Of a stretch of DNA of 64,000 bases, positions 1-64,000 are shown piece after piece. The position numbers were made by a program, and so were the translations under genes. The notes beneath the pieces were generated by a model. The model was not told the origin of the DNA and searched no databases. It saw only the letters and a list, made by a program, of their open reading frames with translations. Location: positions 930,001 through 994,000 of the forward strand of contig NZ_JABFTX010000001.1 in the NCBI RefSeq assembly GCF_021404305.1. Direction: 5' to 3'. How positions within the stretch are numbered: the stretch's first letter is position 1; each line of letters begins with the position of its first letter. This stretch comes from Billgrantia ethanolica (GTDB lineage Bacteria; Pseudomonadota; Gammaproteobacteria; Pseudomonadales; Halomonadaceae).

Positions 1-656
1 GCCGCTGGTGGGATCCGCAGAGCGAGTTCAAGCCGCTGCATGACATCAATCCGCTGCGTCTGGATTTCATCGATGCCCGCTGTGGCCTGGCCGGGCGAAA
101 GGTGCTGGACGTCGGCTGCGGTGGCGGCATCCTCGCCGAGGCCATGGCCCATCGCGGCGCCAAGGTCACCGGTATCGACATGGGCGAGGCGCCCCTCGCC
201 GTGGCGCGCCTGCATGCCCAGGAGAGCGGCGTCGAAGTGGAGTATCGCCAGGCCAGCGCCGAGGTCATGGCGGCCGAGCAACCCGGCGAATACGACGTGG
301 TGACCTGCCTCGAGATGCTCGAGCACGTGCCCGATCCCGGCTCGGTCATTCGCGCCTGCGCCGCCCTGGTCAAGCCGGGCGGGCAAGTGTTCTTCTCCAC
401 CATCAACCGCAACCCCAAGGCCTACGCCCTGGCCATCGTCGGGGCCGAATACCTGCTGCGGATGCTGCCCCGCGGCACCCACGAGTATCGCAAGTTCATT
501 CGCCCTTCCGAACTGGCCGGCTGGTGTCGCGAGCACGGCCTCAGCGTTAGTGAGCAGAGCGGCCTGGTCTACAATCCGCTGACGCGACGCTATCGCCTCT
601 CCAGCAGCGACGTCTCGGTCAACTACCTGGTGTTCTGTCAGCGGGAGCAAGCATGA
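1..656 (+). CDS. ubiG: Ubiquinone biosynthesis O-methyltransferase UbiG, 5' end missing
   Basis: UbiG performs both O-methylations of the ubiquinone ring using S-adenosylmethionine. The frame is open from base 3 to the window edge and begins with residues [20 protein letters not shown], the characteristic N-terminal region of UbiG. The SAM-binding glycine motif LDVGCGGG follows, then EMLEHV and KPGG. Only about 15-20 N-terminal residues should lie outside the window. The stop overlaps the next start (ATGA), so it is translationally coupled to mupP. The ubiG-mupP-yciK neighbourhood matches my recollection of the Pseudomonas order, which supports the call. Confidence 0.95.
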
Positions 657-1318
657 ACACGTCGCTACCGGAAGCGTTGCTGTTCGATCTCGACGGCACC
701 CTGGTCGATACCGCCCCCGACCTGGCACGCGCCACGAATGCGCTGCGGGCCCATCACGGCATGGAACCGCTGCCCTACCCGGTGATTCGGGCCCAGGTGT
801 CGAATGGCGGCAGCGCCCTGGTCGCCCTGGCGCTGGGTCTGGACAAGACCCATCACGGTCATGACGAAGCGCGCCAGTTCCTGCTCGATGCCTACGGCCA
901 GGCGGTCGCCGACGAGAGCTGCCTGTTTCCCCACCTCGACCGGCTGCTGGCCAGGTGGGAAACCCAGCATCGCCCCTGGGGTATCGTCACCAACAAGCCG
1001 CGCGCCTACGCCGCCCCGCTGATCGAAAGCCTGGGGCTGGCCCCGGGCGCCCTGCTCTGCGCCGACGACCTGCCGCAGCGCAAGCCAGCGCCGGAGCCGC
1101 TGTGGGTGGCCGCAGAACGGCTGGACGTCGCTCCCGCCCGCTGCTGGTACATCGGCGACCACCTGCGCGACATGCAGGCCGCCCGCGCCGCCGGCATGGT
1201 CGCCGTCGCCGTGGGTTACGGTTACATCGAGGAGGGTGAGGATTACCGGCAGTGGCCGGCCGATCTCTGGTTCGAGACCTGCGAAGCGCTGGTGGAGGCA
1301 CTGCTTCAGCCTGCCTGA
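653..1318 (+). CDS. mupP: HAD-family phosphatase, MupP type (phosphoglycolate phosphatase-like)
   Basis: A 221-residue HAD hydrolase. Motif I is [10 protein letters not shown], with the nucleophile Asp12 and acid/base Asp14. The TNKP segment, QRKPAP lysine and YIGDHLRD acidic motif supply the other catalytic elements. A helical cap follows motif I. Proteins of this family next to ubiG act in Pseudomonas as MupP, which dephosphorylates N-acetylmuramate 6-phosphate during peptidoglycan recycling. Many databases call them Gph, phosphoglycolate phosphatase. The position directly after ubiG (4-bp overlap) and before yciK favours MupP, but the substrate cannot be read from sequence. Confidence 0.85.
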
Positions 1319-1334
1319 GTCACCAGGCAGGCTG
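1307..1334. terminator. Bidirectional hairpin between mupP and yciK
   Basis: A perfect 11-bp inverted repeat (CAGCCTGCCTG and its complement) with a 6-nt loop spans the last codons of mupP and the gap before the convergent yciK. It lacks a strong T-tract on either side, so termination efficiency is uncertain. Confidence 0.6.
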
Positions 1335-1345
1335 CAGCCATTTGC

Positions 1346-2104
1346 TTACTTGGGCGGCTGGGCGTCGAAGCGCTGGCCGTTACACCCCTTGCTATCCGGT
1401 CCCATCAGCCACAGATAGGTCGGCATGATCTCTTCCGGGGTGCGCAGCGTCTGGGGGTCTTCGCCCGGATAGGCATTGGCGCGCATCTTGGTGCGGGTCG
1501 CGCCAGGGTTGAGGGTGTTGACCCGGATCGTGCCCAGGTGCTCGACCTCGTCCGCCAGCACTTCCATGAAGCCCTCGGTGGCGAACTTGGAGACGGCATA
1601 GGCGCCCCAGTAGGCACGCCCCTTGCGTCCCACACTCGACGACGTGAAGACCACGGAAGCATCGGCTGAGGACTTGAGCAGCGGCAGCAGCGCTTGGGTC
1701 ATCCACACCGGGCCGTTGATGTTGATCTGCATGACCTGATCCCACAGCTCAGGATTGTACTGCTCGAACGGGGTGATGCGACCGAGCAGGCCGGCGTTGT
1801 GCAGAATGCCATCGAGCCGACCGAACTCCTTGTCGAGAGTCTCGGCCATGTCGTGGTAGTCCTTCAGCGTGGCGCCTTCGAGATTGAGCGGGAAGATGGC
1901 CGGCTGAGGCCCGCCGGCGGCCTCGATCTCGTCGTAGACCTTTTCCAGCTTGGCGATGGTGCGTCCAAGCAGGATCACCGTGGCACCGTGGCGGGCATAG
2001 GCCAGCGCCGCGGCGCGACCGATGCCGTCACCGGCCCCCGTCACCAGGACGATGCGATCGCGAAGCAGATCGGCGGGCGCCTCGTAGTCGAACTTGCAGG
2101 TCAT
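1346..2104 (-). CDS. yciK: YciK-type short-chain dehydrogenase/reductase
   Basis: A classical SDR of about 252 residues. The NAD(P)-binding motif VLVTGAGDGIG is near the N-terminus, HNAG follows around residue 90, and the catalytic Ser and YAVSK are about residues 150-170. ATG at 2104 is preferred over an upstream GTG because AAAGGAG sits 5 nt before it. The protein resembles E. coli YciK, whose physiological substrate is unknown. It starts 21-28 bp after cpoB on the same strand, so read-through from the Tol-Pal block is possible. The family call is secure; substrate and pathway are not. Confidence 0.88.
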   Translation of the reverse strand: MTCKFDYEAPADLLRDRIVLVTGAGDGIGRAAALAYARHGATVILLGRTIAKLEKVYDEIEAAGGPQPAIFPLNLEGATLKDYHDMAETLDKEFGRLDGILHNAGLLGRITPFEQYNPELWDQVMQININGPVWMTQALLPLLKSSADASVVFTSSSVGRKGRAYWGAYAVSKFATEGFMEVLADEVEHLGTIRVNTLNPGATRTKMRANAYPGEDPQTLRTPEEIMPTYLWLMGPDSKGCNGQRFDAQPPK

Positions 2105-2131
2105 CTTCACTCCTTTGGCAGGGCCAGTGCG

Positions 2132-2902
2132 TTACAGCGACTGGCGCAGGAAATCGTTGGCGAGGCCGGCGGCACTACTGTCAGGATAGTCGTCACGCAC
2201 CCGCTCGAGCAGGCCGCGACTCTCCTCGAGCTCGCCCTGACGTGCCTTGATCAGGCCCAGCTTGTACAGCGCATCCGGCACCTTGCTGCTTTGCGGATAA
2301 TCGTCGATGACCGTGCGGAAGGCAGTCTCGGCCTGATCCAGGTTGGCCTCCGCCGAGTGCAGCTCACCCAGCCAGTAGTAACCGTTGGCCGTGAGGTTGG
2401 TGTCGGGGTAGTCGACCACGAAGGCATCGAAGGCTTGGATGGCCTCGCCGAACTGGCGCGACTGAACCTTGGCAAAAGCGGCCTGATAGGCAGCCTGCGC
2501 ATCGGCGCTGGTGCCGCTGGGAGACGGCGTCTGCGCCACCTGGCGAGCCGCTTCCTGATCGATCTCGGGACTGGTCTGGATACCGGCGCTGCCGGCGCTG
2601 ATCCGCTCGTCGAGGTCCATGTATTGCTGGCGGGTCTGGTTACGCAGCTGCTCGAGCTGGTGACGCAGCTCCTCGATCTGACCGCGCAACTGCTGGATCT
2701 CGCGCTGGTGGTCCTGCAACTGGTTGTAGAGCACCAGGCTGCCGCCGGCCTCTTCACGCACTTCGGCCTGCTCCATGAACCCGCGGGGCTGAGCGGTGCG
2801 GTCTTCCACGATCGGGCGCTGCTGTGCTTCGACAAGGCTCATCACGGACAGCGGGAGCACCAGGGCTCCCGCGCCGCACAGCCTTTTCAGACTGTGTCTC
2901 AT
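2132..2902 (-). CDS. cpoB: Cell division coordinator CpoB (YbgF), periplasmic TPR protein
   Basis: About 256 residues in three parts: a signal peptide (start after GGGAG, 7 nt spacing), a coiled coil rich in Gln, Glu and Leu (about residues 50-95), and C-terminal TPR repeats with the recurring DYP(D/Q) pattern. In E. coli CpoB sits at the septum and links PBP1B-driven peptidoglycan synthesis to Tol-dependent outer-membrane constriction by binding TolA. It is the last member of the tol-pal block here, directly after pal. Length and domain order match the family. Confidence 0.93.
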   Translation of the reverse strand: MRHSLKRLCGAGALVLPLSVMSLVEAQQRPIVEDRTAQPRGFMEQAEVREEAGGSLVLYNQLQDHQREIQQLRGQIEELRHQLEQLRNQTRQQYMDLDERISAGSAGIQTSPEIDQEAARQVAQTPSPSGTSADAQAAYQAAFAKVQSRQFGEAIQAFDAFVVDYPDTNLTANGYYWLGELHSAEANLDQAETAFRTVIDDYPQSSKVPDALYKLGLIKARQGELEESRGLLERVRDDYPDSSAAGLANDFLRQSL

Positions 2903-2938
2903 GCTTTACTCCCTCGGCGCTTATGGGCGCCAGTTCGC

Positions 2939-3475
2939 TCAGTAGGCAAAGACCACGCGACGGTTCTGGGCATGGGCATCTTCGCTGTTGCCACGGACCG
3001 CCAGACGCTCTTCACCGTAGCTGACCACCTGGAGCTGGGACGGGGAGACACCCTGCACTTCGAGGAAGCGCTTCACCGAGTTGGCACGACGCTCACCCAG
3101 CGCCATGTTGTATTCGCGGGTGCCGCGCTCGTCGGTGTGGCCTTGCAGTACGACGCGTGCATTGCCGTTGGAGCGCAGGTAGCGGGCATGTGCGACCAGG
3201 ACCGATTCGAATTCCGAACGGATGGTGTCACGGTCGAAGTCGAAATAGATGGTGCGAACGTCGGGGATACGGCCGTCGGCCTGCTGGCCGGCGCGATCGC
3301 CGCTGACACCGGTACCGCTGACCTGTCCGGCGCCGGCAGTGCCCGTGCCGACGCCACCATCGGCGCGTGTGCCATCCATGGACCCGTCACGGCTGCCACC
3401 GGTGCTGGAACAACCAGCAATCAGGGCAAGAGACAGGGCAATTGCCAGAGTTCTGGCATGTGACTTGAATTGCAT
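2939..3475 (-). CDS. pal: Peptidoglycan-associated lipoprotein Pal
   Basis: Outer-membrane lipoprotein that anchors the membrane to peptidoglycan and binds TolB. The N-terminus has a signal peptide with lipobox LIAGC, acylated at Cys22 with the chosen start. A Gly/Ser/Thr-rich linker follows. The C-terminal OmpA-like domain carries IYFDFD and GHTDERGTREYN, the diaminopimelate-binding region. ATG at 3475 is preferred over a TTG 15 nt upstream because AGGAG lies 7 nt before it. Product is about 178 residues, normal for Pal. Confidence 0.96.
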   Translation of the reverse strand: MQFKSHARTLAIALSLALIAGCSSTGGSRDGSMDGTRADGGVGTGTAGAGQVSGTGVSGDRAGQQADGRIPDVRTIYFDFDRDTIRSEFESVLVAHARYLRSNGNARVVLQGHTDERGTREYNMALGERRANSVKRFLEVQGVSPSQLQVVSYGEERLAVRGNSEDAHAQNRRVVFAY

Positions 3476-3512
3476 CGTCAAACTCCTCAAAGGACTCGAA
3501 TGACACGTACCA

Positions 3513-4802
3513 CTAGTTCAAGAACGGTGACCATGCGGGTTCACGCACGTCACCACGCGCCGAAGGCAACCGGTAGGACGCCCGTCCATCGGCCGACACG
3601 GCCCCCAACACCCCGCTGTTACCTTGCTGGGTGGCGAAGATTACCATGGTCCCGTTGGGCGCAACACTAGGCGACTCATCCGAACGGGTCTCACTGATCA
3701 CGACAAGACGACCGGAACCGAGATCCTGCCGCGCAACCTGGAAACCGTTGTTGCTGCGGTGGACCAGGAACAGCGCCTCCCCATCCGGCGACAAGCGCCC
3801 ACGGGCGTTGTAGTTGCCGGTGAAGGTCAAGCGCTCGGTCTGGCCGCTGCCGAAGCTGTAGCGGTAGATCTGCGGGCCGCCACTGCGGTCTGAGGTGAAG
3901 ATCAGGCTGCGACCGTCCGGCGACCAGGCCGGCTCGGTGTCGATGCTCGAGTTGTTGGTGATGCGCTCGAGATTGCGTGATCCCACGTCCATGATATAGA
4001 TGTCCGGCTGGCCATCCTTGGACAGGGTCATGGCCAGGCGACGACCATCCGGGGACCAGGCCGGCGCGCCGTTGATGCCATCGAACGACGCCACTTGAGC
4101 TCGCTGGCCGGTACCCACCTCCTGAACGTAGATGGCGGGACGCTCGGTCTCGAACGAGACATAGGCCAGCTTGCGTCCATCAGGCGACCAGGCCGGCGAC
4201 AGAATCGGCTCACGCGAGCTCAGCACCTGCTGGCTGTTGTGCCCGTCGGCGTCGGCCACGTAGAGGCCGAACTGCATGTCCTGGTCGGTGCCCTGGGCCG
4301 TGACGTAGGCAATGCGGGTAGAGAAGGCACCGCGAATCCCGGTGACAGCCTCGAAGATCTGATCGCTCACATAGTGCGCACCGCTGCGCAGCTCGTTGCT
4401 GCCGGCGCTGACGCTCTCGCCTAGCATACGGCGCTGGCCGCTGACGTCCATCAGCTCATAGCGAATGCGATAGCCGTCGGCGGCACGACTGACCTGACCC
4501 ACTACCAGGTAGCGCACGTCCAGCGCCCGCCACTGGCCATATTGCACCTGATCACCGGAGCTGGGCCGGTCGTACATGGCGTTGCGCGGCAGTGGCGCGA
4601 AGTAACCGCTGCGCTCCAGATTATCACTGATGATCTGGGCCACATCCTCGGGCAGACTTTCACCGTCGGCCGAGAACGGCACTATGGCAATGGGGGTGGC
4701 CCGGTCACTGCCGCGCGTGATCTCGATGGTGAGATTGGCCTGGGCAAGCGAGCTGAACAGCAGCAGCATGGCGCTCAACCAGATGGTCGTCAGGGCTTTC
4801 AT
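3513..4802 (-). CDS. tolB: Tol-Pal system periplasmic protein TolB
   Basis: 429 residues: a signal peptide ending in AQA, an N-terminal alpha/beta domain (IAIVPF), then a beta-propeller with repeated AWSPDGR(K/R)L blades typical of TolB. TolB links the inner-membrane TolQRA complex to Pal and the outer membrane. Its start overlaps the tolA stop by one base (TGATG), which implies coupled translation. Length agrees with the family (about 430). Confidence 0.97.
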
Positions 4803-6088
4803 CAGCGTACATCTCCCGGTGTGAAACGCAGATTGAACTGGCGGAAGTCACGTTGTGCCGCCGGCGGCAATTGGCGCAGTTCGCCAAAGGGTGCGGCGGC
4901 TTCCACAGCCTGTAGAGCGGAGCGATCGAAACTGCCATCTCCGCTACTTTGAGTAATGGTAGCGCCAAAAAGCTCCCCCGAGGGACCCAGCTGGACCTGA
5001 ACCGTGGCCGCAAGCCCGCCACTGGCCCCGGGGGGGATCACCCATGCCTGCTCCACGGCGCGGCGCACCAGATTGATGAAGCTATTGGCAGCTTCCTGCG
5101 CCTGACGCGCGTTGGCCACGGCATCCGACTCGCCCTCGATAGCGCGATCCAACCCCTGGCTGGCGGCTTCGGCCGCACGTCGGGCCTCTTCCTCACGGCG
5201 ACGCTGCTCCTCGGCCTCGCGCTGACGCTGGGCTTCCTCCTCACGGCGACGCTGCTCCTCGGCCTCGCGCTGACGCTGGGCTTCCTCCTCACGGCGACGC
5301 TGCTCCTCGGCCTCGCGCTGACGCTGGGCTTCCTCTTCGCGCTGGCGCTGCTCCTCGGCCTCGCGCTGACGCTGGGCTTCCTCTTCGCGCTGGCGCTGCT
5401 CCTCGGCCTCGCGCTGACGCTGGGCTTCCTCCTCACGGCGGCGCTGCTCCTCGGCCTCGCGCTGGCGCTGCTCCTCGGCCTCGCGCTGGCGCTGCTCCTC
5501 GGCTTCCCGCTGGCGTCGCGCCTCCTCTTCGGCGCGCTGCTGAGCCTCCTGCTGACGCTGACGTTCGGCTTCCTCCGCGGCTTCCTGTTGGCGCTGACGT
5601 TCCGCTTCCTGCTCCTCGCGCAGCCGTGACTGACGCTCGGCTTCCTCAGCTCGACGCTGGGCCTCGGCCTCGGCTTCCTGTCTTGCCTCCTGCAGCCGGC
5701 GTGCTTCTTCTTCACGCGCTGCCTGCTGTTGCTCGGCCTCACGGGCACGCTCTTCGGCCGCCTGACGCTCGGCTTCGGCGCGCGCTTGCTCTTCGGCCTC
5801 GGCCTGGCGCGCTTCCTCTTCCTGGCGTGCCTCTTCTTCCGCCTGTCGCGCCGCGGCACGCGCGCGTGCCTCCTCGGCACGCTGAGCCTGGTCGGTGGTG
5901 GTCTCGGTGCTGATCAGCGTCGCCTGCACGATCGACGTCGACTCGGCATCGACCGGCTGACGCTGCGGCAGCGTGACCAGGCTCAGCACCACAACCAGCA
6001 CGTGCAGGCCGATCGCCAGCAACGTGGGCACGCCATAGCCGACCGGCTTGTCATTACTGCGCGAAGGGCCGCGCTGACGTCGGGCCAT
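4802..6088 (-). CDS. tolA: Tol-Pal system protein TolA
   Basis: Inner-membrane protein that spans the periplasm and transmits the proton-motive energy harvested by TolQR. It has a single N-terminal membrane helix ([16 protein letters not shown]) and a very long Glu/Gln/Arg/Ala helix (about residues 60-325). The C-terminal TolA/TonB-like domain includes [17 protein letters not shown] at 6088 is favoured by AGGAG about 6 nt upstream; an in-frame GTG at 6127 would overlap tolR and lacks a site. The helix is unusual for its near-perfect 16-residue repeats, annotated separately. Confidence 0.93.
5187..5510 (-). repeat. 48-bp tandem repeats encoding the TolA periplasmic helix
   Basis: At least six nearly identical 48-bp units encode the 16-residue repeat [16 protein letters not shown]. 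Shorter 24-bp units (REAEEQRQ) follow at the high-coordinate end. Variants alternate between two versions of the REEEA half, consistent with unequal crossing-over. The reading frame is kept because each unit is a multiple of 3. Confidence 0.9.
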
Positions 6089-6119
6089 CACGTCTCCTAG
6101 TGTCCTGGTCAAGAAGCTC

Positions 6120-6557
6120 TTAATCACGCGGCGGCGGCTCGGAAATCAGCCCGACGTTGCTCACGCCCGATACCTGCAGCGTACTCATCAGGGTCACGAC
6201 CTCGCCGTAGGGCACGAAACGGTCGCCGCGCACCATGACCTGAGTCCCAGGCTGACGCTCGAGCAGAATCAGCACCCGGTCGCCGAGCTCCTCCAGACCC
6301 ACGGCCATCTCTTCGCCGCCGATCGACAGGTAATAATCCCCCTCTCGATCCACAGACACGATGATGGGATCGCGGTCTTCCTGGGAGTCGATGGGCTCCG
6401 AGGTGACCTGGGGCAGCTCGATCTGAACGCCCTGGGTCAGCATCGGTGCCGTGATCATGAAGATGACCAGCAGTACCAGCATGACGTCGATGAAGGGGAC
6501 GACGTTGATCTCCCCCATCGGCTTGCGGCGGCCGCCACGATTGAAAGGACCATGCAT
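6120..6557 (-). CDS. tolR: Tol-Pal system protein TolR
   Basis: 145-residue ExbD/TolR family protein. After a short cytoplasmic segment it has one membrane helix, VVPFIDVMLVLLVIFMI, whose Asp is the proton-conducting residue shared by TolR, ExbD and MotB. A periplasmic domain follows. GGGAG precedes the ATG by 8 nt. It lies between tolQ and tolA with short gaps, as expected for the operon. Confidence 0.97.
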   Translation of the reverse strand: MHGPFNRGGRRKPMGEINVVPFIDVMLVLLVIFMITAPMLTQGVQIELPQVTSEPIDSQEDRDPIIVSVDREGDYYLSIGGEEMAVGLEELGDRVLILLERQPGTQVMVRGDRFVPYGEVVTLMSTLQVSGVSNVGLISEPPPRD

Positions 6558-6569
6558 GTCGCGACTCCC

Positions 6570-7259
6570 TCAGGCGGCGCCGGCTTCGCTGCGACCCTGC
6601 AGATTGCGGTGCAGGATGGAGTGGAACTCCTCGGCGAAGTCCTCGTACTTGCCCAGTAACCGATCGGATTCGGACGACAGGCGGTTGTAGAAGATAACGG
6701 CGGGGATAGCGGCGAACAGGCCCATGGCGGTAGCGATCAGGGCCTCGGCAATCCACGGCGCGACGGTGGCCAGGGTGGCCTGCTGAGCCATGGAGAGCGC
6801 CTGGAACGAGCCCATGATGCCCCACACCGTGCCGAACAGGCCGATATAGGGGCTTGCCGACGCCACGGTTGCGAGGAACACCAGGTGCAGCGTGAGGCGC
6901 TCCTCTTCCCGCGACCAGGCCACGCGCATGCTGCGCTGAACGCCGTCGAGGATGGCATCGGCGCTCTTGGTCTTGGCCATCAGGCGGTTGAATTCGCGAA
7001 ACCCGGCGCGAAAGACATGCTCGGCACCCTGGGTTTCCTGCTCCGACGGCGTTTCACGATAGAGTTCGTTGAGATCGACACCCGACCAGAAGCGCTCCTC
7101 GAAGGTCTGGTGCGCGGTACGGGCCCGGCGCATCACGAAAGTACGCTGGAATATCACCACCCAAGAGAGTATCGAGCCTAGCACCAGGATCAGCATGACC
7201 AGCTGCACCACGGTGCTGGCGCTCATGATCAGGTGGGGTATTGACATAGTGTCGTTCAC
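6570..7259 (-). CDS. tolQ: Tol-Pal system protein TolQ
   Basis: MotA/TolQ/ExbB proton channel subunit, about 229 residues with three predicted membrane helices. The first is VVQLVMLILVLGSILSW; the second and third lie in the conserved region containing ASASPYIGLFGTVWGIM and the AEALIATAMGLFAAIPAV helix. The start is uncertain: GTG at 7259 has GCGAGG 6 nt upstream. ATG at 7265 (two residues longer) abuts the same GAGG, and ATG at 7247 is also possible. It follows ybgC closely. Confidence 0.94.
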   Translation of the reverse strand: MNDTMSIPHLIMSASTVVQLVMLILVLGSILSWVVIFQRTFVMRRARTAHQTFEERFWSGVDLNELYRETPSEQETQGAEHVFRAGFREFNRLMAKTKSADAILDGVQRSMRVAWSREEERLTLHLVFLATVASASPYIGLFGTVWGIMGSFQALSMAQQATLATVAPWIAEALIATAMGLFAAIPAVIFYNRLSSESDRLLGKYEDFAEEFHSILHRNLQGRSEAGAA

Positions 7260-7282
7260 GGGCATCCTCGCTGATCTTGCAT

Positions 7283-7678
7283 TCAAGCATTGAGAACCGC
7301 GGCGAGTGCCGACGGCCAGGGTCTGGGTTTGAGGCGTTCGGCATCCAGACAGGCGATGTCGACACGCGCTTCACATAAGGGTTCCCCATCACGCTGCACC
7401 GACTGAGCGAAACTCAGCCGACAGCGTCCGCTCGATTCGACGGTCGCGGTGACGCAGAGCTCGTCGTCGAGCCGGGCGGGCTTGGCATAGCGGCACTCGA
7501 GGCGGTGCACGACCAGCTGCACGCCGGCTTCGAGCAGTTCGCTCTGAGTGAAGCCGTGACGGCGCAGCCATTCACTGCGGGCCCGCTCCATGTATTTGAA
7601 GTAATTGACGTAGTAGACGATGCCGCCGGCATCGGTATCCTCGATGTAGACGCGCAGCGGCAAACGAAATTCACTCAC
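7283..7678 (-). CDS. ybgC: Tol-Pal system-associated acyl-CoA thioesterase YbgC
   Basis: 131-residue hot-dog-fold thioesterase. The signature [21 protein letters not shown] contains the catalytic Asp (residue 16 here) of 4-hydroxybenzoyl-CoA thioesterase-like enzymes. YbgC hydrolyses acyl-CoAs and is associated with phospholipid metabolism in E. coli. The start overlaps the ruvB stop (ATGA), so the ruv and tol genes are joined in one transcription unit. Confidence 0.95.
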
Positions 7679-8712
7679 GGACGCACCTCACCACCGGCAT
7701 CCTGCGCCTGCTCGTGGGGCACCAGATCGAAGTGCTGCCAGGCCTGGCGCGTCACCACCCGGCCCCGGGCGGTGCGCATCATCAGCCCCTGCTGGATCAA
7801 GTAGGGCTCGATCACGTCCTCGATGGTGTCGCGCTCTTCACCGATCGCCGCCGCCAACGAGTCGATGCCCACCGGCCCGCCGTCGAACTTTTCGATCATC
7901 GCCAGCAGCAGGCGGCGATCCATATGGTCGAGACCGTGATGGTCCACGTGCAGCATGTTCAGCGCCTGATCGGCGATGGCTGCATCCACCCGGCCATCGC
8001 CCCGCACCTGGGCGAAATCGCGCACCCGACGCAGCAGGCGGTTGGCGATCCGCGGCGTACCCCGCGAGCGTCGTGCCACTTCGCGGGCACCCTCACGGTC
8101 CGCCTCGACACCGAGCAGCCTGGCCGAGCGTGCGACGATCTCGGTGAGCTCCTCGATGTCGTAGAACTCCAGACGCTGGACGATACCGAAGCGATCTCGC
8201 AGCGGTGAGGTGAGCAGCCCCGCCCGGGTGGTGGCGCCCACCAGCGTGAAGGGCGGAAGATCGAGCTTGATGGAGCGCGCCGCCGGCCCCTCGCCGATGA
8301 CGATATCGAGCTGGAAGTCCTCCATCGCGGGATAGAGGATCTCCTCCACCACGGGTGAAAGACGGTGGATCTCGTCGATGAACAGCACGTCGCCGGGCTG
8401 CAGGTTGGTGAGCATGGCGGCCAGGTCGCCGGCACGCTCCAGCACCGGGCCGGAGGTGGACTTCAAGCCCACGCCCATCTCGGTGGCGATGATGTTGGCG
8501 AGCGTGGTCTTGCCCAGGCCTGGCGGGCCGAACACCAGCGTGTGATCGAGGCTCTCGTCACGTCCACGAGCGGCACTGATGAAGATTTCCAGCTGCTCAC
8601 GCACGCGCGGCTGGCCGATGTACTCGGCCAGCGTCTTGGGACGGATCGCGTGATCGACGCGACTCTCACCCTCGCGCTCCTCGGCGGCGATCAAGCGATC
8701 ATTCTGCATCAT
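7675..8712 (-). CDS. ruvB: Holliday junction branch migration helicase RuvB
   Basis: AAA+ motor that drives branch migration with RuvA. Visible are the RuvB start region ([13 protein letters not shown]), Walker [10 protein letters not shown], Walker [10 protein letters not shown], sensor GATTRAG and the C-terminal winged helix ([10 protein letters not shown]). ATG at 8712 (345 residues) gives the family-like start MMQNDRLI; a GTG at 8721 would add three residues. Neither has a strong ribosome-binding site. Confidence 0.97.
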
Positions 8713-8812
8713 GTCGAACACTCGCGGCGCTCATGAAAATTCAGGACCAAAGTCCCTGTCTCCGATCAAACGACAGTTGGTTTCTATCGAGTCGAGGCCC
8801 GCCAGGCGCGCC

Positions 8813-9427
8813 CTACCCGGCCATCCGCTTGGTCAAGGCCGCCTTGATCAGGGCCTCGGTCGACAAGCCCTCTTCCAGTCCGGACAGCATCTTTGCGGCC
8901 TCGGTCGGCTTGTAGCCCAGGCTGACCAGCGCCGCTTCGGCATCGGCCAGCGGATCCTGGCGCTCGCGCTGGCCGCTGGGCAGCGTGGCAATACCCGCCG
9001 GATCGGCGGAGGCGCTCTGCTCCCAGTGCGGGAAGCGGTCGCGCATCTCGATGACCAGGCGCTCGGCTGTCTTCTTGCCGACCCCGGGCAGACGCGTCAG
9101 GCTCTTGACGTCATCCTCCATCACGCAGCGGATGAACGCCGTCTCATCCATGCCGGACAGGATCGCCAGGGCCAGTTTGGGGCCGATCCCGTTGACCTTG
9201 ATCAGGGCGCGAAACAGCGCCCGCTCCTGCTCGCGGGCGAAGCCGAACAGCAGGTGGGCGTCTTCACGCACGGTGAGGTGCGTATAGAGCGACACCGCTT
9301 CCCCCACCCCGGGCAGCGCCACCAGCGTGGTCATCGAAGCCTCGAGCTCATAGCCGACCCCTGCCACGTCAACGACCAGCCAGGGCGGGTGTTTCTCGAG
9401 CAAGGTGCCACGCAAGCGTCCTATCAT
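8813..9427 (-). CDS. ruvA: Holliday junction DNA-binding subunit RuvA
   Basis: 204-residue junction-binding protein. The N-terminal OB domain begins MIGRLRGTL with the GVGYE segment. Two helix-hairpin-helix motifs follow ([26 protein letters not shown]), and the C-terminal domain that contacts RuvB ([13 protein letters not shown]) is present. Gene order ruvC-ruvA-ruvB is standard. The 91-100 bp gap before ruvB holds nothing I can recognise. Confidence 0.97.
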
Positions 9428-9563
9428 TCGGCATTATTTCCCGATGCGAATACGTCTGAGGCGCACGGCCTTCCTGGCGCCACTATACTGGTCGCTCAAG
9501 CGGCTGACCAGCCCACCACAAACGGTGTTCGAAAATTATTTTGCCCAAAGCGTCAACGCCCTT

Positions 9564-10103
9564 TCAAGGCTGGAAGTCGCGCCAGGAGCTTCCGCGTCGA
9601 CGCGTCCGATGACCGCCGAAGCTGCCCTGTGTGACCAGACCCAGGCGGGCATGAGCATGGGTCAGCGCGATGGCCAACGCGTCGGCGGCATCGGCCTGGG
9701 GCGTACCGTCGAGCCCCAGTACCGCCACCACCATATGCTGTATCTGGGCCTTGGTCGCGGCACCGCTCCCGGTCACCGCCTGCTTGATCTGGCGCGGCCC
9801 GTATTCATGCACGGCCAGGCCGTGATTGGCGCCGCAGACGATGGCCGCGCCACGCGCCTGGCCCAGCTTCAGTGCGGAATCGGGGTTCTTGGCCATGAAC
9901 ACCTGCTCGATGGCCAGCTCCCCCGGGCGATACTCGCCGATCAGCTCGGCGATGCCGGCGTAGATGCGCGCCAGACGCTGAGGCAGCTCGACGTCCTGCA
10001 AACGGATGCAGCCACTGGCGACATAGCGCGGCCTGGGCGTAGTGACGTCGAGTACGCCATAGCCGGTGATACGCGAGCCGGGATCGATTCCGAGGATCAG
10101 CAC
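9564..10103 (-). CDS. ruvC: Crossover junction endodeoxyribonuclease RuvC
   Basis: 179-residue RNase H-fold resolvase that cuts Holliday junctions. The four catalytic acids fall exactly at the E. coli positions: Asp7 (GIDPGS), Glu66 (AIEQVF), Asp138 and Asp141 (QADAADALA). It starts with GTG at 10103, supported by GGGAG 8 nt upstream. The C-terminal tail ([15 protein letters not shown]) is basic and longer than the catalytic core requires. Confidence 0.96.
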
Positions 10104-10169
10104 GACACGCTCTCCCTGACGAGGGCACTGCGCGCGCTAATGGCATGACCACCCTGGCGGCATCGTGAA

Positions 10170-10192
10170 ACCGGCGCCACTGGGGCGCCGGT
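10170..10192 (-). terminator. Hairpin downstream of aspS
   Basis: A perfect 9-bp GC stem (ACCGGCGCC) with a 5-nt loop lies 30 bp after the aspS stop, in the 118-bp spacer before ruvC. Only a short T-run follows on the minus strand, so it may attenuate rather than fully terminate. Confidence 0.6.
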
Positions 10193-10221
10193 CTCGTTCA
10201 TCGCATAGCAGGCTGGCGTAC

Positions 10222-12000
10222 TCACTCCTGCCCTTCCGCCTTGGCCTTCTGGCGCAGACGAATGTTGAGTTCGCGCAGCTGGTCGCCGCTCACCTCGCCC
10301 GGCGCATCCGTCATCGGACAAGCCGCGCTCTGGGTCTTGGGGAAGGCGATCACTTCACGGATGGTGCGCGCACCCGCCATCAGCATCACCAGGCGGTCGA
10401 GGCCGAAGGCCAGGCCGCCGTGGGGCGGCGCACCGTAGTGCAGGGCGTCGAGCAGGAAGCCGAATTTCTCGCGGGCCTCCTCCTCGCCGATGCCGAGGAT
10501 CTCGAACACGGTGCTCTGCATTTCTCGGTCGTGGATACGGATAGAACCGCCCCCCAGCTCGGTGCCGTTGAGCACCATGTCGTAGGCACGCGAGAGCGCG
10601 CCCGCCGGGTTGGCCTTGAGCTCCTCGGGGCTGCACGAGGGCGAGGTGAACGGGTGGTGCAGCGGGCTCAGGCGGCCGGCGTCGTCGGCTTCGAACATGG
10701 GGAAGTCGACCACCCACAGCGGTGCCCAGGGGCGGGTGTAGAGGTTGAGGTCTTCGCCCAGCTTGACCCGCAGCGCACCCAGCGCCTCGTTGACGATCTT
10801 GGCCTTGTCGGCGCCGAAGAAGACGATGTCGCCGTCTGCCGCGCCCACGCGGTCAAGCAACTCCTCGATCACGTTCTCCATGAACTTGACGATCGGCGAC
10901 TGCAGCCCCTCGATACCCTTGGCACGCTCGTTGACCTTGATCCAGGCCAGGCCCTTGGCACCGTAGATGCCGACGAACTTGGTGTAGTCGTCGATCACCT
11001 TGCGCGACATGCTGGCTCCGCCCGGTACCTTGAGCGCCGCGACGCGGCCGTCGGCAGCGTTGGCCGGGCCGGAGAAGACCTGGAAGTCGACCTGCTTCAT
11101 CAGGTCGTCGACGTCGACCAGCGTCAGCGGAATGCGCAGGTCGGGCTTGTCGGAGCCGTAACGGTCCATGGCCTCGGCCCAGCTCATGCGCGGGAACTCG
11201 GGCAGCTCCACGTCGAGCACGTCCTGGAACAGCTCACGGATCATGGCCTCGGTCACGCCCATGATATCGTTCTCCTCGACGAAGGAGGCCTCGATATCGA
11301 TCTGGGTGAACTCCGGCTGACGGTCGGCGCGCAGGTCCTCGTCGCGGAAGCACTTGGCGATCTGGTAGTAGCGGTCGAAGCCGGCCACCATTAGCAGCTG
11401 CTTGAACAGCTGCGGCGACTGCGGCAGCGCGAAGAAGCTGCCCGGATGGGTGCGGCTCGGCACCAGGTAGTCGCGGGCGCCCTCGGGCGTGGCACGGGTC
11501 AGGATAGGCGTCTCGATGTCGAGGAAGCCCTGCCCCTCGAGGAAGGCGCGCACGTGATGCGAGATGCGCGAACGCAGGCGCAGCTTCTCGATCATCTCCG
11601 GACGGCGCAGGTCGATGTAGCGATGCTTGAGACGCACCTCCTCGCCGACCTTGCCGTGTTCGTCGAGCTGGAACGGCGGCGTGGCCGCCGTGTTCAGCAC
11701 TTCGACCTGCTTGGCCAGCACCTCGATCATGCCGGTGGGCATCTTCGGGTTCTGGGTACCCTCGGGGCGCAGACGCACGCGGCCGGAAATGCGCAGCACG
11801 TACTCGCTGCGAGCACGGTCGGCAGTGGCGAAAGCCTCGGCGGTATCGGGGTCGACCACGACCTGGGCGATGCCGTCGCGATCGCGCATGTCGAGGAAGA
11901 TCACGCCCCCGTGGTCACGGCGGCGGTGAACCCAGCCGCACAGGGTGACCGTCTGGTCCACCATGGTCTCGTTGAGCTGGCCGCAATAATGGCTGCGCAT
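10222..12000 (-). CDS. aspS: Aspartyl-tRNA synthetase
   Basis: 592-residue class II synthetase of the bacterial type. An N-terminal OB anticodon-binding domain ([13 protein letters not shown]) is followed by class II motif 1 ([12 protein letters not shown]), motif 2 ([18 protein letters not shown]), the bacterial GAD insertion (about residues 290-420) and motif 3 ([12 protein letters not shown]). AGGA lies 7 nt before the ATG. Whether it is discriminating or also charges tRNA-Asn depends on the presence of asnS and gatCAB elsewhere. Position between fmdB and the ruv genes is typical. Confidence 0.97.
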
Positions 12001-12046
12001 GTCGTATCCTGTTTCGTAACGTTATCGATTGAAGGGTCGGTCGCGG

Positions 12047-12319
12047 TCAGGCCGCAGCGCCGTCCTTGGCCGGCGCCTTGCTTTCTTTGCTCTCTCCGCC
12101 GCCGCCAGCGGAGTCGCCGGCCAGATTCTTCTTGCTGCCGGATTTGAAGTCGGTTTCGTACCAGCCGCCGCCGGCCAGACGGAAGCCCGCCGCGGAAACC
12201 AGGCGAGAAAGCGCCGGTGCTTCACAGGCAGGACAGTCGGTCAGAGGGGCGGCGCTTAGTTTCTGGAGCTTCTCCAGACGATGGCCGCAGGCCTTGCACT
12301 GATATTCATAGATGGGCAT
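12047..12319 (-). CDS. FmdB-family zinc-ribbon protein
   Basis: 90 residues. The N-terminal zinc ribbon has Cys8/Cys11 (CKAC) and Cys29/Cys32 (CPAC) after the family start MPIYEY. A conserved GGGWYETDF block and a low-complexity Gly/Ser/Lys/Ala tail follow. FmdB-like proteins are putative regulators of unknown target, often found upstream of aspS as here (47-bp gap). GGAG lies 10 nt before the ATG. Confidence 0.88.
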   Translation of the reverse strand: MPIYEYQCKACGHRLEKLQKLSAAPLTDCPACEAPALSRLVSAAGFRLAGGGWYETDFKSGSKKNLAGDSAGGGGESKESKAPAKDGAAA

Positions 12320-12474
12320 GGTTCAATTCACTCCTGATTCGACAGCGCGCAACCAACGGCGATATAGGGTCGAGCGGTGCACATTCCAAGCCTGCCGTGA
12401 AAGCCCGATAGTATAACGTGCCTGGCAAGGCGTGTCCCAGCCCTGCCGCGGCGAACCAACACAAGGAATTCAGC

Positions 12475-13422
12475 ATGAAAGCCGTGATACTCGATGCCGC
12501 CAGCCTGGGTCCCGATATCGACCTCTCCGCCATTCGCGAGCAGGTGGAGACGCTGGAGGTCCATGAGGCAAGCACCACCGAGCAGAGCCGCGAGCGTCTG
12601 GCCGGCGCCCAGGTGGCCATCGTCAACAAGGTGGTGCTCGATGCCGCCACCCTCGAGGCACTGCCGGAACTCAAGCTGATCTGCGTGCTGGCCACCGGCA
12701 CCAACAACATCGACATGGCTACCGCCGAGCGACTCGGCATCGCCGTGCGCAACGTCACGGCCTACGGCACCGCCAGCGTGGCCCAGCACAGCCTGATGCT
12801 GATCCTGGCGCTGGCCAACCGGCTACCGCTCTATCAGCGCGACGTGGCGGCCGGACGCTGGAACGCAAGCCCCTTCTTCTGCCTGATGGACCACGCCACC
12901 CTGCAGCTCGAAGGCAAGCACCTGGTCATCGTCGGCCAGGGCGAACTGGGCAGCCGCGTGGCCGCCCTCGGCGAAGCCTTCGGCATGCGCGTCAGCTTTG
13001 CCGCCCGTCCCGGCAACGAGAGCAACGACTCACGCCCCGGGATAGCCCAGCTTGCCCCCGAGGCCGACGTCATCAGCCTGCACTGTCCGCTCACCGAGGC
13101 CACCCGCCACCTGGTCGACGCCGCCCTGCTCGCCACGCTGAAGCCCAACGCCCTGCTGGTCAACTGCGCCCGTGGCGGCATCATCGACGAACAGGCGGCG
13201 CTTGCCGCACTGCGTGAGGGCCGACTGGGCGGCCTGGGCGTCGACGTGCTGCCGGCGGAGCCACCGCGTGACGGTCATCCGCTGCTCGATGCCCTGGCCG
13301 AGCCGCTCAACCTGATCGTCACGCCGCACAATGCCTGGATCACACCGGAGGCCCGCCAGCGCATCGTGACACTCACCGGCGAGAACCTGCGCAGCTGGCA
13401 GGCCCAGCGGGATGGAGCATGA
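12475..13422 (+). CDS. D-2-hydroxyacid dehydrogenase (NAD(P)-dependent)
   Basis: 315 residues. The substrate domain contains ATGTNNID. The NAD-binding domain has VGQGELGSRVA, and the catalytic Arg (NCARGG), Glu (LPAEPP) and His (TPHNAW) are all present. The long AERLGIAVRNV and LMLILAL segments resemble glycerate/hydroxypyruvate reductases, but the substrate is unproven. ATG at 12475 follows AAGGA at 7 nt. The stop overlaps the ribokinase start (ATGA), so it heads a three-gene operon with a ribokinase and a nucleoside hydrolase. A weak -10-like TATAAC lies at 12412. Confidence 0.85.
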   Translation: MKAVILDAASLGPDIDLSAIREQVETLEVHEASTTEQSRERLAGAQVAIVNKVVLDAATLEALPELKLICVLATGTNNIDMATAERLGIAVRNVTAYGTASVAQHSLMLILALANRLPLYQRDVAAGRWNASPFFCLMDHATLQLEGKHLVIVGQGELGSRVAALGEAFGMRVSFAARPGNESNDSRPGIAQLAPEADVISLHCPLTEATRHLVDAALLATLKPNALLVNCARGGIIDEQAALAALREGRLGGLGVDVLPAEPPRDGHPLLDALAEPLNLIVTPHNAWITPEARQRIVTLTGENLRSWQAQRDGA

Positions 13423-14345
13423 CCATGCTGCACAACTCCAATCTTCACAACTTCGGCTCGATCAATCTCGACCACTTTTATCGTGTGCCGCACCTGGTCC
13501 ACCCCGGCGAGACCCTGGCCAGCCGCAGTTACCATCTCGGCCTCGGCGGCAAAGGGGCCAATCAGTCGCTGGCCATGGCACTGGCCGGCGGCCAGGTGTG
13601 CCACTGGGGCCGCCTCGGTCGGCAGGACGCCTGGGCCCGCGACCGCATGGCCCGCGCCGGGGTCGACGTCACCCACCTGGAGCTGGTGGACGAGCCCAGC
13701 GGACACGCCATCATCCAGGTCGACGATCGCGGCGAGAACGCCATTATTTTGTTCCCCGGCGCCAACCACGGCTTCACGCGTCGGCATCGCGACGCCTTGT
13801 GCGAAGCGGCCAAGCCCGGCGACTGGCTGCTGGTGCAGAACGAGTGCAACGCCCTGGCCGAGCTGCTCGAGTGCGCGCGCAGGCAGGATCTGGCCGTTGC
13901 CTTCAATCCCGCACCGATGTCCGACACGGTGCTGGAGCTGCCCCTCGACGCCTGCCAGTTGCTGTTCGTCAATCGCGGCGAGGCGGCCTGGATGGCCGGC
14001 CTGCCCGAGACCAGCGATGCCCAGGCCCTGCTCCAGGGTCTGCAGAAGCGGCTGCCGCAGACGGCAACGGTGTTGACGCTGGGCAGCGAGGGGGCCTGGT
14101 ACCAGTCCGGCGACGAGCGCCATTTCCAGCCCGCCCTGCCGGTGGAGCCGGTGGACACCACCGGCGCCGGCGACACCTTCATCGGCTATTTCATGGCGGC
14201 ACTGCAGGAGCAGCGCAGCGTACCCGACTGCCTGGCGCTGGCCGCCCACGCCGCCGCACTCGGCGTGCAGCAGCCCGGCGCCGCCGACAGCATTCCATCG
14301 CGCGACGACGTCGAGCGATACCTCACCGGCTCACAGAGCGCCTGA
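13419..14345 (+). CDS. rbsK: Ribokinase-family sugar kinase (PfkB superfamily)
   Basis: 308 residues. PfkB signature 1 is GLGGKGANQS near the N-terminus; signature 2, DTTGAGDTFIGYF, carries the catalytic Asp and anion hole. NPAPMS is typical of ribokinases. It probably phosphorylates D-ribose to ribose 5-phosphate. This fits the nucleoside hydrolase that starts 18 bp downstream and would release free ribose. Coupled by ATGA overlap to the preceding dehydrogenase. No dedicated ribose transporter is present in the window. Confidence 0.88.
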   Translation: MTMLHNSNLHNFGSINLDHFYRVPHLVHPGETLASRSYHLGLGGKGANQSLAMALAGGQVCHWGRLGRQDAWARDRMARAGVDVTHLELVDEPSGHAIIQVDDRGENAIILFPGANHGFTRRHRDALCEAAKPGDWLLVQNECNALAELLECARRQDLAVAFNPAPMSDTVLELPLDACQLLFVNRGEAAWMAGLPETSDAQALLQGLQKRLPQTATVLTLGSEGAWYQSGDERHFQPALPVEPVDTTGAGDTFIGYFMAALQEQRSVPDCLALAAHAAALGVQQPGAADSIPSRDDVERYLTGSQSA

Positions 14346-14363
14346 CACCCACAAGGAGGCAAC

Positions 14364-15308
14364 GTGTCGCACCCGATCATCTTCGATACCGACCCCGGCG
14401 TCGACGACGCCCAGGCCATCGCCATCGCCCTGCGTCATCCCGAGATCGAGCTGCTCGGCCTGACCACCACCTACGGCAACGTCGACATCGAGACCGCCAC
14501 CCACAATGGCCTGCTGCTGTGCGAACTGGCAGGGCGCGGCGACGTACCCGTTGCCCAGGGCGCCGCCGGCCCCATGGTCAAGCCGCGCCATCCCGCGCCG
14601 GCGCATATCCACGGCGCCAACGGCCTGGGCAACATCGAACTGCCCGAGGTGAAGGGAAAGAAGGATCCGCGCAGCGCCGCGCAGTTCATCGTCGACACCG
14701 TCAACGAGCGTCCCGGCGAAGTCACCCTGGTCGCGGTCGGGCCGGTGGGCAATTTGGCCGCTGCACTGCAGCTCGACCCGGCGCTCACCGAGAAGGTCAA
14801 GCGGGTGGTGATCATGGGCGGTTCGGTCCGCGAGGGCGGCAACGTCACACCAGTGGCCGAGGCCAACATGTTCAACGACCCCCACGCCGCCCAGCGCGTG
14901 CTCACTGCCGGCTGGCCGCTGACCCTGGTGGGGCTCGACGTGACCCATCGCTGCGTGCTGACGCCGGCCCACATGCAGCGCATCGAGGCGGGTCAGGGCG
15001 AGCTGGGCAAGGTGCTGGCCGGCAGCTACGCCTTCTATCGTGACTTCTATCGCGAATTCCTCGGCATCGACGGCTGCTGCCCCCACGACAGCTGCGCGCT
15101 GGCCTGGCTGCTGCGCCCGGAGCTGTTCACCACCGCTCCGGGGCATCTGGCGGTCATCACCGAGGGCCTGGCCGAGGGTCAGACCCTGTTCGCCCCCGAA
15201 GGGCGCGACTTCATCCAGGAGCGCTGGTCGCAGACACCCCTGGCGGAAGTGTGCCTCGAAGTGGACGGTGAAGCCGTGGTGGAGTGGATCACTGCCACTC
15301 TAGGGTAA
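14364..15308 (+). CDS. Inosine/uridine-preferring nucleoside hydrolase
   Basis: 314 residues. The calcium-binding signature DTDPGVDDAQA (residues 8-18) is diagnostic of the IunH family, which cleaves ribonucleosides to base and ribose. LVAVGPVGNLA, VIMGGSV and a C-terminal HDSCALA segment with the conserved Asp complete the active site. It starts with GTG 5 nt after AAGGAGG. Together with the upstream ribokinase it forms a salvage route from nucleoside to ribose 5-phosphate. Whether purine or pyrimidine nucleosides are preferred cannot be told. Confidence 0.92.
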   Translation: MSHPIIFDTDPGVDDAQAIAIALRHPEIELLGLTTTYGNVDIETATHNGLLLCELAGRGDVPVAQGAAGPMVKPRHPAPAHIHGANGLGNIELPEVKGKKDPRSAAQFIVDTVNERPGEVTLVAVGPVGNLAAALQLDPALTEKVKRVVIMGGSVREGGNVTPVAEANMFNDPHAAQRVLTAGWPLTLVGLDVTHRCVLTPAHMQRIEAGQGELGKVLAGSYAFYRDFYREFLGIDGCCPHDSCALAWLLRPELFTTAPGHLAVITEGLAEGQTLFAPEGRDFIQERWSQTPLAEVCLEVDGEAVVEWITATLG

Positions 15309-15311
15309 GAA

Positions 15312-15584
15312 TCAGAGGCAGACGAAGTTGTCCGGGTCATGGCACTCCAGCGCTTCCAGCTCGACGTGCGTGACCCGGGCATTGGGCGGCCCCTGCCACA
15401 GCCACGCTGACACCTGGTTGACCGCCTCGCCATTGCCGCACAGCAGCACCTCGACCTGCCCGTCGGCGAGATTCTTGGCGTAGCCGGTCAAACCGTGCTG
15501 CAACGCCTGCTCCTGAACCGCACGGCGATACCACACTCCCTGCACCTTGCCGGCCACCAGCGCCTTCACGCAGCGTTTGCTCAT
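15312..15584 (-). CDS. acyP: Acylphosphatase
   Basis: 90-residue acylphosphatase with the family pattern GKVQGVWYR (active-site Arg and phosphate loop) and GYAKNLADGQVEV, where the Asn is the catalytic residue. It hydrolyses acyl phosphates such as acetyl or carbamoyl phosphate. ATG at 15584 follows GAGGAG at 7 nt; longer in-frame starts give an N-terminus unlike the family. Convergent with the nucleoside hydrolase, stops 3 bp apart. Confidence 0.93.
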   Translation of the reverse strand: MSKRCVKALVAGKVQGVWYRRAVQEQALQHGLTGYAKNLADGQVEVLLCGNGEAVNQVSAWLWQGPPNARVTHVELEALECHDPDNFVCL

Positions 15585-15740
15585 TTTCGTCTCCTCATTG
15601 ACTGAAAAGGGTGCGCACGGATGCTCTAACCTTGATACTAAGGATGCGGTCACGCCACAAGCAACGGCCGCCCAACGGAAGCAGTGCCAACCACTGCGCT
15701 CCACATCACAACAACGCATCCTCACGAGGGAGACACCGCC

Positions 15741-16778
15741 ATGCAGGTCTTCGACCACCCCGAGTTCGACCATCATCAGCAGATCGTCTTCGGCAGCGAT
15801 GAGGCCAGCGGCCTGCGCGCCATCATCGCCATCCACGACACACGCCGCGGCCCTGCCCTGGGCGGACTGCGCATCTACCCCTACGCCAGCGAAGCGGACG
15901 CTCTGACCGACGTACTGCGCCTGTCCCGTGGCATGACCTACAAATCGGCTCTGGCCGACCTGCCCCTGGGCGGCGGCAAGGCCGTGATCATCGCCGACCC
16001 GCGTCGCGACAAGACCCCCGCCATGCTACGCGCCATGGGCCGGCTGGTGGAATCGCTGGGCGGTCGCTACATCACCGCCGAGGACTCCGGCAGCGGCGAG
16101 GAGGACATGCGCCTGATTCGTCAGGAGACGTCACATGTCAGCGGACTGGGGCACGACGGCAACTCGGGCGACCCCTCGCCCTTCACCGCCCACGGCGTTT
16201 TCTGCGCGCTGAAGAGCGCCGTGCGCCATCGCCTCGGCCGCAGCGACCTGCAAGGGTTGCGCGTCGCCATCCAAGGGGTCGGGCATGTCGGTGCCCACCT
16301 GGCCCGCGAGCTGCACGAGGCCGGCGCCAAGCTGGTGCTGACCGATGTCAATCGTGACAGCCTCGGCATGCTGGCCAGCGAACTGAGCGCCGAGAGCGTC
16401 GCGCCCGAGGCCATTTTCGATGCCGACGTGGACGTCTTCGCCCCCTGCGCCCTCGGCGCGGTACTGACCGACGAGGTGGCCGAGCGGCTCAAGGCCAAGG
16501 TGGTTTGCGGCGCCGCCAACAACCAGTTGGCAACGGCAGCGGTTGCCGGACGCTTGCAGGCCCGCGGCATTCTCTACACGCCCGATTACGTGGCCAACGC
16601 CGGCGGCGTAATCGAAGTCGAGGCCCAGCGTCACCAGCGCTACAACCGCGACTCGGTCATGCGGCACGTGGAGCGCATCGCCGAAACGGTGGACGAGATC
16701 CTCAGCCGAGGGCAGAGCGAGGACAAGAGCCCTGCCGCGGTGGCGGATCAACTGGCACGCGAGCGCCTCGCTGGCTGA
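15741..16778 (+). CDS. Leucine dehydrogenase (Leu/Phe/Val dehydrogenase family)
   Basis: 345 residues, the size of leucine dehydrogenases. Catalytic lysines fall at 68 (MTYKSA) and 80 (PLGGGKAV), and TAEDSGSGEEDM follows. The NAD-binding motif is GVGHVGAHLA, then VCGAANNQLA and YVANAGGVIEV. It interconverts branched-chain amino acids and 2-oxoacids with NAD. ATG at 15741 follows a GAGGGAG box. The first 19 residues of the longer frame are not family-like. Monocistronic, closed by a strong hairpin. Confidence 0.9.
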   Translation: MQVFDHPEFDHHQQIVFGSDEASGLRAIIAIHDTRRGPALGGLRIYPYASEADALTDVLRLSRGMTYKSALADLPLGGGKAVIIADPRRDKTPAMLRAMGRLVESLGGRYITAEDSGSGEEDMRLIRQETSHVSGLGHDGNSGDPSPFTAHGVFCALKSAVRHRLGRSDLQGLRVAIQGVGHVGAHLARELHEAGAKLVLTDVNRDSLGMLASELSAESVAPEAIFDADVDVFAPCALGAVLTDEVAERLKAKVVCGAANNQLATAAVAGRLQARGILYTPDYVANAGGVIEVEAQRHQRYNRDSVMRHVERIAETVDEILSRGQSEDKSPAAVADQLARERLAG

Positions 16779-16784
16779 CGCCAG

Positions 16785-16809
16785 GGCCGGGCGGCGCATC
16801 CGCCCGGCC
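16785..16809. terminator. Bidirectional terminator between leucine dehydrogenase and yihY-like gene
   Basis: A perfect 10-bp stem (GGCCGGGCGG and complement) with a 5-nt loop lies between two convergent stops. It has no T-tract. Confidence 0.65.
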
Positions 16810-16832
16810 TGCCACCGCTCGCTGCCCGTTCG

Positions 16833-17738
16833 TCAATCCATCACCAGCTCGCGCTTGACGATCACGGCGCTGTTGCGTGGTACCACTTCGCGCCCCCTGG
16901 CCAGCAGATAGCTGCGAGTGAACGCCGCTCCGAACAGCAGAATGAGGGATGAGTAGTAGACCCACAGCAGGATCATGACCACCGAACCGGCGGCCCCGTA
17001 GGTCGAGGCCGTCGCGGTATAGGCCAGGTAGGAGGCGATCGCACTGCGGCCGATGGCGAACAGCAGCGCGGTGACCACGGCACCCAGCAGCACGTCCCGC
17101 CAGCCCAGCATCACGTCGGGCAGGACCTTGAAGATGGTGGCGAACAGCGCCGTGATCACGGCCAGGGCAACCAGGAACTCGGCGCCGGCCGTCAGAGCGC
17201 CAAGCAGCGGCATGGCATCGCCCACCGCCTGGAGCATGGCACGAATCATGATCCCCACCAGCAGCGACACCAGCAGGATGAAGCCAATCGCCAGCACCAC
17301 GGCGAGCGACAGCAGGCGCTGCTTGAGAAAGATGAGCACGCTGTTGCGGCTGGGCTTGGCCGTCACCCCCCAGATGGTGTTGAGCGAGAACTGCATCTGA
17401 GCGAAGACGGTGGTGGCCCCTATGAGCAACCCGGCGACCCCGAGCAGCGTCGGCAGGATACCAGCCTCCTCGATGCGCGACGCCGCCACCGCCTGCTCCA
17501 CCGCCCGCGCCGCCTCCTCGCCCAGGGTGCCCTGCAGCTGTGCGACGATCTGCCCTTGAGCGGCATCCTCACCGAAGACGATACCAATCACGGCGACGGC
17601 AATGATGACCGTAGGCGCAAGCGAGAAAAGCGTGTAAAAAGCCAGCGAGCCGGCATAGCTGAAGGCATTGCGCTCCAGCCATAAGGAAATTGCCTGCTGA
17701 ACGGTATTCCACCAGAACCGAATCGAGAATCTGTGCAC
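16833..17738 (-). CDS. YihY/BrkB-family inner-membrane protein
   Basis: About 301 residues with six predicted membrane helices. The YihY signature FSYAGSLAFYTLFSLAP occurs early, followed by GATTVFAQMQFSLNTIWGV and the C-terminal TYGAAGSVVMILLWVYYSS. The family has been proposed to form a transporter or pore; the old link to RNase BN is incorrect. GTG at 17738 is preferred because GGAGG lies 6 nt upstream. ATG at 17765 and farther starts add residues unlike the family. Divergent from nadM. Confidence 0.87.
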   Translation of the reverse strand: MHRFSIRFWWNTVQQAISLWLERNAFSYAGSLAFYTLFSLAPTVIIAVAVIGIVFGEDAAQGQIVAQLQGTLGEEAARAVEQAVAASRIEEAGILPTLLGVAGLLIGATTVFAQMQFSLNTIWGVTAKPSRNSVLIFLKQRLLSLAVVLAIGFILLVSLLVGIMIRAMLQAVGDAMPLLGALTAGAEFLVALAVITALFATIFKVLPDVMLGWRDVLLGAVVTALLFAIGRSAIASYLAYTATASTYGAAGSVVMILLWVYYSSLILLFGAAFTRSYLLARGREVVPRNSAVIVKRELVMD

Positions 17739-17872
17739 GACGCCTCCTTCGCCTTTGGCCACCATTTCAGCATACGCTACTGAAAACCAGCTGTCGGCAC
17801 ATGGCCCCGCGTTGCAGCCCCGGGCCACCCGCGCCCATAATGGAGCACCCTACCCCCAGCCAAGGAAGCGCG

Positions 17873-18949
17873 ATGAGCGATACCGATCATGAATTCGACT
17901 GCCTCGTATTCATCGGACGGTTTCAGCCGCCGCACCTGGGACATCTGGCGGTCATCAACGAGGCCCTGCGCCATGCGCGACAGGTGATCGTCCTGGTGGG
18001 GTCGGCCTGGCAGGCGCGCTCGCTGCGCAACCCTTGGCGCTTCGACGAGCGCCAGGCACTGCTGCGCAGCTGTTTCGACGAAGAGGAGAATGCGCGCCTC
18101 GAGATCGTGCCGCTGCTGGATGCGCTCTACAACGACGACGTCTGGGTGCGTGACGTGCAGCGCAAGGTGCGCGATATCGCAGGCCACCATCACGCTCGCC
18201 TGCCACGCATCGGGCTGATCGGCGCCAGTCGTGGCCAGTCGAGCTACTATCTATCGCTGTTCCCCCAATGGGAGTCGGTCAGCGTACCGCTGGTCGAAGG
18301 CATTTCGGCCAGCCAGATCCGCGAGAGATTGTTCCGCTCCCCCTCCTCCAGCGAGGATTACCTCAGCACCGGCGCCACCCATGATCTGCCTCCCGGCGTC
18401 TGCGAGGCGCTACGGGATTTCGCCGGCGATGAAGCGCACCTGCAGCTGATGGAAGAACAGAAGCTGCTGGAGCAGTACCGCCAGGCCTGGGCCAACGCCC
18501 CCTACCCTCCTATCTTCGTCACGGTGAACGCCGTGGTGGTGCAGTCGGGCCACGTGCTGCTGGTGCGGCGTACCGCTGCCCCAGGGAAAGGACTGTTGGC
18601 GCTGCCCGGCGGTTTCATCAACCCCCATGAGCGCCTACTCGACGCCTGCCTGCGCGAGTTGCGCGAGCGGGTCAGGCTCAAGGTGCCGGAGCCGGTGCTC
18701 AAGGGCTCACTGCGCGGGCAGCGGCTGTTCGACGAGCCCCACCGCAGCTGGCGCGGGCGCACCCTGGCCGAGGCCTTCTACTTCGCTCTGCGTCCCGACC
18801 AGCAGTTGCCCCAGCTCAAGCCGGTCAAGGGCGGCGACCACGCACGCTGGGTACCGCTGGCCGAACTCGAACCGGACAGCCTGTTCGAGGACCACTTCTT
18901 CATCATTCAGAATTTTCTCGGCCTGCCGGCCGATTTCAGCGGGATCTAG
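17873..18949 (+). CDS. nadM: Bifunctional nicotinamide-nucleotide adenylyltransferase / Nudix protein (NadM-Nudix)
   Basis: 358 residues, two domains. The first (about 1-185) is a nucleotidyltransferase with GRFQPPHLGH and EGISASQIRERL, the two ATP/NMN-binding motifs of NadM. The second (about 210-350) is a Nudix domain with GGFINPHERLLDACLREL. Cyanobacterial homologues combine NMN adenylyltransferase and ADP-ribose pyrophosphatase, tying NAD synthesis to turnover. Here the Nudix box reads RELRER where the consensus is REUxEE, so one metal-binding Glu is replaced by Arg and hydrolase activity is doubtful. AAGGA precedes the ATG. Confidence 0.9.
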   Translation: MSDTDHEFDCLVFIGRFQPPHLGHLAVINEALRHARQVIVLVGSAWQARSLRNPWRFDERQALLRSCFDEEENARLEIVPLLDALYNDDVWVRDVQRKVRDIAGHHHARLPRIGLIGASRGQSSYYLSLFPQWESVSVPLVEGISASQIRERLFRSPSSSEDYLSTGATHDLPPGVCEALRDFAGDEAHLQLMEEQKLLEQYRQAWANAPYPPIFVTVNAVVVQSGHVLLVRRTAAPGKGLLALPGGFINPHERLLDACLRELRERVRLKVPEPVLKGSLRGQRLFDEPHRSWRGRTLAEAFYFALRPDQQLPQLKPVKGGDHARWVPLAELEPDSLFEDHFFIIQNFLGLPADFSGI

Positions 18950-18957
18950 CGACATAC

Positions 18958-19100
18958 AAAAAGTGCTTCACGGGTCGGCGAGCGGCTCAAGCGCAAGGCG
19001 CCCGGAGCGCAGGAGGTGGAGCATATGGGGTATATGTGACGCCTGCGAGCACCGCGTAACGCAGCGATTGGGCGGCGCAGCCAGCCGTGGAGTGCTTTTT
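18958..19100. repeat. 143-bp imperfect palindrome, probable bidirectional terminator and dispersed repeat
   Basis: The ends form a 16-bp stem allowing G-U pairs (AAAAAGTGCTTCACGG at 18958 against CCGTGGAGTGCTTTTT at 19085). One end starts with an A-run and the other finishes with a T-run, the layout of a two-way intrinsic terminator. The interior is itself loosely self-complementary around CATATGGGGTATATG. It occupies nearly the whole 151-bp gap between the convergent nadM and lysR genes. Its core, GAGCACCGCGTAA then CGCAGCGATT (19047-19069), recurs at 41938. Confidence 0.75.
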
Positions 19101-20018
19101 TCAGGCTTGGAGGAAATCCCGGGGCAACTTCATCATCTGCCGCCAAAGCTTCTCGACCCCCGGCTTGTGCACCAGCGAGCAGCGGTAGAGACGGATCTCC
19201 AGCGGTACGTCCCACTGCTCACCGCCGGCGCGTACTAGCTTGCCGCTCTTGAGCTCTTCGCGCACGCAGAAGTCGGGTATCCAGGCCAGCCCCACCCCTT
19301 GCAGCACCATGCCCTTGAGCCCTTCCGCCATGGCGGTTTCGTAGACGGTGCGCAGGCGCAGGCGCAGCGGGTCGTTCTTGAGTAGCATACGCACGCTGCG
19401 CCCCAGGAAAGCGCCCTGGGTATAGGCCAGATAGGGAATCGTCTCCTTGCTGTCGAGGCTGAAGCGCGGCTGCCCCTTGGCATCGGGAATACTGATGGGC
19501 AGCATCTTGACCTGACCGATGGAGAAGGAGGGAAACACTTCCGCATCGAGCTGCATGGTCGCGTACGGATCGTGATAGGCCAGCATCAGATCGCAGTTGC
19601 CCTCACGCAGCACGTGGATGGCCTCGCCCACGTTCATGGCCACGAGACGTGTCGGCAGCTCGCCCAGCCCTTCCTGCAAGCGTGAAATCCACTCGGGGTA
19701 GAAGCTCAGTGCCAGCGAGTGGGCTGCGACGATATCCAGCGCCTCGCGCGCCATGGATACGCCGCGCAGATGCCCCAGGCACTCGTTGAGCTGTTCCACC
19801 AGATTGCGCGCCGTAACCAGGAACAGCTGCCCTTCCGGGGTCAGGTTGATGGGCGTGGTAGAGCGGTCGACGAGGGTCACGCCTACGGCCTGCTCCAGGG
19901 AGCGAATGCGGCGACTGAAGGCCGGCTGGGTGACATGGCGCTGCCGGGCGGAGGCGGAGAAGCTGCGGGTATTGGCCAAGGCCACGAAATCTTCCAGCCA
20001 TTTTGTCTCGAGGTTCAC
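19101..20018 (-). CDS. LysR-family transcriptional regulator
   Basis: 305 residues. The N-terminal winged helix-turn-helix is FSASARQRHVTQPAFSRRIR followed by LEQAVGVTLVDR; a LysR substrate-binding domain follows (about residues 90-300). The target is unknown. The upstream gene (cls) reads in the same direction across a 149-bp gap that holds a TTAGGC-GTT-GCCTAA palindrome, possibly its own operator. The stop codon abuts the T-run of the palindromic terminator. No metabolic partner is adjacent. Confidence 0.92.
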   Translation of the reverse strand: MNLETKWLEDFVALANTRSFSASARQRHVTQPAFSRRIRSLEQAVGVTLVDRSTTPINLTPEGQLFLVTARNLVEQLNECLGHLRGVSMAREALDIVAAHSLALSFYPEWISRLQEGLGELPTRLVAMNVGEAIHVLREGNCDLMLAYHDPYATMQLDAEVFPSFSIGQVKMLPISIPDAKGQPRFSLDSKETIPYLAYTQGAFLGRSVRMLLKNDPLRLRLRTVYETAMAEGLKGMVLQGVGLAWIPDFCVREELKSGKLVRAGGEQWDVPLEIRLYRCSLVHKPGVEKLWRQMMKLPRDFLQA

Positions 20019-20089
20019 CGGGACTCCCGCTCACAGCCATCGCAAATCAAGTTAGGTGCCCTGCACAAAAACTCAGAAATGAGAGAATG

Positions 20090-20104
20090 TTAGGCGTTGC
20101 CTAA
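20090..20104. promoter_or_regulatory. Candidate operator upstream of lysR
   Basis: A perfect 6-3-6 inverted repeat, TTAGGC-GTT-GCCTAA, lies 72 bp upstream of the LysR start. A related half-site (GTTAGGTGCC) is at 20051. Spacing and position suit autoregulation by the LysR protein, but no classical T-N11-A box is certain. Confidence 0.4.
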
Positions 20105-20167
20105 TTTACCCCAGCCGTCCACTTAACCCAAGCGACTTTGGCCGCGCCCGGCACAGCTACCGATGCG

Positions 20168-21586
20168 CTACTGAATGGGCGCAGTGAGATAGGCCGCCCG
20201 CGAGACGAGCTTGCTCCACAGCGGGCGATTCTGCAACTCGTCGTAACCGATGCGGCGGCAGTCGGCGAAATCGCGCTCCAGCATCAGGCGCACCTGGGCG
20301 GCAAAACGTCGGTCGGGAATGAAGGCGGTAATCTCGAAATTCAGGCGAAACGAGCGGTTGTCGAGGTTCACCGTGCCAACCGATGCCGCACTGTCGTCGA
20401 TGAGAATCACCTTCTGGTGCAGGAAGCCGGGCTGGTAGCGATAGACCTTGACCCCGGCCCGCACCATGTCGGGCAGGAACGAAAAGGCCGAGAGGTAAAT
20501 GAGCAGATGATCGGGATGCTCGGGCATCATGATGCGCACGTCGACGCCGCGCATGGCGGCGAGCCGCAGTGCATCCTGCACGCCTTGATCAGGTACGAAA
20601 TAAGGGCTCGTGACCCATAGCCTCTCGTGTGCGCTGTGGATGGCATGCTGCACCAGCAGACTGGCCGTCTCCTGCCGGTCGGCGGGCCCCGAGGGCACGA
20701 TCACCACGTTGTGGCACTCCTCGCAGGTGACGTGCGGCTCCCAGCTCAGATTGAGCACTGTCCCCGTGGCCCAGTGCCAATCTTCCCAGAACGCCTCCTG
20801 CAACCCCAGCACGCTGGGACCGGTGAGCTTGAGGTGGGTATCGCGCCAGGGGCCGTGGCGCGGATGCTGGCCCAGGTACTCCACCCCCACGTTGAAGCCG
20901 CCGAGCCAGCCCTCGTTGCCATCGACGACGAGGATCTTGCGATGGTTGCGGAAATTGAGCTGAAAGCGATGCTTGAAGCCTCGTGAGGAGCGGAACGCAC
21001 TGGTCTCGACGCCCCCCTCTCTCAATTCATGCAGATAACCTTCGGACAGCTTGCGGCTACCGACCTCGTCGAACAGGAAGTAGACCCGGACCCCTCGCTG
21101 CGCGGCGCGCAGCAGGTGCTCCTTGAGCCGGTGTCCCAGCGCGTCGTTGCGCACGATGAAGAACTGGATCAGCACATAGTCGCGGGCGGAATCGATGCCG
21201 GCGAACAGGCTATCGAACGTTGCCTTGCCGTCGATCAGCAATTCGGCCTGATTGCCGCTGGTCAACGGCATCATGGCCAACTGCTCCACGGCGCGGATAT
21301 CGGGGTTGCGGGTATAGGCCAGGAACGGCTCCAGCCGTTCCCGATAGCGAGCGAGAATCCTCCGCAGTACGGTATCGCGCTCGCCGCGGGCGGAAACGTA
21401 ACCATAGAAGCGCGGCCGACCGAAGATCCAGAACGCCGGTACCGCCAGGTAGGGAAAGGTGACGAGAGAGATGATCCAGGCCACGGCCCCCTGCGAGGTG
21501 CGGCTGGAAAGCAGCGCCAGGACCGCCGAGACGAAGCCCAGCAGATGTACCATGAATATCGCCAGGCCGAACAGCCAGGATGCCAT
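20168..21586 (-). CDS. cls: Cardiolipin synthase (ClsA type)
   Basis: 472 residues of the phospholipase D superfamily. Two N-terminal membrane segments form the PLDc_N region. HKD motif 1 is NHRKILVVDGNEGWLGG and motif 2 is HQKVILIDDSAASVGT, both complete. It joins two phosphatidylglycerols to give cardiolipin, which supports membrane adaptation to salt. ATG at 21586 follows GGGAGAG; the frame extends upstream without a good site. The gene stands alone, sharing a strong hairpin with the fumarase gene on its upstream side. Confidence 0.93.
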   Translation of the reverse strand: MASWLFGLAIFMVHLLGFVSAVLALLSSRTSQGAVAWIISLVTFPYLAVPAFWIFGRPRFYGYVSARGERDTVLRRILARYRERLEPFLAYTRNPDIRAVEQLAMMPLTSGNQAELLIDGKATFDSLFAGIDSARDYVLIQFFIVRNDALGHRLKEHLLRAAQRGVRVYFLFDEVGSRKLSEGYLHELREGGVETSAFRSSRGFKHRFQLNFRNHRKILVVDGNEGWLGGFNVGVEYLGQHPRHGPWRDTHLKLTGPSVLGLQEAFWEDWHWATGTVLNLSWEPHVTCEECHNVVIVPSGPADRQETASLLVQHAIHSAHERLWVTSPYFVPDQGVQDALRLAAMRGVDVRIMMPEHPDHLLIYLSAFSFLPDMVRAGVKVYRYQPGFLHQKVILIDDSAASVGTVNLDNRSFRLNFEITAFIPDRRFAAQVRLMLERDFADCRRIGYDELQNRPLWSKLVSRAAYLTAPIQ

Positions 21587-21632
21587 GATCTCTCCCTGTA
21601 AAAACAGCAATCTGAAGCATACCTTAGACTAC

Positions 21633-21660
21633 AACGGCCCCGCCAGCTGGCGGGGCCGTT
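21633..21660. terminator. Strong hairpin after the fumarase gene
   Basis: A 28-bp perfect palindrome (left half AACGGCCCCGCCAG) lies 32 bp beyond the fumarase stop and 46 bp upstream of the cls start. It should end fumarase transcription and separate the two same-strand genes. Confidence 0.75.
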
Positions 21661-21691
21661 TGCCTATGGAACTAGAGGTTCCGTAGCCACA

Positions 21692-23197
21692 TCATGCGCG
21701 CTCGGCGATGATCTCCTTCCACTTGGCGGGGCCGGTCTGGTGCACCGAGGTGCCCTGGCTGTCCACCGCCACGGTGACCGGCATGTCCTCGACCTCGAAC
21801 TCGTAAATCGCTTCCATGCCCAGGTCGGCGAAGCCGACCACGCGGGACTTCTTGATCGCCTGGGCCACCAGGTAGGCGGAGCCGCCCACGGCCATCAGAT
21901 ACACCGCCTTGTTGTCGCGGATCGCCTCGATGGCGGCCGGGCCGCGCTCGGCCTTGCCCACCATGCCCAGCAGGCCAGTCTCTTCCAGCATGGTGCGGGT
22001 GAACTTGTCCATCCGCGTGGCGGTCGTGGGGCCTGCCGGACCGACCACCTCGTCGCCCACCGGATCCACCGGCCCGACGTAATAGATGAAGCGGCCTTTC
22101 ATGTCGACTGGCAGTTCTTCGCCCTTGGCAAGCATGTCGACCATGCGCTTGTGCGCGGCATCTCGACCGGTGAGCAGCTTACCGTTGAGCAGCAGGGTGT
22201 CGCCCGGCTGCCAGGTCTGCACCTCTTCCGGGGTGACCGTGTCCAGGTTCACGCGCTTGACGTTGTCACCCGCCTCGCGGGTGATCTCCGGCCAGTCTTC
22301 CAGCTTGGGCACCGGCAGTGCCGCCGGGCCGGAACCGTCCAGGGTGAAGTGCGCATGACGGGTGGCGGCGCAGTTGGGGATGATCGCCACCGGCTTGTTG
22401 GCGGCGTGGGTCGGGTAGTCCTTGACCTTGATGTCGAGCACCGTGGTCAGGCCGCCCAGACCCTGGGCGCCAATGCCGCTCTTGTTGACCTTGTCGAACA
22501 GCTCCAGGCGCAGCTCCTCGGCACGGTTGGACGCACCGCGCGCCTGCAGCTCCTGGATGTCGATGGGATCGAGCAGCGCCTCCTTGGCGATCTCCATGGC
22601 CTTCTCGGCGGTACCGCCGATGCCAATGCCGAGCATGCCGGGCGGACACCAGCCGGCGCCCATCTTGGGCAGCTGCTCGAGCACCCAGTCGACCACGCTG
22701 TCCGACGGGTTGAGCATGGCGAACTTGGACTTCGCCTCGCTGCCGCCGCCCTTGGCCGCCACGTGGACCTCGACCTTGTCGCCGGGCACGATCTTGTGAT
22801 GGATGATCGCCGGCGTGTTGTCGCCGGTGTTCTTGCGGGCGCCGTCCGGATCGGCCAGCACCGAGGCGCGCAGCACGTTGTCGGGCAGCTGGTAGGCACG
22901 ACGCACGCCCTCGTTGATCATGTCGTCGAGGCTCATCTCGGCGTCCCAGCGCACGTTCATGCCCACATGCACGAACACGGTGACGATGCCGGTGTCCTGA
23001 CAGATCGGACGGTGGCCCATGGCGCACATGCGCGAGTTGATCAGAATCTGGGCGATGGCGTCCTTGGCCGCCGGGTTCTCCTCCCGCTCGTACGCCGCCG
23101 CCATGGCGTCGATGAAATCCTTGGGATGGTAGTAGGAGATGTACTGCAGGGCGTCGGCGACGCTCTGGATCAAATCGTCCTGGCGGATCACGGTCAT
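21692..23197 (-). CDS. fumA: Class I (iron-sulfur) fumarate hydratase
   Basis: 501 residues. The N-terminal alpha domain has SRMCAMGHRPICQDTG and PNCAATRHAHF, which supply the [4Fe-4S] cysteines. The C-terminal beta domain has YYVGPVDPVGDEVVGPAGPTTATRMD. It interconverts fumarate and malate in the TCA cycle; class I enzymes are oxygen-sensitive. ATG at 23197 (after GAGGAG, 10 nt) gives the family N-terminus MTVIRQDDLIQSV. FumA/FumB-type substrates such as mesaconate cannot be excluded. Confidence 0.94.
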   Translation of the reverse strand: MTVIRQDDLIQSVADALQYISYYHPKDFIDAMAAAYEREENPAAKDAIAQILINSRMCAMGHRPICQDTGIVTVFVHVGMNVRWDAEMSLDDMINEGVRRAYQLPDNVLRASVLADPDGARKNTGDNTPAIIHHKIVPGDKVEVHVAAKGGGSEAKSKFAMLNPSDSVVDWVLEQLPKMGAGWCPPGMLGIGIGGTAEKAMEIAKEALLDPIDIQELQARGASNRAEELRLELFDKVNKSGIGAQGLGGLTTVLDIKVKDYPTHAANKPVAIIPNCAATRHAHFTLDGSGPAALPVPKLEDWPEITREAGDNVKRVNLDTVTPEEVQTWQPGDTLLLNGKLLTGRDAAHKRMVDMLAKGEELPVDMKGRFIYYVGPVDPVGDEVVGPAGPTTATRMDKFTRTMLEETGLLGMVGKAERGPAAIEAIRDNKAVYLMAVGGSAYLVAQAIKKSRVVGFADLGMEAIYEFEVEDMPVTVAVDSQGTSVHQTGPAKWKEIIAERA

Positions 23198-23277
23198 GTG
23201 CAAGGAACTCCTCGGCAGTGTCGGCATGCCCGCTTCTGGATTCGCAAGCGCGAAGCGGCGGGTTCGAACGGGGGCGA

Positions 23278-23283
23278 ATTATA
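23278..23283 (-). promoter_or_regulatory. Candidate -10 element for the fumarase gene
   Basis: A perfect TATAAT on the minus strand, preceded by ATACGG, lies 81 bp upstream of the fumarase start. No good -35 hexamer is seen at 16-18 nt. The same CGGTATAA core occurs in the two 17-bp repeats beside poxB. Confidence 0.4.
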
Positions 23284-23347
23284 CCGTATCGCGGCCTGCT
23301 AGACAGGTTCATGCCGCCAAGGTCGAACCCTGGTGGTAACGGCTCGA

Positions 23348-23364
23348 GAAGATAACGGTATAAA
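23348..23364 (+). repeat. 17-bp direct repeat, copy 1 (upstream of poxB-like gene)
   Basis: GAAGATAACGGTATAAA, 98 bp before the poxB-like start. TATAAA could be its -10 element. An identical copy lies at 25337 beyond the gene. Confidence 0.8.
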
Positions 23365-23461
23365 AGCCAGATCGATTTGTCGCCCTGGACCACCACCTCT
23401 ACGCTAGCTGTTAGTCAGTCATGGACTCATGGAACGTAGCGTCACGATCAAGGAGCCGATC

Positions 23462-25249
23462 ATGCAACCCACCGTGTCCGATTTCCTCGTCTCCCGCCTG
23501 CGCGAATGGGGTGTGGAGCGGCTGTACGGCTACTCAGGCGACGGCATCAACGGCGTGATGTCCGCCCTGCGCCGCGCCGAAGGCAATCCCCGCCTCATTC
23601 AGCCCCGCCACGAGGAAGTGGCGGCCTTCATGGCCTGTGCGCATGCCAAGTTCAGCGATGAGGTCGGCGTCTGCGTGGCCACCTCCGGCCCCGGCGCGGT
23701 GCACCTGCTCAACGGCCTCTACGATGCGCGCAAGGACCACATGCCCACCGTGGCCATCGTCGGTCAGCAGGCGCGCAAGAGCCTGGGCACCGACTATCAG
23801 CAGGAACTCGACCTGATGGCGCTGTTCAAGGACGTCGCCAGCGAGTACGTGCAGATGGTCACCGAGCCGGCTCAGGCCCGTCACGTCATCGACCAGGCCA
23901 TGCGTATCGCCATCGCCCGACGCACCGTGACCTGCGTGATCCTGCCTAACGACGTGCAGGACCTGCCCATGGAAGATCCGCCCAGGGAACATGGCGCGGT
24001 ATTCTCCGGCGTCGGCTACCAGTTTCCCCAGCAGTTGCCCGAGCCCGCCGACCTGGACGCCGCCGCGGAAATTCTGAAGTCCGGCAAGAAGGTCGCCATC
24101 CTGGCCGGCGCCGGGGTCAAGCATGCGGTGGACGAGCTGATTCGCGTGGCCGACCTGACCGGCGCCGGCATCGCCAAGGCGATACTGGCCAAGACCATGG
24201 TGCCCGACGACCTGCCCGGCGTGACCGGCTCCATCGGCCTGCTCGGTACCGAAGCCAGCGACCGCATGATGAGGGAGTGCGACACCCTGCTGATGGTAGG
24301 CACGCGCTTCCCCTATGTGGAGTTTCTGCCCGAACCGGGTCAGGCCCGCGCCATTCAGATCGACGTGGTACCGGAAGCCCTGGGCGTGCGCTACCCCACC
24401 GAGGTCAACCTGCATGGCGATGCCGGCGCCACCTTGGCAGCCCTGGCCGAACGCCTCAAGCGCAAGCGCAACAGCAAGTGGCGCAAGCAGGTGCAGGGCT
24501 GGATCGACGACTGGTGGGAGAAGACCGAGGCGCGTGCCGCCACCGAGGCCACGCCGATCAACCCGCAACTCGTGTTCCAGCGCCTTTCACCACGCCTGCC
24601 GGACGACGTCATGCTCACCTGCGACGTGGGTAGCGCCACCAACTGGTATGCGCGCAACCTGAAGATCCGTCGCGGCATGCTGGGCTCCGTTTCCGGCGGA
24701 CTGGCCTCGATGGGCAACGGCGTGCCCTACCTGGTCGCCGCCAAGTTCTGCCACCCTGGCCGCCCTGCCATCGCGCTGGTCGGCGACGGCGCCATGCAGA
24801 TGCTGGGCAACAATGCCCTGATCACCCTGGCCAAGTACTGGCAGGAGTGGGAAGACCCGCGCTGCATCGTGCTGGTGCTCAACAACCACGACCTGAGCCA
24901 GGTGACCTGGGAGCAGCGAGTCATGGAAGGCGACCCCAAGTTCGATACTTCCCAGGAGCTGCCCGAGTTCCGCTACGATCAGTACGCCGAGCTGCTCGGT
25001 TTCAAGGGCCTGGTCATGCGCGAGCCCGACGACATCGACCGGGTATGGGACGAGGCCCTCGCCGCCGACCGTCCGGTGGTGATCAACGCCTATACCGACG
25101 GCGACATCGCTCCCCTGCCCCCGCACATCGAGTTCGAGCAGGCCAAGAGCTACCTCGCCTCAATGCTCAAGGGCGACTCCAGCGGCCTGCACAGCGCCAA
25201 ACTTTCGGCCAAGCAAATGGGCCGTTCGCTGTTCAGGCGCAAGAAGTGA
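23462..25249 (+). CDS. poxB: Thiamine-diphosphate enzyme, pyruvate oxidase (PoxB)-like
   Basis: 595 residues with the three-domain layout of ThDP decarboxylases. The Pyr domain carries catalytic Glu51 (QPRHEEVAAF), followed by a central FAD/Rossmann-like domain (ILAGAGVKHA). The PP domain has the ThDP motif GDGAMQML to LNNHD. The best match is to PoxB-like proteins, which oxidise pyruvate to acetate and CO2; acetolactate synthase-like enzymes share the fold. The C-terminal membrane-binding tail of E. coli PoxB is not evident, so the electron acceptor is uncertain. ATG at 23462 follows AAGGAG at 7 nt. Confidence 0.8.
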   Translation: MQPTVSDFLVSRLREWGVERLYGYSGDGINGVMSALRRAEGNPRLIQPRHEEVAAFMACAHAKFSDEVGVCVATSGPGAVHLLNGLYDARKDHMPTVAIVGQQARKSLGTDYQQELDLMALFKDVASEYVQMVTEPAQARHVIDQAMRIAIARRTVTCVILPNDVQDLPMEDPPREHGAVFSGVGYQFPQQLPEPADLDAAAEILKSGKKVAILAGAGVKHAVDELIRVADLTGAGIAKAILAKTMVPDDLPGVTGSIGLLGTEASDRMMRECDTLLMVGTRFPYVEFLPEPGQARAIQIDVVPEALGVRYPTEVNLHGDAGATLAALAERLKRKRNSKWRKQVQGWIDDWWEKTEARAATEATPINPQLVFQRLSPRLPDDVMLTCDVGSATNWYARNLKIRRGMLGSVSGGLASMGNGVPYLVAAKFCHPGRPAIALVGDGAMQMLGNNALITLAKYWQEWEDPRCIVLVLNNHDLSQVTWEQRVMEGDPKFDTSQELPEFRYDQYAELLGFKGLVMREPDDIDRVWDEALAADRPVVINAYTDGDIAPLPPHIEFEQAKSYLASMLKGDSSGLHSAKLSAKQMGRSLFRRKK

Positions 25250-25276
25250 TCCCCAGGCCCAAGACGTAGCCTACCC

Positions 25277-25306
25277 GGCCCGGTCATGCGGCGGCGTAAC
25301 CGGGCC
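25277..25306. terminator. Hairpin after the poxB-like gene
   Basis: An 8-bp stem (GGCCCGGT and complement) with a 14-nt loop lies between poxB and the convergent nei. No T-tract follows. Confidence 0.5.
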
Positions 25307-25336
25307 ACAACACTCGCCTGCGGCAGAGATCAACAG

Positions 25337-25353
25337 GAAGATAACGGTATAAA
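25337..25353 (+). repeat. 17-bp direct repeat, copy 2 (downstream of poxB-like gene)
   Basis: Identical to 23348-23364 and in the same orientation. It lies in the poxB-nei convergent spacer, where a promoter would read antisense into nei. Confidence 0.8.
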
Positions 25354-25372
25354 TGCTGGCGAGATAAATCGT

Positions 25373-26194
25373 TCAATCGGGCTGACAGCTCGGGCAGCGA
25401 TAGAGCCGACGCGAGGCGACCGTCAGTCGCTCGATCGGCGTGCCGCAGGCGTGACACGGCCTGCCGTCGCGCTCGAACACGGCAAAGCGACTGAGCCGTC
25501 GGCTCTCGCCGTGCCGCCTGGCAGCGACCGCCCACTCGCCGCGGTTGGTCACGCCGGCCTGTTCGTAGGCCTGTCGCGTCACGGCGAGGATGGTACGCGC
25601 CAGCTCTTGCAGTCGCACGGCGCTCAGGTCGGCGACCCGGGCCGTGGGCGACAGCCCGGCGAAGAACAGGATTTCGGAGCGCAGGTAGTTGCCGATGCCG
25701 GCGAAAGGTGCCTGATCGAGCAGCAGCCCGCCCAGCCGACGGCGCACGAAGCGCGGCTCGCTCAAACGCGCCACGGCCTGCTCCGGCGTGACCCCGTGGG
25801 TCAGCAGGTCGGGGCCGAGACGGGAGAGAAACGGATGCTCGGCGAGCCGCTCGGCCGGCCACAGCGAGACGTCCGAGGCGCTGTAGAGGCTGGCCGAGCG
25901 TCCTTCCGCCGTCAGCCGTACGCGCAGCGAGCGCTCGGTATCGGGCTCGCGTTCGGCGTCGTGGAGCTTCCATAGGCCGTAGAGCTGGTTGTGGCTGTAG
26001 AGCACGCGACCGTCGTCGAAGCGGGTCAGCAACGCCTTGCCCCAGCTGTCCACCGCCGTGACCTCTCGCCCCACCAGCGAGTCGGCCTCGGCGGCCAGTT
26101 CGGGGAAGGCGAACCACACGGACTCCAGCCGCCTGCCGGCAAGCTGCTCGTGCAGACGGTCGGCGGCACGGCGAATCTCAGGGCCTTCGGGCAT
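25373..26194 (-). CDS. nei: Endonuclease VIII (Nei), base-excision DNA glycosylase
   Basis: 273 residues. The N-terminus MPEGPEIRR supplies the catalytic Pro2 and Glu3; Lys53 (SWGKALL) matches the conserved Nei lysine. The helix-two-turn-helix region (DQAPFAGIGNYLRSEI) and C-terminal zinc finger (CHACG, CPSC) are intact. It excises oxidised pyrimidines and nicks the abasic site. It stands alone between convergent poxB and the repeat-rich spacer before uvrB. Confidence 0.93.
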   Translation of the reverse strand: MPEGPEIRRAADRLHEQLAGRRLESVWFAFPELAAEADSLVGREVTAVDSWGKALLTRFDDGRVLYSHNQLYGLWKLHDAEREPDTERSLRVRLTAEGRSASLYSASDVSLWPAERLAEHPFLSRLGPDLLTHGVTPEQAVARLSEPRFVRRRLGGLLLDQAPFAGIGNYLRSEILFFAGLSPTARVADLSAVRLQELARTILAVTRQAYEQAGVTNRGEWAVAARRHGESRRLSRFAVFERDGRPCHACGTPIERLTVASRRLYRCPSCQPD

Positions 26195-26255
26195 CCCTTT
26201 TCCTTACGATCTCAGCAACGAATCCGGCGATCATGGGCCGCTCGGGCTGATCCGC

Positions 26256-26350
26256 GGACAGGCCTGTGAGGAGGCGCTGTGAACCCATCCCTGGGCGCTA
26301 CTTTTGCCATCCCTGGCAAAAGACCTCCTCTTCGGCCTGCCCCCGGCGCC
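26256..26350 (-). repeat. Structured dispersed repeat, copy A (3' of uvrB)
   Basis: About 95 bp, homologous to 35521-35614 in opposite orientation; 31 bases in the middle are identical. It folds into outer stem P1 (26257-26264 with 26334-26341), stem P2 (26268-26274 with 26324-26330) and two hairpins sharing the loop context CCATCCCTGG (26284-26295 and 26301-26322). On the minus strand, downstream of uvrB, both loops read GGGA. It lies in the 351-bp nei-uvrB spacer, which contains no supported gene. Confidence 0.85.
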
Positions 26351-26424
26351 CCTCGCTCCGTGGCATTATGGCTCCTCGATATACGAAAGAGCATCTGTGG
26401 ATTGGCGTCGCGAGCGAAGAGAGG

Positions 26425-26514
26425 TTGCCCGCCGCCGGAGCGCAGCAACCGGAGTTAGCTTGCTGCTCAATGAGGATTGCGACGGTTCGACGCCTCGATA
26501 CCGTCGGCGGGCAA
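26425..26514. repeat. Inverted repeats able to form a three-way junction, 3' of uvrB
   Basis: Outer arms TTGCCCGCCG (26425) and CGGCGGGCAA (26505) are perfectly complementary over 10 bp. Inside are two further pairs: GCAGCA/TGCTGC (26442 and 26461) and GACGGT/ACCGTC (26481 and 26500). It lies 32 bp past the uvrB stop. It could end uvrB transcription or be a structured RNA; there is no T-tract. Confidence 0.55.
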
Positions 26515-26545
26515 GATATCGAGCGCAGCAGTCAATCAACGATGC

Positions 26546-28567
26546 CTACCCCAGAGCCAGCTGCCGCTCCTTAAGCTCATGCAGCCGGTCACGCAGCCTG
26601 GCCGCCTCCTCGAACTCCAGGTTCTGGGCCGCCTCGAACATGGCGTCCTCGACCCGCGAGACCTCCTTGGCCAGATCGATCGGCGAGAGCGCGTTGAGGT
26701 CGTAGATCGCCGCGCCCTCGGCCACCTTGCGCTCGCTGCGCCGTCCCTTGCCCTTGCGCCCCGGCGCCTGAGCCGCCTCCATGATGTCGGCCACCGAGCG
26801 GGTCACGGTAGTGGGCGTGATGCCATGCTCCTCGTTGTGGGCGATCTGCTTGGCGCGGCGCCGCTCGGTCTCGTCGATGGCGCGACGCATGGAGTCGGTC
26901 GTTCGGTCGGCATAGAGGATCGCCTTGCCGTGGGCGTTGCGCGCCGCCCGGCCGATGGTCTGGATCAGCGAGCGCTCGTTGCGCAGGAAGCCCTCCTTGT
27001 CCGCATCGAGGATCGCCACCAGCGAGACCTCGGGAATGTCGAGCCCCTCGCGCAGCAGGTTGATGCCCACCAGCACGTCGAAGTTGCCCAGACGCAGGTC
27101 GCGGATGATCTCGACCCGCTCCACGGTGTCGATGTCGGAGTGCAGGTAGCGCACCCGCACGTCGTGCTCGTCGAGGTACTCGGTGAGATCCTCTGCCATG
27201 CGCTTGGTCAGGGTGGTGACCAGCACCCGCTCGCCGACGTCGGCACGCAGGCGGATCTCGGAGAGCAGATCGTCGACCTGGGTCGAGGCCGGGCGTACCT
27301 CGATTTCCGGGTCGACCAGCCCGGTCGGGCGCACCACCTGCTCCACTACCTGGCCGGCATGTTCGGCCTCGTAGGGGCCGGGCGTGGCCGAGACGAAGAT
27401 CGTCTGCGGACAGATGCTCTCCCACTCCTCGAAGGTCATCGGGCGGTTATCCAGCGCCGAGGGCAGGCGGAAGCCGTACTCCACCAGCGTCTCCTTGCGC
27501 GAGCGGTCGCCCTTGTACATGCCGCCAACCTGGGGAACGCTGACGTGGGATTCATCGATAAACAGCAGCGCGTCGTCGGGCAGGTAGTCGAAGAAAGTGG
27601 GCGGCGGCTCGCCGGGATTGCGGCCGGAGAGGTAGCGCGAGTAGTTCTCTATGCCGTTGCAGTAGCCCAGTTCGTTCATCATCTCCAGGTCGTAGAGGGT
27701 GCGCTGCTCCAATCGCTGCGCCTCCACCAGACGGTCGTTCTTGCGCAGCCATTCGAGGCGCTCGACCAGCTCGGCCTTGATCGCCTCGGCGGCCGAGATG
27801 ATCGTCTCCCGCGGCGTCACGTAGTGACTCTTGGGATAGATCGTCATGCGCGGCACTTCGCCGCGGGTTTCGCCGGTGAGCGGATCGAACAGACGGATCG
27901 AGTCGATCTCGTCGCCGAACAGTTCCACCCGTACCGCCTCTTCGTCGGAGTCTGCCGGATAGATGTCGATCACGTCGCCGCGCACCCGGTAGGTAGCGCG
28001 TTTGAAATCCATGTCGTTGCGGGTGTACTGCAGCTCCGCCAGACGACGCAGGAAGCGGCGCTGATCGATCAGCTCGCCGCGGGTGAAGTGCAAACGCATC
28101 TTGAGGTACTGATCGGGATCGCCGAGGCCGTATATCGCCGAGACCGAGACCACGATCAGCGCATCGCGCCGCTCCAGCAGCGCCTTGGTCGCCGAGAGCC
28201 GCATCTGCTCGATGTGGTCGTTGATCGAGGCGTCCTTCTCGATGAAGGTGTCCGACGAGGGGACGTACGCCTCCGGCTGGTAGTAGTCGTAATAAGAGAC
28301 GAAGTACTCGATGGCGTTGTCGGGGAAGAACGACTTGAACTCGCCGTAGAGCTGGGCGGCCAGGGTCTTGTTGGGCGCCATGACGATGGTCGGGCGCTGC
28401 AGCCGCTCCACCACGTTGGCCATGGTGAAGGTCTTGCCCGAGCCGGTCACGCCGAGCAGGGTCTGATGGGCCAGGCCCGCCTCCAGCCCCTTCACCAGGC
28501 TTTCGACGGCGGCCGGCTGGTCACCGGCAGGCTTGAACTTCGAATTGAGGCGAAACGGCTTGCTCAT
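26546..28567 (-). CDS. uvrB: Excinuclease ABC subunit B
   Basis: 673 residues. Walker A is [14 protein letters not shown]; the beta-hairpin inserted behind the lesion strand is [16 protein letters not shown]-like LLFIDESH, helicase motif VI (QTIGRAARN) and a C-terminal UVR motif ([12 protein letters not shown]) that binds UvrC are all present. UvrB verifies DNA damage with UvrA and recruits UvrC. ATG at 28567 (MSKPFRLNS) follows GGAG at 7 nt. I found no LexA box of the CTGT-N8-ACAG type in the upstream spacer. Confidence 0.97.
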
Positions 28568-28586
28568 CGCGGCTCCGGGCATGCAT

Positions 28587-28606
28587 CAGGCGCCCTGGGG
28601 CGCCTG
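28587..28606. terminator. Hairpin in the osmC-uvrB spacer
   Basis: An 8-bp perfect stem (CAGGCGCC, loop CTGG) sits 20 bp upstream of uvrB and about 85 bp past the osmC-like stop. It may terminate osmC or form part of the uvrB leader. Confidence 0.45.
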
Positions 28607-28689
28607 CTGTCTCGATGGTTCGTCTTGGTCCGTGCATCAGCAGCACGTCTCGGTGCGGCAACTTCGTGAGTATAGGAGCGCTGCAGCCT

Positions 28690-29109
28690 TCATGCCGCCT
28701 CGACGGTACTGCGCGTGGTGACTTCCACGGTGGCGCTGGTCATGAGACGGTGGATGGGGCACTTGTGGCTGATCTCTTCCAGCCGCAGGCGCTGCGCCTC
28801 GTCCTCGATGCCGTGGAAGGTCATCACCACTTCGAGTCGATAAACGCCTTTGCGTTCATCGCTGACGTCGCGATTGACCCTGACGCTGACGCCCTCCAGC
28901 GGCCACTGCTTACGCTGGGCGTACATCTGCGCCGTGATCGCCTTGCAGGCTCCCAGCGAGAGGTCGAAATAGTCATGAGGATCGGGGGCGCTCTCCTCGC
29001 CGCCAAAGGCCTTGGGTACGTCGACGTAAAGGTCCTCGAAGCCCGCAATCCGCACCCGCTGACGCAAGATACGATTCCGCTCGCTGACGATTTCGATGGT
29101 CTGTTTCAT
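28690..29109 (-). CDS. OsmC-family protein (putative peroxide reductase)
   Basis: 139 residues. The two redox cysteines of the OsmC/Ohr fold are present at residues 55 (GACKA) and 117 (KCPIH). The sequence is closer to the YhfA-like/OsmC-like branch than to classic Ohr. Such proteins reduce organic hydroperoxides or handle other small thiol substrates. It follows the HMA-like gene by 44 bp on the same strand and is probably co-transcribed. Confidence 0.85.
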   Translation of the reverse strand: MKQTIEIVSERNRILRQRVRIAGFEDLYVDVPKAFGGEESAPDPHDYFDLSLGACKAITAQMYAQRKQWPLEGVSVRVNRDVSDERKGVYRLEVVMTFHGIEDEAQRLRLEEISHKCPIHRLMTSATVEVTTRSTVEAA

Positions 29110-29153
29110 TGTACGCTCCGCTCTTGCAGTTAGATGGGTGCGGCTGAATGGGG

Positions 29154-29351
29154 CTACTTGACCTGGATGGGCAGCTTGAGCGCCTCGACGGCACGGATCA
29201 GCGCTTCACGACTGACGCGGCCTTCCACCTCGGCACCGTGGCGCCCCACCTCGGCACTCTCCACCCCATTCACCATCATCAGGGCGGTGGTAATGCGATT
29301 CACCTGCTCGGCGTTTTCCACACCGGTGAAATCGAGCGACTGATGCGGCAT
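29154..29351 (-). CDS. Small HMA-like (heavy-metal-associated fold) protein lacking CxxC
   Basis: 65 residues with the beta-alpha-beta-beta-alpha-beta pattern of metallochaperone domains (FTGVENAEQVNRITTAL, VNGVESAEV, EALIRAVEAL). The metal-binding MxCxxC loop is replaced and contains no cysteine. ATG at 29351 with GGGAG just upstream; longer frames add an unrelated N-terminus. A copper chaperone role is therefore unlikely; it may be a regulatory or structural relative. Linked to the OsmC-like gene downstream. Confidence 0.7.
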   Translation of the reverse strand: MPHQSLDFTGVENAEQVNRITTALMMVNGVESAEVGRHGAEVEGRVSREALIRAVEALKLPIQVK

Positions 29352-29489
29352 GCATGACTCCCTACCGTGGAATAAGGTAATAAGCAGTCTAACATGAGCG
29401 TTGCAGTGCGACATCGCTTGCAATCCGCCCTCGCCGCCCGCATACCGAACGATATATCCCCGACATGACGACCTGGAGCCACAGGCATA

Positions 29490-30518
29490 ATGAGTGATTG
29501 GACAACCGCCCTGGAGGGGCGCCGCACGAGCGATTCACGGGTCGAGTTCGAGATCGGCGAGCCGGGCCAGCAGGCTGCGTCGAACGTCAAGGTGACGCCA
29601 CTCGTCCACCTCGCCGTCCTCGACGTGGTCGGCACGGCTGCCGACAAGCTGCTGCAGGGCCAGACCAGCGCTCAGGTCGAGCTGGCCAATGGTGGCTTCG
29701 CGCCCTTGACCTGTTTCTGCAACGCCAAGGGACGCATGCTGGCCAACGCCCAACTGCTGCGCATCAGCCCCGAGCGCTACCGTCTGATCCTGCACCGTGA
29801 CCTGGTGGAGCCGCTGCGCGATCACCTGAAGAAGTTCGCCCCGTTCTACAAGAGCGAGCTCAGCGTTCGCGACGACCTGGCACTGCTGGGTTTGATCGGC
29901 GCCGACGCACCGGCCATCGCCGCCCGCCATTTCGACATTCCAGCCCCCAGCCTGTGGCATCAGGCCGGCGACGCGGAGCGCCAGCTACTGGCTCATCCCG
30001 GGCCGCAGCCACGCGTGTTGATCTGCCTGCCCCGGGAGCAGGCTGTCGCAACAGTCAGCGCCCTGGCCGATCAAGCGACACTGGTCGGCAACGCCGAGTG
30101 GTGCCTGCAGGACATCCGGGCCGGGCTTGCCTGGCTCACTGCCGCCCACCAGGACGGCCTGCTGCCGCAGATGATAAACTGGGAGGCACTGGGTGGCATC
30201 AGCTTCAAGAAGGGCTGCTACACCGGCCAGGAGGTGGTGGCTCGCGCGCACTTTCGCGGCCAGGTGAAGAAGCGGCTGGCGCACTGCCGACTCGAGAGCG
30301 ACCAGTTGCCGGAGCTGGGCAGCGCCATCGTCGACGAGAATGGCAAGAGTGGCGGGGAAGTGATCGCCGCGGAGCGCGACAACGAGGGTGGCGTCGAGCT
30401 GCTCGCCGTGCTCACCACCCGCGAGGAGATCGGCCCGCTCAGCCTCGAGGATCGTAGCGTGACCCTGCTGCCTCTCCCCTACCCGATCGAACGGCTCGAT
30501 CCGGAAAGTCTGGCCTAG
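29490..30518 (+). CDS. ygfZ: YgfZ/GcvT-family folate-binding protein
   Basis: 342 residues with the diagnostic motif KKGCYTGQEVVARAHFRG in the C-terminal half; its Cys is required for YgfZ function. The N-terminal region (LLQGQTSAQV, TCFCNAKGRM) matches GcvT-like folds. YgfZ uses tetrahydrofolate to help maintain certain iron-sulfur enzymes such as MiaB. The stop codon overlaps that of convergent tatD within a single CTAG. Start ATG 29490 has only a weak ribosome site. Confidence 0.92.
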   Translation: MSDWTTALEGRRTSDSRVEFEIGEPGQQAASNVKVTPLVHLAVLDVVGTAADKLLQGQTSAQVELANGGFAPLTCFCNAKGRMLANAQLLRISPERYRLILHRDLVEPLRDHLKKFAPFYKSELSVRDDLALLGLIGADAPAIAARHFDIPAPSLWHQAGDAERQLLAHPGPQPRVLICLPREQAVATVSALADQATLVGNAEWCLQDIRAGLAWLTAAHQDGLLPQMINWEALGGISFKKGCYTGQEVVARAHFRGQVKKRLAHCRLESDQLPELGSAIVDENGKSGGEVIAAERDNEGGVELLAVLTTREEIGPLSLEDRSVTLLPLPYPIERLDPESLA

Positions 30519-31294
30519 GCCGCACCCTCGCCCAGATCCAAGCCGAAGACTCTCCCCGCGGTCGCCGTACTTTGTGCGGCGACCGCCTCGGGCGTCTCGC
30601 CGCGTAGCTTGGCCACCATCTCGCACACCTGAACGATTCGGGCAGGCTCGTTGCGCTGCCCCTGGTAGCCGCACAGCGGCATGTCGGGGCTGTCGGTCTC
30701 CAGCACGAAGCCGTCCTCGGGCAGGCTCTTCACTGCGCGCCACAGGCGCTGGGCGCGCTCGTAGGTGACTGCACCGCCCAGCCCCACCACGAAGCCGAGA
30801 TCGAGAAACTTCCAGGCCTGATCCGGCGAGCCGGCGAAGGCGTGAATCAAGCCGCCCGCCGGCAGGTCGAGCTGGCGCAGGCGCTTGGAGACCTTATCGT
30901 TGGCATGCACGCAGTGAATCACCACCGGTAGCCGGCGCGCCTTGGCCAGTCGCAGTTGGGCATCGAACAGCTGCCACTGCTCGTCGAGTGTCTCCTCGAA
31001 GCGCGCATCGATGCCGCACTCGCCCAGCGCCTGCACCTCGGGGTGCTCATCCAGCAAGCGAGTCAGTGCCTCGACGTCGCCTGTGCCGTGTTCGTGCATG
31101 AAATAGGGGTGCAGTCCCAGGCTGACGTGCACGTCGTCACGCTGGCCCAGCGCCAGCACGGCGGGCCACCTCTCGCGGGTCGTGCCCGGCACCAGGAAAT
31201 GCCCGACACCGGCCGCCCTGGCGCGTTCGAACATCGCCTCGCGGTCGTCGTCGAAGGCCTCGAAGTCGAGGTGGCAGTGGGCGTCGATCAACAT
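30515..31294 (-). CDS. tatD: TatD-family metal-dependent deoxyribonuclease/hydrolase
   Basis: About 259 residues of a TIM-barrel hydrolase. The first metal ligands are in DAHCHLD; GECGID, HCVHAND, HAFAGS and ETDSPDMP supply the rest. Members include 3'-5' DNases acting in DNA repair and quality control; the exact paralogue (TatD, YcfH or YjjV) is not settled by sequence. The protein most resembles the YjjV branch in length. ATG at 31294 is preferred over a longer frame. Probably last in a prfC-mscL-tatD operon. Confidence 0.88.
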   Translation of the reverse strand: MLIDAHCHLDFEAFDDDREAMFERARAAGVGHFLVPGTTRERWPAVLALGQRDDVHVSLGLHPYFMHEHGTGDVEALTRLLDEHPEVQALGECGIDARFEETLDEQWQLFDAQLRLAKARRLPVVIHCVHANDKVSKRLRQLDLPAGGLIHAFAGSPDQAWKFLDLGFVVGLGGAVTYERAQRLWRAVKSLPEDGFVLETDSPDMPLCGYQGQRNEPARIVQVCEMVAKLRGETPEAVAAQSTATAGRVFGLDLGEGAA

Positions 31295-31340
31295 CCGTGT
31301 CGTACTCCCTTGCGTGGCCGGAGCCACGCTGGCACCCGGG

Positions 31341-31829
31341 TCACTCCGGCTCGGGCTGGGTGGCTGGCAGCTGCGAGGTGCATGCCGGGCAGCGCGTGGC
31401 CGGCAGCGGAATCTTGCTCAGACAAAAAGGGCAGTCCTTGACCGTGGGCGGCGCCGCCACCTCGGGGGTGAAGGCCAGGTTCTTGAGCCGATTGATGTAG
31501 CGAATAAGCAGGAAGGTGGCAAAGGCGACGATCAGGAACGACAGCACCGCGTTGAGGAACAGGCCGTAGTTGAGCGTCACCGCGCCGGCCGCCTGCGCCT
31601 GTTCCAGAGTGTGGTACACCTCGCCGCCAGGACCGTCCCGCAGCACCAGGAACTGGTTGGTGAAATTCATCCCACCGGTCGCCAGACCGATCAGCGGGGT
31701 GAAGAGGTCGCTCACCAGACTGTTGACGATGGAGGTGAAGGCAGCCCCGATGATGATGCCTACCGCCATGTCGACCACATTGCCCTTGGCCGCAAACTCG
31801 CGGAACTCCTTCAGCATTTTCGATGCCAT
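31341..31829 (-). CDS. mscL: Large-conductance mechanosensitive channel MscL with C-terminal zinc ribbon
   Basis: 162 residues. The N-terminal amphipathic helix and first membrane helix (KEFREFAAKGNVVDMAVG, then GIIIGAAFTSIVNSLV) are clear MscL. The second helix is FLNAVLSFLIVAFATFLLI. MscL opens under high membrane tension and releases solutes on osmotic downshock, apt for a halophile. The C-terminal tail carries Cys133, Cys136, Cys147 and Cys150 (CPFC, CPAC), a zinc-ribbon not found in E. coli MscL. ATG at 31829 is chosen; ATG at 31817 is possible. Confidence 0.93.
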   Translation of the reverse strand: MASKMLKEFREFAAKGNVVDMAVGIIIGAAFTSIVNSLVSDLFTPLIGLATGGMNFTNQFLVLRDGPGGEVYHTLEQAQAAGAVTLNYGLFLNAVLSFLIVAFATFLLIRYINRLKNLAFTPEVAAPPTVKDCPFCLSKIPLPATRCPACTSQLPATQPEPE

Positions 31830-31877
31830 GGAATCGATCCCCAACACCACGCTGATATGTCGCCTGGCCCGTTCGAC

Positions 31878-33467
31878 TCAGTGCTCGCGAGTTGCCGCGA
31901 AACGGATCTCCGGCCAGCGCTCCTGGGTCATCTGCAGATTGACCCTGGTGGGTGCAATATAGGTCAGGTAGCCACCGCCATCCAGCGCCAGGTTGGCGCT
32001 CGCCTTGCGCTTGAACTCCTCGAGCTTCTTGGCGTCGTCGCAGTAGATCCAGCGCGCGGTCTGCACGTTGACCGGCTCGTAGACGCAATCGACCTTGTAC
32101 TCCTCCTTGAGCCGGTGAGCGACCACGTCGAACTGCAGGGTGCCCACGGCGCCGAGGATCAGGTCGTTGTTGTCCAGCGGCTGGAACAGCTGGGTGGCGC
32201 CCTCCTCGGAGAGCTGCTGCAGGCCCTTCTGCAGCGCCTTGAGCTTGAGCGGATCCTTGAGCTGCACGCGCTTGAACAGCTCCGGGGCGAAGTGGGGAAT
32301 GCCGGTGAAGCGCATGTCCTCGCCCATGGTGAAGGTATCGCCGATCTGGATGGTGCCGTGGTTGTGCAGGCCGATGATGTCGCCGGGCCAGGCCTCTTCC
32401 ACGTGGGCACGGTCGGAGGCCATGAAGGTCAGGGCGTCGGCGATCTTGACGTCCTTGCCGATGCGAACATGGCGCATCTTCATGTTCTTCTCGTACTTGC
32501 CCGAACAGACCCGCAGGAAGGCGATGCGGTCACGGTGCTTGGGGTCCATGTTGGCCTGGATCTTGAACACGAAGCCGGTGAAGCGGCTGTCGTTGGCCTC
32601 GACGGTGCGCGTATCGGTCTCGCGAGGCTGTGGCGGCGGCGCATACTCGACGAAGCCGTCGAGCATCTCGCGTACGCCGAAGTTGCCCATGGCGGTACCG
32701 AAATAGACCGGCGTGAGCTCGCCGCGGCGATAGGCCTCGAGATCGAACTCATGGGAGGCGCCGCGCACCAGCTCCACCTCCATGCGCAGCTCCTCGGCCG
32801 CTTCCGCGCCGAGCACCGCATCGACCTCGGGGTTGTCGAGCCCCTCGATGCGCTTGTCGTCGGGGATGCGATTGCCCTGGCCCTGGGTGTAGAGGTGGAT
32901 CACGTCGTTGTAGAGGTGGTAGACCCCCTTGAAGTGACGGCCCATGCCGATCGGCCAGGTCATCGGGGCGCACTGGATGTTCAACACCGTCTCCACCTCG
33001 TCCATCACCTCGATGGGGTCGCGGATGTCGCGGTCCATCTTGTTGACGAAGGTGAGAATCGGCGTGGTGCGCAGGCGGCACACCTCCATCAGCTTGATGG
33101 TTCGGTCCTCGACGCCCTTGGCACCGTCGATGACCATCAGCGCCGAGTCCACCGCCGTCAGCGTGCGGTAGGTATCCTCGGAGAAGTCCTCGTGGCCCGG
33201 AGTGTCGAGCAGGTTGACCATGCGACCGCCATAGGGGAACTGCATCACCGAGGTGGTGACGGAGATGCCCCGCTCCTGCTCCATCTTCATCCAGTCGGAG
33301 GTGGCGTGGCGATCGTTGCGCTTGCTCTTCACCGAGCCGGCCAACTGAATCGCATTTCCGAACAGCAGCATCTTCTCGGTGATGGTGGTCTTGCCCGCGT
33401 CGGGGTGCGAGATGATCGCAAAGGTTCTACGCAGCCCGACTTCGCGGGCCAGATCGGCGTCTGACAT
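31878..33467 (-). CDS. prfC: Peptide chain release factor 3
   Basis: 529 residues, identical in length to E. coli RF3. GTP-binding motifs are SHPDAGKTT (G1), DTPGHEDF (G3) and NKMDRD (G4). RF3 removes RF1/RF2 from the ribosome after termination and has a role in post-peptidyl-transfer quality control. It heads a same-strand run with mscL (48-bp gap) and tatD. Upstream is a 185-bp divergent spacer shared with the RegB-type gene. Confidence 0.97.
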
Positions 33468-33652
33468 CAGTCTCGAATTCGTCTAGTGGCACCGCCTGCG
33501 GCAGTGCGTGAATGAGCAGTGGGCCGCATTCTACGGCTTTGCCCCGTCCAGGTGTAGGCCAGTCACGCCGAAAGCGCATGCCAAGAGCGTCCACCTGCCC
33601 GCAGGAGGGCACGACAAGGTATCATGTGGGCGGATTCTTCGCTGGAGCCCCC

Positions 33653-34918
33653 ATGCCAACCGCCCCACCCCTGCCGCTCTCGACCCCCAGCCGCAACCTG
33701 GTGCGTCTGACCCTGGTGCGCGGCATCACCTGGACCGGCTTTCTGATCGCCACCATCGTCGGCGTCGAATTGCTGCATTTCGAGATCGAAGTGGCGGCGG
33801 TGATCGGGGTGATCGTCTGCATGGGGCTGGTCAACCTCTTCACCTGGTGGCGCCTGGGCCGCCAGTGGGCGGTCAGCCACACCGAGTACGTGCTGCATCT
33901 GCTGGCCGACACCATCGGCCTGACCCTGCTGTTCTATCTCACCGGCGGCTCCAGCAACCCCTTCATCAACTACTACCTGGTGCCGGTGACCATCGCCGCC
34001 GCCACCTTGCCCTGGCGCTACGCCTGGATCATCGCCAGCGCCGCCATGGGGTCGTACACCTTGCTGATGTGGGTCTACCACCCGGTCCCTCAGTTCGCCC
34101 ATTACTACGACGCCGTGGGGGTCAATCTTCACATCCTCGGCATGTGGATCAACTTCGGTCTCTCGGCAGGTCTGGTGACCTTCTTCATCTTCAAGATGGC
34201 CCACGCCCTGCGCAGCCGTGAGCAGGCACTCTCCCAGACCCGCGAGGCGGCGCTGCGCAACGAGCAGATCGTGGCGGTGGCCACCCAGGCAGCCGGCACC
34301 GCCCACGAGCTGGGCACGCCGCTGTCGACGATGGCGGTGCTGCTCAGCGAGATGCGCGAAGACGCCAAGAACGACCCCGCCCTTATCGAGGACATCGAGC
34401 TGCTGCGCCGCCAGGTGGACGTATGCAAGTCGCGCCTGCGACACCTGGTGGAAAGCACCGACCGCAGGCGCATGGCCGAACCCGAGGTGTGCGATGCTCG
34501 CAAATGGTTGCAAGGCGTCGTGCAGCGCTGGCTGGTGCTGCGCCCCGACGTCAGCCACCGCCTGGAGATCGCCGAGCAGCGCGGCACGCCTTGGCTCAAG
34601 GTCGACACCACGCTGGATCAGGCCATCACCAATCTGCTCAACAACGCTGCCGATGCCAACCCCGACGACGTCAGCATTCGTCTGGACTGGAACGACGAAG
34701 AGTCGATCATCGACATTCGCGACCACGGCCCCGGCGTCAGCCTGGAGATCGCCGATCAGCTGGGCGAAACCTTCGTCTCGACCAAGAGCAAAGGGCTCGG
34801 TATCGGCCTGTTCCTGACCCACGCCACCATCAACCGCTTCGGCGGCGGTGTTAGCCTGTATAATCATCCTGACGGGGGGACGCTGACCGAAGTGATCCTG
34901 CCGCACAGCGAGCCCTGA
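33653..34918 (+). CDS. regB: Redox sensor histidine kinase, RegB/PrrB/RoxS family
   Basis: 421 residues with about six N-terminal membrane helices. GGSSNPF at residues 98-104 is the quinone-sensing motif of RegB. The H-box AAGTAHELGTPL carries the phosphorylated His218. Cys258 (QVDVCKSRL) matches the redox-active cysteine of RegB. The C-terminal ATPase domain has NLLNNAADA and GLGIGLFL. This family adjusts respiration and energy metabolism to redox state. ATG at 33653 follows GGAG at about 7 nt. Paired with the regulator 14 bp downstream. Confidence 0.92.
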   Translation: MPTAPPLPLSTPSRNLVRLTLVRGITWTGFLIATIVGVELLHFEIEVAAVIGVIVCMGLVNLFTWWRLGRQWAVSHTEYVLHLLADTIGLTLLFYLTGGSSNPFINYYLVPVTIAAATLPWRYAWIIASAAMGSYTLLMWVYHPVPQFAHYYDAVGVNLHILGMWINFGLSAGLVTFFIFKMAHALRSREQALSQTREAALRNEQIVAVATQAAGTAHELGTPLSTMAVLLSEMREDAKNDPALIEDIELLRRQVDVCKSRLRHLVESTDRRRMAEPEVCDARKWLQGVVQRWLVLRPDVSHRLEIAEQRGTPWLKVDTTLDQAITNLLNNAADANPDDVSIRLDWNDEESIIDIRDHGPGVSLEIADQLGETFVSTKSKGLGIGLFLTHATINRFGGGVSLYNHPDGGTLTEVILPHSEP

Positions 34919-34932
34919 GCGACGAGGACGCC

Positions 34933-35472
34933 ATGCAAGACGCCGAAACACGCCTGCTGATCATCGATGACGACGAAATGTTCTGTCACGTGCTGTCACG
35001 CGCCCTGAGCAGGCGCGGATACGAGGTGCTGGTAGCCCACGACGCGGAGCAGGCGCTGAGCCTGGCCCGCCGCCACCGCCCCGAGCTGGCCACCCTGGAC
35101 CTCAAGCTGGAACACAGCTCGGGCCTGAAGCTGCTGCCCGAGCTGCTCGATGCGGTACCCAACTGCCGCATCGTGGTGCTGACGGGCTACTCGAGCATCG
35201 CCACCGCCGTGGAAGCGATCAAGCTCGGCGCCGTCAACTACCTGTGCAAACCGGCCGATGCCGACGAGATCCTCGCTGCCCTCGACCAGCAGCAGGGCGA
35301 TCCGGATGCCGAGGTGGCGGAATCGCCGCCCTCGATCAACCGCATCGCCTGGGAGCACATCCAGAAGGTGTTGCAGGAGCACGACGGCAACATCTCCGCC
35401 ACCGCCCGTGCCCTGGGCATGCACCGCCGCACCCTGCAGCGCAAGCTGCAGAAACGCCCGGTGCGGCGGTAG
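34933..35472 (+). CDS. regA: Response regulator, RegA/PrrA/RoxR family
   Basis: 179 residues. The receiver domain has the acidic pair in IIDDDE, phosphoacceptor Asp56 (ATLDLKL), LTGYSS and the CKPAD lysine. A short Pro-rich linker leads to a Fis-type helix-turn-helix (GNISATARALGMHRRTLQRKL), the RegA architecture. It should be phosphorylated by the adjacent kinase and control respiratory and carbon genes. GAGGA precedes the ATG by 5 nt. A structured repeat copy follows 49 bp downstream. Confidence 0.93.
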   Translation: MQDAETRLLIIDDDEMFCHVLSRALSRRGYEVLVAHDAEQALSLARRHRPELATLDLKLEHSSGLKLLPELLDAVPNCRIVVLTGYSSIATAVEAIKLGAVNYLCKPADADEILAALDQQQGDPDAEVAESPPSINRIAWEHIQKVLQEHDGNISATARALGMHRRTLQRKLQKRPVRR

Positions 35473-35520
35473 TTCTAGTCCAGTAAGGCCCTGCCCCGGC
35501 TTAGCGCCACCCAGGCAAGC

Positions 35521-35614
35521 GGCGCCGGGGACAGGTCGTAGCGGAGGTTATTTGCCAGGGAAGGCAAATATAGCGCCCAGGGATGGGTTCACAGCGCCTC
35601 CGCGAGACCTGTCG
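35521..35614 (+). repeat. Structured dispersed repeat, copy B (3' of regA)
   Basis: Homologue of 26256-26350 in the other orientation. P1 is GACAGGTC (35530) with GACCTGTC (35606); P2 is GCGGAGG (35541) with CCTCCGC (35597). Hairpins lie at 35549-35570 and 35576-35587, with GGGA in both loops on the plus strand. Relative to copy A, base pairs change on both sides in P1, P2 and the long hairpin. It fills most of the 164-bp spacer between convergent regA and bdhA. Confidence 0.85.
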
Positions 35615-35636
35615 CCGGAAAGGCCGCGAGCGTATG

Positions 35637-36410
35637 TCACTGGGCCGTCCAACCCAGATCTATATTCCAGCTCGAGCCCGTTACCGCGCCTGCCGCATCC
35701 GAGGCCAGGTAGGCCACCAGCGCCGACACTTCCTCGGGATCGATCAGGCGCTTCACCGCGGCATTCTTGAGCATGATCTGCTCGACCACGTCCTGCTCGT
35801 CCATATTGTGCAGCCGGGCCTGATCGGCGATCTGGTTCTCCACCAGCGGCGTCTTCACGTAGGCCGGACAGATGGCGTTGGCGGTGATGCCCTGGGGGCC
35901 ACCCTCCAGCGCCGCCGTCTTGGTCAACCCGATCAAGCCGTGCTTGGCGCTGATGTAGGCCGACTTGCCCGGCGAGGCGACCTGGGCATGCACCGAGGCG
36001 ATATTGACGATACGCCCCCAGCCGTTCTCGCGCATGGAAGGCCATGCGGCCTGGGTCAACAGGAAAGGCGCCGTCAGCATCAGATCGATGATCTGGCGCC
36101 ATTTGGCCTCGGGAAAGTCCTCGATGGGCGAGACGTGCTGGATCCCGGCATTGTTGACCAGGATATCGATCTTGCCGAAGCGCTTGATCGCCTCCGCCAC
36201 GGCCGCCTTGCACGCTTCACCGTCGCTGAGATCGGCCTGGAAGAACGCCGCCCCCACGGCATCGGCCTTGGCCCTGGCCTGATCATTGAAGTCGACGGCC
36301 AGCACCTGGTGACCGAGCTCGCGAAACTGATGTACCACGGCCTCGCCGATGCCGCTGGCGGTTCCCGTTACCAGGGCGACGCGTGGCACGGTAGCGGTTG
36401 CATTGCTCAT
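35637..36410 (-). CDS. bdhA: 3-hydroxybutyrate dehydrogenase
   Basis: 257-residue SDR. TGTASGIG, NNAGIQH, NIASVHAQVASP and YISAKHG are the cofactor and catalytic motifs; the His/Gln arrangement after NIAS and WNIDLGWTAQ at the end are characteristic of bacterial D-3-hydroxybutyrate dehydrogenase. It oxidises 3-hydroxybutyrate from PHB breakdown to acetoacetate, which the scoAB transferase 3 kb away could activate. ATG at 36410 follows AAGGA at 9 nt. Confidence 0.92.
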   Translation of the reverse strand: MSNATATVPRVALVTGTASGIGEAVVHQFRELGHQVLAVDFNDQARAKADAVGAAFFQADLSDGEACKAAVAEAIKRFGKIDILVNNAGIQHVSPIEDFPEAKWRQIIDLMLTAPFLLTQAAWPSMRENGWGRIVNIASVHAQVASPGKSAYISAKHGLIGLTKTAALEGGPQGITANAICPAYVKTPLVENQIADQARLHNMDEQDVVEQIMLKNAAVKRLIDPEEVSALVAYLASDAAGAVTGSSWNIDLGWTAQ

Positions 36411-36495
36411 GGGGTAAATCCTTCTACACGAGGATGGAAGACCTGAATCCCAGCATAAGCCGGGGCACACGGCCACGACCAGCCCACCGGAAGTC

Positions 36496-36942
36496 TTACG
36501 CTTCGCCCACGGGGGTCATGACCTTTTCCATCAACCGCTGGGCCAGACGGCTCCCCTCCTCGCGGGATTCCAGGTCGCTCAAGTCGTCGAGCAGCTCGCA
36601 GCGCCACAGCCAGAGATCCGTGCCCAATACTTCGGCAACGAAGGGGTAACGGCCAGAGGGCAGATCGAACGCCCGCCGCTCACCTTCCGCAGGCGCCCGA
36701 GCGCTGGCAAAGGCAGGAAACAGCACCAGCGACAGCGAGACGGGGCTGACCAGGGCCCCTACCAGATAGCCGCGCCCGACGGACGCCTCGCCGTGATCGG
36801 GGCTGGCCTGAAAGCACAGCGCATCGACATCCAGCAGCGGGTTGGCGGTCGGTGTCGCTTCAAGTGCGGCACCCTGTCGTCGCCGCCAGGCCTCGGCCAT
36901 CTCGTTCAGGCGCCGGTACTGCTCGGGCGTCGGGGCCAGCAT
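36496..36942 (-). CDS. Uncharacterised protein, possibly [NiFe]-hydrogenase chaperone HybE-like
   Basis: 148 residues with no signal peptide or membrane segment. The central GRGYLVGALVSPVSLSLVLFP followed by LPSGRYPFVAEVL resembles the HybE family (a G-V-L-V-TP-W-F core followed by LP-G-Y-F), but the match is from memory and moderate. No hydrogenase gene is in the window. AAAGGAG lies 7 nt before ATG 36942. Divergent from the inositol-phosphatase-like gene. Function unknown. Confidence 0.55.
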   Translation of the reverse strand: MLAPTPEQYRRLNEMAEAWRRRQGAALEATPTANPLLDVDALCFQASPDHGEASVGRGYLVGALVSPVSLSLVLFPAFASARAPAEGERRAFDLPSGRYPFVAEVLGTDLWLWRCELLDDLSDLESREEGSRLAQRLMEKVMTPVGEA

Positions 36943-37070
36943 GGCATGCTCCTTTCCATGTAGGTGAATCTCAGGGAGGTGAATACGGGGCAGGTGCAGG
37001 CAGGCGCCCCGTTCGGCAGAACGCCTCATCGCTGCTATTCTGGCAGGTCCATGCGCGACGAGGAATGCCC

Positions 37071-37892
37071 ATGCTCCCCCAGCAGCGTCTTGAACTGGCC
37101 ATCGACATCGCCCGGGAAGCCGGCGAGAAGATCGTGGCGGCCAGACACGGCCAAGCCTTCAATCAGCAGCTCAAGAACGGTCAGGAGCTGGTCACCGACG
37201 TGGACGTGGCGGTGGATACGCTGATCAGCGAGCGCCTGGAAGCCAGCCTGCCCGGCGAACAGCGATTGAGCGAAGAGCTGGCGCCCGATCGCGAGGTGAT
37301 GAGCACGGCCGAGTCGCTATGGGTCATCGATCCTATCGACGGTACCGTCAACTTCGCCCACGGCCTGCGCCACGTTGCCGTTTCCATCGCCTGGGTCAGC
37401 GAAGGCAAGACGCGCCTCGGGGTGGTACATGCTCCGTTTCTCGGTGAAACCTACACAGCCCTCTACGGCCAGGGCGTCTGGTGCAACGGCAAGCCGATCC
37501 ACACCAGCCACAGGGCCAACCTGCAGCGCTGCCTGGTCGCAACCGGTTTCCCCTACCGGCGCGACAGCCGTCCGCCGCTGATCCGCCGCTTGATGGCCGT
37601 GCTCGAGCACTGTCAGGACGTGCGCCGCAACGGCTCCGCCGCCCTCGATCTATGCGATGTCGCCTGCGGCCGTCTCGATGCCTATTACGAGAGCGTTTCG
37701 CCCTGGGATTTCGCTGCCGGCGTGCTGATCGCCCGTGAAGCCGGGGCGCGTACCGGCCATCTCTACCCTTGCCCCAAGGGCATTCCGGAAGATCTCTACG
37801 GCGAGAACATTCTGGTCAGCGCGCCCGAGATTCACGCCGAGCTGGGGGATCTGCTGCGCGCCGCCGACGCCAACGAACTCCGCTATGACTGA
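37071..37892 (+). CDS. Inositol monophosphatase-family phosphatase
   Basis: 273 residues of the IMPase/SuhB superfamily. Metal motifs are WVIDPIDGTVNFAHG and, near the C-terminus, SPWDFAAGVLIAREAGA; EELAP supplies the catalytic Glu. Substrates may be inositol phosphates, glycerol-2-phosphate or 3'-phosphoadenosine nucleotides; this branch is not the canonical suhB as far as I can tell. ATG at 37071 follows GAGGAA at 6 nt. In-frame extensions upstream would run into the divergent gene and are unlikely. Confidence 0.9.
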   Translation: MLPQQRLELAIDIAREAGEKIVAARHGQAFNQQLKNGQELVTDVDVAVDTLISERLEASLPGEQRLSEELAPDREVMSTAESLWVIDPIDGTVNFAHGLRHVAVSIAWVSEGKTRLGVVHAPFLGETYTALYGQGVWCNGKPIHTSHRANLQRCLVATGFPYRRDSRPPLIRRLMAVLEHCQDVRRNGSAALDLCDVACGRLDAYYESVSPWDFAAGVLIAREAGARTGHLYPCPKGIPEDLYGENILVSAPEIHAELGDLLRAADANELRYD

Positions 37893-38011
37893 GCGTGCCG
37901 TTGCGGGGCAATAGCACGCCCTAATCGTGTCGCTAGCAGTGCCCTATTGGCCCCGGCGGCCCTCATCCGTCACAATGTCGCCAGACAAAACATCTTCAGG
38001 AGACATCTTCT

Positions 38012-38272
38012 ATGTTCGTGGTCATCTTCGGTCGTCCCGGCTGCCCCTTCTGCGTGCGCGCCCAGGACCTCGCCCAGCGCCTGGAAAGCGCCAACGTGAT
38101 CGAAGGCCACCGCTACGTGGACATCTGGGCCGAAGGCATCAGCAAGGCCGACCTGGAGAAGACCATCGGCAAACCGGTGTCGACCGTGCCCCAGATCTTC
38201 ATCGACCAGAACCATGTCGGCGGCTTCACCGAATTCGACCAGTACGTGCGCGACAATGCCCTGATGGCATGA
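38012..38272 (+). CDS. grxA: Glutaredoxin 1 (GrxA-like)
   Basis: 86-residue glutaredoxin with the dithiol site Cys11-Pro-Phe-Cys14, a TVPQIFID cis-proline segment and the GGFTEF glutathione-binding motif. Sequence and length are close to E. coli GrxA (85), which reduces ribonucleotide reductase and OxyR with glutathione. AGGAG lies 10 nt upstream. A long GC stem-loop follows directly. Confidence 0.94.
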   Translation: MFVVIFGRPGCPFCVRAQDLAQRLESANVIEGHRYVDIWAEGISKADLEKTIGKPVSTVPQIFIDQNHVGGFTEFDQYVRDNALMA

Positions 38273-38279
38273 GCCTGCC

Positions 38280-38322
38280 GAACGCTGGCGCCGGTGACGA
38301 CACCGGCCCAGCGCCAGCGTTC
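38280..38322 (+). terminator. Stem-loop terminator after grxA
   Basis: A perfect 12-bp stem (GAACGCTGGCGC and complement), then a nested 5-bp stem (CGGTG/CACCG) with a 4-nt loop and a 5-nt bulge, begins 7 bp after the grxA stop. Confidence 0.75.
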
Positions 38323-38420
38323 AATTCCCGTTTAACGTTCCCCCCGCGTTGAAAGCCGTTCCTGGCCAGCCCCTATACTGAAGTCCAATACGAGGCGCAT
38401 CCGGACAAAGGAACCGCACG

Positions 38421-39188
38421 ATGCAACGGGAAGAATTCCTGCAGCAACTCTGGCTCGATTACATTCACCATCATCCCGATGTGGGAATGCTTCGCCTGTG
38501 GCCGACGGACGCACCGGTCGAATATTTGACCCTGCTCACGCTCAGCCAGCCTCCCTTCAGCACGCAGGACCTGCTGCCGACGCTGGGGCACCTCGGCTAC
38601 CGTCCCGTGCACCGCTACGCCATGGCCGACCGTGGTTTGCTGGTGTGCCTGCTGGCACCACCGGAAGACGGCACCTGGCTGGTGCTGGCAGAACTCCAGC
38701 TCGGCACACTGTCGCGGGAACCGCGAGAAAAGCTGACCGAGCTGGTGAGTCAGACCCACCCCCAGGACACCCGCGGCAAGAACCTGCTGTGCCGCGGGCG
38801 TCCCTGGGCCATGCCCAACTGGAACGACTACCTCAAGCTCCAGGACGCCCACCCGCTGGCGGCCTGGATTGCCGTGATGGGGCCCAGTGTGCACCACGCC
38901 GGTTTCGACTGCGAACGACTGGGCAGCCGCTTCGAGCTACTCGACAATGCTCTTGCGGCTGCCGGACTCGAAGGCAGCGAAGAGCGCCAGCACGGCATCT
39001 TCCCGGTATCGCCACTGCTCGAGTACCGCTTCTATCCAACCTGCTCGCAGCGTCTGGCCTTCGCCGAAGGAGACGAGCACCGGATCTGCCTGGGCGGCCT
39101 GGCCCTGATGCAGAAGCGTTTGAGCGGCGACCACGAGCGTGCCGTGGAGCTTCTGCTGCCCCACCACACCCGCTGCGAGATCACCTGA
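38421..39188 (+). CDS. Uncharacterised protein, weak resemblance to DUF1338
   Basis: 255 residues, soluble, no signal peptide. The overall pattern (FLQQLWLDYI, then LGYRPVHRYAM, VLAELQLGTLS, and a second half with HHAGFDCERLGSRF) recalls DUF1338, a family that includes 2-oxoadipate dioxygenase/decarboxylase. However, the position expected to hold the first metal-ligand His reads EYLTLLTL, so catalysis of that type is doubtful. The assignment is low confidence and could be wrong. It follows grxA and is bounded downstream by inverted DnaA boxes. Confidence 0.6.
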   Translation: MQREEFLQQLWLDYIHHHPDVGMLRLWPTDAPVEYLTLLTLSQPPFSTQDLLPTLGHLGYRPVHRYAMADRGLLVCLLAPPEDGTWLVLAELQLGTLSREPREKLTELVSQTHPQDTRGKNLLCRGRPWAMPNWNDYLKLQDAHPLAAWIAVMGPSVHHAGFDCERLGSRFELLDNALAAAGLEGSEERQHGIFPVSPLLEYRFYPTCSQRLAFAEGDEHRICLGGLALMQKRLSGDHERAVELLLPHHTRCEIT

Positions 39189-39198
39189 GGGCTCTCTC

Positions 39199-39227
39199 GC
39201 GTTATCCACAGAAATTGTGGATAACGC
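39199..39227. promoter_or_regulatory. Inverted pair of perfect DnaA boxes (also a hairpin)
   Basis: TTATCCACA at 39202-39210 and its complement TGTGGATAA at 39216-39224 both match the strongest DnaA box. With the flanking GCG/CGC they form a 12-bp stem around GAAAT. It begins 11 bp past a plus-strand stop and lies between convergent genes, so a terminator role is equally possible. Confidence 0.6.
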
Positions 39228-39313
39228 TGTGCAAGACAGCGTGACAAGCGGCAACATTCCGCTAGCGACGCGCTTCGCCAAGGCTGGTCATAAATTCATC
39301 ACCCCCCAGCAAT

Positions 39314-39348
39314 GAAAAGGCCCGAGCCCTGAATGAGGGCGCGAGCCT
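39314..39348 (-). terminator. Intrinsic terminator of scoAB
   Basis: On the minus strand a roughly 12-bp GC stem with two mismatches and a 5-nt loop (CATTC) is followed by TTTT, 66 bp beyond the scoB stop. This is the clearest rho-independent terminator in the window. Confidence 0.8.
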
Positions 39349-39413
39349 GGTAGCGCAGCCGAACCGACCGGCATCGCCGATCGGTTCGAGCACATTGCTG
39401 GGCTGCTGGCGCG

Positions 39414-40073
39414 TCAGTCGAAGGTCATTTCCGGCACGTGATCGGGCACGATCAGCTTGCCGGCGGTCTTCTCGACGATCTCTTCCACGCTCACTCCCGG
39501 GGCGCGCTCCTTGAGCACGAAGGCGCCGTTCTCGATCTCCAGGTAAGCGAGATCGGTGAGCACGCGGTTGATGCAACCGGCGCCGGTCAGCGGCAGCGTG
39601 CACTTCTCGAGCAGTTTGGATTCACCGTGCTTGGAGGCGTGGGTCATGGTGCAGATGATGTTCTCGGCACCCGCCACCAGATCCATGGCGCCGCCCATGC
39701 CCTTGATCAGCTTGCCGGGTACCATCCACGAGGCGATGTTGCCCTCCTGATCCACCTCGAAGGCACCGAGCACGGTCAGGTCGACATGGCCACCACGGAT
39801 CATGGCGAAGGATTCCGCGGAATTGAAGATGGCCGCACCGGGGCGGGCCGTGACGGTCTGCTTACCGGCATTGATCATGTCCGGATCGACCTCGTCCTCG
39901 GTGGGGAAACGCCCCATGCCGAGCAGGCCGTTTTCCGACTGCAGCATCACATCGATGCCATCCGGTACGTAATTGGCCACCAGGGTGGGAATACCGATAC
40001 CCAGGTTGACGTAGAAACCGTCCTTGAGCTCTTGCGCCACGCGCTGTGCCATCTGTTCGCGAGTCAGTGCCAT
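39414..40073 (-). CDS. scoB: 3-oxoacid CoA-transferase subunit B
   Basis: 219 residues, the beta subunit. Catalytic Glu47 lies in QSENGLLG, which forms the CoA thioester intermediate; GGHVDLTVLGAFEVD and NIASWMVPGK are family signatures. With ScoA it moves CoA from succinyl-CoA to acetoacetate. Together with bdhA this gives a route from PHB or ketone bodies to acetyl-CoA. 75 bp separate it from scoA on the same strand; a terminator follows. Confidence 0.94.
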   Translation of the reverse strand: MALTREQMAQRVAQELKDGFYVNLGIGIPTLVANYVPDGIDVMLQSENGLLGMGRFPTEDEVDPDMINAGKQTVTARPGAAIFNSAESFAMIRGGHVDLTVLGAFEVDQEGNIASWMVPGKLIKGMGGAMDLVAGAENIICTMTHASKHGESKLLEKCTLPLTGAGCINRVLTDLAYLEIENGAFVLKERAPGVSVEEIVEKTAGKLIVPDHVPEMTFD

Positions 40074-40148
40074 CTTGTTTGCCTCTTGTGTTCGGTGGAG
40101 AAGCGATACGTTCGATGCCGGTCATTACCGGCGGCTGCGGTGGCGGGC

Positions 40149-40850
40149 TCAGCCCTCGCGCACCGTGCGCTTCTCGATACGCTTCTCGAAAGTGCCCTGG
40201 ATGATGCGGTCGACGTAGATACCCGGCGTATGGATCTGGTCGGGGCGCAGCTCACCCGGCTCGACGATCTCCTCGACCTCCACCACGGTGATCTTGCCGC
40301 AGGTAGCGGCCAGCGGGTTGAAGTTCTGCGCCGTGTCGCGATACACCACGTTGCCGTAGCGGTCGGCCTTCCAGCCCTTGACGATGGCGAAATCGGCGTG
40401 GAACGCCTCCTCGAGAATGTAGTGGCGACCGTTGAACTCGCGCACCTCCTTGCCCTCACCGATCGGCGTGCCGTAGCCGGTCGCTGTATAGAAGGCGGGA
40501 ATACCGGCGCCTCCAGCGCGCATCTTCTCGGCCAGGGTGCCCTGGGGGGTCAGGATCACTTCGATCTCATCGTTGAGCATCTGCTGTTCGAACAGGGCAT
40601 TCTCGCCCACGTAGGAGGCGTAGAAGCGCTTGATCTGCTTGTCTTCCAGCAGCAGGCCCAGGCCGAAGCCGTCAACGCCGCAGTTGTTGGAGATGACGGT
40701 CAGATCCTTGACGCCGCGACGCTTGACCTCGGCAATCAGGTTTTCCGGGATGCCGCACAGGCCGAAGCCGCCGGCAACCATGGTCATGCCGCTTTCGATG
40801 CCGTCCATCGCTTCTTCGTAGGAATACACGCGCTTGTCGAAACCTGACAT
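40149..40850 (-). CDS. scoA: 3-oxoacid CoA-transferase subunit A
   Basis: 233 residues, the alpha subunit. [16 protein letters not shown] carries the CoA-binding GGxGxxGIP pattern; [14 protein letters not shown] and [22 protein letters not shown] are typical. ATG at 40850 ([10 protein letters not shown]) follows CGAGG at 8 nt. Divergent from a LysR gene across an AT-rich spacer, suggesting control by that regulator. Distinction between succinyl-CoA and acetyl-CoA (AtoDA) specificity is by similarity only. Confidence 0.94.
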
Positions 40851-40980
40851 CGCAAAGCCTCGTCTTGTTGTGAAGTGGTGAAATGAAAGTACCTGACCAG
40901 TGTTGACCCCGCCAATATATTTGTTAAGTTTGTTTTTTTTATCAATTGATATGGAAATCTTATAAAATAGGCGACACGCC
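40851..40980. promoter_or_regulatory. Divergent scoA-lysR control region
   Basis: This 130-bp spacer is strikingly AT-rich for the window. It contains the perfect 12-bp palindrome TATCAATTGATA (40940-40951) beside an eight-T run, a candidate LysR operator. TTGATA on the minus strand can serve as a -35 for scoA, with TATATT about 20 bp on. TATAAA at 40961 can be the -10 for lysR, which would give a leader of under 15 nt. Confidence 0.5.
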
Positions 40981-41877
40981 ATGACCATCAAGCAGCTGCG
41001 CGCCTTCCTGGCCGTGGCCCAGACGCTCAGTTTCACTCAGGCCTGCGAACGACTCCACCTGTCGCAGCCGGCACTGAGCCTGGCCATCAAGGGACTCGAG
41101 GAGACCCTGGGCGGCCCGCTGCTGATTCGCAGCACGCGCAGCGTAAGGCTGACCCCCGAAGGCGAGACCCTGCTGCCGCTGGCCAAGCGCCTGCTGGCCG
41201 ACTGGGACAACGCCGAGGAGCTGCTGCGCCAGCGCTTCACGCTGCAACTGGGCCGGGTGGCACTGGCCGCCATGCCCTCCATCGCCTGCAACCGGCTACC
41301 ACGTGCATTGCGCCGCTTTCGTCTGCGCTTTCCCCGGGTCAACGTGACCGTGCATGACGTGATCAACGAGCAGGTGATCGACATGGTGCGCCAACGCCAG
41401 GTCGAGCTCGGCATCGCCTTCGAGCCCGAGACCCGCGAAGGCATCGACTTCCTGCCGCTATTCGACGACACTTTCGTCGCCGTGCTGCCGCCCGACTCGC
41501 CCCTGGCAGAGGCCGAATCGGTCGACTGGCAGGCTCTACTGGCCCACGACTTCATCACGCTGCAGCGCCCCTCCATGGTACGCATCCTGCTGGAGCAGGC
41601 GCTGGCCAGGCAGCACACGGAGCTGCCGGTAGCATTCGAAAGCCATCAGCTGGCCACGGTGGGCCGCATGGTGGCCAGCGGACTCGGCGTCAGCGCCGTG
41701 CCCTCGCTGTGCCGCGAACAGATGCACGAACTCGGCGCGCGCTGCGTGCCGCTGTTCGAGCCGCAGATCCAGCGCACCGTGGGTATCGTGCTGGGCGCCG
41801 GGCAGGAACTCTCGATTGCCGCACGCTCGCTGCACGAAGTGCTGCAGACGACACTGTGCGAGTCGTCCCCCACATAA
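40981..41877 (+). CDS. LysR-family transcriptional regulator, probably of scoAB
   Basis: 298 residues. Helix-turn-helix [18 protein letters not shown] followed by [15 protein letters not shown]; the C-terminal inducer domain spans about 90-295. Divergent position next to scoAB, with a palindrome in the shared spacer, is the classic layout for a LysR activator of the neighbouring operon. The inducer may be a ketone body or CoA ester. No clear Shine-Dalgarno is seen, in keeping with a very short leader. Confidence 0.9.
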
Positions 41878-41937
41878 CGTATGGCTGGGCAGCATCGGCA
41901 CGATCCATTAGCATGTGCGCCTAACCGTCACACGCCC

Positions 41938-41960
41938 GAGCACCGCGTAAGGCAGCGATT
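41938..41960 (+). repeat. Second copy of the palindrome core
   Basis: GAGCACCGCGTAA followed by GGCAGCGATT matches 19047-19069 at 22 of 23 positions. Flanking similarity is weaker (GTCACACGCCC before, CGCGCAG after). The outer arms are not preserved, so this looks like a decayed copy. It lies in the 130-bp gap before the acyltransferase. Confidence 0.65.
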
Positions 41961-42007
41961 CGCTCGCGCAGGCTTTGTACAGTGTTTCCAAGGTCAAGGA
42001 GTCAGGT

Positions 42008-42877
42008 ATGGCGCCCCTCAAAGGGCCAATCAGCGTACTGCTGCTGGTGATCACCACCCTGTTCTGGTCGATTCCCCTGATTCTGTTGACCCTGCTCAAG
42101 CTGATCACGCCGACTCGCCCGCTGCGCCTGATCGTGCTGCGTGGCTTGAACGGCGTGGCGCTGAACTGGATCGGCTGCAACCTGTGGTGGATGCGCCACT
42201 GGCTGAAGCCGCAGCTCGATGCCACGCTTCCCGAGGGTCTGTCGCCGGAGCAGCGCTGGCTGGTGATCTCCAATCACCGTAGCTGGACCGACATCTTCAT
42301 GCTGTTGATGGTGCTGCACCGGCGCATTCCGATGCCGCGTTTCTTCCTCAAGCAGCAGCTCATCTGGATTCCCATCGTCGGGCTCGCCTGGTGGGCGCTC
42401 GAATACCCTTTCATGCGCCGCTACACTCGCGAGCAGATCGCGCGCCGTCCCCAACTCGCCGACATCGATCGCAAGGCCACCGAGCTGATGTGCAAGCGGG
42501 CCCGCGAGATGCCGCTGGCGATCTTCAACTTCGTTGAAGGCACCCGATTTACCCCGGCCAAGCGCGACGCGCAGAATAGTCCCTTCCGCCACCTGCTTCG
42601 GCCCAAGGCCGGCGGTATCGCCCAGGTGCTGAGTCACCTTGGCGAACAGCTCGACGGTATCCTCGACGTCACGCTGCACTACGAGAACCCCCAGCCGACC
42701 TTCTGGGGTTTCCTGTGCGGCCGCGAGGGCCGGATCACGCTCGATGCCCGACGTCTCGACGTACCCGAATGGATGCTCGACAGCCGTTACCATGACGACC
42801 CGCACTACAAGGAACGCTTCCATACATGGCTGAATGCCCTGTGGCAGGAAAAAGACCAGGCGCTCGACTCGCGCTGA
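42008..42877 (+). CDS. 1-acyl-sn-glycerol-3-phosphate acyltransferase family protein (YihG-like)
   Basis: 289 residues with an N-terminal membrane helix (SVLLLVITTLFWSIPLILL). PlsC motif I is NHRSWTD (catalytic His and Asp), and FVEGTRFTPAK is motif III. It transfers an acyl chain to lysophosphatidic acid or a related lysophospholipid at the inner membrane. YihG-type paralogues act beside PlsC and tune fatty-acyl composition. AAGGAG lies 7-8 nt before ATG 42008. Its end overlaps the start of the next gene by 52 bp. Confidence 0.9.
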   Translation: MAPLKGPISVLLLVITTLFWSIPLILLTLLKLITPTRPLRLIVLRGLNGVALNWIGCNLWWMRHWLKPQLDATLPEGLSPEQRWLVISNHRSWTDIFMLLMVLHRRIPMPRFFLKQQLIWIPIVGLAWWALEYPFMRRYTREQIARRPQLADIDRKATELMCKRAREMPLAIFNFVEGTRFTPAKRDAQNSPFRHLLRPKAGGIAQVLSHLGEQLDGILDVTLHYENPQPTFWGFLCGREGRITLDARRLDVPEWMLDSRYHDDPHYKERFHTWLNALWQEKDQALDSR

Positions 42878-43791
42878 CACTGCTTTGCACTCTGTCATTG
42901 CTGCTGGCCGGCTGCGCCTCGCCCAGCGGCAGCGTTCAGCGCGGCAGCGACCCCCAACGCAGCGACTCTCCAGGCATCTCTGGCGGTTGGGTCGTGGTTC
43001 AGCGCGGCGATACTCTGGGCACCATTGCGGCACGCGCCGACGTGCCCCTGGCCCGCCTGCAACGCTTCAATCCCGACGTCAATCCCAACCGCCTGGCGGT
43101 CGGACAGCGCTTGCTGATCCCCACCCAGCAGGAGCGCGCGCCCTCTGGGGGCCCCTACCGTTACCAGATTCGTCCCGGCGACACCTATTCGGCCGTGGCC
43201 CGGCGCTTTGGCACCACACCCGCGCGTATTCAGTCCGCCAATCCCGGAGTGGAACCCACAAGGCTGCGGGTAGGCCAGGTCATTCAGGTACCGCTGCGCG
43301 GCGGCGCCGCGGCTACGGCGAGCTCGTCGGGTGCGGCGGCCAGCCGTCCGAGCAGTACCAGCGCCCCGGCGCCGACTTCCACACCGCCACCACCCGCTAC
43401 CGGCAATATTCCCTCTTCGGCGCGCAACTGGCCCTGGCCGCTGGAGGACTATCGCATCGTGCGGGCCTACGGCGCCGACAATCACGGCACCCTGCAGCCG
43501 ATGCTATTGGCCACCAACCGCGGCGCGCAGGCCAAGGCGGTGGCGGACGGCGACGTACGCTTCGCCGGCAGCATGCGCCAGCTCGGCCGCGTGGTGATCG
43601 TGCACCACGCCGATAACCTGCAGAGCGTCTATGCCCTGTGCGACAGCGTGCTGGTGACGGACGGTGCTCGCGTCACGCGGGGCACGCCGCTATGCGATGT
43701 CGGCTTCAGCAATGCCACGGAGCGTTTCGACCTGCTGTTCGACATGCGCCTCGGCGGCAAGCCCATCGACCCCCGGCGGGTACTGCGCTAG
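42826..43791 (+). CDS. Lipoprotein with two LysM domains and a degenerate LytM (M23) domain
   Basis: About 321 residues. A lipobox (LLLAGC) follows a signal peptide. LysM domains lie at about 54-98 (VVVQRGDTLGTIAARA) and 111-156 (YQIRPGDTYSAVARRF), then a Ser/Pro/Thr linker and a LytM-like domain (about 200-320). The catalytic HxxxD and HxH ligands are not intact (NHGTLQPM; VYALCDS), so it is more likely an amidase activator like NlpD/EnvC/ActS than an endopeptidase. The start is uncertain (42826 ATG or 42841 GTG); both overlap the acyltransferase gene. Confidence 0.85.
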   Translation: MAECPVAGKRPGARLALTLLCTLSLLLAGCASPSGSVQRGSDPQRSDSPGISGGWVVVQRGDTLGTIAARADVPLARLQRFNPDVNPNRLAVGQRLLIPTQQERAPSGGPYRYQIRPGDTYSAVARRFGTTPARIQSANPGVEPTRLRVGQVIQVPLRGGAAATASSSGAAASRPSSTSAPAPTSTPPPPATGNIPSSARNWPWPLEDYRIVRAYGADNHGTLQPMLLATNRGAQAKAVADGDVRFAGSMRQLGRVVIVHHADNLQSVYALCDSVLVTDGARVTRGTPLCDVGFSNATERFDLLFDMRLGGKPIDPRRVLR

Positions 43792-43802
43792 GAGAGATGA
43801 CG

Positions 43803-44438
43803 ATGGCGGAATGGCAACGGCTCACGGCATCCCCTGTCCTGTACCGTTGCCAGGGTGTGCTCGGCGAATCCGAGGCCGACCGGGCCCTCGCCATCCTGGA
43901 CGCCGAGCTGGCCTGGCAGCGCCCTGTCCTGAAGCTGTACGGTCGCGAGCACCCGATACCGCGCAGTCAGGTATGGATGGGCGATAGCGAAGCTCGCTAC
44001 CGCTATTCCGGGCGGGATTTCCAGCCCGAGCCCTGGCACCCCACGGTAGCGGCACTACGCGACAGGGTCGCCACTCTGCTGGAGGAACCGGGATTGAGGG
44101 TACGCTTCAACAGCGTACTGTTGAACCGCTATGTGGCTGGCAATGAGCGCATGGGCTGGCACAGCGACGACGAGCCGGAGCTGGGACGCGCCCCCATCAT
44201 CGCCGCCCTCTCGCTGGGCGCCGAGAGGCCGCTGCGCTTTCGCTGGAAGCACGGTGAAGGCAAACCCTTCAATGCCTGGCTGCCCCACGACAGCCTGCTG
44301 GTCATGGGCCCCGGCTGTCAGGCACAGCTGCAGCATGCGCTGCTGCCCCGGCGCATTCCCGGCCTGCGCATCAGCCTGACCTTCCGCCAGATCCTGGTGC
44401 CGGCCGGAGATTCTTCAGCCGACGATCAGCGCGCCTGA
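43803..44438 (+). CDS. alkB: AlkB-like 2-oxoglutarate-dependent DNA repair dioxygenase
   Basis: 211 residues. Iron ligands are His and Asp in WHSDDEPEL and the distal His in QLQHALLPRR; the 2-oxoglutarate Arg follows in GLRISLTFR. The pattern NSVLLNRYVAGNERMGWHSDDE resembles the ALKBH2/3-like group, which reverses 1-methyladenine and 3-methylcytosine. The second of two nearby ATGs is chosen because AGGAGAG is 7-8 nt away. It overlaps the convergent ligase gene by 13 bp. Confidence 0.92.
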   Translation: MAEWQRLTASPVLYRCQGVLGESEADRALAILDAELAWQRPVLKLYGREHPIPRSQVWMGDSEARYRYSGRDFQPEPWHPTVAALRDRVATLLEEPGLRVRFNSVLLNRYVAGNERMGWHSDDEPELGRAPIIAALSLGAERPLRFRWKHGEGKPFNAWLPHDSLLVMGPGCQAQLQHALLPRRIPGLRISLTFRQILVPAGDSSADDQRA

Positions 44439-45700
44439 CGGTAAAGCCCCCACAGCGTGGCGATCAACAGCGCGTAGATCAGGCTGCCGGCGGGATACGC
44501 CAGAAAGCAGTAGGTCAAGCCGAAGTCGATGAACGCCACCGGCACCAGCGTGCCTGCCACAGCCAGGGCGCGCTGCTCCCCCGAACCGGCCCCCACCCCA
44601 CGGGCGAACAGCCACAAAGGAGTGAAGTAGAGGCCCAGCAGAGCAACGAGCCCGAGCACGCCGCGCTTGACCCAGGCATCCAGCACCTCATTGTGGGCAT
44701 GCCAGTGGCGCGCCAGCGAGGGATGCTGTACGCCTTCGGCCCCCCGCTCCCGCATGGCGGCCTGGTAGCCGCTGGAACCCCAGCCCAGCAGCGGCCGTTC
44801 GAGAATAAGCTGCGACGATCCCCGCCACATTTCCAGCCGGGCGCTGACCGAGTTCATGTCATCATCACCCGCCACATAGTGGCGCAGGCTGGTGACGGCA
44901 TTGTCGACACGTGAGGCGACTCCGGTCTGCGGCATCACGTAGAGGCTGCCCAGCAGGGTCACCAGGGCCGCCATCAGGATCATACGCCAGCTCAACGGGA
45001 GACGCCGGCCATGCCCGCGATAGAGCACCCAGATGGCCAACGGTAGACCGATCCAGCCGCCACGAGAACCGGACAGCGCCGAGGTGATCAAGCCCGACAG
45101 GCCGCCGGCGATCAACAGCAGCGACCAGGGCCAACGTTCGCGACGGGCAAACGACCAGCTCAGCCCCGCCAGACACAGCAGCCCCATCAACAGGCCCAGG
45201 TTACCGAACAGAATGGCATGCAACGGTTCATGCCCGTCGGCCCGGGAGGTGCGCTCGATGATGCGCTGCCACACCGCCCAGCTCCCGGCCGCCAGGCTGC
45301 CCAGCGCCAGACCGCCCCACAGCCAGGTGGCTGCCACCCGTACCCGGGAGAAGGCCACCAGCACGATCAGGCCAAGCGCAAAGGGCCAGGCGTCGGCCAG
45401 CCCCTCGGCACCCTCACCGTGTACCAGCAGCATGCCGATCCAGACGAGACCCTGGGCGCTCAGGGCCGAGACCAGTAGCAGGTCCTCGCGTTGCGGGAAG
45501 GCTTCGACCTGCCTCTCGGCGGTGAGCCAGGCCGCTGTCAGCAACAGCAACGGCACCCCGACCAAGGTCACCCAGGGCAGCACCAGCAGCCCGGCCCCCA
45601 GCAGCAGCATGGCCGCGGCCCCGAGCCAGGCCTGGCATTGCATTTTCGCCTGTCCCGGCAAGCCACCGGACAGCGGTCGATAGGAATCGTTTTCGATCAT
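44426..45700 (-). CDS. O-antigen ligase family membrane protein (WaaL/Wzy-C domain)
   Basis: 424 residues with about ten or more membrane helices. A large periplasmic loop holds SGSRGGWIGLPLA and, further on, PLLGWGSSGYQAAM followed by ARHWHAHNEVLDAWVKRG, the H-N-x-x-L-D signature of the O-antigen ligase domain. It probably moves polymerised O-antigen from undecaprenyl diphosphate to lipid A-core, since a separate Wzy candidate lies at 54.7-56.0 kb. A ligase and a polymerase cannot be separated with certainty from sequence. Tandem repeats and a hairpin lie upstream. Confidence 0.85.
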   Translation of the reverse strand: MIENDSYRPLSGGLPGQAKMQCQAWLGAAAMLLLGAGLLVLPWVTLVGVPLLLLTAAWLTAERQVEAFPQREDLLLVSALSAQGLVWIGMLLVHGEGAEGLADAWPFALGLIVLVAFSRVRVAATWLWGGLALGSLAAGSWAVWQRIIERTSRADGHEPLHAILFGNLGLLMGLLCLAGLSWSFARRERWPWSLLLIAGGLSGLITSALSGSRGGWIGLPLAIWVLYRGHGRRLPLSWRMILMAALVTLLGSLYVMPQTGVASRVDNAVTSLRHYVAGDDDMNSVSARLEMWRGSSQLILERPLLGWGSSGYQAAMRERGAEGVQHPSLARHWHAHNEVLDAWVKRGVLGLVALLGLYFTPLWLFARGVGAGSGEQRALAVAGTLVPVAFIDFGLTYCFLAYPAGSLIYALLIATLWGLYRQAR

Positions 45701-45737
45701 GGCAAAAGCTCGTCCGTGGATGCACTGCCGTTAGCGA

Positions 45738-45770
45738 CGCCGGGATTGAGCCCTCCTGGCTCTCCCGGCG
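45738..45770 (-). terminator. Long hairpin in the glmS-ligase spacer
   Basis: An 8-bp stem (CGCCGGGA/TCCCGGCG) and a 5-bp inner stem (GAGCC/GGCTC) separated by a 2-nt bulge, loop of 5. It lies 38 bp before the ligase start and could terminate glmS or attenuate the ligase gene. No T-tract. Confidence 0.5.
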
Positions 45771-45777
45771 CCACTCA

Positions 45778-45811
45778 ATACGTCATCTCATAGAATACGT
45801 CACCTCACAGA
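45778..45811 (-). repeat. Two tandem 17-bp repeats upstream of the O-antigen ligase
   Basis: ATACGTCATCTCATAGA and ATACGTCACCTCACAGA lie directly head to tail on the plus strand, differing at two positions. On the coding (minus) strand each carries a -10-like TATTCT at a period of 17 nt. Possible promoter or operator array. Confidence 0.7.
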
Positions 45812-45840
45812 ATAGAGAGTGGCGCACCCCATGGCGTCGT

Positions 45841-47691
45841 TTATTCCACAGTAACGGATTTTGCCAGGTTGCGCGGCTGGTCCACGTCGGTGCCACGCGC
45901 CACCGCCACATGGTAGGCGAGCAACTGCAGCGGCACGGTGTAGGCAATGGGTGCCAGGAAGCGACAGCAGCCGGGGACCTTTACCACCGTCATGCCATCG
46001 CCCTGCTCCAGCCCGCTTTCCGGGTCGGCAAACACCAGCAGTTGGCCACCGCGGGCGCGCACCTCCTGCAGATTGGACTTGAGCTTCTCGAGCAGTTCGT
46101 CCTTGGGCGCCAACGCTACCACCGGCATGCTGGCATCGATCAACGCCAGCGGACCGTGCTTCAGCTCACCCGCCGCATAGGCCTCGGCGTGAATGTAGGA
46201 GATCTCCTTTAGCTTCAGCGCTCCCTCCATGGCGATGGGCATCTGCGCGCCCCGCCCCAAGAATAGAGTATGGCGGTAATCGCAGAAGTGCTTGGCCAGG
46301 TTGGCGATCTCGTCCTCGAGCTTGAGCGTATCGCCGAGCAGCGTCGGCAGATAGCGCAGGTGATGAACGATTCTCGCGGTCAGTTCCTCATCACCGCCGC
46401 GCAACTGGCGCAAGCCCAGCGCCACCAGCATCAACGCGGTCAGCTGGGTGGTGAAGGCCTTGGTCGATGCCACCCCGATCTCGGGTCCGGCATGGGTCAT
46501 CAGGCTGAGGTCGGACTCGCGCACCAGCGAGCTGCCCGGCACGTTGCAGATCGACAGTGCCCCGATGTAGCGATCCGGGCGCTGCTTGCGCGCATGGCGC
46601 AGCGCAGCCAGGGTATCGGCGGTCTCTCCCGACTGGGAGAGCGTCAGCAGCAATGTCCCGGGGGGAGTCGCCACGTCGCGATAGCGATATTCCGAGGCTA
46701 TCTCCACCTGACAGGGAACCCCGGCCAGGGATTCGATCCAGTAGCGCGCCACCATGGCGGCGTGATAGCTGGTGCCACAGGCCAGCAGATGGATCTGACG
46801 GGCTTCGCTCAGCAGCGTTCGCGCGCGTGGCCCGAAGGCTTCGACCAGCACCCGGTCGCTACCCAGCCGCCCTTCCAGCGCGTTGGCCACGGCAACCGGC
46901 TGCTCGTGAATCTCCTTGAGCATGTAGTGCTCGAACTCGCCCTTGCCTGCCACCATGTCATCGTGTTCGTAGCGCAGCACTTCCCGCACCACGGGCTGAC
47001 GCCGGCCCGCCGCGTCTAGCTCGTGCACGACACAGCCTTCACGGGTGGCCTCCACCAGGTCGCCATCCTCCAGGTAGATGAAGCGATCGGTCACCTTGAG
47101 CAGGGCCAGAGGATCGGAGCCCAGGTAGCACCCCTGTTCGGCAACACCGACGACCAGGGGGCTACCATGCCGCGCACCGACGACACGATCGGGCCTGTCG
47201 GCATCGATCACGCCCAGCGCGTAAGCACCTTCGAGGCGCGCCACCACGGCGTCGACCGCAGACAGCAGCTCACCCCGGGTCTTCAGCTCGCGCTCGACCA
47301 GGTGTGCCACCACCTCGGTATCGGTGGCGGAAGTGAAGACGTAGCCATCGGCCAACAGTTCGGCCTTCAGCGCCTGATGATTCTCGATGATGCCGTTGTG
47401 AACCACCGCGACACGCCCCGACACGTGAGGGTGCGCATTGTCCTGGCTCGGCTCGCCATGAGTCGCCCAGCGGGTGTGGGCCACGCCGGCCATGCCGGTC
47501 AACGGTGCGGCAGTGAGCAGCCGCTCCAGGGCCGCCACCTTGCCCACCTCACGGGCTCGGCCCAGCTTTCCGGGCGCTTCCACCAGGGCAACGCCCGCCG
47601 AATCGTAACCTCGGTACTCGAGGCGCTTGAGTCCTTCCATAAGAATGGGCAGGACGTTGTCCGAACCCACGGCAGCTACGATGCCACACAT
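45841..47691 (-). CDS. glmS: Glutamine:fructose-6-phosphate aminotransferase (GlcN-6-P synthase)
   Basis: 616 residues. The N-terminal glutaminase has nucleophile Cys2 (MCGIVAAVGS), with VAHTRWATHG and HNGIIENH. Two SIS domains follow (LLACGTSYHAA, LTLSQSGETADTLAAL), and the protein ends in the standard LAKSVTVE. It makes glucosamine 6-phosphate, the entry to UDP-GlcNAc used by peptidoglycan and by the polysaccharide locus beside it. GGAGAAG precedes the ATG. I see no glmS ribozyme upstream, as expected outside Firmicutes. Confidence 0.97.
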   Translation of the reverse strand: MCGIVAAVGSDNVLPILMEGLKRLEYRGYDSAGVALVEAPGKLGRAREVGKVAALERLLTAAPLTGMAGVAHTRWATHGEPSQDNAHPHVSGRVAVVHNGIIENHQALKAELLADGYVFTSATDTEVVAHLVERELKTRGELLSAVDAVVARLEGAYALGVIDADRPDRVVGARHGSPLVVGVAEQGCYLGSDPLALLKVTDRFIYLEDGDLVEATREGCVVHELDAAGRRQPVVREVLRYEHDDMVAGKGEFEHYMLKEIHEQPVAVANALEGRLGSDRVLVEAFGPRARTLLSEARQIHLLACGTSYHAAMVARYWIESLAGVPCQVEIASEYRYRDVATPPGTLLLTLSQSGETADTLAALRHARKQRPDRYIGALSICNVPGSSLVRESDLSLMTHAGPEIGVASTKAFTTQLTALMLVALGLRQLRGGDEELTARIVHHLRYLPTLLGDTLKLEDEIANLAKHFCDYRHTLFLGRGAQMPIAMEGALKLKEISYIHAEAYAAGELKHGPLALIDASMPVVALAPKDELLEKLKSNLQEVRARGGQLLVFADPESGLEQGDGMTVVKVPGCCRFLAPIAYTVPLQLLAYHVAVARGTDVDQPRNLAKSVTVE

Positions 47692-47773
47692 GTTCTCTTC
47701 TCCATGAAGACGCCACGACCAGGGTCGCGGGCACTGACCAGGGCTAATGACTTAGCGCTACGATGAGGGCCAG

Positions 47774-47797
47774 CCGTCGGACGTCCCGGTCCGACGG
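47774..47797. terminator. Hairpin between the 4,6-dehydratase gene and glmS
   Basis: A perfect 9-bp stem (CCGTCGGAC, loop GTCCCG) lies 17 bp after the stop of the wbpM-like gene. It probably ends the polysaccharide operon before glmS, which needs its own promoter. Confidence 0.6.
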
Positions 47798-47813
47798 GCT
47801 CAGGCAAAACCTG

Positions 47814-49781
47814 TTACTTGTGGCGCTCGAGCACCGGGCGCAGCGGTGTCACCGCCGCACTCGAGACCGGCGCCAGCGCCTCGCGGCGCCGCTTCTCCAG
47901 CCATACCAGATCGACGATGCCGCCCTCCGGCCGGTAAGCCGTAGGCGCTTCGAGCAGCAGGCGACGAATGCCGTCGTGGTGGAAGTTGCGGCATGCTTCG
48001 AACAGCCGGTCGAGGAAGTTCTCGAGCCGCGGCCACTCCCAGAACACCTCCTGAGCGGTCATGATGCGCGGATGCGAGGTGGCGGCGACGTCGTCGCCCA
48101 CCAGCAGCTCCTCATAGAGCTTCTCCCCCGGGCGCAGCCCGCTGTAGGCGATGGCGATGTCGCCATCGGGAGTGCGTTCGTCACGCACCTTGAGCCCCGA
48201 CAGGCGGACCATCTGCCGCGCCAGGTCGGCGATGCGCACCGGCTCGCCCATGTCGAGCACGAACACATCGCCGCCACGGGCCATGGCCCCGGCCTGGATG
48301 ACCAGCTGAGCCGCCTCGGGAATGGTCATGAAGAAGCGCGTGATGTCCGGGTGAGTCACGGTGATCGGTCCGCCGGCCTGAATCTGCTGGCGGAACAGCG
48401 GCACTACCGAGCCGCTGGAACCCAGCACGTTGCCGAAACGCACCATGCAGAATCGGGTGGCCTCCTGCTGCCGGGCGAAGGCCTGGCAGACCAGCTCGGC
48501 CAGACGCTTGGTGGTACCCATCACATTGGTCGGCCGAACCGCCTTGTCGGTGGAGACCAGCACGAAGGTCTCGACCCCGGCATCGATTGCCGAACGCGCC
48601 GCCGACAGCGTGCCGAAAACGTTGTTCTGCACTCCCTCGACCACGTTGTGCTCCACCATCGGTACGTGCTTGTAGGCCGCGGCGTGATAGACCGTCTGCA
48701 CTTCGTAGGCCTTCATCACGGTGGTCAGACGCTGTCGATGCTGCACCGATCCCATCAGCGCCTCGACGCGCACCTCCAGCCCCTCCTCGGCGGCAATACC
48801 CAGCAGATCCTGCTCGATGCGATAGAGCGCGAATTCGGAGATGTCGAGCAGCAGCAGGCGCCCGGGGGCGTGACGTAAAATCTGACGACATAGCTCGGAG
48901 CCGATGGAACCGCCCGCACCGGTCACCAGCACGACCTTGCCGCGGATGTTGGCATCCATCAGGGTGGGATTGGGCGGCACCGGATCACGTCCCAGCAGAT
49001 CCTCCACCGCCACGTCGCGCACCTCGCTGATGCGGGCACGCCCGGTCACCATGTCGACTACGCCGGGAATCGTCTGCACCGGGAAGCCCTGCGGCTCCAG
49101 CTCGGCCAGGATTTCACGACGCCGCGCCCGGCTGGCGCTGGGCACGGCCAGCAGCACGCGCTCGGCGCCGTAAGTATCGGCCAGATAGCCGAGCTGGCGC
49201 GGCGGATAGACCTTGAGGCCTTCGATGTAGGTGTTCTGCAGGCCCACCGCATCGTCGACGAAGGCGATCGGCAGGTACTCCTGACCGTGGTTGAGCGACA
49301 CCGCCAGTTGACGCCCGGCCGAGCCGGCGCCATAGATCACCACCCGCGGCTTGTGGCGAATCTGACTACGCAGATACATGGCGCGCAGGCCGAAGCGCAC
49401 CCCACCGATGGTCAACAGCGCCAGCATGGCGTAGATGAACGGCACGCTACGCGGAATGCCCAGGGTAAACAGGTAGCTCGCCAGCGGCAGCGACAGCGCC
49501 GAGACCACCACGCCGACCACCACGGCACGAATTGCCTTGGGGCCGAGATAGCGAATCACCGCACGATAGAAGCCCAGCCTGACGTAGATCGCCAGGCTCA
49601 GCGGAATCAGTACCAGCAGCGCCAACCAGGTACTCGCTTCGGAGAGAGGCGTCCAGCTCTCCAGGCGCAGCAGCATGGCCAACAGAAAGCTCGCCGCGAT
49701 CAGCACGCAGTCCACCACCAACTGGATGGTGCGCTTCTGACGCCGCGGCAGGCGGAACAGGGATTGCAGTAGGTTTCGCAT
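47814..49781 (-). CDS. wbpM: Membrane-bound UDP-GlcNAc 4,6-dehydratase (WbpM/PglF/CapD family)
   Basis: 655 residues. Four N-terminal membrane helices are followed by a CoA-binding-like Rossmann region (IYGAGSAGRQLA) and the catalytic SDR domain with VLVTGAGGSIGSELCRQ, KHVPMVE and VSTDKAVRPTNVMG (Lys of the SxxxK-type triad). It converts UDP-GlcNAc to the 4-keto-6-deoxy sugar, the first step toward bacillosamine, QuiNAc or FucNAc. Position at the end of the cluster, as in Pseudomonas, and adjacency to PglE-, PglD- and PglC-like genes point to a bacillosamine-type precursor. ATG at 49781 follows GGAGAG. Confidence 0.93.
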   Translation of the reverse strand: MRNLLQSLFRLPRRQKRTIQLVVDCVLIAASFLLAMLLRLESWTPLSEASTWLALLVLIPLSLAIYVRLGFYRAVIRYLGPKAIRAVVVGVVVSALSLPLASYLFTLGIPRSVPFIYAMLALLTIGGVRFGLRAMYLRSQIRHKPRVVIYGAGSAGRQLAVSLNHGQEYLPIAFVDDAVGLQNTYIEGLKVYPPRQLGYLADTYGAERVLLAVPSASRARRREILAELEPQGFPVQTIPGVVDMVTGRARISEVRDVAVEDLLGRDPVPPNPTLMDANIRGKVVLVTGAGGSIGSELCRQILRHAPGRLLLLDISEFALYRIEQDLLGIAAEEGLEVRVEALMGSVQHRQRLTTVMKAYEVQTVYHAAAYKHVPMVEHNVVEGVQNNVFGTLSAARSAIDAGVETFVLVSTDKAVRPTNVMGTTKRLAELVCQAFARQQEATRFCMVRFGNVLGSSGSVVPLFRQQIQAGGPITVTHPDITRFFMTIPEAAQLVIQAGAMARGGDVFVLDMGEPVRIADLARQMVRLSGLKVRDERTPDGDIAIAYSGLRPGEKLYEELLVGDDVAATSHPRIMTAQEVFWEWPRLENFLDRLFEACRNFHHDGIRRLLLEAPTAYRPEGGIVDLVWLEKRRREALAPVSSAAVTPLRPVLERHK

Positions 49782-49831
49782 GACGTCTCTCCATGACCGC
49801 GGGCATGACACACCCGCGTGATTCCGATGCC

Positions 49832-51013
49832 TCAGGCAGCTGCCCTGGCCATCACCTCTTCCAGCACCGCACAGGTTCGCGCGATCTCCGCCTCCGTCAG
49901 GGTCGGGTGACAGAGGAACATCAGGCTGGTCTCACCCAGTTCACGCGCGACGGCAAGCGGTCGCTCGGGTCGCCAGCCGGTACCATCGAACGCCTTCTCC
50001 CGATACACCTCAGAGCAGGAGCCGGAAAAGCACGGCACACCGGCGGCATTGATCTCCGCCATGATGCAGTCGCGGTCCCAGCCCGGCGCCAGCCGCCGTG
50101 GCTCGACGAAGACGTAGCACTTGTAGGCCGCATGCTCGCAATGGGCGGGAATCTCGGGCACACGCAGCGCCTTGCAATTGGCCGCGGCCTGCCAGATACG
50201 ACCGGCGTTGGCCTGTCGTGAGGCCTTCCAGCGGGGCATGCGGCTGAGCTGGAGGCGGCCGATGGCGGCCTGCATCTCGGTCAGCCGCCAGTTGGTGCCG
50301 AAGCTCTCGTGCAGCCAACGGAAACCGGGGGGATGCTCACGCTCGTAGACCGCTTCCCAGCTCTTGCCGTGATCCTTGAAGGCCCACATGCGCCGCCACA
50401 GTTCGGCGTCGCTGGTTGTGACCATGCCGCCTTCGCCGCCGGTGCTCATGATCTTGTCCTGACAGAACGACCAGCAGCCTACGTGGCCGATGCTGCCTAC
50501 GCTGCGCCCGCGGTAGCGCGCACCGTGGGCCTGGGCGCAATCCTCGATGACATAGAGACCATGCTCCTCTGCCAGCGCCATCAATTCGTCCATTTCGCAG
50601 GGCCAACCGGCCAGATGCACGGCAATGATGGCGCGGGTACGCGGCGTGATCTTCTCGGCCACGCTGGCGGCGGTAACGTTCTGCGAATTGCGATCGACAT
50701 CGGCGAACACCGGTCTGGCCCCGGCCATGACGATGCTCGACACCGACGCCAGGAAGGTACGCGAGGTGACGATCACCTCGTCGTCAGGGTTTTCTCCGAT
50801 ACCAAGTCCGTGCAGGGCGAGATCGAGCGCCACGGTACCGTTGGCCACGGCGATGGCGTATTCGCTGTCGGCAAAGCGCCGAAACTCGCGCTCGAAGTCA
50901 CGACATTCGTTGCCGGTCCAGTAGTTGACCCGGTTGGAGAGCAGTACGCGGGCCACCGCATCGGCCTCTTCCTGGGAGAAGGCCGGCCAGGGGGAAAAAG
51001 GTCCATTGAGCAT
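49832..51013 (-). CDS. DegT/DnrJ/EryC1-family sugar aminotransferase (PglE-like)
   Basis: 393 residues, PLP-dependent. Lys187 in SFCQDKIMSTGGEGG forms the internal aldimine and Asp158 (VIEDCAQ) contacts the pyridine nitrogen. It should aminate C4 of the 4-keto sugar made by the neighbouring dehydratase, using glutamate. Its start overlaps the stop of the acetyltransferase gene (TAATG). The role in UDP-bacillosamine synthesis is inferred from the neighbours; related aminotransferases act at C3 of other sugars. Confidence 0.87.
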   Translation of the reverse strand: MLNGPFSPWPAFSQEEADAVARVLLSNRVNYWTGNECRDFEREFRRFADSEYAIAVANGTVALDLALHGLGIGENPDDEVIVTSRTFLASVSSIVMAGARPVFADVDRNSQNVTAASVAEKITPRTRAIIAVHLAGWPCEMDELMALAEEHGLYVIEDCAQAHGARYRGRSVGSIGHVGCWSFCQDKIMSTGGEGGMVTTSDAELWRRMWAFKDHGKSWEAVYEREHPPGFRWLHESFGTNWRLTEMQAAIGRLQLSRMPRWKASRQANAGRIWQAAANCKALRVPEIPAHCEHAAYKCYVFVEPRRLAPGWDRDCIMAEINAAGVPCFSGSCSEVYREKAFDGTGWRPERPLAVARELGETSLMFLCHPTLTEAEIARTCAVLEEVMARAAA

Positions 51014-51747
51014 TATGATCTTCCTTGAGACGAAGGCAGATTCAGGCGAAGCACGTTCGAGGTGTCGGAGAGAGGATCGGCGTTGGGGTCGTCGCTAGCG
51101 CCGGCATCGCCCGAGGATGACGACAGCGGACGCGCCGGCACCCCGCCGACCACCTGACGGTCGCCGACATTGGCGACCACTGCCGCCCCGGCGCCTACCA
51201 TCACGCCCTCGCCAATGGTCATGCCCTGGCGCACCGCGGCCCCGGCACCGATCCAACTGGTGCGGCCGATCTCGACGTCGCCGGCCACGTTGGCGCCCGG
51301 AGCGACATGCACACAGGCTGCCAGCCGACAGTCATGACCCACGCTGGCACAGGTGTTGACGATGCAACCCTCGCCAAGCGAGGCAAAGGCGTTGACGACG
51401 GCCCCAGCCACCACCACGCAGCCGGGCCCCAGCTTGGCCAGAGGGCTGACCGTGGCGCGCGGATGCACCAGCGAGACCACCCGGGCGCCATGGGCCAGCA
51501 GCGCCTCGAGCTTGGCCTCACGAATGCCGTTATGGCCGATGGCCACGATTACGCCATCGAAACCGGGCAGATCGTGCAGCAGCATGGGCAGAGTGCCACG
51601 CACCTCCCAGTGCTCGTGCCGAGTCTTGCGCGGCCAGGCGTCGTCATAGAAGGTCAGATCCTGCCAGCCGCTCTGGATGGCAATGTCGGCTACGACCTTG
51701 CCATGTCCGCTGGCGCCGAGGATGGCCAGACGACGGCGATTACTCAT
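51013..51747 (-). CDS. NeuD/PglD-family sugar O/N-acetyltransferase
   Basis: 244 residues. The N-terminal Rossmann-like domain starts LAILGASGHGKVVADIA, the PglD/NeuD signature. A left-handed beta-helix of hexapeptide repeats follows (about 95-205), with VNTCASVGHDCRL supplying the putative catalytic His. It should acetylate the 4-amino group to complete the diacetamido sugar nucleotide. ATG at 51747 is supported by GGAGG at 8 nt and overlaps the upstream gene by 8 bp. A 35-residue Ser/Asp-rich tail is unusual. Confidence 0.88.
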   Translation of the reverse strand: MSNRRRLAILGASGHGKVVADIAIQSGWQDLTFYDDAWPRKTRHEHWEVRGTLPMLLHDLPGFDGVIVAIGHNGIREAKLEALLAHGARVVSLVHPRATVSPLAKLGPGCVVVAGAVVNAFASLGEGCIVNTCASVGHDCRLAACVHVAPGANVAGDVEIGRTSWIGAGAAVRQGMTIGEGVMVGAGAAVVANVGDRQVVGGVPARPLSSSSGDAGASDDPNADPLSDTSNVLRLNLPSSQGRS

Positions 51748-52339
51748 GATGGCTGCCTCCGCGAAATCTCGGCATGGCGACATCGCCGTCGTGGGCGATG
51801 CCCTCACGTACCACCACCTTCTTCACGGTCAGCAGCAGAATGCGCAGGTCGAGCCACAGCGAGCGGTTGTCCACGTACCACACGTCGAGTTCGAACTTCT
51901 GCTCCCAGCTGAGCGCATTGCGGCCGTTGACCTGGGCCCAGCCGGTCACCCCCGGACGCACCTCATGACGACGAGCCTGGCGAGGCGTATAGAGCGGCAG
52001 ATACTCCATCAGCAGCGGGCGCGGACCGACCAGGCTCATGTCGCCCTTGAGCACATTCCACAGCTCCGGCAGCTCGTCGAGGCTGGTGGCGCGAAGCACG
52101 CTGCCCAGCCGTGTCATGCGCTGGGCGTTGGGCAGCGGTTGTCCGTTGTCGTCCACGGCGTCGAGCATGGTGCGGAACTTGACCATCTCGAAGGGACGTC
52201 CGTGGAGCCCCGGCCGGGTCTGTCGGAACAGCACCGGTGCACCGAGCTTGAGCCGCACCAGCACTGCCACCACCAGCATGACCGGTGAGAGCAGGACCAG
52301 AGCCAGCAGTGAAACCACGATATCGAAGAGTCGCTTCAT
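51740..52339 (-). CDS. Undecaprenyl-phosphate sugar phosphotransferase (PglC-like)
   Basis: 199 residues, the minimal monotopic phosphoglycosyl transferase form. An N-terminal membrane helix (MKRLFDIVVSLLALVLLSP) is followed by VKFRTM, the catalytic DE pair (SLDELPELWNVLKGDMSLVGPRP) and GVTGWAQVNGRN. It transfers a sugar 1-phosphate, probably diacetylated bacillosamine, to undecaprenyl phosphate and starts repeat-unit assembly. Coupled to the preceding glycosyltransferase by ATGA overlap. Confidence 0.93.
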   Translation of the reverse strand: MKRLFDIVVSLLALVLLSPVMLVVAVLVRLKLGAPVLFRQTRPGLHGRPFEMVKFRTMLDAVDDNGQPLPNAQRMTRLGSVLRATSLDELPELWNVLKGDMSLVGPRPLLMEYLPLYTPRQARRHEVRPGVTGWAQVNGRNALSWEQKFELDVWYVDNRSLWLDLRILLLTVKKVVVREGIAHDGDVAMPRFRGGSHHE

Positions 52340-53586
52340 CGTTTTTCATCCATGACGTCGTTCATGATGTCGGCCAGGCGCTCGGCCAGGATCCGGTAGT
52401 CGTAGACGGCTTCCATGTGCGCCCGCCCCGCCCGCCCCATGCGAGCCCTCTCCTCGGCCGGCAGCGCCGCCAGGCGCTTGATCGCCTCGGCCAGCACCAG
52501 CGGGTCCTCCGGCGGCACCGTGATACCCGCGCCGGCCTCGGCCACCGGGTCGTTGATCGCCGCTGAGGCGATGATCACCGGGCGCGACGCGGCCATGTAA
52601 TCGAACAGCTTGTTCATGCTGATACCGAAGCGATACAGCCTGGGCAGGTCGCGCACGGTGATCACGAAGGCATCGGCCTCGCTGGCCAGAGCCGGAATCT
52701 CGCGCTTGGAAACCGGCGGCTCGAAGCTCACCCAGCGCCCGTCGAGCCCGAGCGAGCCGGCCTGTCGTATCAGCGCCTGCTTGGCCGGACCCTCGCCGAT
52801 CAGGCGCAGACGGACCGGCACGGCGTCGCCGCTCGCGTCTCGTTTGACGATCTCCATTGCCTCGAGCAGGTGCGAGAGTCCGTTGGCCTCGCCATGGCTG
52901 CCGAAATACATCAGCGTCAGCGGCACCTCGCGTGGTCGCGGAGCCGGCGGGCCGGGGTCGGGAAAGTCGGCCAGGTCGACCCCGTTGGAGAGCCACTCCA
53001 CGCGCTCCTTGGGCACGCCCAGTGGAGCGATGTAGTCCACCGCCCGCGGCAACAGAGTCAGCACGCGCCGGGCACGACGATAGAGAAAGGTTTCCAGCGC
53101 GCGCAGTGCCCGGGTCATCGGAGCCCCTTCGCGCAGGCGCCCCATGTCGATCAGCGTCTGCGGCCACAGGTCGCGCACCTCGAACACGAACGGCACCCGG
53201 TGGCGACGGGCCAGCCACCAGCCCGCCAGGGCGGCGAAAGGGTGCACACTGGAGCCGATGATCAGGTCGGGCCGTTCCAGCTCTGCCAGGCGCGAAGGCC
53301 TGACCGCCTGCCAGGCGTACTCCAGCATGTTCTTCATGCGTCCACCGCCGTTGCCGTGGTAGCTGGAGGTGCGTAGCCACAGAAAGCGAACATCACCGCA
53401 GGTTTCCACCCGCCAGCGCTCATCCACCTGGAGGCGCTGCTCGCCGCTGGGGTGATCGACGCTCGAAGCGATCAGCGTGGCATGCCAGCCCTGGGCGGGT
53501 AGATGACGGGCCAGCTGGTAGTGACGGGCGCCACCGGCCGCACCGGGATGTTTGGCATAGTGATTCAGGATCCAGACGTGTTTCAT
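52336..53586 (-). CDS. GT4 glycosyltransferase (WbuB-like)
   Basis: 416 residues, GT-B fold. The N-terminal domain begins MKHVWILNHYAKHPGAAGG, typical of WbuB-type enzymes acting on N-acetyl-hexosamine donors. The C-terminal donor domain holds LMYFGSHGEANGL and a KLFDYMAASRPVI region with the conserved E/D position. It likely adds the second sugar to the undecaprenyl-linked primer made by the coupled PglC-like enzyme. Donor and linkage cannot be predicted safely. Confidence 0.85.
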   Translation of the reverse strand: MKHVWILNHYAKHPGAAGGARHYQLARHLPAQGWHATLIASSVDHPSGEQRLQVDERWRVETCGDVRFLWLRTSSYHGNGGGRMKNMLEYAWQAVRPSRLAELERPDLIIGSSVHPFAALAGWWLARRHRVPFVFEVRDLWPQTLIDMGRLREGAPMTRALRALETFLYRRARRVLTLLPRAVDYIAPLGVPKERVEWLSNGVDLADFPDPGPPAPRPREVPLTLMYFGSHGEANGLSHLLEAMEIVKRDASGDAVPVRLRLIGEGPAKQALIRQAGSLGLDGRWVSFEPPVSKREIPALASEADAFVITVRDLPRLYRFGISMNKLFDYMAASRPVIIASAAINDPVAEAGAGITVPPEDPLVLAEAIKRLAALPAEERARMGRAGRAHMEAVYDYRILAERLADIMNDVMDEKR

Positions 53587-53612
53587 GCCATCCTCAGTTA
53601 GCGGGAAAGAGA

Positions 53613-54731
53613 TCAGCGGGAAAGGGTGCGGTAGGTGTCCAGCAGCTTGCGTTCCTCCTGCTGCCAGTTGTAACGCTCGACGACGGCCCGCTGGCCGTTG
53701 CGCCCCATCTCCCGGGCGCGCTCGGGATGGGTCACGATGAAGTCGATGGCCTCGGCGATCGCCTCAGGGTCGAGAGGATCGACGCAGATGCCGCAGTCAC
53801 TGCCCTCGACGATCTCCCGCCACAGGGGGAAATCTGAAGCGATCACCGGCAGACCGGCGCTCATGTACTCGAACATCTTCACCGGCAAGGCATCGAGGTA
53901 GTTGATGATCGGATGCAGGGTCACCAGCCCGGCGATGGAGCCGGCCATGACCCGGCGCACCCCGGCGCGGTCGAGATAGCCGTGGGCCTCCACCCGCGCC
54001 CAGCCGGCATAGGTCATCACTTCCTGCTCGAGCGAGAGCTGCTTGAAATCGCCTGCGAGCTGCAGGCGGCACTCCTGCCCGACCTTCTCCATGGCACGCA
54101 CGAGTTCGCGTATGCCACGCACCTCGGCAATACCGCCGACGTAACAGACGGCCGGCGCCTCACCGACGCTGACGGTCAGGCGGGCATCGGGCGCCCCGTC
54201 GAGCTCCCCCTGCATGGGAAAATTGTTGACGTCGACGACCTGGGGATGGAATTCCTCGAAGCGGTCGCGAATGTAGGGGGTCGCCGCCACCACCGCGTCG
54301 AAGTGCCGGCACACCCGCCGCTGGTAGGTCTCGACACCGCGGGACAGCACGCGCCGTGTGAACTTGTTCAGGTAGTGCTTGGCCAGCATCTGACGCGGCA
54401 AGTCTTCGTGGGCGTCGTAGACCACGCACTTGCCCTGCCGCTTGAGACGACGCCCCACCGGCATCAGCTCGGGATCGTGCAGATGATAGATATCGGCATC
54501 CAGTTGCCTGGCCTGCTCATGCACCCGCTGCGTGGTCTTCACCACACGATTGAGGCGTCCCGACAGCTTGCCCACGTCGACGATGGAGACGCCATCACGC
54601 TCTTCGTCTCCCTCACCGTCGGCCACCACCAGCGTCACCGAATAACCGGCTGCGGCCAACGAGCGGCACTGCTTGTGAAAGATGCGGGTATCAAAGCGCG
54701 GATGGGCGGAGGTCAGATGTACCACTTTCAT
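53613..54731 (-). CDS. GT4-family glycosyltransferase
   Basis: About 372 residues with a GT-B pattern: N-terminal VVHLTSAHPRFDTRIFHKQC, then YHLHDPELMP, and a donor-binding segment VKMFEYMSAGLPVIASDFP with EIVEGSDCGI (ExxxxxE-like). Its donor is unknown. ATG at 54731 follows AAGGA at a somewhat long 11 nt. It overlaps the end of the upstream polymerase gene by 41 bp, which implies tight coupling. Confidence 0.85.
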   Translation of the reverse strand: MKVVHLTSAHPRFDTRIFHKQCRSLAAAGYSVTLVVADGEGDEERDGVSIVDVGKLSGRLNRVVKTTQRVHEQARQLDADIYHLHDPELMPVGRRLKRQGKCVVYDAHEDLPRQMLAKHYLNKFTRRVLSRGVETYQRRVCRHFDAVVAATPYIRDRFEEFHPQVVDVNNFPMQGELDGAPDARLTVSVGEAPAVCYVGGIAEVRGIRELVRAMEKVGQECRLQLAGDFKQLSLEQEVMTYAGWARVEAHGYLDRAGVRRVMAGSIAGLVTLHPIINYLDALPVKMFEYMSAGLPVIASDFPLWREIVEGSDCGICVDPLDPEAIAEAIDFIVTHPERAREMGRNGQRAVVERYNWQQEERKLLDTYRTLSR

Positions 54732-56031
54732 TGTCGTTGCATCCTTGTGAATCCCTGGCAGCGTCATGCTGCCCCGGTGCGCCACGGCGAGTGCCGGCTG
54801 GCCCGGCCTGCTGCGTGGCATCACTGCTCTGCCTCAGACGCGCAGCAACCAGGGCATTGGCGAAAGCGCCCCAGCCCAGCGCGGGCAATGGCCAGAACAC
54901 CGGCTTGGCCAGCACGATCAGCAGCAGGCAGACGAAGTTGATGGAAAAGGCGAACACCCAGCGGGCATCCCGCGCGCCGACGATAATCAGGCGATAGGTC
55001 GAGCCGACGAAGGCGCTGACGGTGAGGCCGAGGTAGAGCACGAAGCCCAGCAGGCCGTAGTTGACCCAGGCCGAAAGCATGCTGTGGGCATAGCCGCCGG
55101 TGATTTCGGCCGAACTGATGTGACCGCCGAAACGTCCCAGCAGTGGATTGGCCATGATCTGCTCGGTGGCGCGCAGCCCGAGGTTCTGGCGCGCCAGCCA
55201 GGAGCTGGTGCCCGTCAGGTCGAGCACCTGCAGCTGACGGCTGCCCGCCAGCGCCTCGAACTGGCTGACCACCAGGGCAATCATGGCGGCGATGACCGCC
55301 AGCAGGGTCAACATGTACTTGACGCTCATGCCCGCCCACAGCAGCAGCAGTACCAGCGTCAGCGCGAGGAAGGCATACAGCTCCGAGCGCGCGCCCAGCA
55401 CGAACATGACGAAGGCCCCAAGCACGATCAGTCCGGCCCGTACCACGGCGCGCTCGCTGATCGCGATCAGGAAGACCAGCAGTACCAGGGCGCTGCGCGC
55501 GTAGCCCTGATATGTGGAGACGTTCTCGCCGCCCTCCTCGACCATGCGCCGGGCAAAGAACATCCACTGGCCGGTGGTCGCCACATGGAACAGCAGATAA
55601 CCGGCGATCAGTACGAAGGCGAGCCAGAACGCGCGTGCCAGTCGGGGAGAGTCCAGCGGCACGCGGTATCCCAGGATGAACAGCACCAGCCACAGCACCA
55701 GGGTCTCGATGGTCTGGATCAGCGCCGCACGCATGATGCTGCCCCCCACCAGGCCATAGTTGGCCAGCGCCCACAGCAGTACATAGGCGAAGAACGCGAA
55801 GGTCAGCAGCGCAAAGCCGCGGGTCGTACTCAGCAGCACGTGAAGCTGGGAGGACAGCAACGCGCAGTAGATGACGAACAGCATCACCGACACCACGCCG
55901 AAAAGGCCGCCGAGCAGTGCCGGGATCATCCCCATCGCCACCAGGGTGTGATAGAGGATGAACCCAGGGAAGAGCACGAAGAAACCCAGCGCCGACACAC
56001 GCTTCGTCAGGGCATCACCGGAAAGAATCAT
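54691..56031 (-). CDS. Probable O-antigen polymerase (Wzy candidate)
   Basis: 446 residues with about eleven membrane helices and a hydrophilic C-terminal tail. The segment ANPLLGRFGGHISSAEITGG followed by YAHSMLSAWVNYGLLGF resembles the periplasmic loop of O-antigen ligase/polymerase proteins (P-L-x-G-x-G and H-S/N-x-x-L). Position within the glycosyltransferase run suggests Wzy rather than WaaL. The Gln/Gly/Asn-rich tail overlaps the next gene. Confidence 0.75.
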   Translation of the reverse strand: MILSGDALTKRVSALGFFVLFPGFILYHTLVAMGMIPALLGGLFGVVSVMLFVIYCALLSSQLHVLLSTTRGFALLTFAFFAYVLLWALANYGLVGGSIMRAALIQTIETLVLWLVLFILGYRVPLDSPRLARAFWLAFVLIAGYLLFHVATTGQWMFFARRMVEEGGENVSTYQGYARSALVLLVFLIAISERAVVRAGLIVLGAFVMFVLGARSELYAFLALTLVLLLLWAGMSVKYMLTLLAVIAAMIALVVSQFEALAGSRQLQVLDLTGTSSWLARQNLGLRATEQIMANPLLGRFGGHISSAEITGGYAHSMLSAWVNYGLLGFVLYLGLTVSAFVGSTYRLIIVGARDARWVFAFSINFVCLLLIVLAKPVFWPLPALGWGAFANALVAARLRQSSDATQQAGPAGTRRGAPGQHDAARDSQGCNDNESGTSDLRPSAL

Positions 56032-56049
56032 GAGCGTTACCCCGGGAAC

Positions 56050-57498
56050 TCAAGCTTCCAGCACGCGCTGGTAGAGTGCCCGCTGGGCCGACGTGGTCAG
56101 CTCCGAGTTGTGCCACAGCAGGGTGAAAGTACCCCCTACCGCGCGGCAGCGGGCCTTGAGCTTGCTGAAGCACTCGAAGGCCTCCTCGCCCACGCCGAGC
56201 CCAAGATAGAGCGGTGAAATGACCGAAGCCTCCATGGCGATCAGCGGGCGGATACGCAGCGCCAGCGGCTCGCCCTTGACCGGATCGAAAGCCGGGTAGT
56301 CGAAGCAGGTGCCACAGCGGAAACCGGGGGCTTCGGCATAGCCCAGCGTGGTGTCGTAATCGAGTTCCGCCTGCACGTAACCCTGCAGCGTCAGCGGCAT
56401 CTGCCAGCGCAAGTAGTGCATGCGGCCGCCCCACTGCTCCTGCTCGATTCCCTCTTCGGCACATACCCGGCGCAGTCGCTCGGCTTCGTTGGCCAACTCC
56501 TTGGGATTGCGGAAGGTGTGATAGCTGGGATGCAGGCCGATCTCGTGACCGCGCTCGTGTATCTGTCGCATCAAGTGACGCATGGCCGGATGCTCCGGCT
56601 CGTAGTCGGCATCCTTGCGTGGATCGGTACGCCCGCAGATGAAATAGAAGGCACTGGTCAGACCGTGACGCTCGGAGACGTCCATCAGCCAGTCGAAGGT
56701 ATTGAGCGGATCCAGCGGGTGCAGTCGACGCCGGGTGCGCAGACGCACCCACGGCGCCACCAGCAGCGCCTGAGGCCGACGGTTGCGCAGCACATCGCCG
56801 GCGATCACCCGAGCCAGACGTACGTCATGGGCGAATCCATAGCGACTGGGGCGATCGACATCATGGGTCGGGCGCTGAGTGAAACGGTGCTGGCGCAGCA
56901 CCGCCCGGGGCCACTGGCAGCGAATCAACTGGCCCAGTACGGCCAGCCATTCGTCTACCACGGGCCGCTCGATGTAACCGTGGCGGCCGGCATGGGAGGC
57001 GCTGGCAGGGAAGCGGCAGTGACGATCGAGCACCTGGGCATCGACCTCCTCCTGGCGCGACAGCATCCAGAAGGTCAGGCCGAGAATGTCGTAGTGGACC
57101 GATAGACCACCTGACACCGGCTCCACCAGAGGTCGCGGCAGGCTGGCCGCACCCGGTGCCGGCAGCGGCATGTCCAACGGTGCACTGAAACCTTCGCTCA
57201 CCGCATCCCACTGGGTATGGGGCAGCTCCACACCGCTCAGATAGAAGCCCGGCTGCAAGCGGTCGAACAGGATGTGGCCGGGCTCACCGGCGTAGCGCAG
57301 GAGAAGTCGCTCGGGGCCATCGCGCTCCAGACGCAGCGGCAGTCCGAAACGCTCATGCAGAATCTGCTCCAGCCAGGCCAGTACCGGTTCACCGGCCGTG
57401 GCGGCAGCAGACGAATCTTGCGGCAGACGCGCGGCTTCCAGCGCTGCCCCCTGCCGTGCCCGGGGATTCCGGTCGTAGAGTGCGGTCATCTCGTTCAC
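56050..57498 (-). CDS. Polysaccharide deacetylase-like protein
   Basis: 482 residues, no clear signal peptide. After an N-terminal domain of about 200 residues (DUF7033-like, with LTFWMLSRQEEVD), the C-terminal half has FTQRPTHDVDRPSRYG, whose HDVD holds the NodB-type acidic and metal residues. IHERGHEIGLHPSYHTF and FRCGTCFDYPAF complete the fold. It may remove an N-acetyl group from a glycan intermediate. A GTG start at 57498 fits: it overlaps the previous stop and has GAGGG 7 nt upstream. A second start, ATG 57489, is possible. Confidence 0.8.
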   Translation of the reverse strand: MNEMTALYDRNPRARQGAALEAARLPQDSSAAATAGEPVLAWLEQILHERFGLPLRLERDGPERLLLRYAGEPGHILFDRLQPGFYLSGVELPHTQWDAVSEGFSAPLDMPLPAPGAASLPRPLVEPVSGGLSVHYDILGLTFWMLSRQEEVDAQVLDRHCRFPASASHAGRHGYIERPVVDEWLAVLGQLIRCQWPRAVLRQHRFTQRPTHDVDRPSRYGFAHDVRLARVIAGDVLRNRRPQALLVAPWVRLRTRRRLHPLDPLNTFDWLMDVSERHGLTSAFYFICGRTDPRKDADYEPEHPAMRHLMRQIHERGHEIGLHPSYHTFRNPKELANEAERLRRVCAEEGIEQEQWGGRMHYLRWQMPLTLQGYVQAELDYDTTLGYAEAPGFRCGTCFDYPAFDPVKGEPLALRIRPLIAMEASVISPLYLGLGVGEEAFECFSKLKARCRAVGGTFTLLWHNSELTTSAQRALYQRVLEA

Positions 57499-58421
57499 TT
57501 GGATTCCCTCTTCATCATTGTGCGGGCCGTGACGTACGCCTCACGGGCCAACTGACGGATCCCTCGTCGACTGATCGAGTAGTGGCACACCAGTCGTCCA
57601 CCCCAGGCCTCCTTCATCTCCGCCACCGGCGCAATGTTGGCGCCGATGAAATCGAAGACGCTGCACCCCTGGCGTTCGAAGAAATCCAGCGCCTCCTCAG
57701 CCACCAGGTTGTTCACGCCATCCTTCATTGCCTCGGTCTTCATGCCGGCCGACCAGGCCAGGGCATGGCCGCCGGGTTGGTACAGGCAGACCCGGGTACC
57801 CATCGCCTCGCCTTCGGCATTGCGCGCCAGAAAGCAGACGAAGTGCTCGGGCCCCATCAGCTCGGCCAGGCTCGTCAGCTCGGCAACGTCGAGGCGATAG
57901 TCGAAGCCCTTGCGTGCCTCCGGCCCGGCCAGGCATGCGGCTACGGCGGCATAGTCTTCGGTCACCTCGCAGCGATAGCCGAGCCGGCGACACTTGCGCG
58001 CCTTCTTGCGGGCGCTGGGATCGATGGCCTCCTCCCGGGAGGCGATGTCGAGGTGGTAGGTGTACCGCGGCCGCGCCGCCATGTTGGCCCACTCGAACGG
58101 GCGCACGTCGTCAGCCACCGAGGAGAGCGACAGACTGCCGCCGAATTCGCACTGCTGCAGATGTTCCGCCAGCCGGGTCAACGCCAACCGCTTGCGTCGG
58201 TTGCGCGAGGCAGGTCGCTCGCTGGCGCAGTGGAACTCGATCGGCAGATGCGGGTTGCGCGGCGGCGTCACCAGGCGTCCCTGCCGATTGCGATAGAGCA
58301 CCGTCTCGAGGCGCCAGGCGTCGCCCTTGTCGGGCGTGAGCACCAAGGACTCGGCGCTAAGCTCCCAGCGCTGTTCGTTGAAGCGGATCCACCCGGGGTG
58401 AAACAAAGGATCGTTGCTCAT
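57495..58421 (-). CDS. FemAB-like GNAT-fold acyltransferase
   Basis: 308 residues. The segment DPSARKKARKCRRLGYRCEV followed by a GNAT core (HFVCFLARNAEGEAMGTRVCLYQPG) and a final FDFIGANIAPVAEMKEAWGG matches the FemAB/BioF2-like (Acetyltransf_6) group. Related proteins attach amino acids or acyl groups to glycans and peptidoglycan precursors. Its substrate here is unknown, but strict coupling to the deacetylase-like gene (GTGA overlap) suggests removal of one acyl group and addition of another. Confidence 0.78.
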   Translation of the reverse strand: MSNDPLFHPGWIRFNEQRWELSAESLVLTPDKGDAWRLETVLYRNRQGRLVTPPRNPHLPIEFHCASERPASRNRRKRLALTRLAEHLQQCEFGGSLSLSSVADDVRPFEWANMAARPRYTYHLDIASREEAIDPSARKKARKCRRLGYRCEVTEDYAAVAACLAGPEARKGFDYRLDVAELTSLAELMGPEHFVCFLARNAEGEAMGTRVCLYQPGGHALAWSAGMKTEAMKDGVNNLVAEEALDFFERQGCSVFDFIGANIAPVAEMKEAWGGRLVCHYSISRRGIRQLAREAYVTARTMMKRESK

Positions 58422-58447
58422 GTACGGCTTTCCTTTTCGTACGCAGC

Positions 58448-59071
58448 CTAAGGCCCTGGCTCGAGCGATGCGTCAGGTGCCGCGGCTTCGCGATAGTCGT
58501 CGTCGAAGTCGCAGACCAGGTAGAAGCGCTGCTCGCCCGTTGCCGCATCGTGATAACGCTCGACGATGCGAAAACCGAGACGCAGGCTTGGCTTGAGTGA
58601 CGCGATGTTGTCGGCAGTGATACGCGCGGAGTAACCGCGCACGCCGTGGTCGCGAAAATGCAGAATGGCGCTGCGCCGCAGCTCGGTGGCAAGCCCACGG
58701 CCACGGTGCGCCGGGTGCACCCCGCTGAAGCTCGAGTGCACCCGGCCCTCGGACAGATCGCGGGGCGTGAAACCATAGAAGGCCGCGCCTACCACGCGTC
58801 CCTCGATATCCAGGGCCACCACGCCGAGGCGCTCGCCCGCCAGGCGGTAGAGCCAACGGCGAGGTAGATCGAGGGGCTTGCCGTCATGCAGCTCGGCATA
58901 CAGCGCCAACGCTTGCGTCAGGTAGGCTCGCTGCATGCCGCACAGCCGGTAGGCCCCGTGACAGCGCAGAGGGACGGCCCGGTAACCGCGCACCTGGATG
59001 AGATTGCGCCCGAGCAGTCCAGCCGAAGCCAGGCCGACACGCAGGTATCGAGTCAACGCAGGGAACGCCAT
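58448..59071 (-). CDS. GNAT-family N-acetyltransferase
   Basis: 207 residues. The acetyl-CoA loop is GVHPAHRGRGLATELRR (R/Q-x-x-G-x-G/A), in a typical GNAT fold; VRGYSARITADNIASLK and LGFRIVERY continue it. The N-terminal 60 residues are specific to this protein. It could acylate a sugar amine in the repeat unit or be a small-molecule acetyltransferase carried in the cluster. It sits 3 bp after the asparagine-synthase-like gene and is surely co-transcribed. Confidence 0.85.
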   Translation of the reverse strand: MAFPALTRYLRVGLASAGLLGRNLIQVRGYRAVPLRCHGAYRLCGMQRAYLTQALALYAELHDGKPLDLPRRWLYRLAGERLGVVALDIEGRVVGAAFYGFTPRDLSEGRVHSSFSGVHPAHRGRGLATELRRSAILHFRDHGVRGYSARITADNIASLKPSLRLGFRIVERYHDAATGEQRFYLVCDFDDDYREAAAPDASLEPGP

Positions 59072-59074
59072 GGC

Positions 59075-60700
59075 TCAGCCGAACCTCTCGAGGAACATCT
59101 GGGCCGCCACCCCGTTGTGGGAGTAGCCCTCCGAGCGCAGACGCTCGAAGGTCTCGGGAGGAAAGCGCCCGGTAGAGCCCAGCGTGTTGCCCTGGGCCAG
59201 GCCGGGAACCATACGCTTGAGAAGACGCTTCACATGCCTGCCGGGGCCGCGGCGGAAAGCGTTCAGCCGGCTCAGCCGCGCCCGCATGCTCTGCCGCGAC
59301 TGCTGAGCCGCGTTGCCCAGCGGCGCCGTTTGCCCACTGACCTCGGCAAACAGGTTCTCGACGAAGGTGACATAGCCGGAGCGACGCTCCAGCCAGTGCC
59401 GCGGCACGGCTTGCCAGAATGCCATGAAGTCCCGGTCGTAGAGCGGCATCCACCAGTCATGACCGTAGAACTCGAAGCAGCGCACCGAGTTGATGATGAA
59501 TTTGGCCTGGCGCTCCTGCCAGCCGAAAAGGATGAACTGACGAATGAACTCGTCGGGATCCAGCGCCTCGTCCAGGGTGTAGTCCTGCGCCAGGCGGGGC
59601 CTTACGCGCTCCTCGAAGAGTGCCTTGCCCTCCTCGCTCGCATTGAGCAGGAAGTGGCGTTGGCGAATCGCTTCGCTCAGCTCGCCCGCCTCCATCAGCC
59701 GTCCCGCGCGCTTGGCCTCGAACACGCTGGAAAGCAGGAAGCCCGTCACACAGCAGTGACCGGGCACGAACAGCGACCCCGGCTCGACCTTGCCCTGCTC
59801 GGTCAACAGCTTCACGGCCAGCCAGTCCTGCATGTTGACGATCCCGCTCCAGCCCGAGGCCCACTGCTGATAGCGCCAATACTCCTCGCTATCGGCCACG
59901 CCGCTCCAAGCTTCCTGACTGTACTCGACGAAGGTCCAGGGCAGGCCCAGGCTGCGGGCCACCTCACGGCTCACCTTGGCTTCGCGATTATCACGATGAC
60001 CGTAGGCATAGGTCAGTACCTTGGGGTACTCGGAACGTGCCAGCAGCGTAGCGATCAGACGCGAGTCGTAACCGCCGCTAAGGGGCACGACGATGGTGCG
60101 CCCACCGGCCATTCTGACCATCTGCTCGCAGGCCTCTTCGACTACCTCTTCGAGCCGGATCAGACGCCGGCTGTCATCGCGGTCCGACATGCCGTAATAC
60201 TGAAAGCGGAAGTAGCGCTCCTGGGAAAGCGTCAGGCCGAGGTCGGAGTCGTTGACGACCAGCGCCTCACCGGCACGCAGCTGTTTCACGCGGCGATACA
60301 GCGTATCGCCTCCGGTGACGAAGCCGGCCAGCTCGAAATCGGCTCTGGCGTCATCATCGATTCGCTCTTCCCCGACCTGCTCACGGACCCAGTCGGCATC
60401 GTCGCTGAGAAAGACATTACCGGCATCCACCCCATAGAACAGTGGGATCGAGCGCACGCGATCAACAGCGGCCACGAGGTGATTGCCAACCTGGCGCACC
60501 ACGGCGTAGAAACCGTTGAGATCGCCCATCCGCTTGCGCCAGGCAGCCACACCCTCCACCTGATCGAGCTGCTTGACCGCGCCACCCGGAGACAGACGAT
60601 GGCCGTTGAGCCAGGCAGCGCCACGCACGAAGCCATGGCCGCCTGAGAACTCGCACTCCTGCCAGCGCGGAGAAGTGAAGTGACACTGTATCGAACTCAT
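59075..60700 (-). CDS. Asparagine synthase-like amidotransferase of the polysaccharide locus
   Basis: 541 residues. The C-terminal ATP-pyrophosphatase domain has the PP-loop VPLSGGYDSRLIATLL and LTYAYGHRDNREAKV. The N-terminal part resembles the Ntn glutaminase of AsnB (FYAVVRQVGNHLVAAVDRV, IPLFYG, FLSDD), but the protein starts MSSIQ and lacks the Cys2 nucleophile. Such proteins in O-antigen clusters are thought to amidate uronic acids. Without a glutaminase it would need free ammonia or a partner. Coupled to wzx by ATGA overlap. Confidence 0.82.
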   Translation of the reverse strand: MSSIQCHFTSPRWQECEFSGGHGFVRGAAWLNGHRLSPGGAVKQLDQVEGVAAWRKRMGDLNGFYAVVRQVGNHLVAAVDRVRSIPLFYGVDAGNVFLSDDADWVREQVGEERIDDDARADFELAGFVTGGDTLYRRVKQLRAGEALVVNDSDLGLTLSQERYFRFQYYGMSDRDDSRRLIRLEEVVEEACEQMVRMAGGRTIVVPLSGGYDSRLIATLLARSEYPKVLTYAYGHRDNREAKVSREVARSLGLPWTFVEYSQEAWSGVADSEEYWRYQQWASGWSGIVNMQDWLAVKLLTEQGKVEPGSLFVPGHCCVTGFLLSSVFEAKRAGRLMEAGELSEAIRQRHFLLNASEEGKALFEERVRPRLAQDYTLDEALDPDEFIRQFILFGWQERQAKFIINSVRCFEFYGHDWWMPLYDRDFMAFWQAVPRHWLERRSGYVTFVENLFAEVSGQTAPLGNAAQQSRQSMRARLSRLNAFRRGPGRHVKRLLKRMVPGLAQGNTLGSTGRFPPETFERLRSEGYSHNGVAAQMFLERFG

Positions 60701-62142
60701 TGGTACGCCTTACGGAACAGAAGTAGATAACGAACAGCCACCAGCGCGGCGCTGAGCAACAGCGCGGCACTCCAGGGCAGCCATACTGGCGCCAGCGTCT
60801 CGACGAGGATCAACGGCGCCAGCAGGGCCAGGCTCATCAGCAACGCAGTCAGCGTGGATAGCGCCAGTGTGCTCGGCCGGTTGCCGGTGAGCCGGGCAAT
60901 CCAGGCAAGGAAGCCAATCCAGCAAAGGGCGCTGCCCAACGAGAACAGCGCCACCGTCAGCAGCAGGTCGTTGGCCGCTGCACCCATGGCGATGGCTGCC
61001 AGTCGAACCATGAGCAAAACAGTCTGGAAGATCAGCCCTTGGCCCTGCCGCTCCAGCACCGTGAACAGATGGCTCAGCGGCGAGGTGATGAACACCATGT
61101 AGAGCCACGGCGCCATCCAGCGAGCGAACGCTCCCGCCTCGCGCCAGCGCTCGCCGAACACCAGTGCGAACAGTTCCGGGCCGCCCAGCACGAGCACGAT
61201 GGCCGCCGGCATGGCAAGCTGGGCCAGCACGCCGTGCACCCTGGCAACCAGCGCTCCCAGTTCGCCGCGACGATGCGCCTCGGCGGCGCTGGCAAAGAAC
61301 ACCTTGCCCACCGCTTCGCCGATCAAGGTCATGGGCATGGCCAGCACACGGTGCGCCAGGGCGTAGAGCCCCGCCGCCACCGGACTGAACAGTGCCGCGA
61401 ACAGCAGCGGCGGCAACTGCTTGCCCAGGGTGTTGAACAGGCCCGACCAGGTGGAGAACAGCGGAAACTTGCAGTAGCGTCGCGCCACCGTCCACACCTC
61501 GCTCGATGTGACGCCGTGCTGTCGAACCGCACGCAGCGCCGGCCGCGCCAACGTCAGCGTGCCAGCCCCCTGGCCCGCGGCATGACCGAGCAGCAGCCCT
61601 GCACCGCCCATGGGGCTGGCCAGGAGCTGAATGGTCAGCAGCGCCAGCGACTGCTTGATGCGGGTAGCGGCAATCGTCGAGAAGGCGCGCGTGCGTACCG
61701 CCCAATGGCTGACGGCCTGATAGCCGCCGGCAAAGGCCACCCCGAGCGGCAACAGCCATAGCCACGGCGCCAGCGCAGGCACCCCCAACAGCTCGGCAAG
61801 CCGCCTGCCCCCCAGCGTCACCAGCAGCAGCGACGCCAGGGTGGTCAAGCACACCACCACCAAGCTGAGCGCCAGCACCGCCGACGCCTCACGCTCGGTT
61901 TCGGGCAACGGAATCGCCAATTGATAGCGACCGCTGGCCACCACGGTGAAGAGCGCCAGCAGCCCGCCGTATACCGCCAATAGGCCAAAATCCTCCGGCG
62001 CGTAGAGGCGGGTCAACAGAGGTGCGGCAAGCAACGTCAACAGCTGCGCCCCTGCCGTTCCCCCTACCAGCACGCTGACGCCACGGGCGAAGGCATGGTT
62101 TGGCAGCAGCTTCCTTGCCGGTACGACGAGCCGATTCAACAC
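60697..62142 (-). CDS. wzx: Lipopolysaccharide flippase, Wzx/polysaccharide export family
   Basis: 481 residues with about 12-14 membrane helices of the MATE/MVF-like fold. The N-terminal FARGVSVLVGGTAGAQLLTLLA and LYAPEDFGLLAVYG are typical of the Polysacc_synt family. It should move the undecaprenyl-linked repeat unit to the periplasmic face for polymerisation. It lies between the fusion enzyme and the amidotransferase-like gene. Confidence 0.9.
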   Translation of the reverse strand: MLNRLVVPARKLLPNHAFARGVSVLVGGTAGAQLLTLLAAPLLTRLYAPEDFGLLAVYGGLLALFTVVASGRYQLAIPLPETEREASAVLALSLVVVCLTTLASLLLVTLGGRRLAELLGVPALAPWLWLLPLGVAFAGGYQAVSHWAVRTRAFSTIAATRIKQSLALLTIQLLASPMGGAGLLLGHAAGQGAGTLTLARPALRAVRQHGVTSSEVWTVARRYCKFPLFSTWSGLFNTLGKQLPPLLFAALFSPVAAGLYALAHRVLAMPMTLIGEAVGKVFFASAAEAHRRGELGALVARVHGVLAQLAMPAAIVLVLGGPELFALVFGERWREAGAFARWMAPWLYMVFITSPLSHLFTVLERQGQGLIFQTVLLMVRLAAIAMGAAANDLLLTVALFSLGSALCWIGFLAWIARLTGNRPSTLALSTLTALLMSLALLAPLILVETLAPVWLPWSAALLLSAALVAVRYLLLFRKAYQ

Positions 62143-62167
62143 GTGATCTATCTCCCTGACCGGCGGC

Positions 62168-63919
62168 TCACGCCACCGCCTCTGCCAATGCCGCGACGAT
62201 TCGCTGCTGATCCTCGGCCGTGAGGTAGGGATGCATCGGCAGGCTGATGACGCGGCGTGACGCCCGATTGCCGATCGGCAGATCGACGCCCGGGTCGGCC
62301 ACCGCCGGCTGCTTGTTGAGCGGAATCGGGTAGTGCACGGCGGTTGGAATGCCGGCCTCCGCCAGGCGAGCGATCACCACCTCGCGGTCGTCGACCTCTA
62401 CCGTGTACTGGGCGTAGGCACTGGTGTTGTAAGACGCCACATGGGGCACCGTGAAGCCATGGTGCTGTAGCAGGCGGCCGTAGCGTTCGGCCACTTGCTC
62501 CCTGAGCAGCAGCTCCTCGTCGAGGATATCGAGCTTGGGCAGCAGGATGGCGGCCTGTAGCGTGTCCAGCCGGCTATTGATACCGATTCTGACGTGGTAA
62601 TAACGCCGCCCCTGACCGTGCCGGGCGATCTGGCGCAGCACCTTGGCCAGCTCGTCGTCGTCGGTGAACAGTGCCCCACCGTCGCCGTAGCAGCCCAACG
62701 GCTTGCTGGGGAAGAACGAGGTGGTGGCAATGCTTGACAGGCTGCAGGAGCGCCGCCCGCGATAGGTGGCACCGAAGCTCTGGGCGCCGTCCTCGATCAC
62801 CGGGATGCCGTGGCGGGCGGCGATCTCGTTGATGGCGTCCATGTCGGCACACTGGCCATACAGCGACACCGGGATGATCGCGCGGGTGCGCGGTGTGATC
62901 GCCGCCTCGAGCTTCTCCGGGTCCAGCAGGTAGGTGCGCGGGTCGATGTCCACGTAGACCGGGCGTGCGCCCAGCAGCGCGACCGTTTCGGCAGTGGCGA
63001 TGTAGGTGAACCCGGGGGTGATCACTTCGTCACCGGGCGCGATCCCCAGCGCCATCTGCGCGATCTGCAGCGCATCGGTGCCGTTGGCACAGGTGATGCA
63101 ATGGCGCACGCCGACGTAATCGGCCAGCCGTGCCTCGAGCTCGTCCACTTCCGGGCCGAGAATGTACTTGCCATGCTCGAGCACGTTGCGGATGCCGGCG
63201 TTGATGCGCTCACGAATGCGCACCTGCTGAGCCTTGAGGTCGATGAATTCCATGCGTCCGTTGTCCTTCACGCGTCCGTTGTCCTTGACGGTAGTTGGGG
63301 CGTCCTGCTGCGCCGGAAGACAGGTCAGGGTGTTCCCATGCAGCCGGTAGCGATCGCCGGTGTGCGGGCACACCGCCTCACCCTCACCTTCCAGCGGCAG
63401 CTCCAGGCGTTCGCCATGGCGGCTCATCCAGCCCTGCTGGCGGGCCGGCACACCCAGCATCAGGGCGAAGTCGGGCACGTCACGGTTGACCACCGCCCCC
63501 GCACCGACAAAGGCGTAGCGACCGATGGTGACACCGCACACGATGGTGCAGTTGGCACCCAGGGTCGCTCCTTCGCGCACCAGGGTGTCGCGATACTCGC
63601 TCTTGCGCTCGACCTGCGTGCGCGGGTTGTAGACGTTGGTGAATACCATGCTGGGTCCACAGAAAACGCCTGCTTCGAGAGTAACGTTGTCGTACACCGA
63701 GACGTTGTTCTGCACCCGGCAACCGTCACCGATGACCACCCGATTGCCGACGAAGACGTTCTGCCCCAGCGATACGCGACGGCCGATGCGGGCCCCGCCG
63801 CATACGTGGACGAAGTGCCAGACATAGGACGACTCGCCGATCTGCGCACCTTCATCGACGATCGCACTGGAGTGAATCTGCACGCCGGGGTAACGGTTCT
63901 CTTGCGCTTGAGTCTGCAT
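62168..63919 (-). CDS. Fusion of WbpD-like N-acetyltransferase and WbpE-like aminotransferase
   Basis: 583 residues. Residues 1-160 form a left-handed beta-helix acetyltransferase ([30 protein letters not shown]), and 184-201 a short [10 protein letters not shown] module. After a [12 protein letters not shown] linker, residues 223-583 are a DegT aminotransferase starting [10 protein letters not shown], with Lys406 ([14 protein letters not shown]) as PLP lysine. In Pseudomonas WbpE aminates C3 of UDP-GlcNAcA and WbpD acetylates it, giving a 2,3-diacetamido uronic acid. ATG at 63919 follows GAGG at 7 nt. ATG 63253 could start a free aminotransferase. Confidence 0.88.
63254..63286 (-). repeat. 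Tandem 15-bp repeat in the fusion linker
   Basis: Two copies of AAGGACAACGGACGC (minus strand), each followed by a start-like codon (GTG, then ATG of the aminotransferase part), at a period of 18 bp. Each resembles a ribosome-binding site plus start. Confidence 0.75.
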
Positions 63920-63927
63920 GGCACACC

Positions 63928-64000
63928 TCACATCAGATGGCGCTTGAGGCAGGGGTGCGCTTCACCGCGCACGGGCATTTCCGGCGCCGCATTGCGAATG
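63928..64000 (-). CDS. 3' end of an upstream polysaccharide gene
   Basis: An open frame enters from the right edge and encodes 23 residues ending [13 protein letters not shown] before a TGA at 63928-63930, 8 bp before the next start. It is too short to identify. By analogy with wbpA-wbpB-wbpE-wbpD order it could be a WbpB-like oxidoreductase, which would supply the 3-keto substrate for the fusion enzyme; this is inference only. Confidence 0.5.

What the first reader, a model, noticed from the sequence alone, without database searches (positions are those of the whole stretch)
26256..26350. Structured intergenic repeat with compensatory changes between two copies
Seen directly: about 95 bp at 26256-26350 and 35521-35614 (opposite strands) share a 31-base identical block. 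Where they differ, both sides of a stem change together. In the long hairpin C-G and T-A pairs become T-A and A-T. In P2 an A-T pair becomes C-G. In P1 a C-G pair becomes T-A. Four covarying pairs across three stems between only two copies is strong evidence that the fold is selected, not the sequence. Both copies lie 3' of a gene on the same relative strand (uvrB, regA). I believe similar spacers are common in Halomonas, but I cannot verify that here.
Basis: seen in the sequence. Interest (0 to 1): 0.75.

Follow-up and report, generated by a model that had tools for sequence, protein, structure and literature searches.

The report
Dispersed twin-hairpin RNA repeat, CsrA-like loops
A 116-base folded RNA repeat, present in dozens of copies in Halomonas-type genomes and found in many other gamma-proteobacteria, carries two hairpin loops that match the docking site of the global regulator CsrA, so it may be a large, largely uncatalogued set of CsrA-binding sites.

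Summary
In detail: two ~116-nt copies (26240-26355 minus; 35516-35630 plus) share the 31-nt block, and all four reported pair changes are compensatory. They belong to a repeat family: 26 strong copies plus variants in this genome, hits in 84 of 90 same-genus genomes, 89 of 293 of the order, 36 of 369 of the class (capped, lower bounds). In 21 own copies, 17 of 36 pairs show compensatory changes (0 of 500 shuffles). The key feature lies on the strand opposite to the one first read: two hairpins whose loops are CANGGANG. In 131 unique Halomonadaceae elements, change in both loops is almost confined to the two N positions, the CsrA/RsmA recognition pattern; the GGAs mostly lie 22-24 nt apart. In four Halomonas genomes tandem copies are sense to the upstream gene 73:22, but across the class there is no significant strand bias (36:29). 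Closest known: TwoAYGGAY (RF01731), predicted to bind CsrA; this element does not reach its cut-off. Best reading: a twin CsrA docking site carried in mRNA 3' regions. Binding is inferred from sequence; there are no protein or expression data.

The parts
26240..26355 (-). element copy 1, full extent (outer stem to outer stem), sense in the uvrB-nei interval
   Evidence: R1 match 131.8 bits, E 7e-29; also L036
26301..26322 (-). hairpin 1 of copy 1; loop core CAGGGATG at 26308-26315 (read on minus)
   Evidence: coordinates counted by hand
26284..26295 (-). hairpin 2 of copy 1; loop core CAGGGATG at 26286-26293 (read on minus)
   Evidence: coordinates counted by hand
35516..35630 (+). element copy 2, full extent, between the regA-like gene and a convergent dehydrogenase gene
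   Evidence: R1 match 129.5 bits, E 2.5e-28; also L037
35549..35570 (+). hairpin 1 of copy 2; loop core CAGGGAAG at 35556-35563
   Evidence: coordinates counted by hand
35576..35587 (+). hairpin 2 of copy 2; loop core CAGGGATG at 35578-35585
   Evidence: coordinates counted by hand
   Evidence: ORF list; matches in 31 of 31 same-genus genomes
25373..26194 (-). Fpg/Nei-type DNA glycosylase gene downstream of copy 1 (named by reading the sequence, no family search)
   Evidence: ORF list, gene call
34933..35472 (+).
   Evidence: ORF list; matches in 31 of 31 same-genus genomes
35637..36476 (-). SDR-type dehydrogenase gene (3-hydroxybutyrate dehydrogenase-like, named by reading), convergent with copy 2
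   Evidence: ORF list

Best explanation
The repeat is an RNA element that acts as a twin docking site for the CsrA/RsmA dimer. Shown: it is a dispersed family; its stems covary; its two hairpin loops are conserved as CANGGANG with change almost only at the two N positions; the GGAs are mostly held 22-24 nt apart; in the Halomonas genomes examined it mostly sits in the sense direction a median of about 26 nt behind a stop codon; the genome has one csrA gene. Inferred: when the upstream gene is transcribed past its stop codon, the element folds in the mRNA 3' region and one CsrA dimer bridges the two loops. This would mark or protect that 3' end, or withdraw CsrA from other targets; with 20 to 57 copies in the four genomes examined, the sum could act as a distributed CsrA buffer. 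Which of these outcomes occurs is not shown.
For: Loops: in 131 unique elements from Halomonadaceae genomes loop 1 is C131 A131 N(T69 G59 A3) G131 G131 A130 N(T114 A15 G1 C1) G131; loop 2 is C129 A130 N(G118 A8 T5) G131 G130 A131 N(T61 A32 G29 C9) G131. A review passage gives the CsrA SELEX consensus as RUACARGGAUGU with the GGA in a hairpin loop (PMC4347634); 8 of 153 unique elements hold that 12-mer exactly and 27 hold TACANGGANGTA. Covariation: 17 of 36 pairs, 0 of 500 shuffles, and slid structures give at most 5 pairs. Class-wide, hairpin 1 was not part of the search pattern, yet a C(N)GGA(N)G-like motif stands in the hairpin 1 stretch of 115 of 126 sites against 17 of 122 in a control stretch farther upstream; with a motif-blind hairpin finder the apex holds GGA in 69 of 82 sites against 326 of 1577 in shuffles; stem pairs next to the loop are WC or GU in 59-66 of 68 per variable position against 41-63% in shuffles. 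Spacing 22-24 nt in 106 of 121 class-wide sites with an upstream GGA; CsrA bridges sites 10-63 nt apart, best above 18 (PMC7652899, one passage). Strand: apart from two pairs that are G-U in over 90% of elements, G-U occurs 84 times against 29 A-C on the GGA strand. Context: sense to antisense tandem copies 21:2 in the own genome, 11:6, 26:9 and 15:5 in three relatives, together 73:22; divergent gaps hold 5 of 115. One csrA gene, 94.6 bits, with an ordinary CsrA sequence by reading.
Against: No binding, expression or RNA-seq data. Class-wide there is no significant strand preference (36:29 tandem, p 0.46; 15 of 103 fully classified sites in divergent gaps; 20:20 and 14 of 68 in the first 80 of 119 loci), so sense 3' transcription cannot be general; the Halomonadaceae records in the first 80 gave 7:5 with 6 divergent, at odds with the four genomes. 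Copies come and go: a regex for the short form found the element near uvrB in 3 of 30 genomes and near regA in 3 of 30 (one of these antisense), the own genome counted in both; one further genome at each site has the long-loop form. Across the class hairpin 1 shows no G-U over A-C excess with a strand-neutral finder (21 vs 27). Orthologous loci were not removed from the strand counts.
Confidence: 0.58

Rival explanations
1. A selfish or mobile DNA repeat (REP/MITE-like). The hairpins serve as single-stranded DNA substrates for copying or moving, and the CsrA-like loops are incidental or secondary.
For: Dozens of copies; presence differs between related genomes at the same place; loop 1 differs between a 6-nt and a roughly 86-nt form at orthologous sites and other genera have a different ~50-nt insert at the same loop point; no significant strand bias class-wide; 9 pairs of copies less than 1.5 kb apart among the 130 copies of three genomes, some inverted.
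Against: No Y1/REP-type transposase domain (PF01797) in the own genome, 0 of 1, while 5 of 14 control genomes ring; other transposase families were not searched. A good share of copies is kept at orthologous places: 10, 11 and 4 of 28 own copies have an element beside the orthologous neighbour gene in G088, G052 and G042 (only 91 of 130 copies in those genomes were covered). Change confined to the N positions of CANGGANG is not predicted.
Confidence: 0.2
2. A generic 3'-end mRNA hairpin (exonuclease barrier or processing site) that does not need CsrA.
For: Median distance to a stop codon 26 nt on the sense side and 25 nt on the antisense side in three genomes; very stable fold; sense excess in the Halomonas genomes examined.
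Against: A plain barrier needs no invariant loop octamers, fixed GGA spacing or conserved UUCACNGCG segment. Not itself an intrinsic terminator: TTTT in the 20 nt after it in 2 of 155 sites. A terminator-like match does lie 10 nt beyond copy 2, at 35640-35657 plus (5 pairs, shuffles 0.1); none near copy 1.
Confidence: 0.13
3. Independent small RNA genes of the RsmY/RsmZ kind, each with its own promoter.
For: Would explain the lack of strand bias class-wide. TANNNT stands in the 60 nt upstream of 33 of 155 sites against 9 in a stretch 100-160 nt upstream, though that stretch is mostly coding.
Against: No sigma-70-like promoter match near either window copy; T-runs right after the element are rare (2 of 155); copies sit tightly behind stop codons. 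Other promoter types were not looked for.
Confidence: 0.05

Closest known systems
TwoAYGGAY RNA (Rfam RF01731)
   Same: Two adjacent hairpins with ANGGAN-type loops inside a long closing stem; R1 finds the RF01731 hit L025 at the same place (55.8 bits); predicted to bind CsrA by the RMfam authors (PMC4333381, passages read).
   Different: No RF01731 match at E<=0.001 in 25 same-genus genomes including this one. The RF01731 consensus has a long symmetric second hairpin, whereas here it is short with a conserved 3' UUCACNGCG segment. RF01731 is not described as an interspersed repeat in the passages read.
CsrB/CsrC, RsmX/Y/Z CsrA-sequestering sRNAs
   Same: GGA motifs in hairpin loops, paired for a CsrA dimer.
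   Different: Those are one to a few separate genes with promoter and terminator and many GGAs (recalled; Pf1-Pf3 in PMC11882849 passages are of this kind); this is a repeat in dozens of places with two GGA loops and no promoter or terminator found at it.
REP/BIME and MITE repeats (incl. ERIC)
   Same: Interspersed, palindromic, intergenic, near 3' ends (recalled).
   Different: Loop octamers conserved as a protein-recognition motif; no Y1 transposase domain in the own genome.
Ysr224 (RF02770), Yersinia sRNA
   Same: A weak full-length match to the opposite strand, two hairpins spaced alike (19.0 and 21.2 bits).
   Different: Far below the gathering score of 70; its loops are read on the other strand.

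Membership tests
TwoAYGGAY (RF01731) | score at or above the family's gathering cut-off | tested here: not met
   0 of 25 same-genus genomes (own included), 2 of 13 other genomes of the order (up to 54 candidates scored per genome); no RF01731 hit even at E 10 for copy 1 or E 5 for four other own copies; none at gathering in 18 loci of named genomes
TwoAYGGAY (RF01731) | two hairpins with ANGGAN loops in one closing stem | tested here: met
   tandem-GA-like hairpin 1 stems, a feature named in PMC4333381, in 5 of 87 class-wide sites
CsrA/RsmA-binding RNA | ANGGA core in hairpin loops, repeated at bridging distance | tested here: met
CsrA/RsmA-binding RNA | measured binding to CsrA | not testable with these tools
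   no experiment possible
Csr sRNA (RsmZ type, RF00166) | family score | tested here: not met
   the two RF00166 matches in the own genome are other loci and below the cut-off (8 of 14 control genomes also ring at that loose E-value)
Csr sRNA (RsmZ type, RF00166) | own promoter and terminator | tested here: inconclusive
   no sigma-70-like promoter at the two window copies, T-run in 2 of 155 sites; consensus scans only
REP/RAYT system | a Y1 (REP-associated) transposase in the genome | tested here: not met
   PF01797 0 of 1; a GTAG foot (recalled) is not conserved in the alignment A1
intrinsic terminator | T-run directly after the stem | tested here: not met
   2 of 155 sites have TTTT in the next 20 nt; a separate terminator-like match lies 10 nt beyond copy 2

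The most novel reading that the evidence does not exclude
A gamma-proteobacterial 'distributed sponge': dozens of interspersed twin-GGA elements, carried in mRNA 3' regions, together titrate CsrA, so that free CsrA is set by the summed transcription of many unrelated genes rather than only by dedicated Csr sRNAs; the repeat spreads and is kept because each new copy adds a CsrA site.
Probability: 0.25. Interest if true: 0.85.

Novelty: new variant of a known kind. Interest (0 to 1): 0.68.

Why it matters
CsrA is one of the main post-transcriptional regulators of gamma-proteobacteria, and its RNA antagonists are thought of as a few dedicated sRNAs. A structured repeat that multiplies good CsrA sites in tens of copies per genome would change how CsrA titration is modelled, would put CsrA at 3' ends of mRNAs, and would give a function to a repeat class that mostly passes unannotated: at its gathering scores Rfam 15 names nothing at it in the window or in 18 loci from named genomes of different genera.

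Tried and rejected
Rfam gathering scan of the window: nothing. ARAGORN: nothing. Replication-strand bias: none in G052 (p 0.63) and G042 (p 0.996), weak in G088 (p 0.04, 20 copies). RsmZ model: only sub-threshold loci, see Noticed in passing. The sRNA-Xcc1 idea (recalled) was dropped: no such Rfam hit at gathering in the 18 loci scanned, one of them Xanthomonas; its papers were seen as a listing only. A class-wide covariance model was not built; the alignment A2 made for it was not used further.

Literature: searches (open PMC set; listings cut at 5 to 15 rows, up to 651 papers held the terms) listed no paper that I recognised as describing this repeat; only listings and the passages named in the Full report section were seen, so a claim that it is undescribed would be weak.

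Rows dropped: L010 and L012 (long-loop forms) left out of A1 (21 of 23 copies). Nine of 140 unique 116-nt elements left out of the loop count because neither GGA stood at the expected column, so loop conservation is partly conditioned on that; elements of other lengths were not counted. One of 20, 15 of 57 and 23 of 53 copies of G088, G052 and G042 were not covered by fetched DNA, and 1, 1 and 2 covered ones fell inside a called gene. Searches used the 80 listed of the 119 loci that one search left; one search repeated the main counts on all 119 (127 sites). Five of 87 class sites lacked flanks; 19 of 87 and 23 of 127 had no called gene on one side, and one of 127 fell inside a called gene. 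The own-genome context count has 28 loci: 26 strong copies and two long-form or partial ones (L052, L054); opposite-strand duplicates (L053, L055) were left out. My gene caller is a home-made codon-usage one trained on 11 window ORFs or on long ORFs of the loci.

Full report
WHAT IS THERE. The two copies and the four compensatory changes are as reported. A 22-nt core pattern finds 23 places in the 4.57-Mb genome with up to 3 mismatches, against 0 for the reversed control. Twenty-one of them align over about 116 nt (L010 and L012 left out, long-loop forms). The consensus fold has 36 pairs: an outer stem, a second stem, hairpin 1 and hairpin 2. 97.7% of cells are paired and 17 pairs have at least one change on both sides, against a shuffled mean of 7.7 (0 of 500 reach it); with partners slid by 1-3 columns at most 5 pairs do. 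A covariance model R1 built from them finds 26 copies above 85 bits in the genome, then a few weaker or long-form ones and, below 40 bits, mostly reverse-strand echoes of the same copies. In the window it finds only the two reported copies, 26240-26355 minus and 35516-35630 plus, and an echo.

DISTRIBUTION. R1 hits (E<=0.001): 84 of 90 genomes of the genus, many at the 41-candidate ceiling; 89 of 293 in the order, 43 of 118 genera; 36 of 369 in the class, 34 of 272 genera. These three searches used strict filters and few candidates per genome, so they are lower bounds. Fuller searches gave 20, 57 and 53 copies in G088, G052 and G042 at E<=1e-8. An exact 21-base pattern for hairpin 2 and its 3' segment hit at least 119 stretches in named genomes (the scan stopped at its limit; 80 listed): Halomonas, Billgrantia, Vreelandella, Onishia, Marinobacter, Microbulbifer, Stenotrophomonas, Xanthomonas, Shewanella, Alteromonas, Moritella, Rheinheimera, Sodalis, Methylomicrobium, Pseudomonas and others. 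'Halomonas' below is shorthand for the window's genus.

THE LOOPS. Read on the strand that is coding for uvrB and for the regA-like gene, both hairpin loops are CANGGANG. In 131 unique elements from genomes of the window's family the six fixed letters hold in 129-131 cases each in both loops, and nearly all change is at the two N positions (9 of 140 elements out of register were left out). In 82 class-wide sites hairpin 1, which the search pattern did not constrain, has GGA at its apex in 69 by a motif-blind finder (shuffled control 326 of 1577). Of the 13 misses, five (L261, L275, two in L281, L289) do hold GGA by eye in the listing, four (L245, L250, L276, L285) look like inserted forms and four (L226, L227, L235, L277) lack it. 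On all 119 loci a C(N)GGA(N)G-like motif is in the hairpin 1 stretch of 115 of 126 sites, against 17 of 122 for a stretch farther upstream. Hairpin 1 stems vary freely but stay paired. Outer arms are copy-specific (80 of 82 distinct 12-mers) yet complementary: score >=15 in 41 of 82 against 0 of 405 mismatched pairs. GGA-to-GGA distance is 22-24 in 106 of 121 sites with an upstream GGA (75 of 84 in the first 80 loci). A pair at pattern positions 4 and 22 is C-G in 52 of 87, G-A in 30 and G-C in 1.

WHY CsrA. In a review passage (PMC4347634) the CsrA SELEX consensus is RUACARGGAUGU with ACA and GGA fully conserved and the GGA in a hairpin loop; in another (PMC7652899, one passage) a CsrA dimer bridges two sites 10-63 nt apart, best above 18 nt. 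The element fits both, although its loops allow any base at N and most copies match the 12-mer only in its core: 8 of 153 unique elements contain it exactly. The genome has one csrA, whose product is an ordinary CsrA by reading. RMfam's authors predicted CsrA binding for TwoAYGGAY (PMC4333381, passages); Weinberg et al. list TwoAYGGAY as probably an RNA, in human gut, gamma-proteobacteria and Clostridiales (PMC2864571, passages). A CsrA target-modelling preprint that includes Halomonas hydrothermalis has no occurrence of 'TwoAYGGAY', 'intergenic' or 'repeat element' (PMC12889724, passages).

WHICH STRAND, AND TRANSCRIBED HOW. On the GGA strand G-U pairs outnumber A-C mismatches 84 to 29, leaving out two positions that are G-U in more than 90% of elements; in the class-wide sample hairpin 1 shows no such excess (21 vs 27). 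In the own genome 25 of 28 copies have a same-strand gene directly upstream; tandem copies are 21 sense to 2 antisense. In G088, G052 and G042 the figures are 11:6, 26:9 and 15:5. Together 73:22, binomial p 1.5e-7, not corrected for orthologous copies; divergent gaps hold 5 of 115 copies against 6 of 22 gaps of at least 110 nt in the window. Thirty further genus loci (one best-scoring copy per genome, three of them also in the counts above) gave 21:7, six loci of other genera of the family 4:2. Against this, 22 order-level loci gave 5:7 with one unclassified, and the class-wide sample 36:29 with 23 convergent and 15 divergent among 127 sites (20:20, 14 and 14 in the first 80 loci). So the sense 3' placement is shown for these Halomonas genomes, not for the family. 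No promoter-like match lies at either window copy, and T-runs right after the element are rare (2 of 155); a terminator-like match lies 10 nt beyond copy 2 at 35640-35657, which would fit an mRNA ending there.

GAIN, LOSS AND INNER EXCHANGE. Near the stop of uvrB a regex for the short form found the element in G000, G008 and G088 of 30 genomes; G011 has the long-loop form at the same place; two others (G078, G001) had a regex match more than 400 nt downstream that was not examined; the rest showed none. Downstream of regA it is in G000 and G005, antisense in G018, and in the long-loop form in G008, whose RegA is 99% identical; the flanks of G000 and G008 match, so the inner ~80-nt domain was gained or lost recently while the stem around it stayed the same. 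Ten, 11 and 4 of 28 own copies have an element beside an orthologous gene in G088, G052 and G042. The family thus shows both retention and turnover.

MECHANISM. I take the element to be a CsrA docking pair carried by read-through mRNA. Shown: family, fold, loop motif, spacing, sense excess in Halomonas. Inferred: binding, bridging by one dimer, and the outcome (3'-end protection, recruitment or titration). The main rival is a mobile DNA repeat; it explains turnover and the lack of class-wide strand bias, but not change restricted to the N positions of the loops, and no Y1 transposase was found (other families not searched).

OTHER PAPERS SEEN. Passages only: PMC9788540 (Alcanivorax Csr-related sRNAs), PMC2267715 (stem-loop repeat families), PMC11882849 (Pseudoalteromonas Csr sRNAs). 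None of the passages seen describes this repeat.

On recount the GGA spacing figure was mended (75 of 84, not of 85), the copy range (20-57), the terminator-like match beyond copy 2 was added, and the class-wide counts were repeated on all 119 loci.

Noticed in passing
L173 (regA site of G008), L145 (uvrB site of G011), own copies L010/L054, L012, L052: Hairpin 1 exists in a short form (6-nt loop) and a long form whose loop holds about 86 nt with a further GCCATGGATGGC hairpin; close relatives differ at the same site.
   Followed up: partly
L202-L209 (other genera of the family): A different insert of about 50 nt sits at the same loop point (mostly CCATGG^ATGG) and in most carries CCATCCATGG, i.e. 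a hairpin of the inverted sense, as if loop 1 were an insertion hot spot.
   Followed up: partly
L394 (G000:C10:170145-170256 plus): A locus with a weak RF00166 match (18.6 bits, below the cut-off; control genomes ring as well) that shows 7 GGAs and a terminator-like end by eye: candidate dedicated Csr sRNA of this genome.
   Followed up: no
L393 (G000:C40:50103-50208 minus): Sub-threshold RF00166 match (23.8 bits) with a CCCAGGGATGGG hairpin, an AAGGAGGATGG segment and a strong terminator-like hairpin.
   Followed up: no
L241, L261, L278, L281, L284; G088, G052 and G042 lists: Some copies come in close pairs, tandem or inverted: 9 pairs less than 1.5 kb apart among 130 copies, two of them only about 130 nt apart in G052.
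   Followed up: partly
L261 (two), L275, L281, L289: Hairpin 1 stems with tandem GA-like mismatches in 5 of 87 class-wide sites, a feature reported for TwoAYGGAY.
   Followed up: partly
G001, G047, G053, G069, G070, G075: Six of 90 genomes of the genus had no R1 hit; whether they carry a diverged form was not tested.
   Followed up: no
window 35640-35657 plus: Terminator-like match just beyond copy 2, inside the 3' end of the convergent dehydrogenase gene.
   Followed up: no
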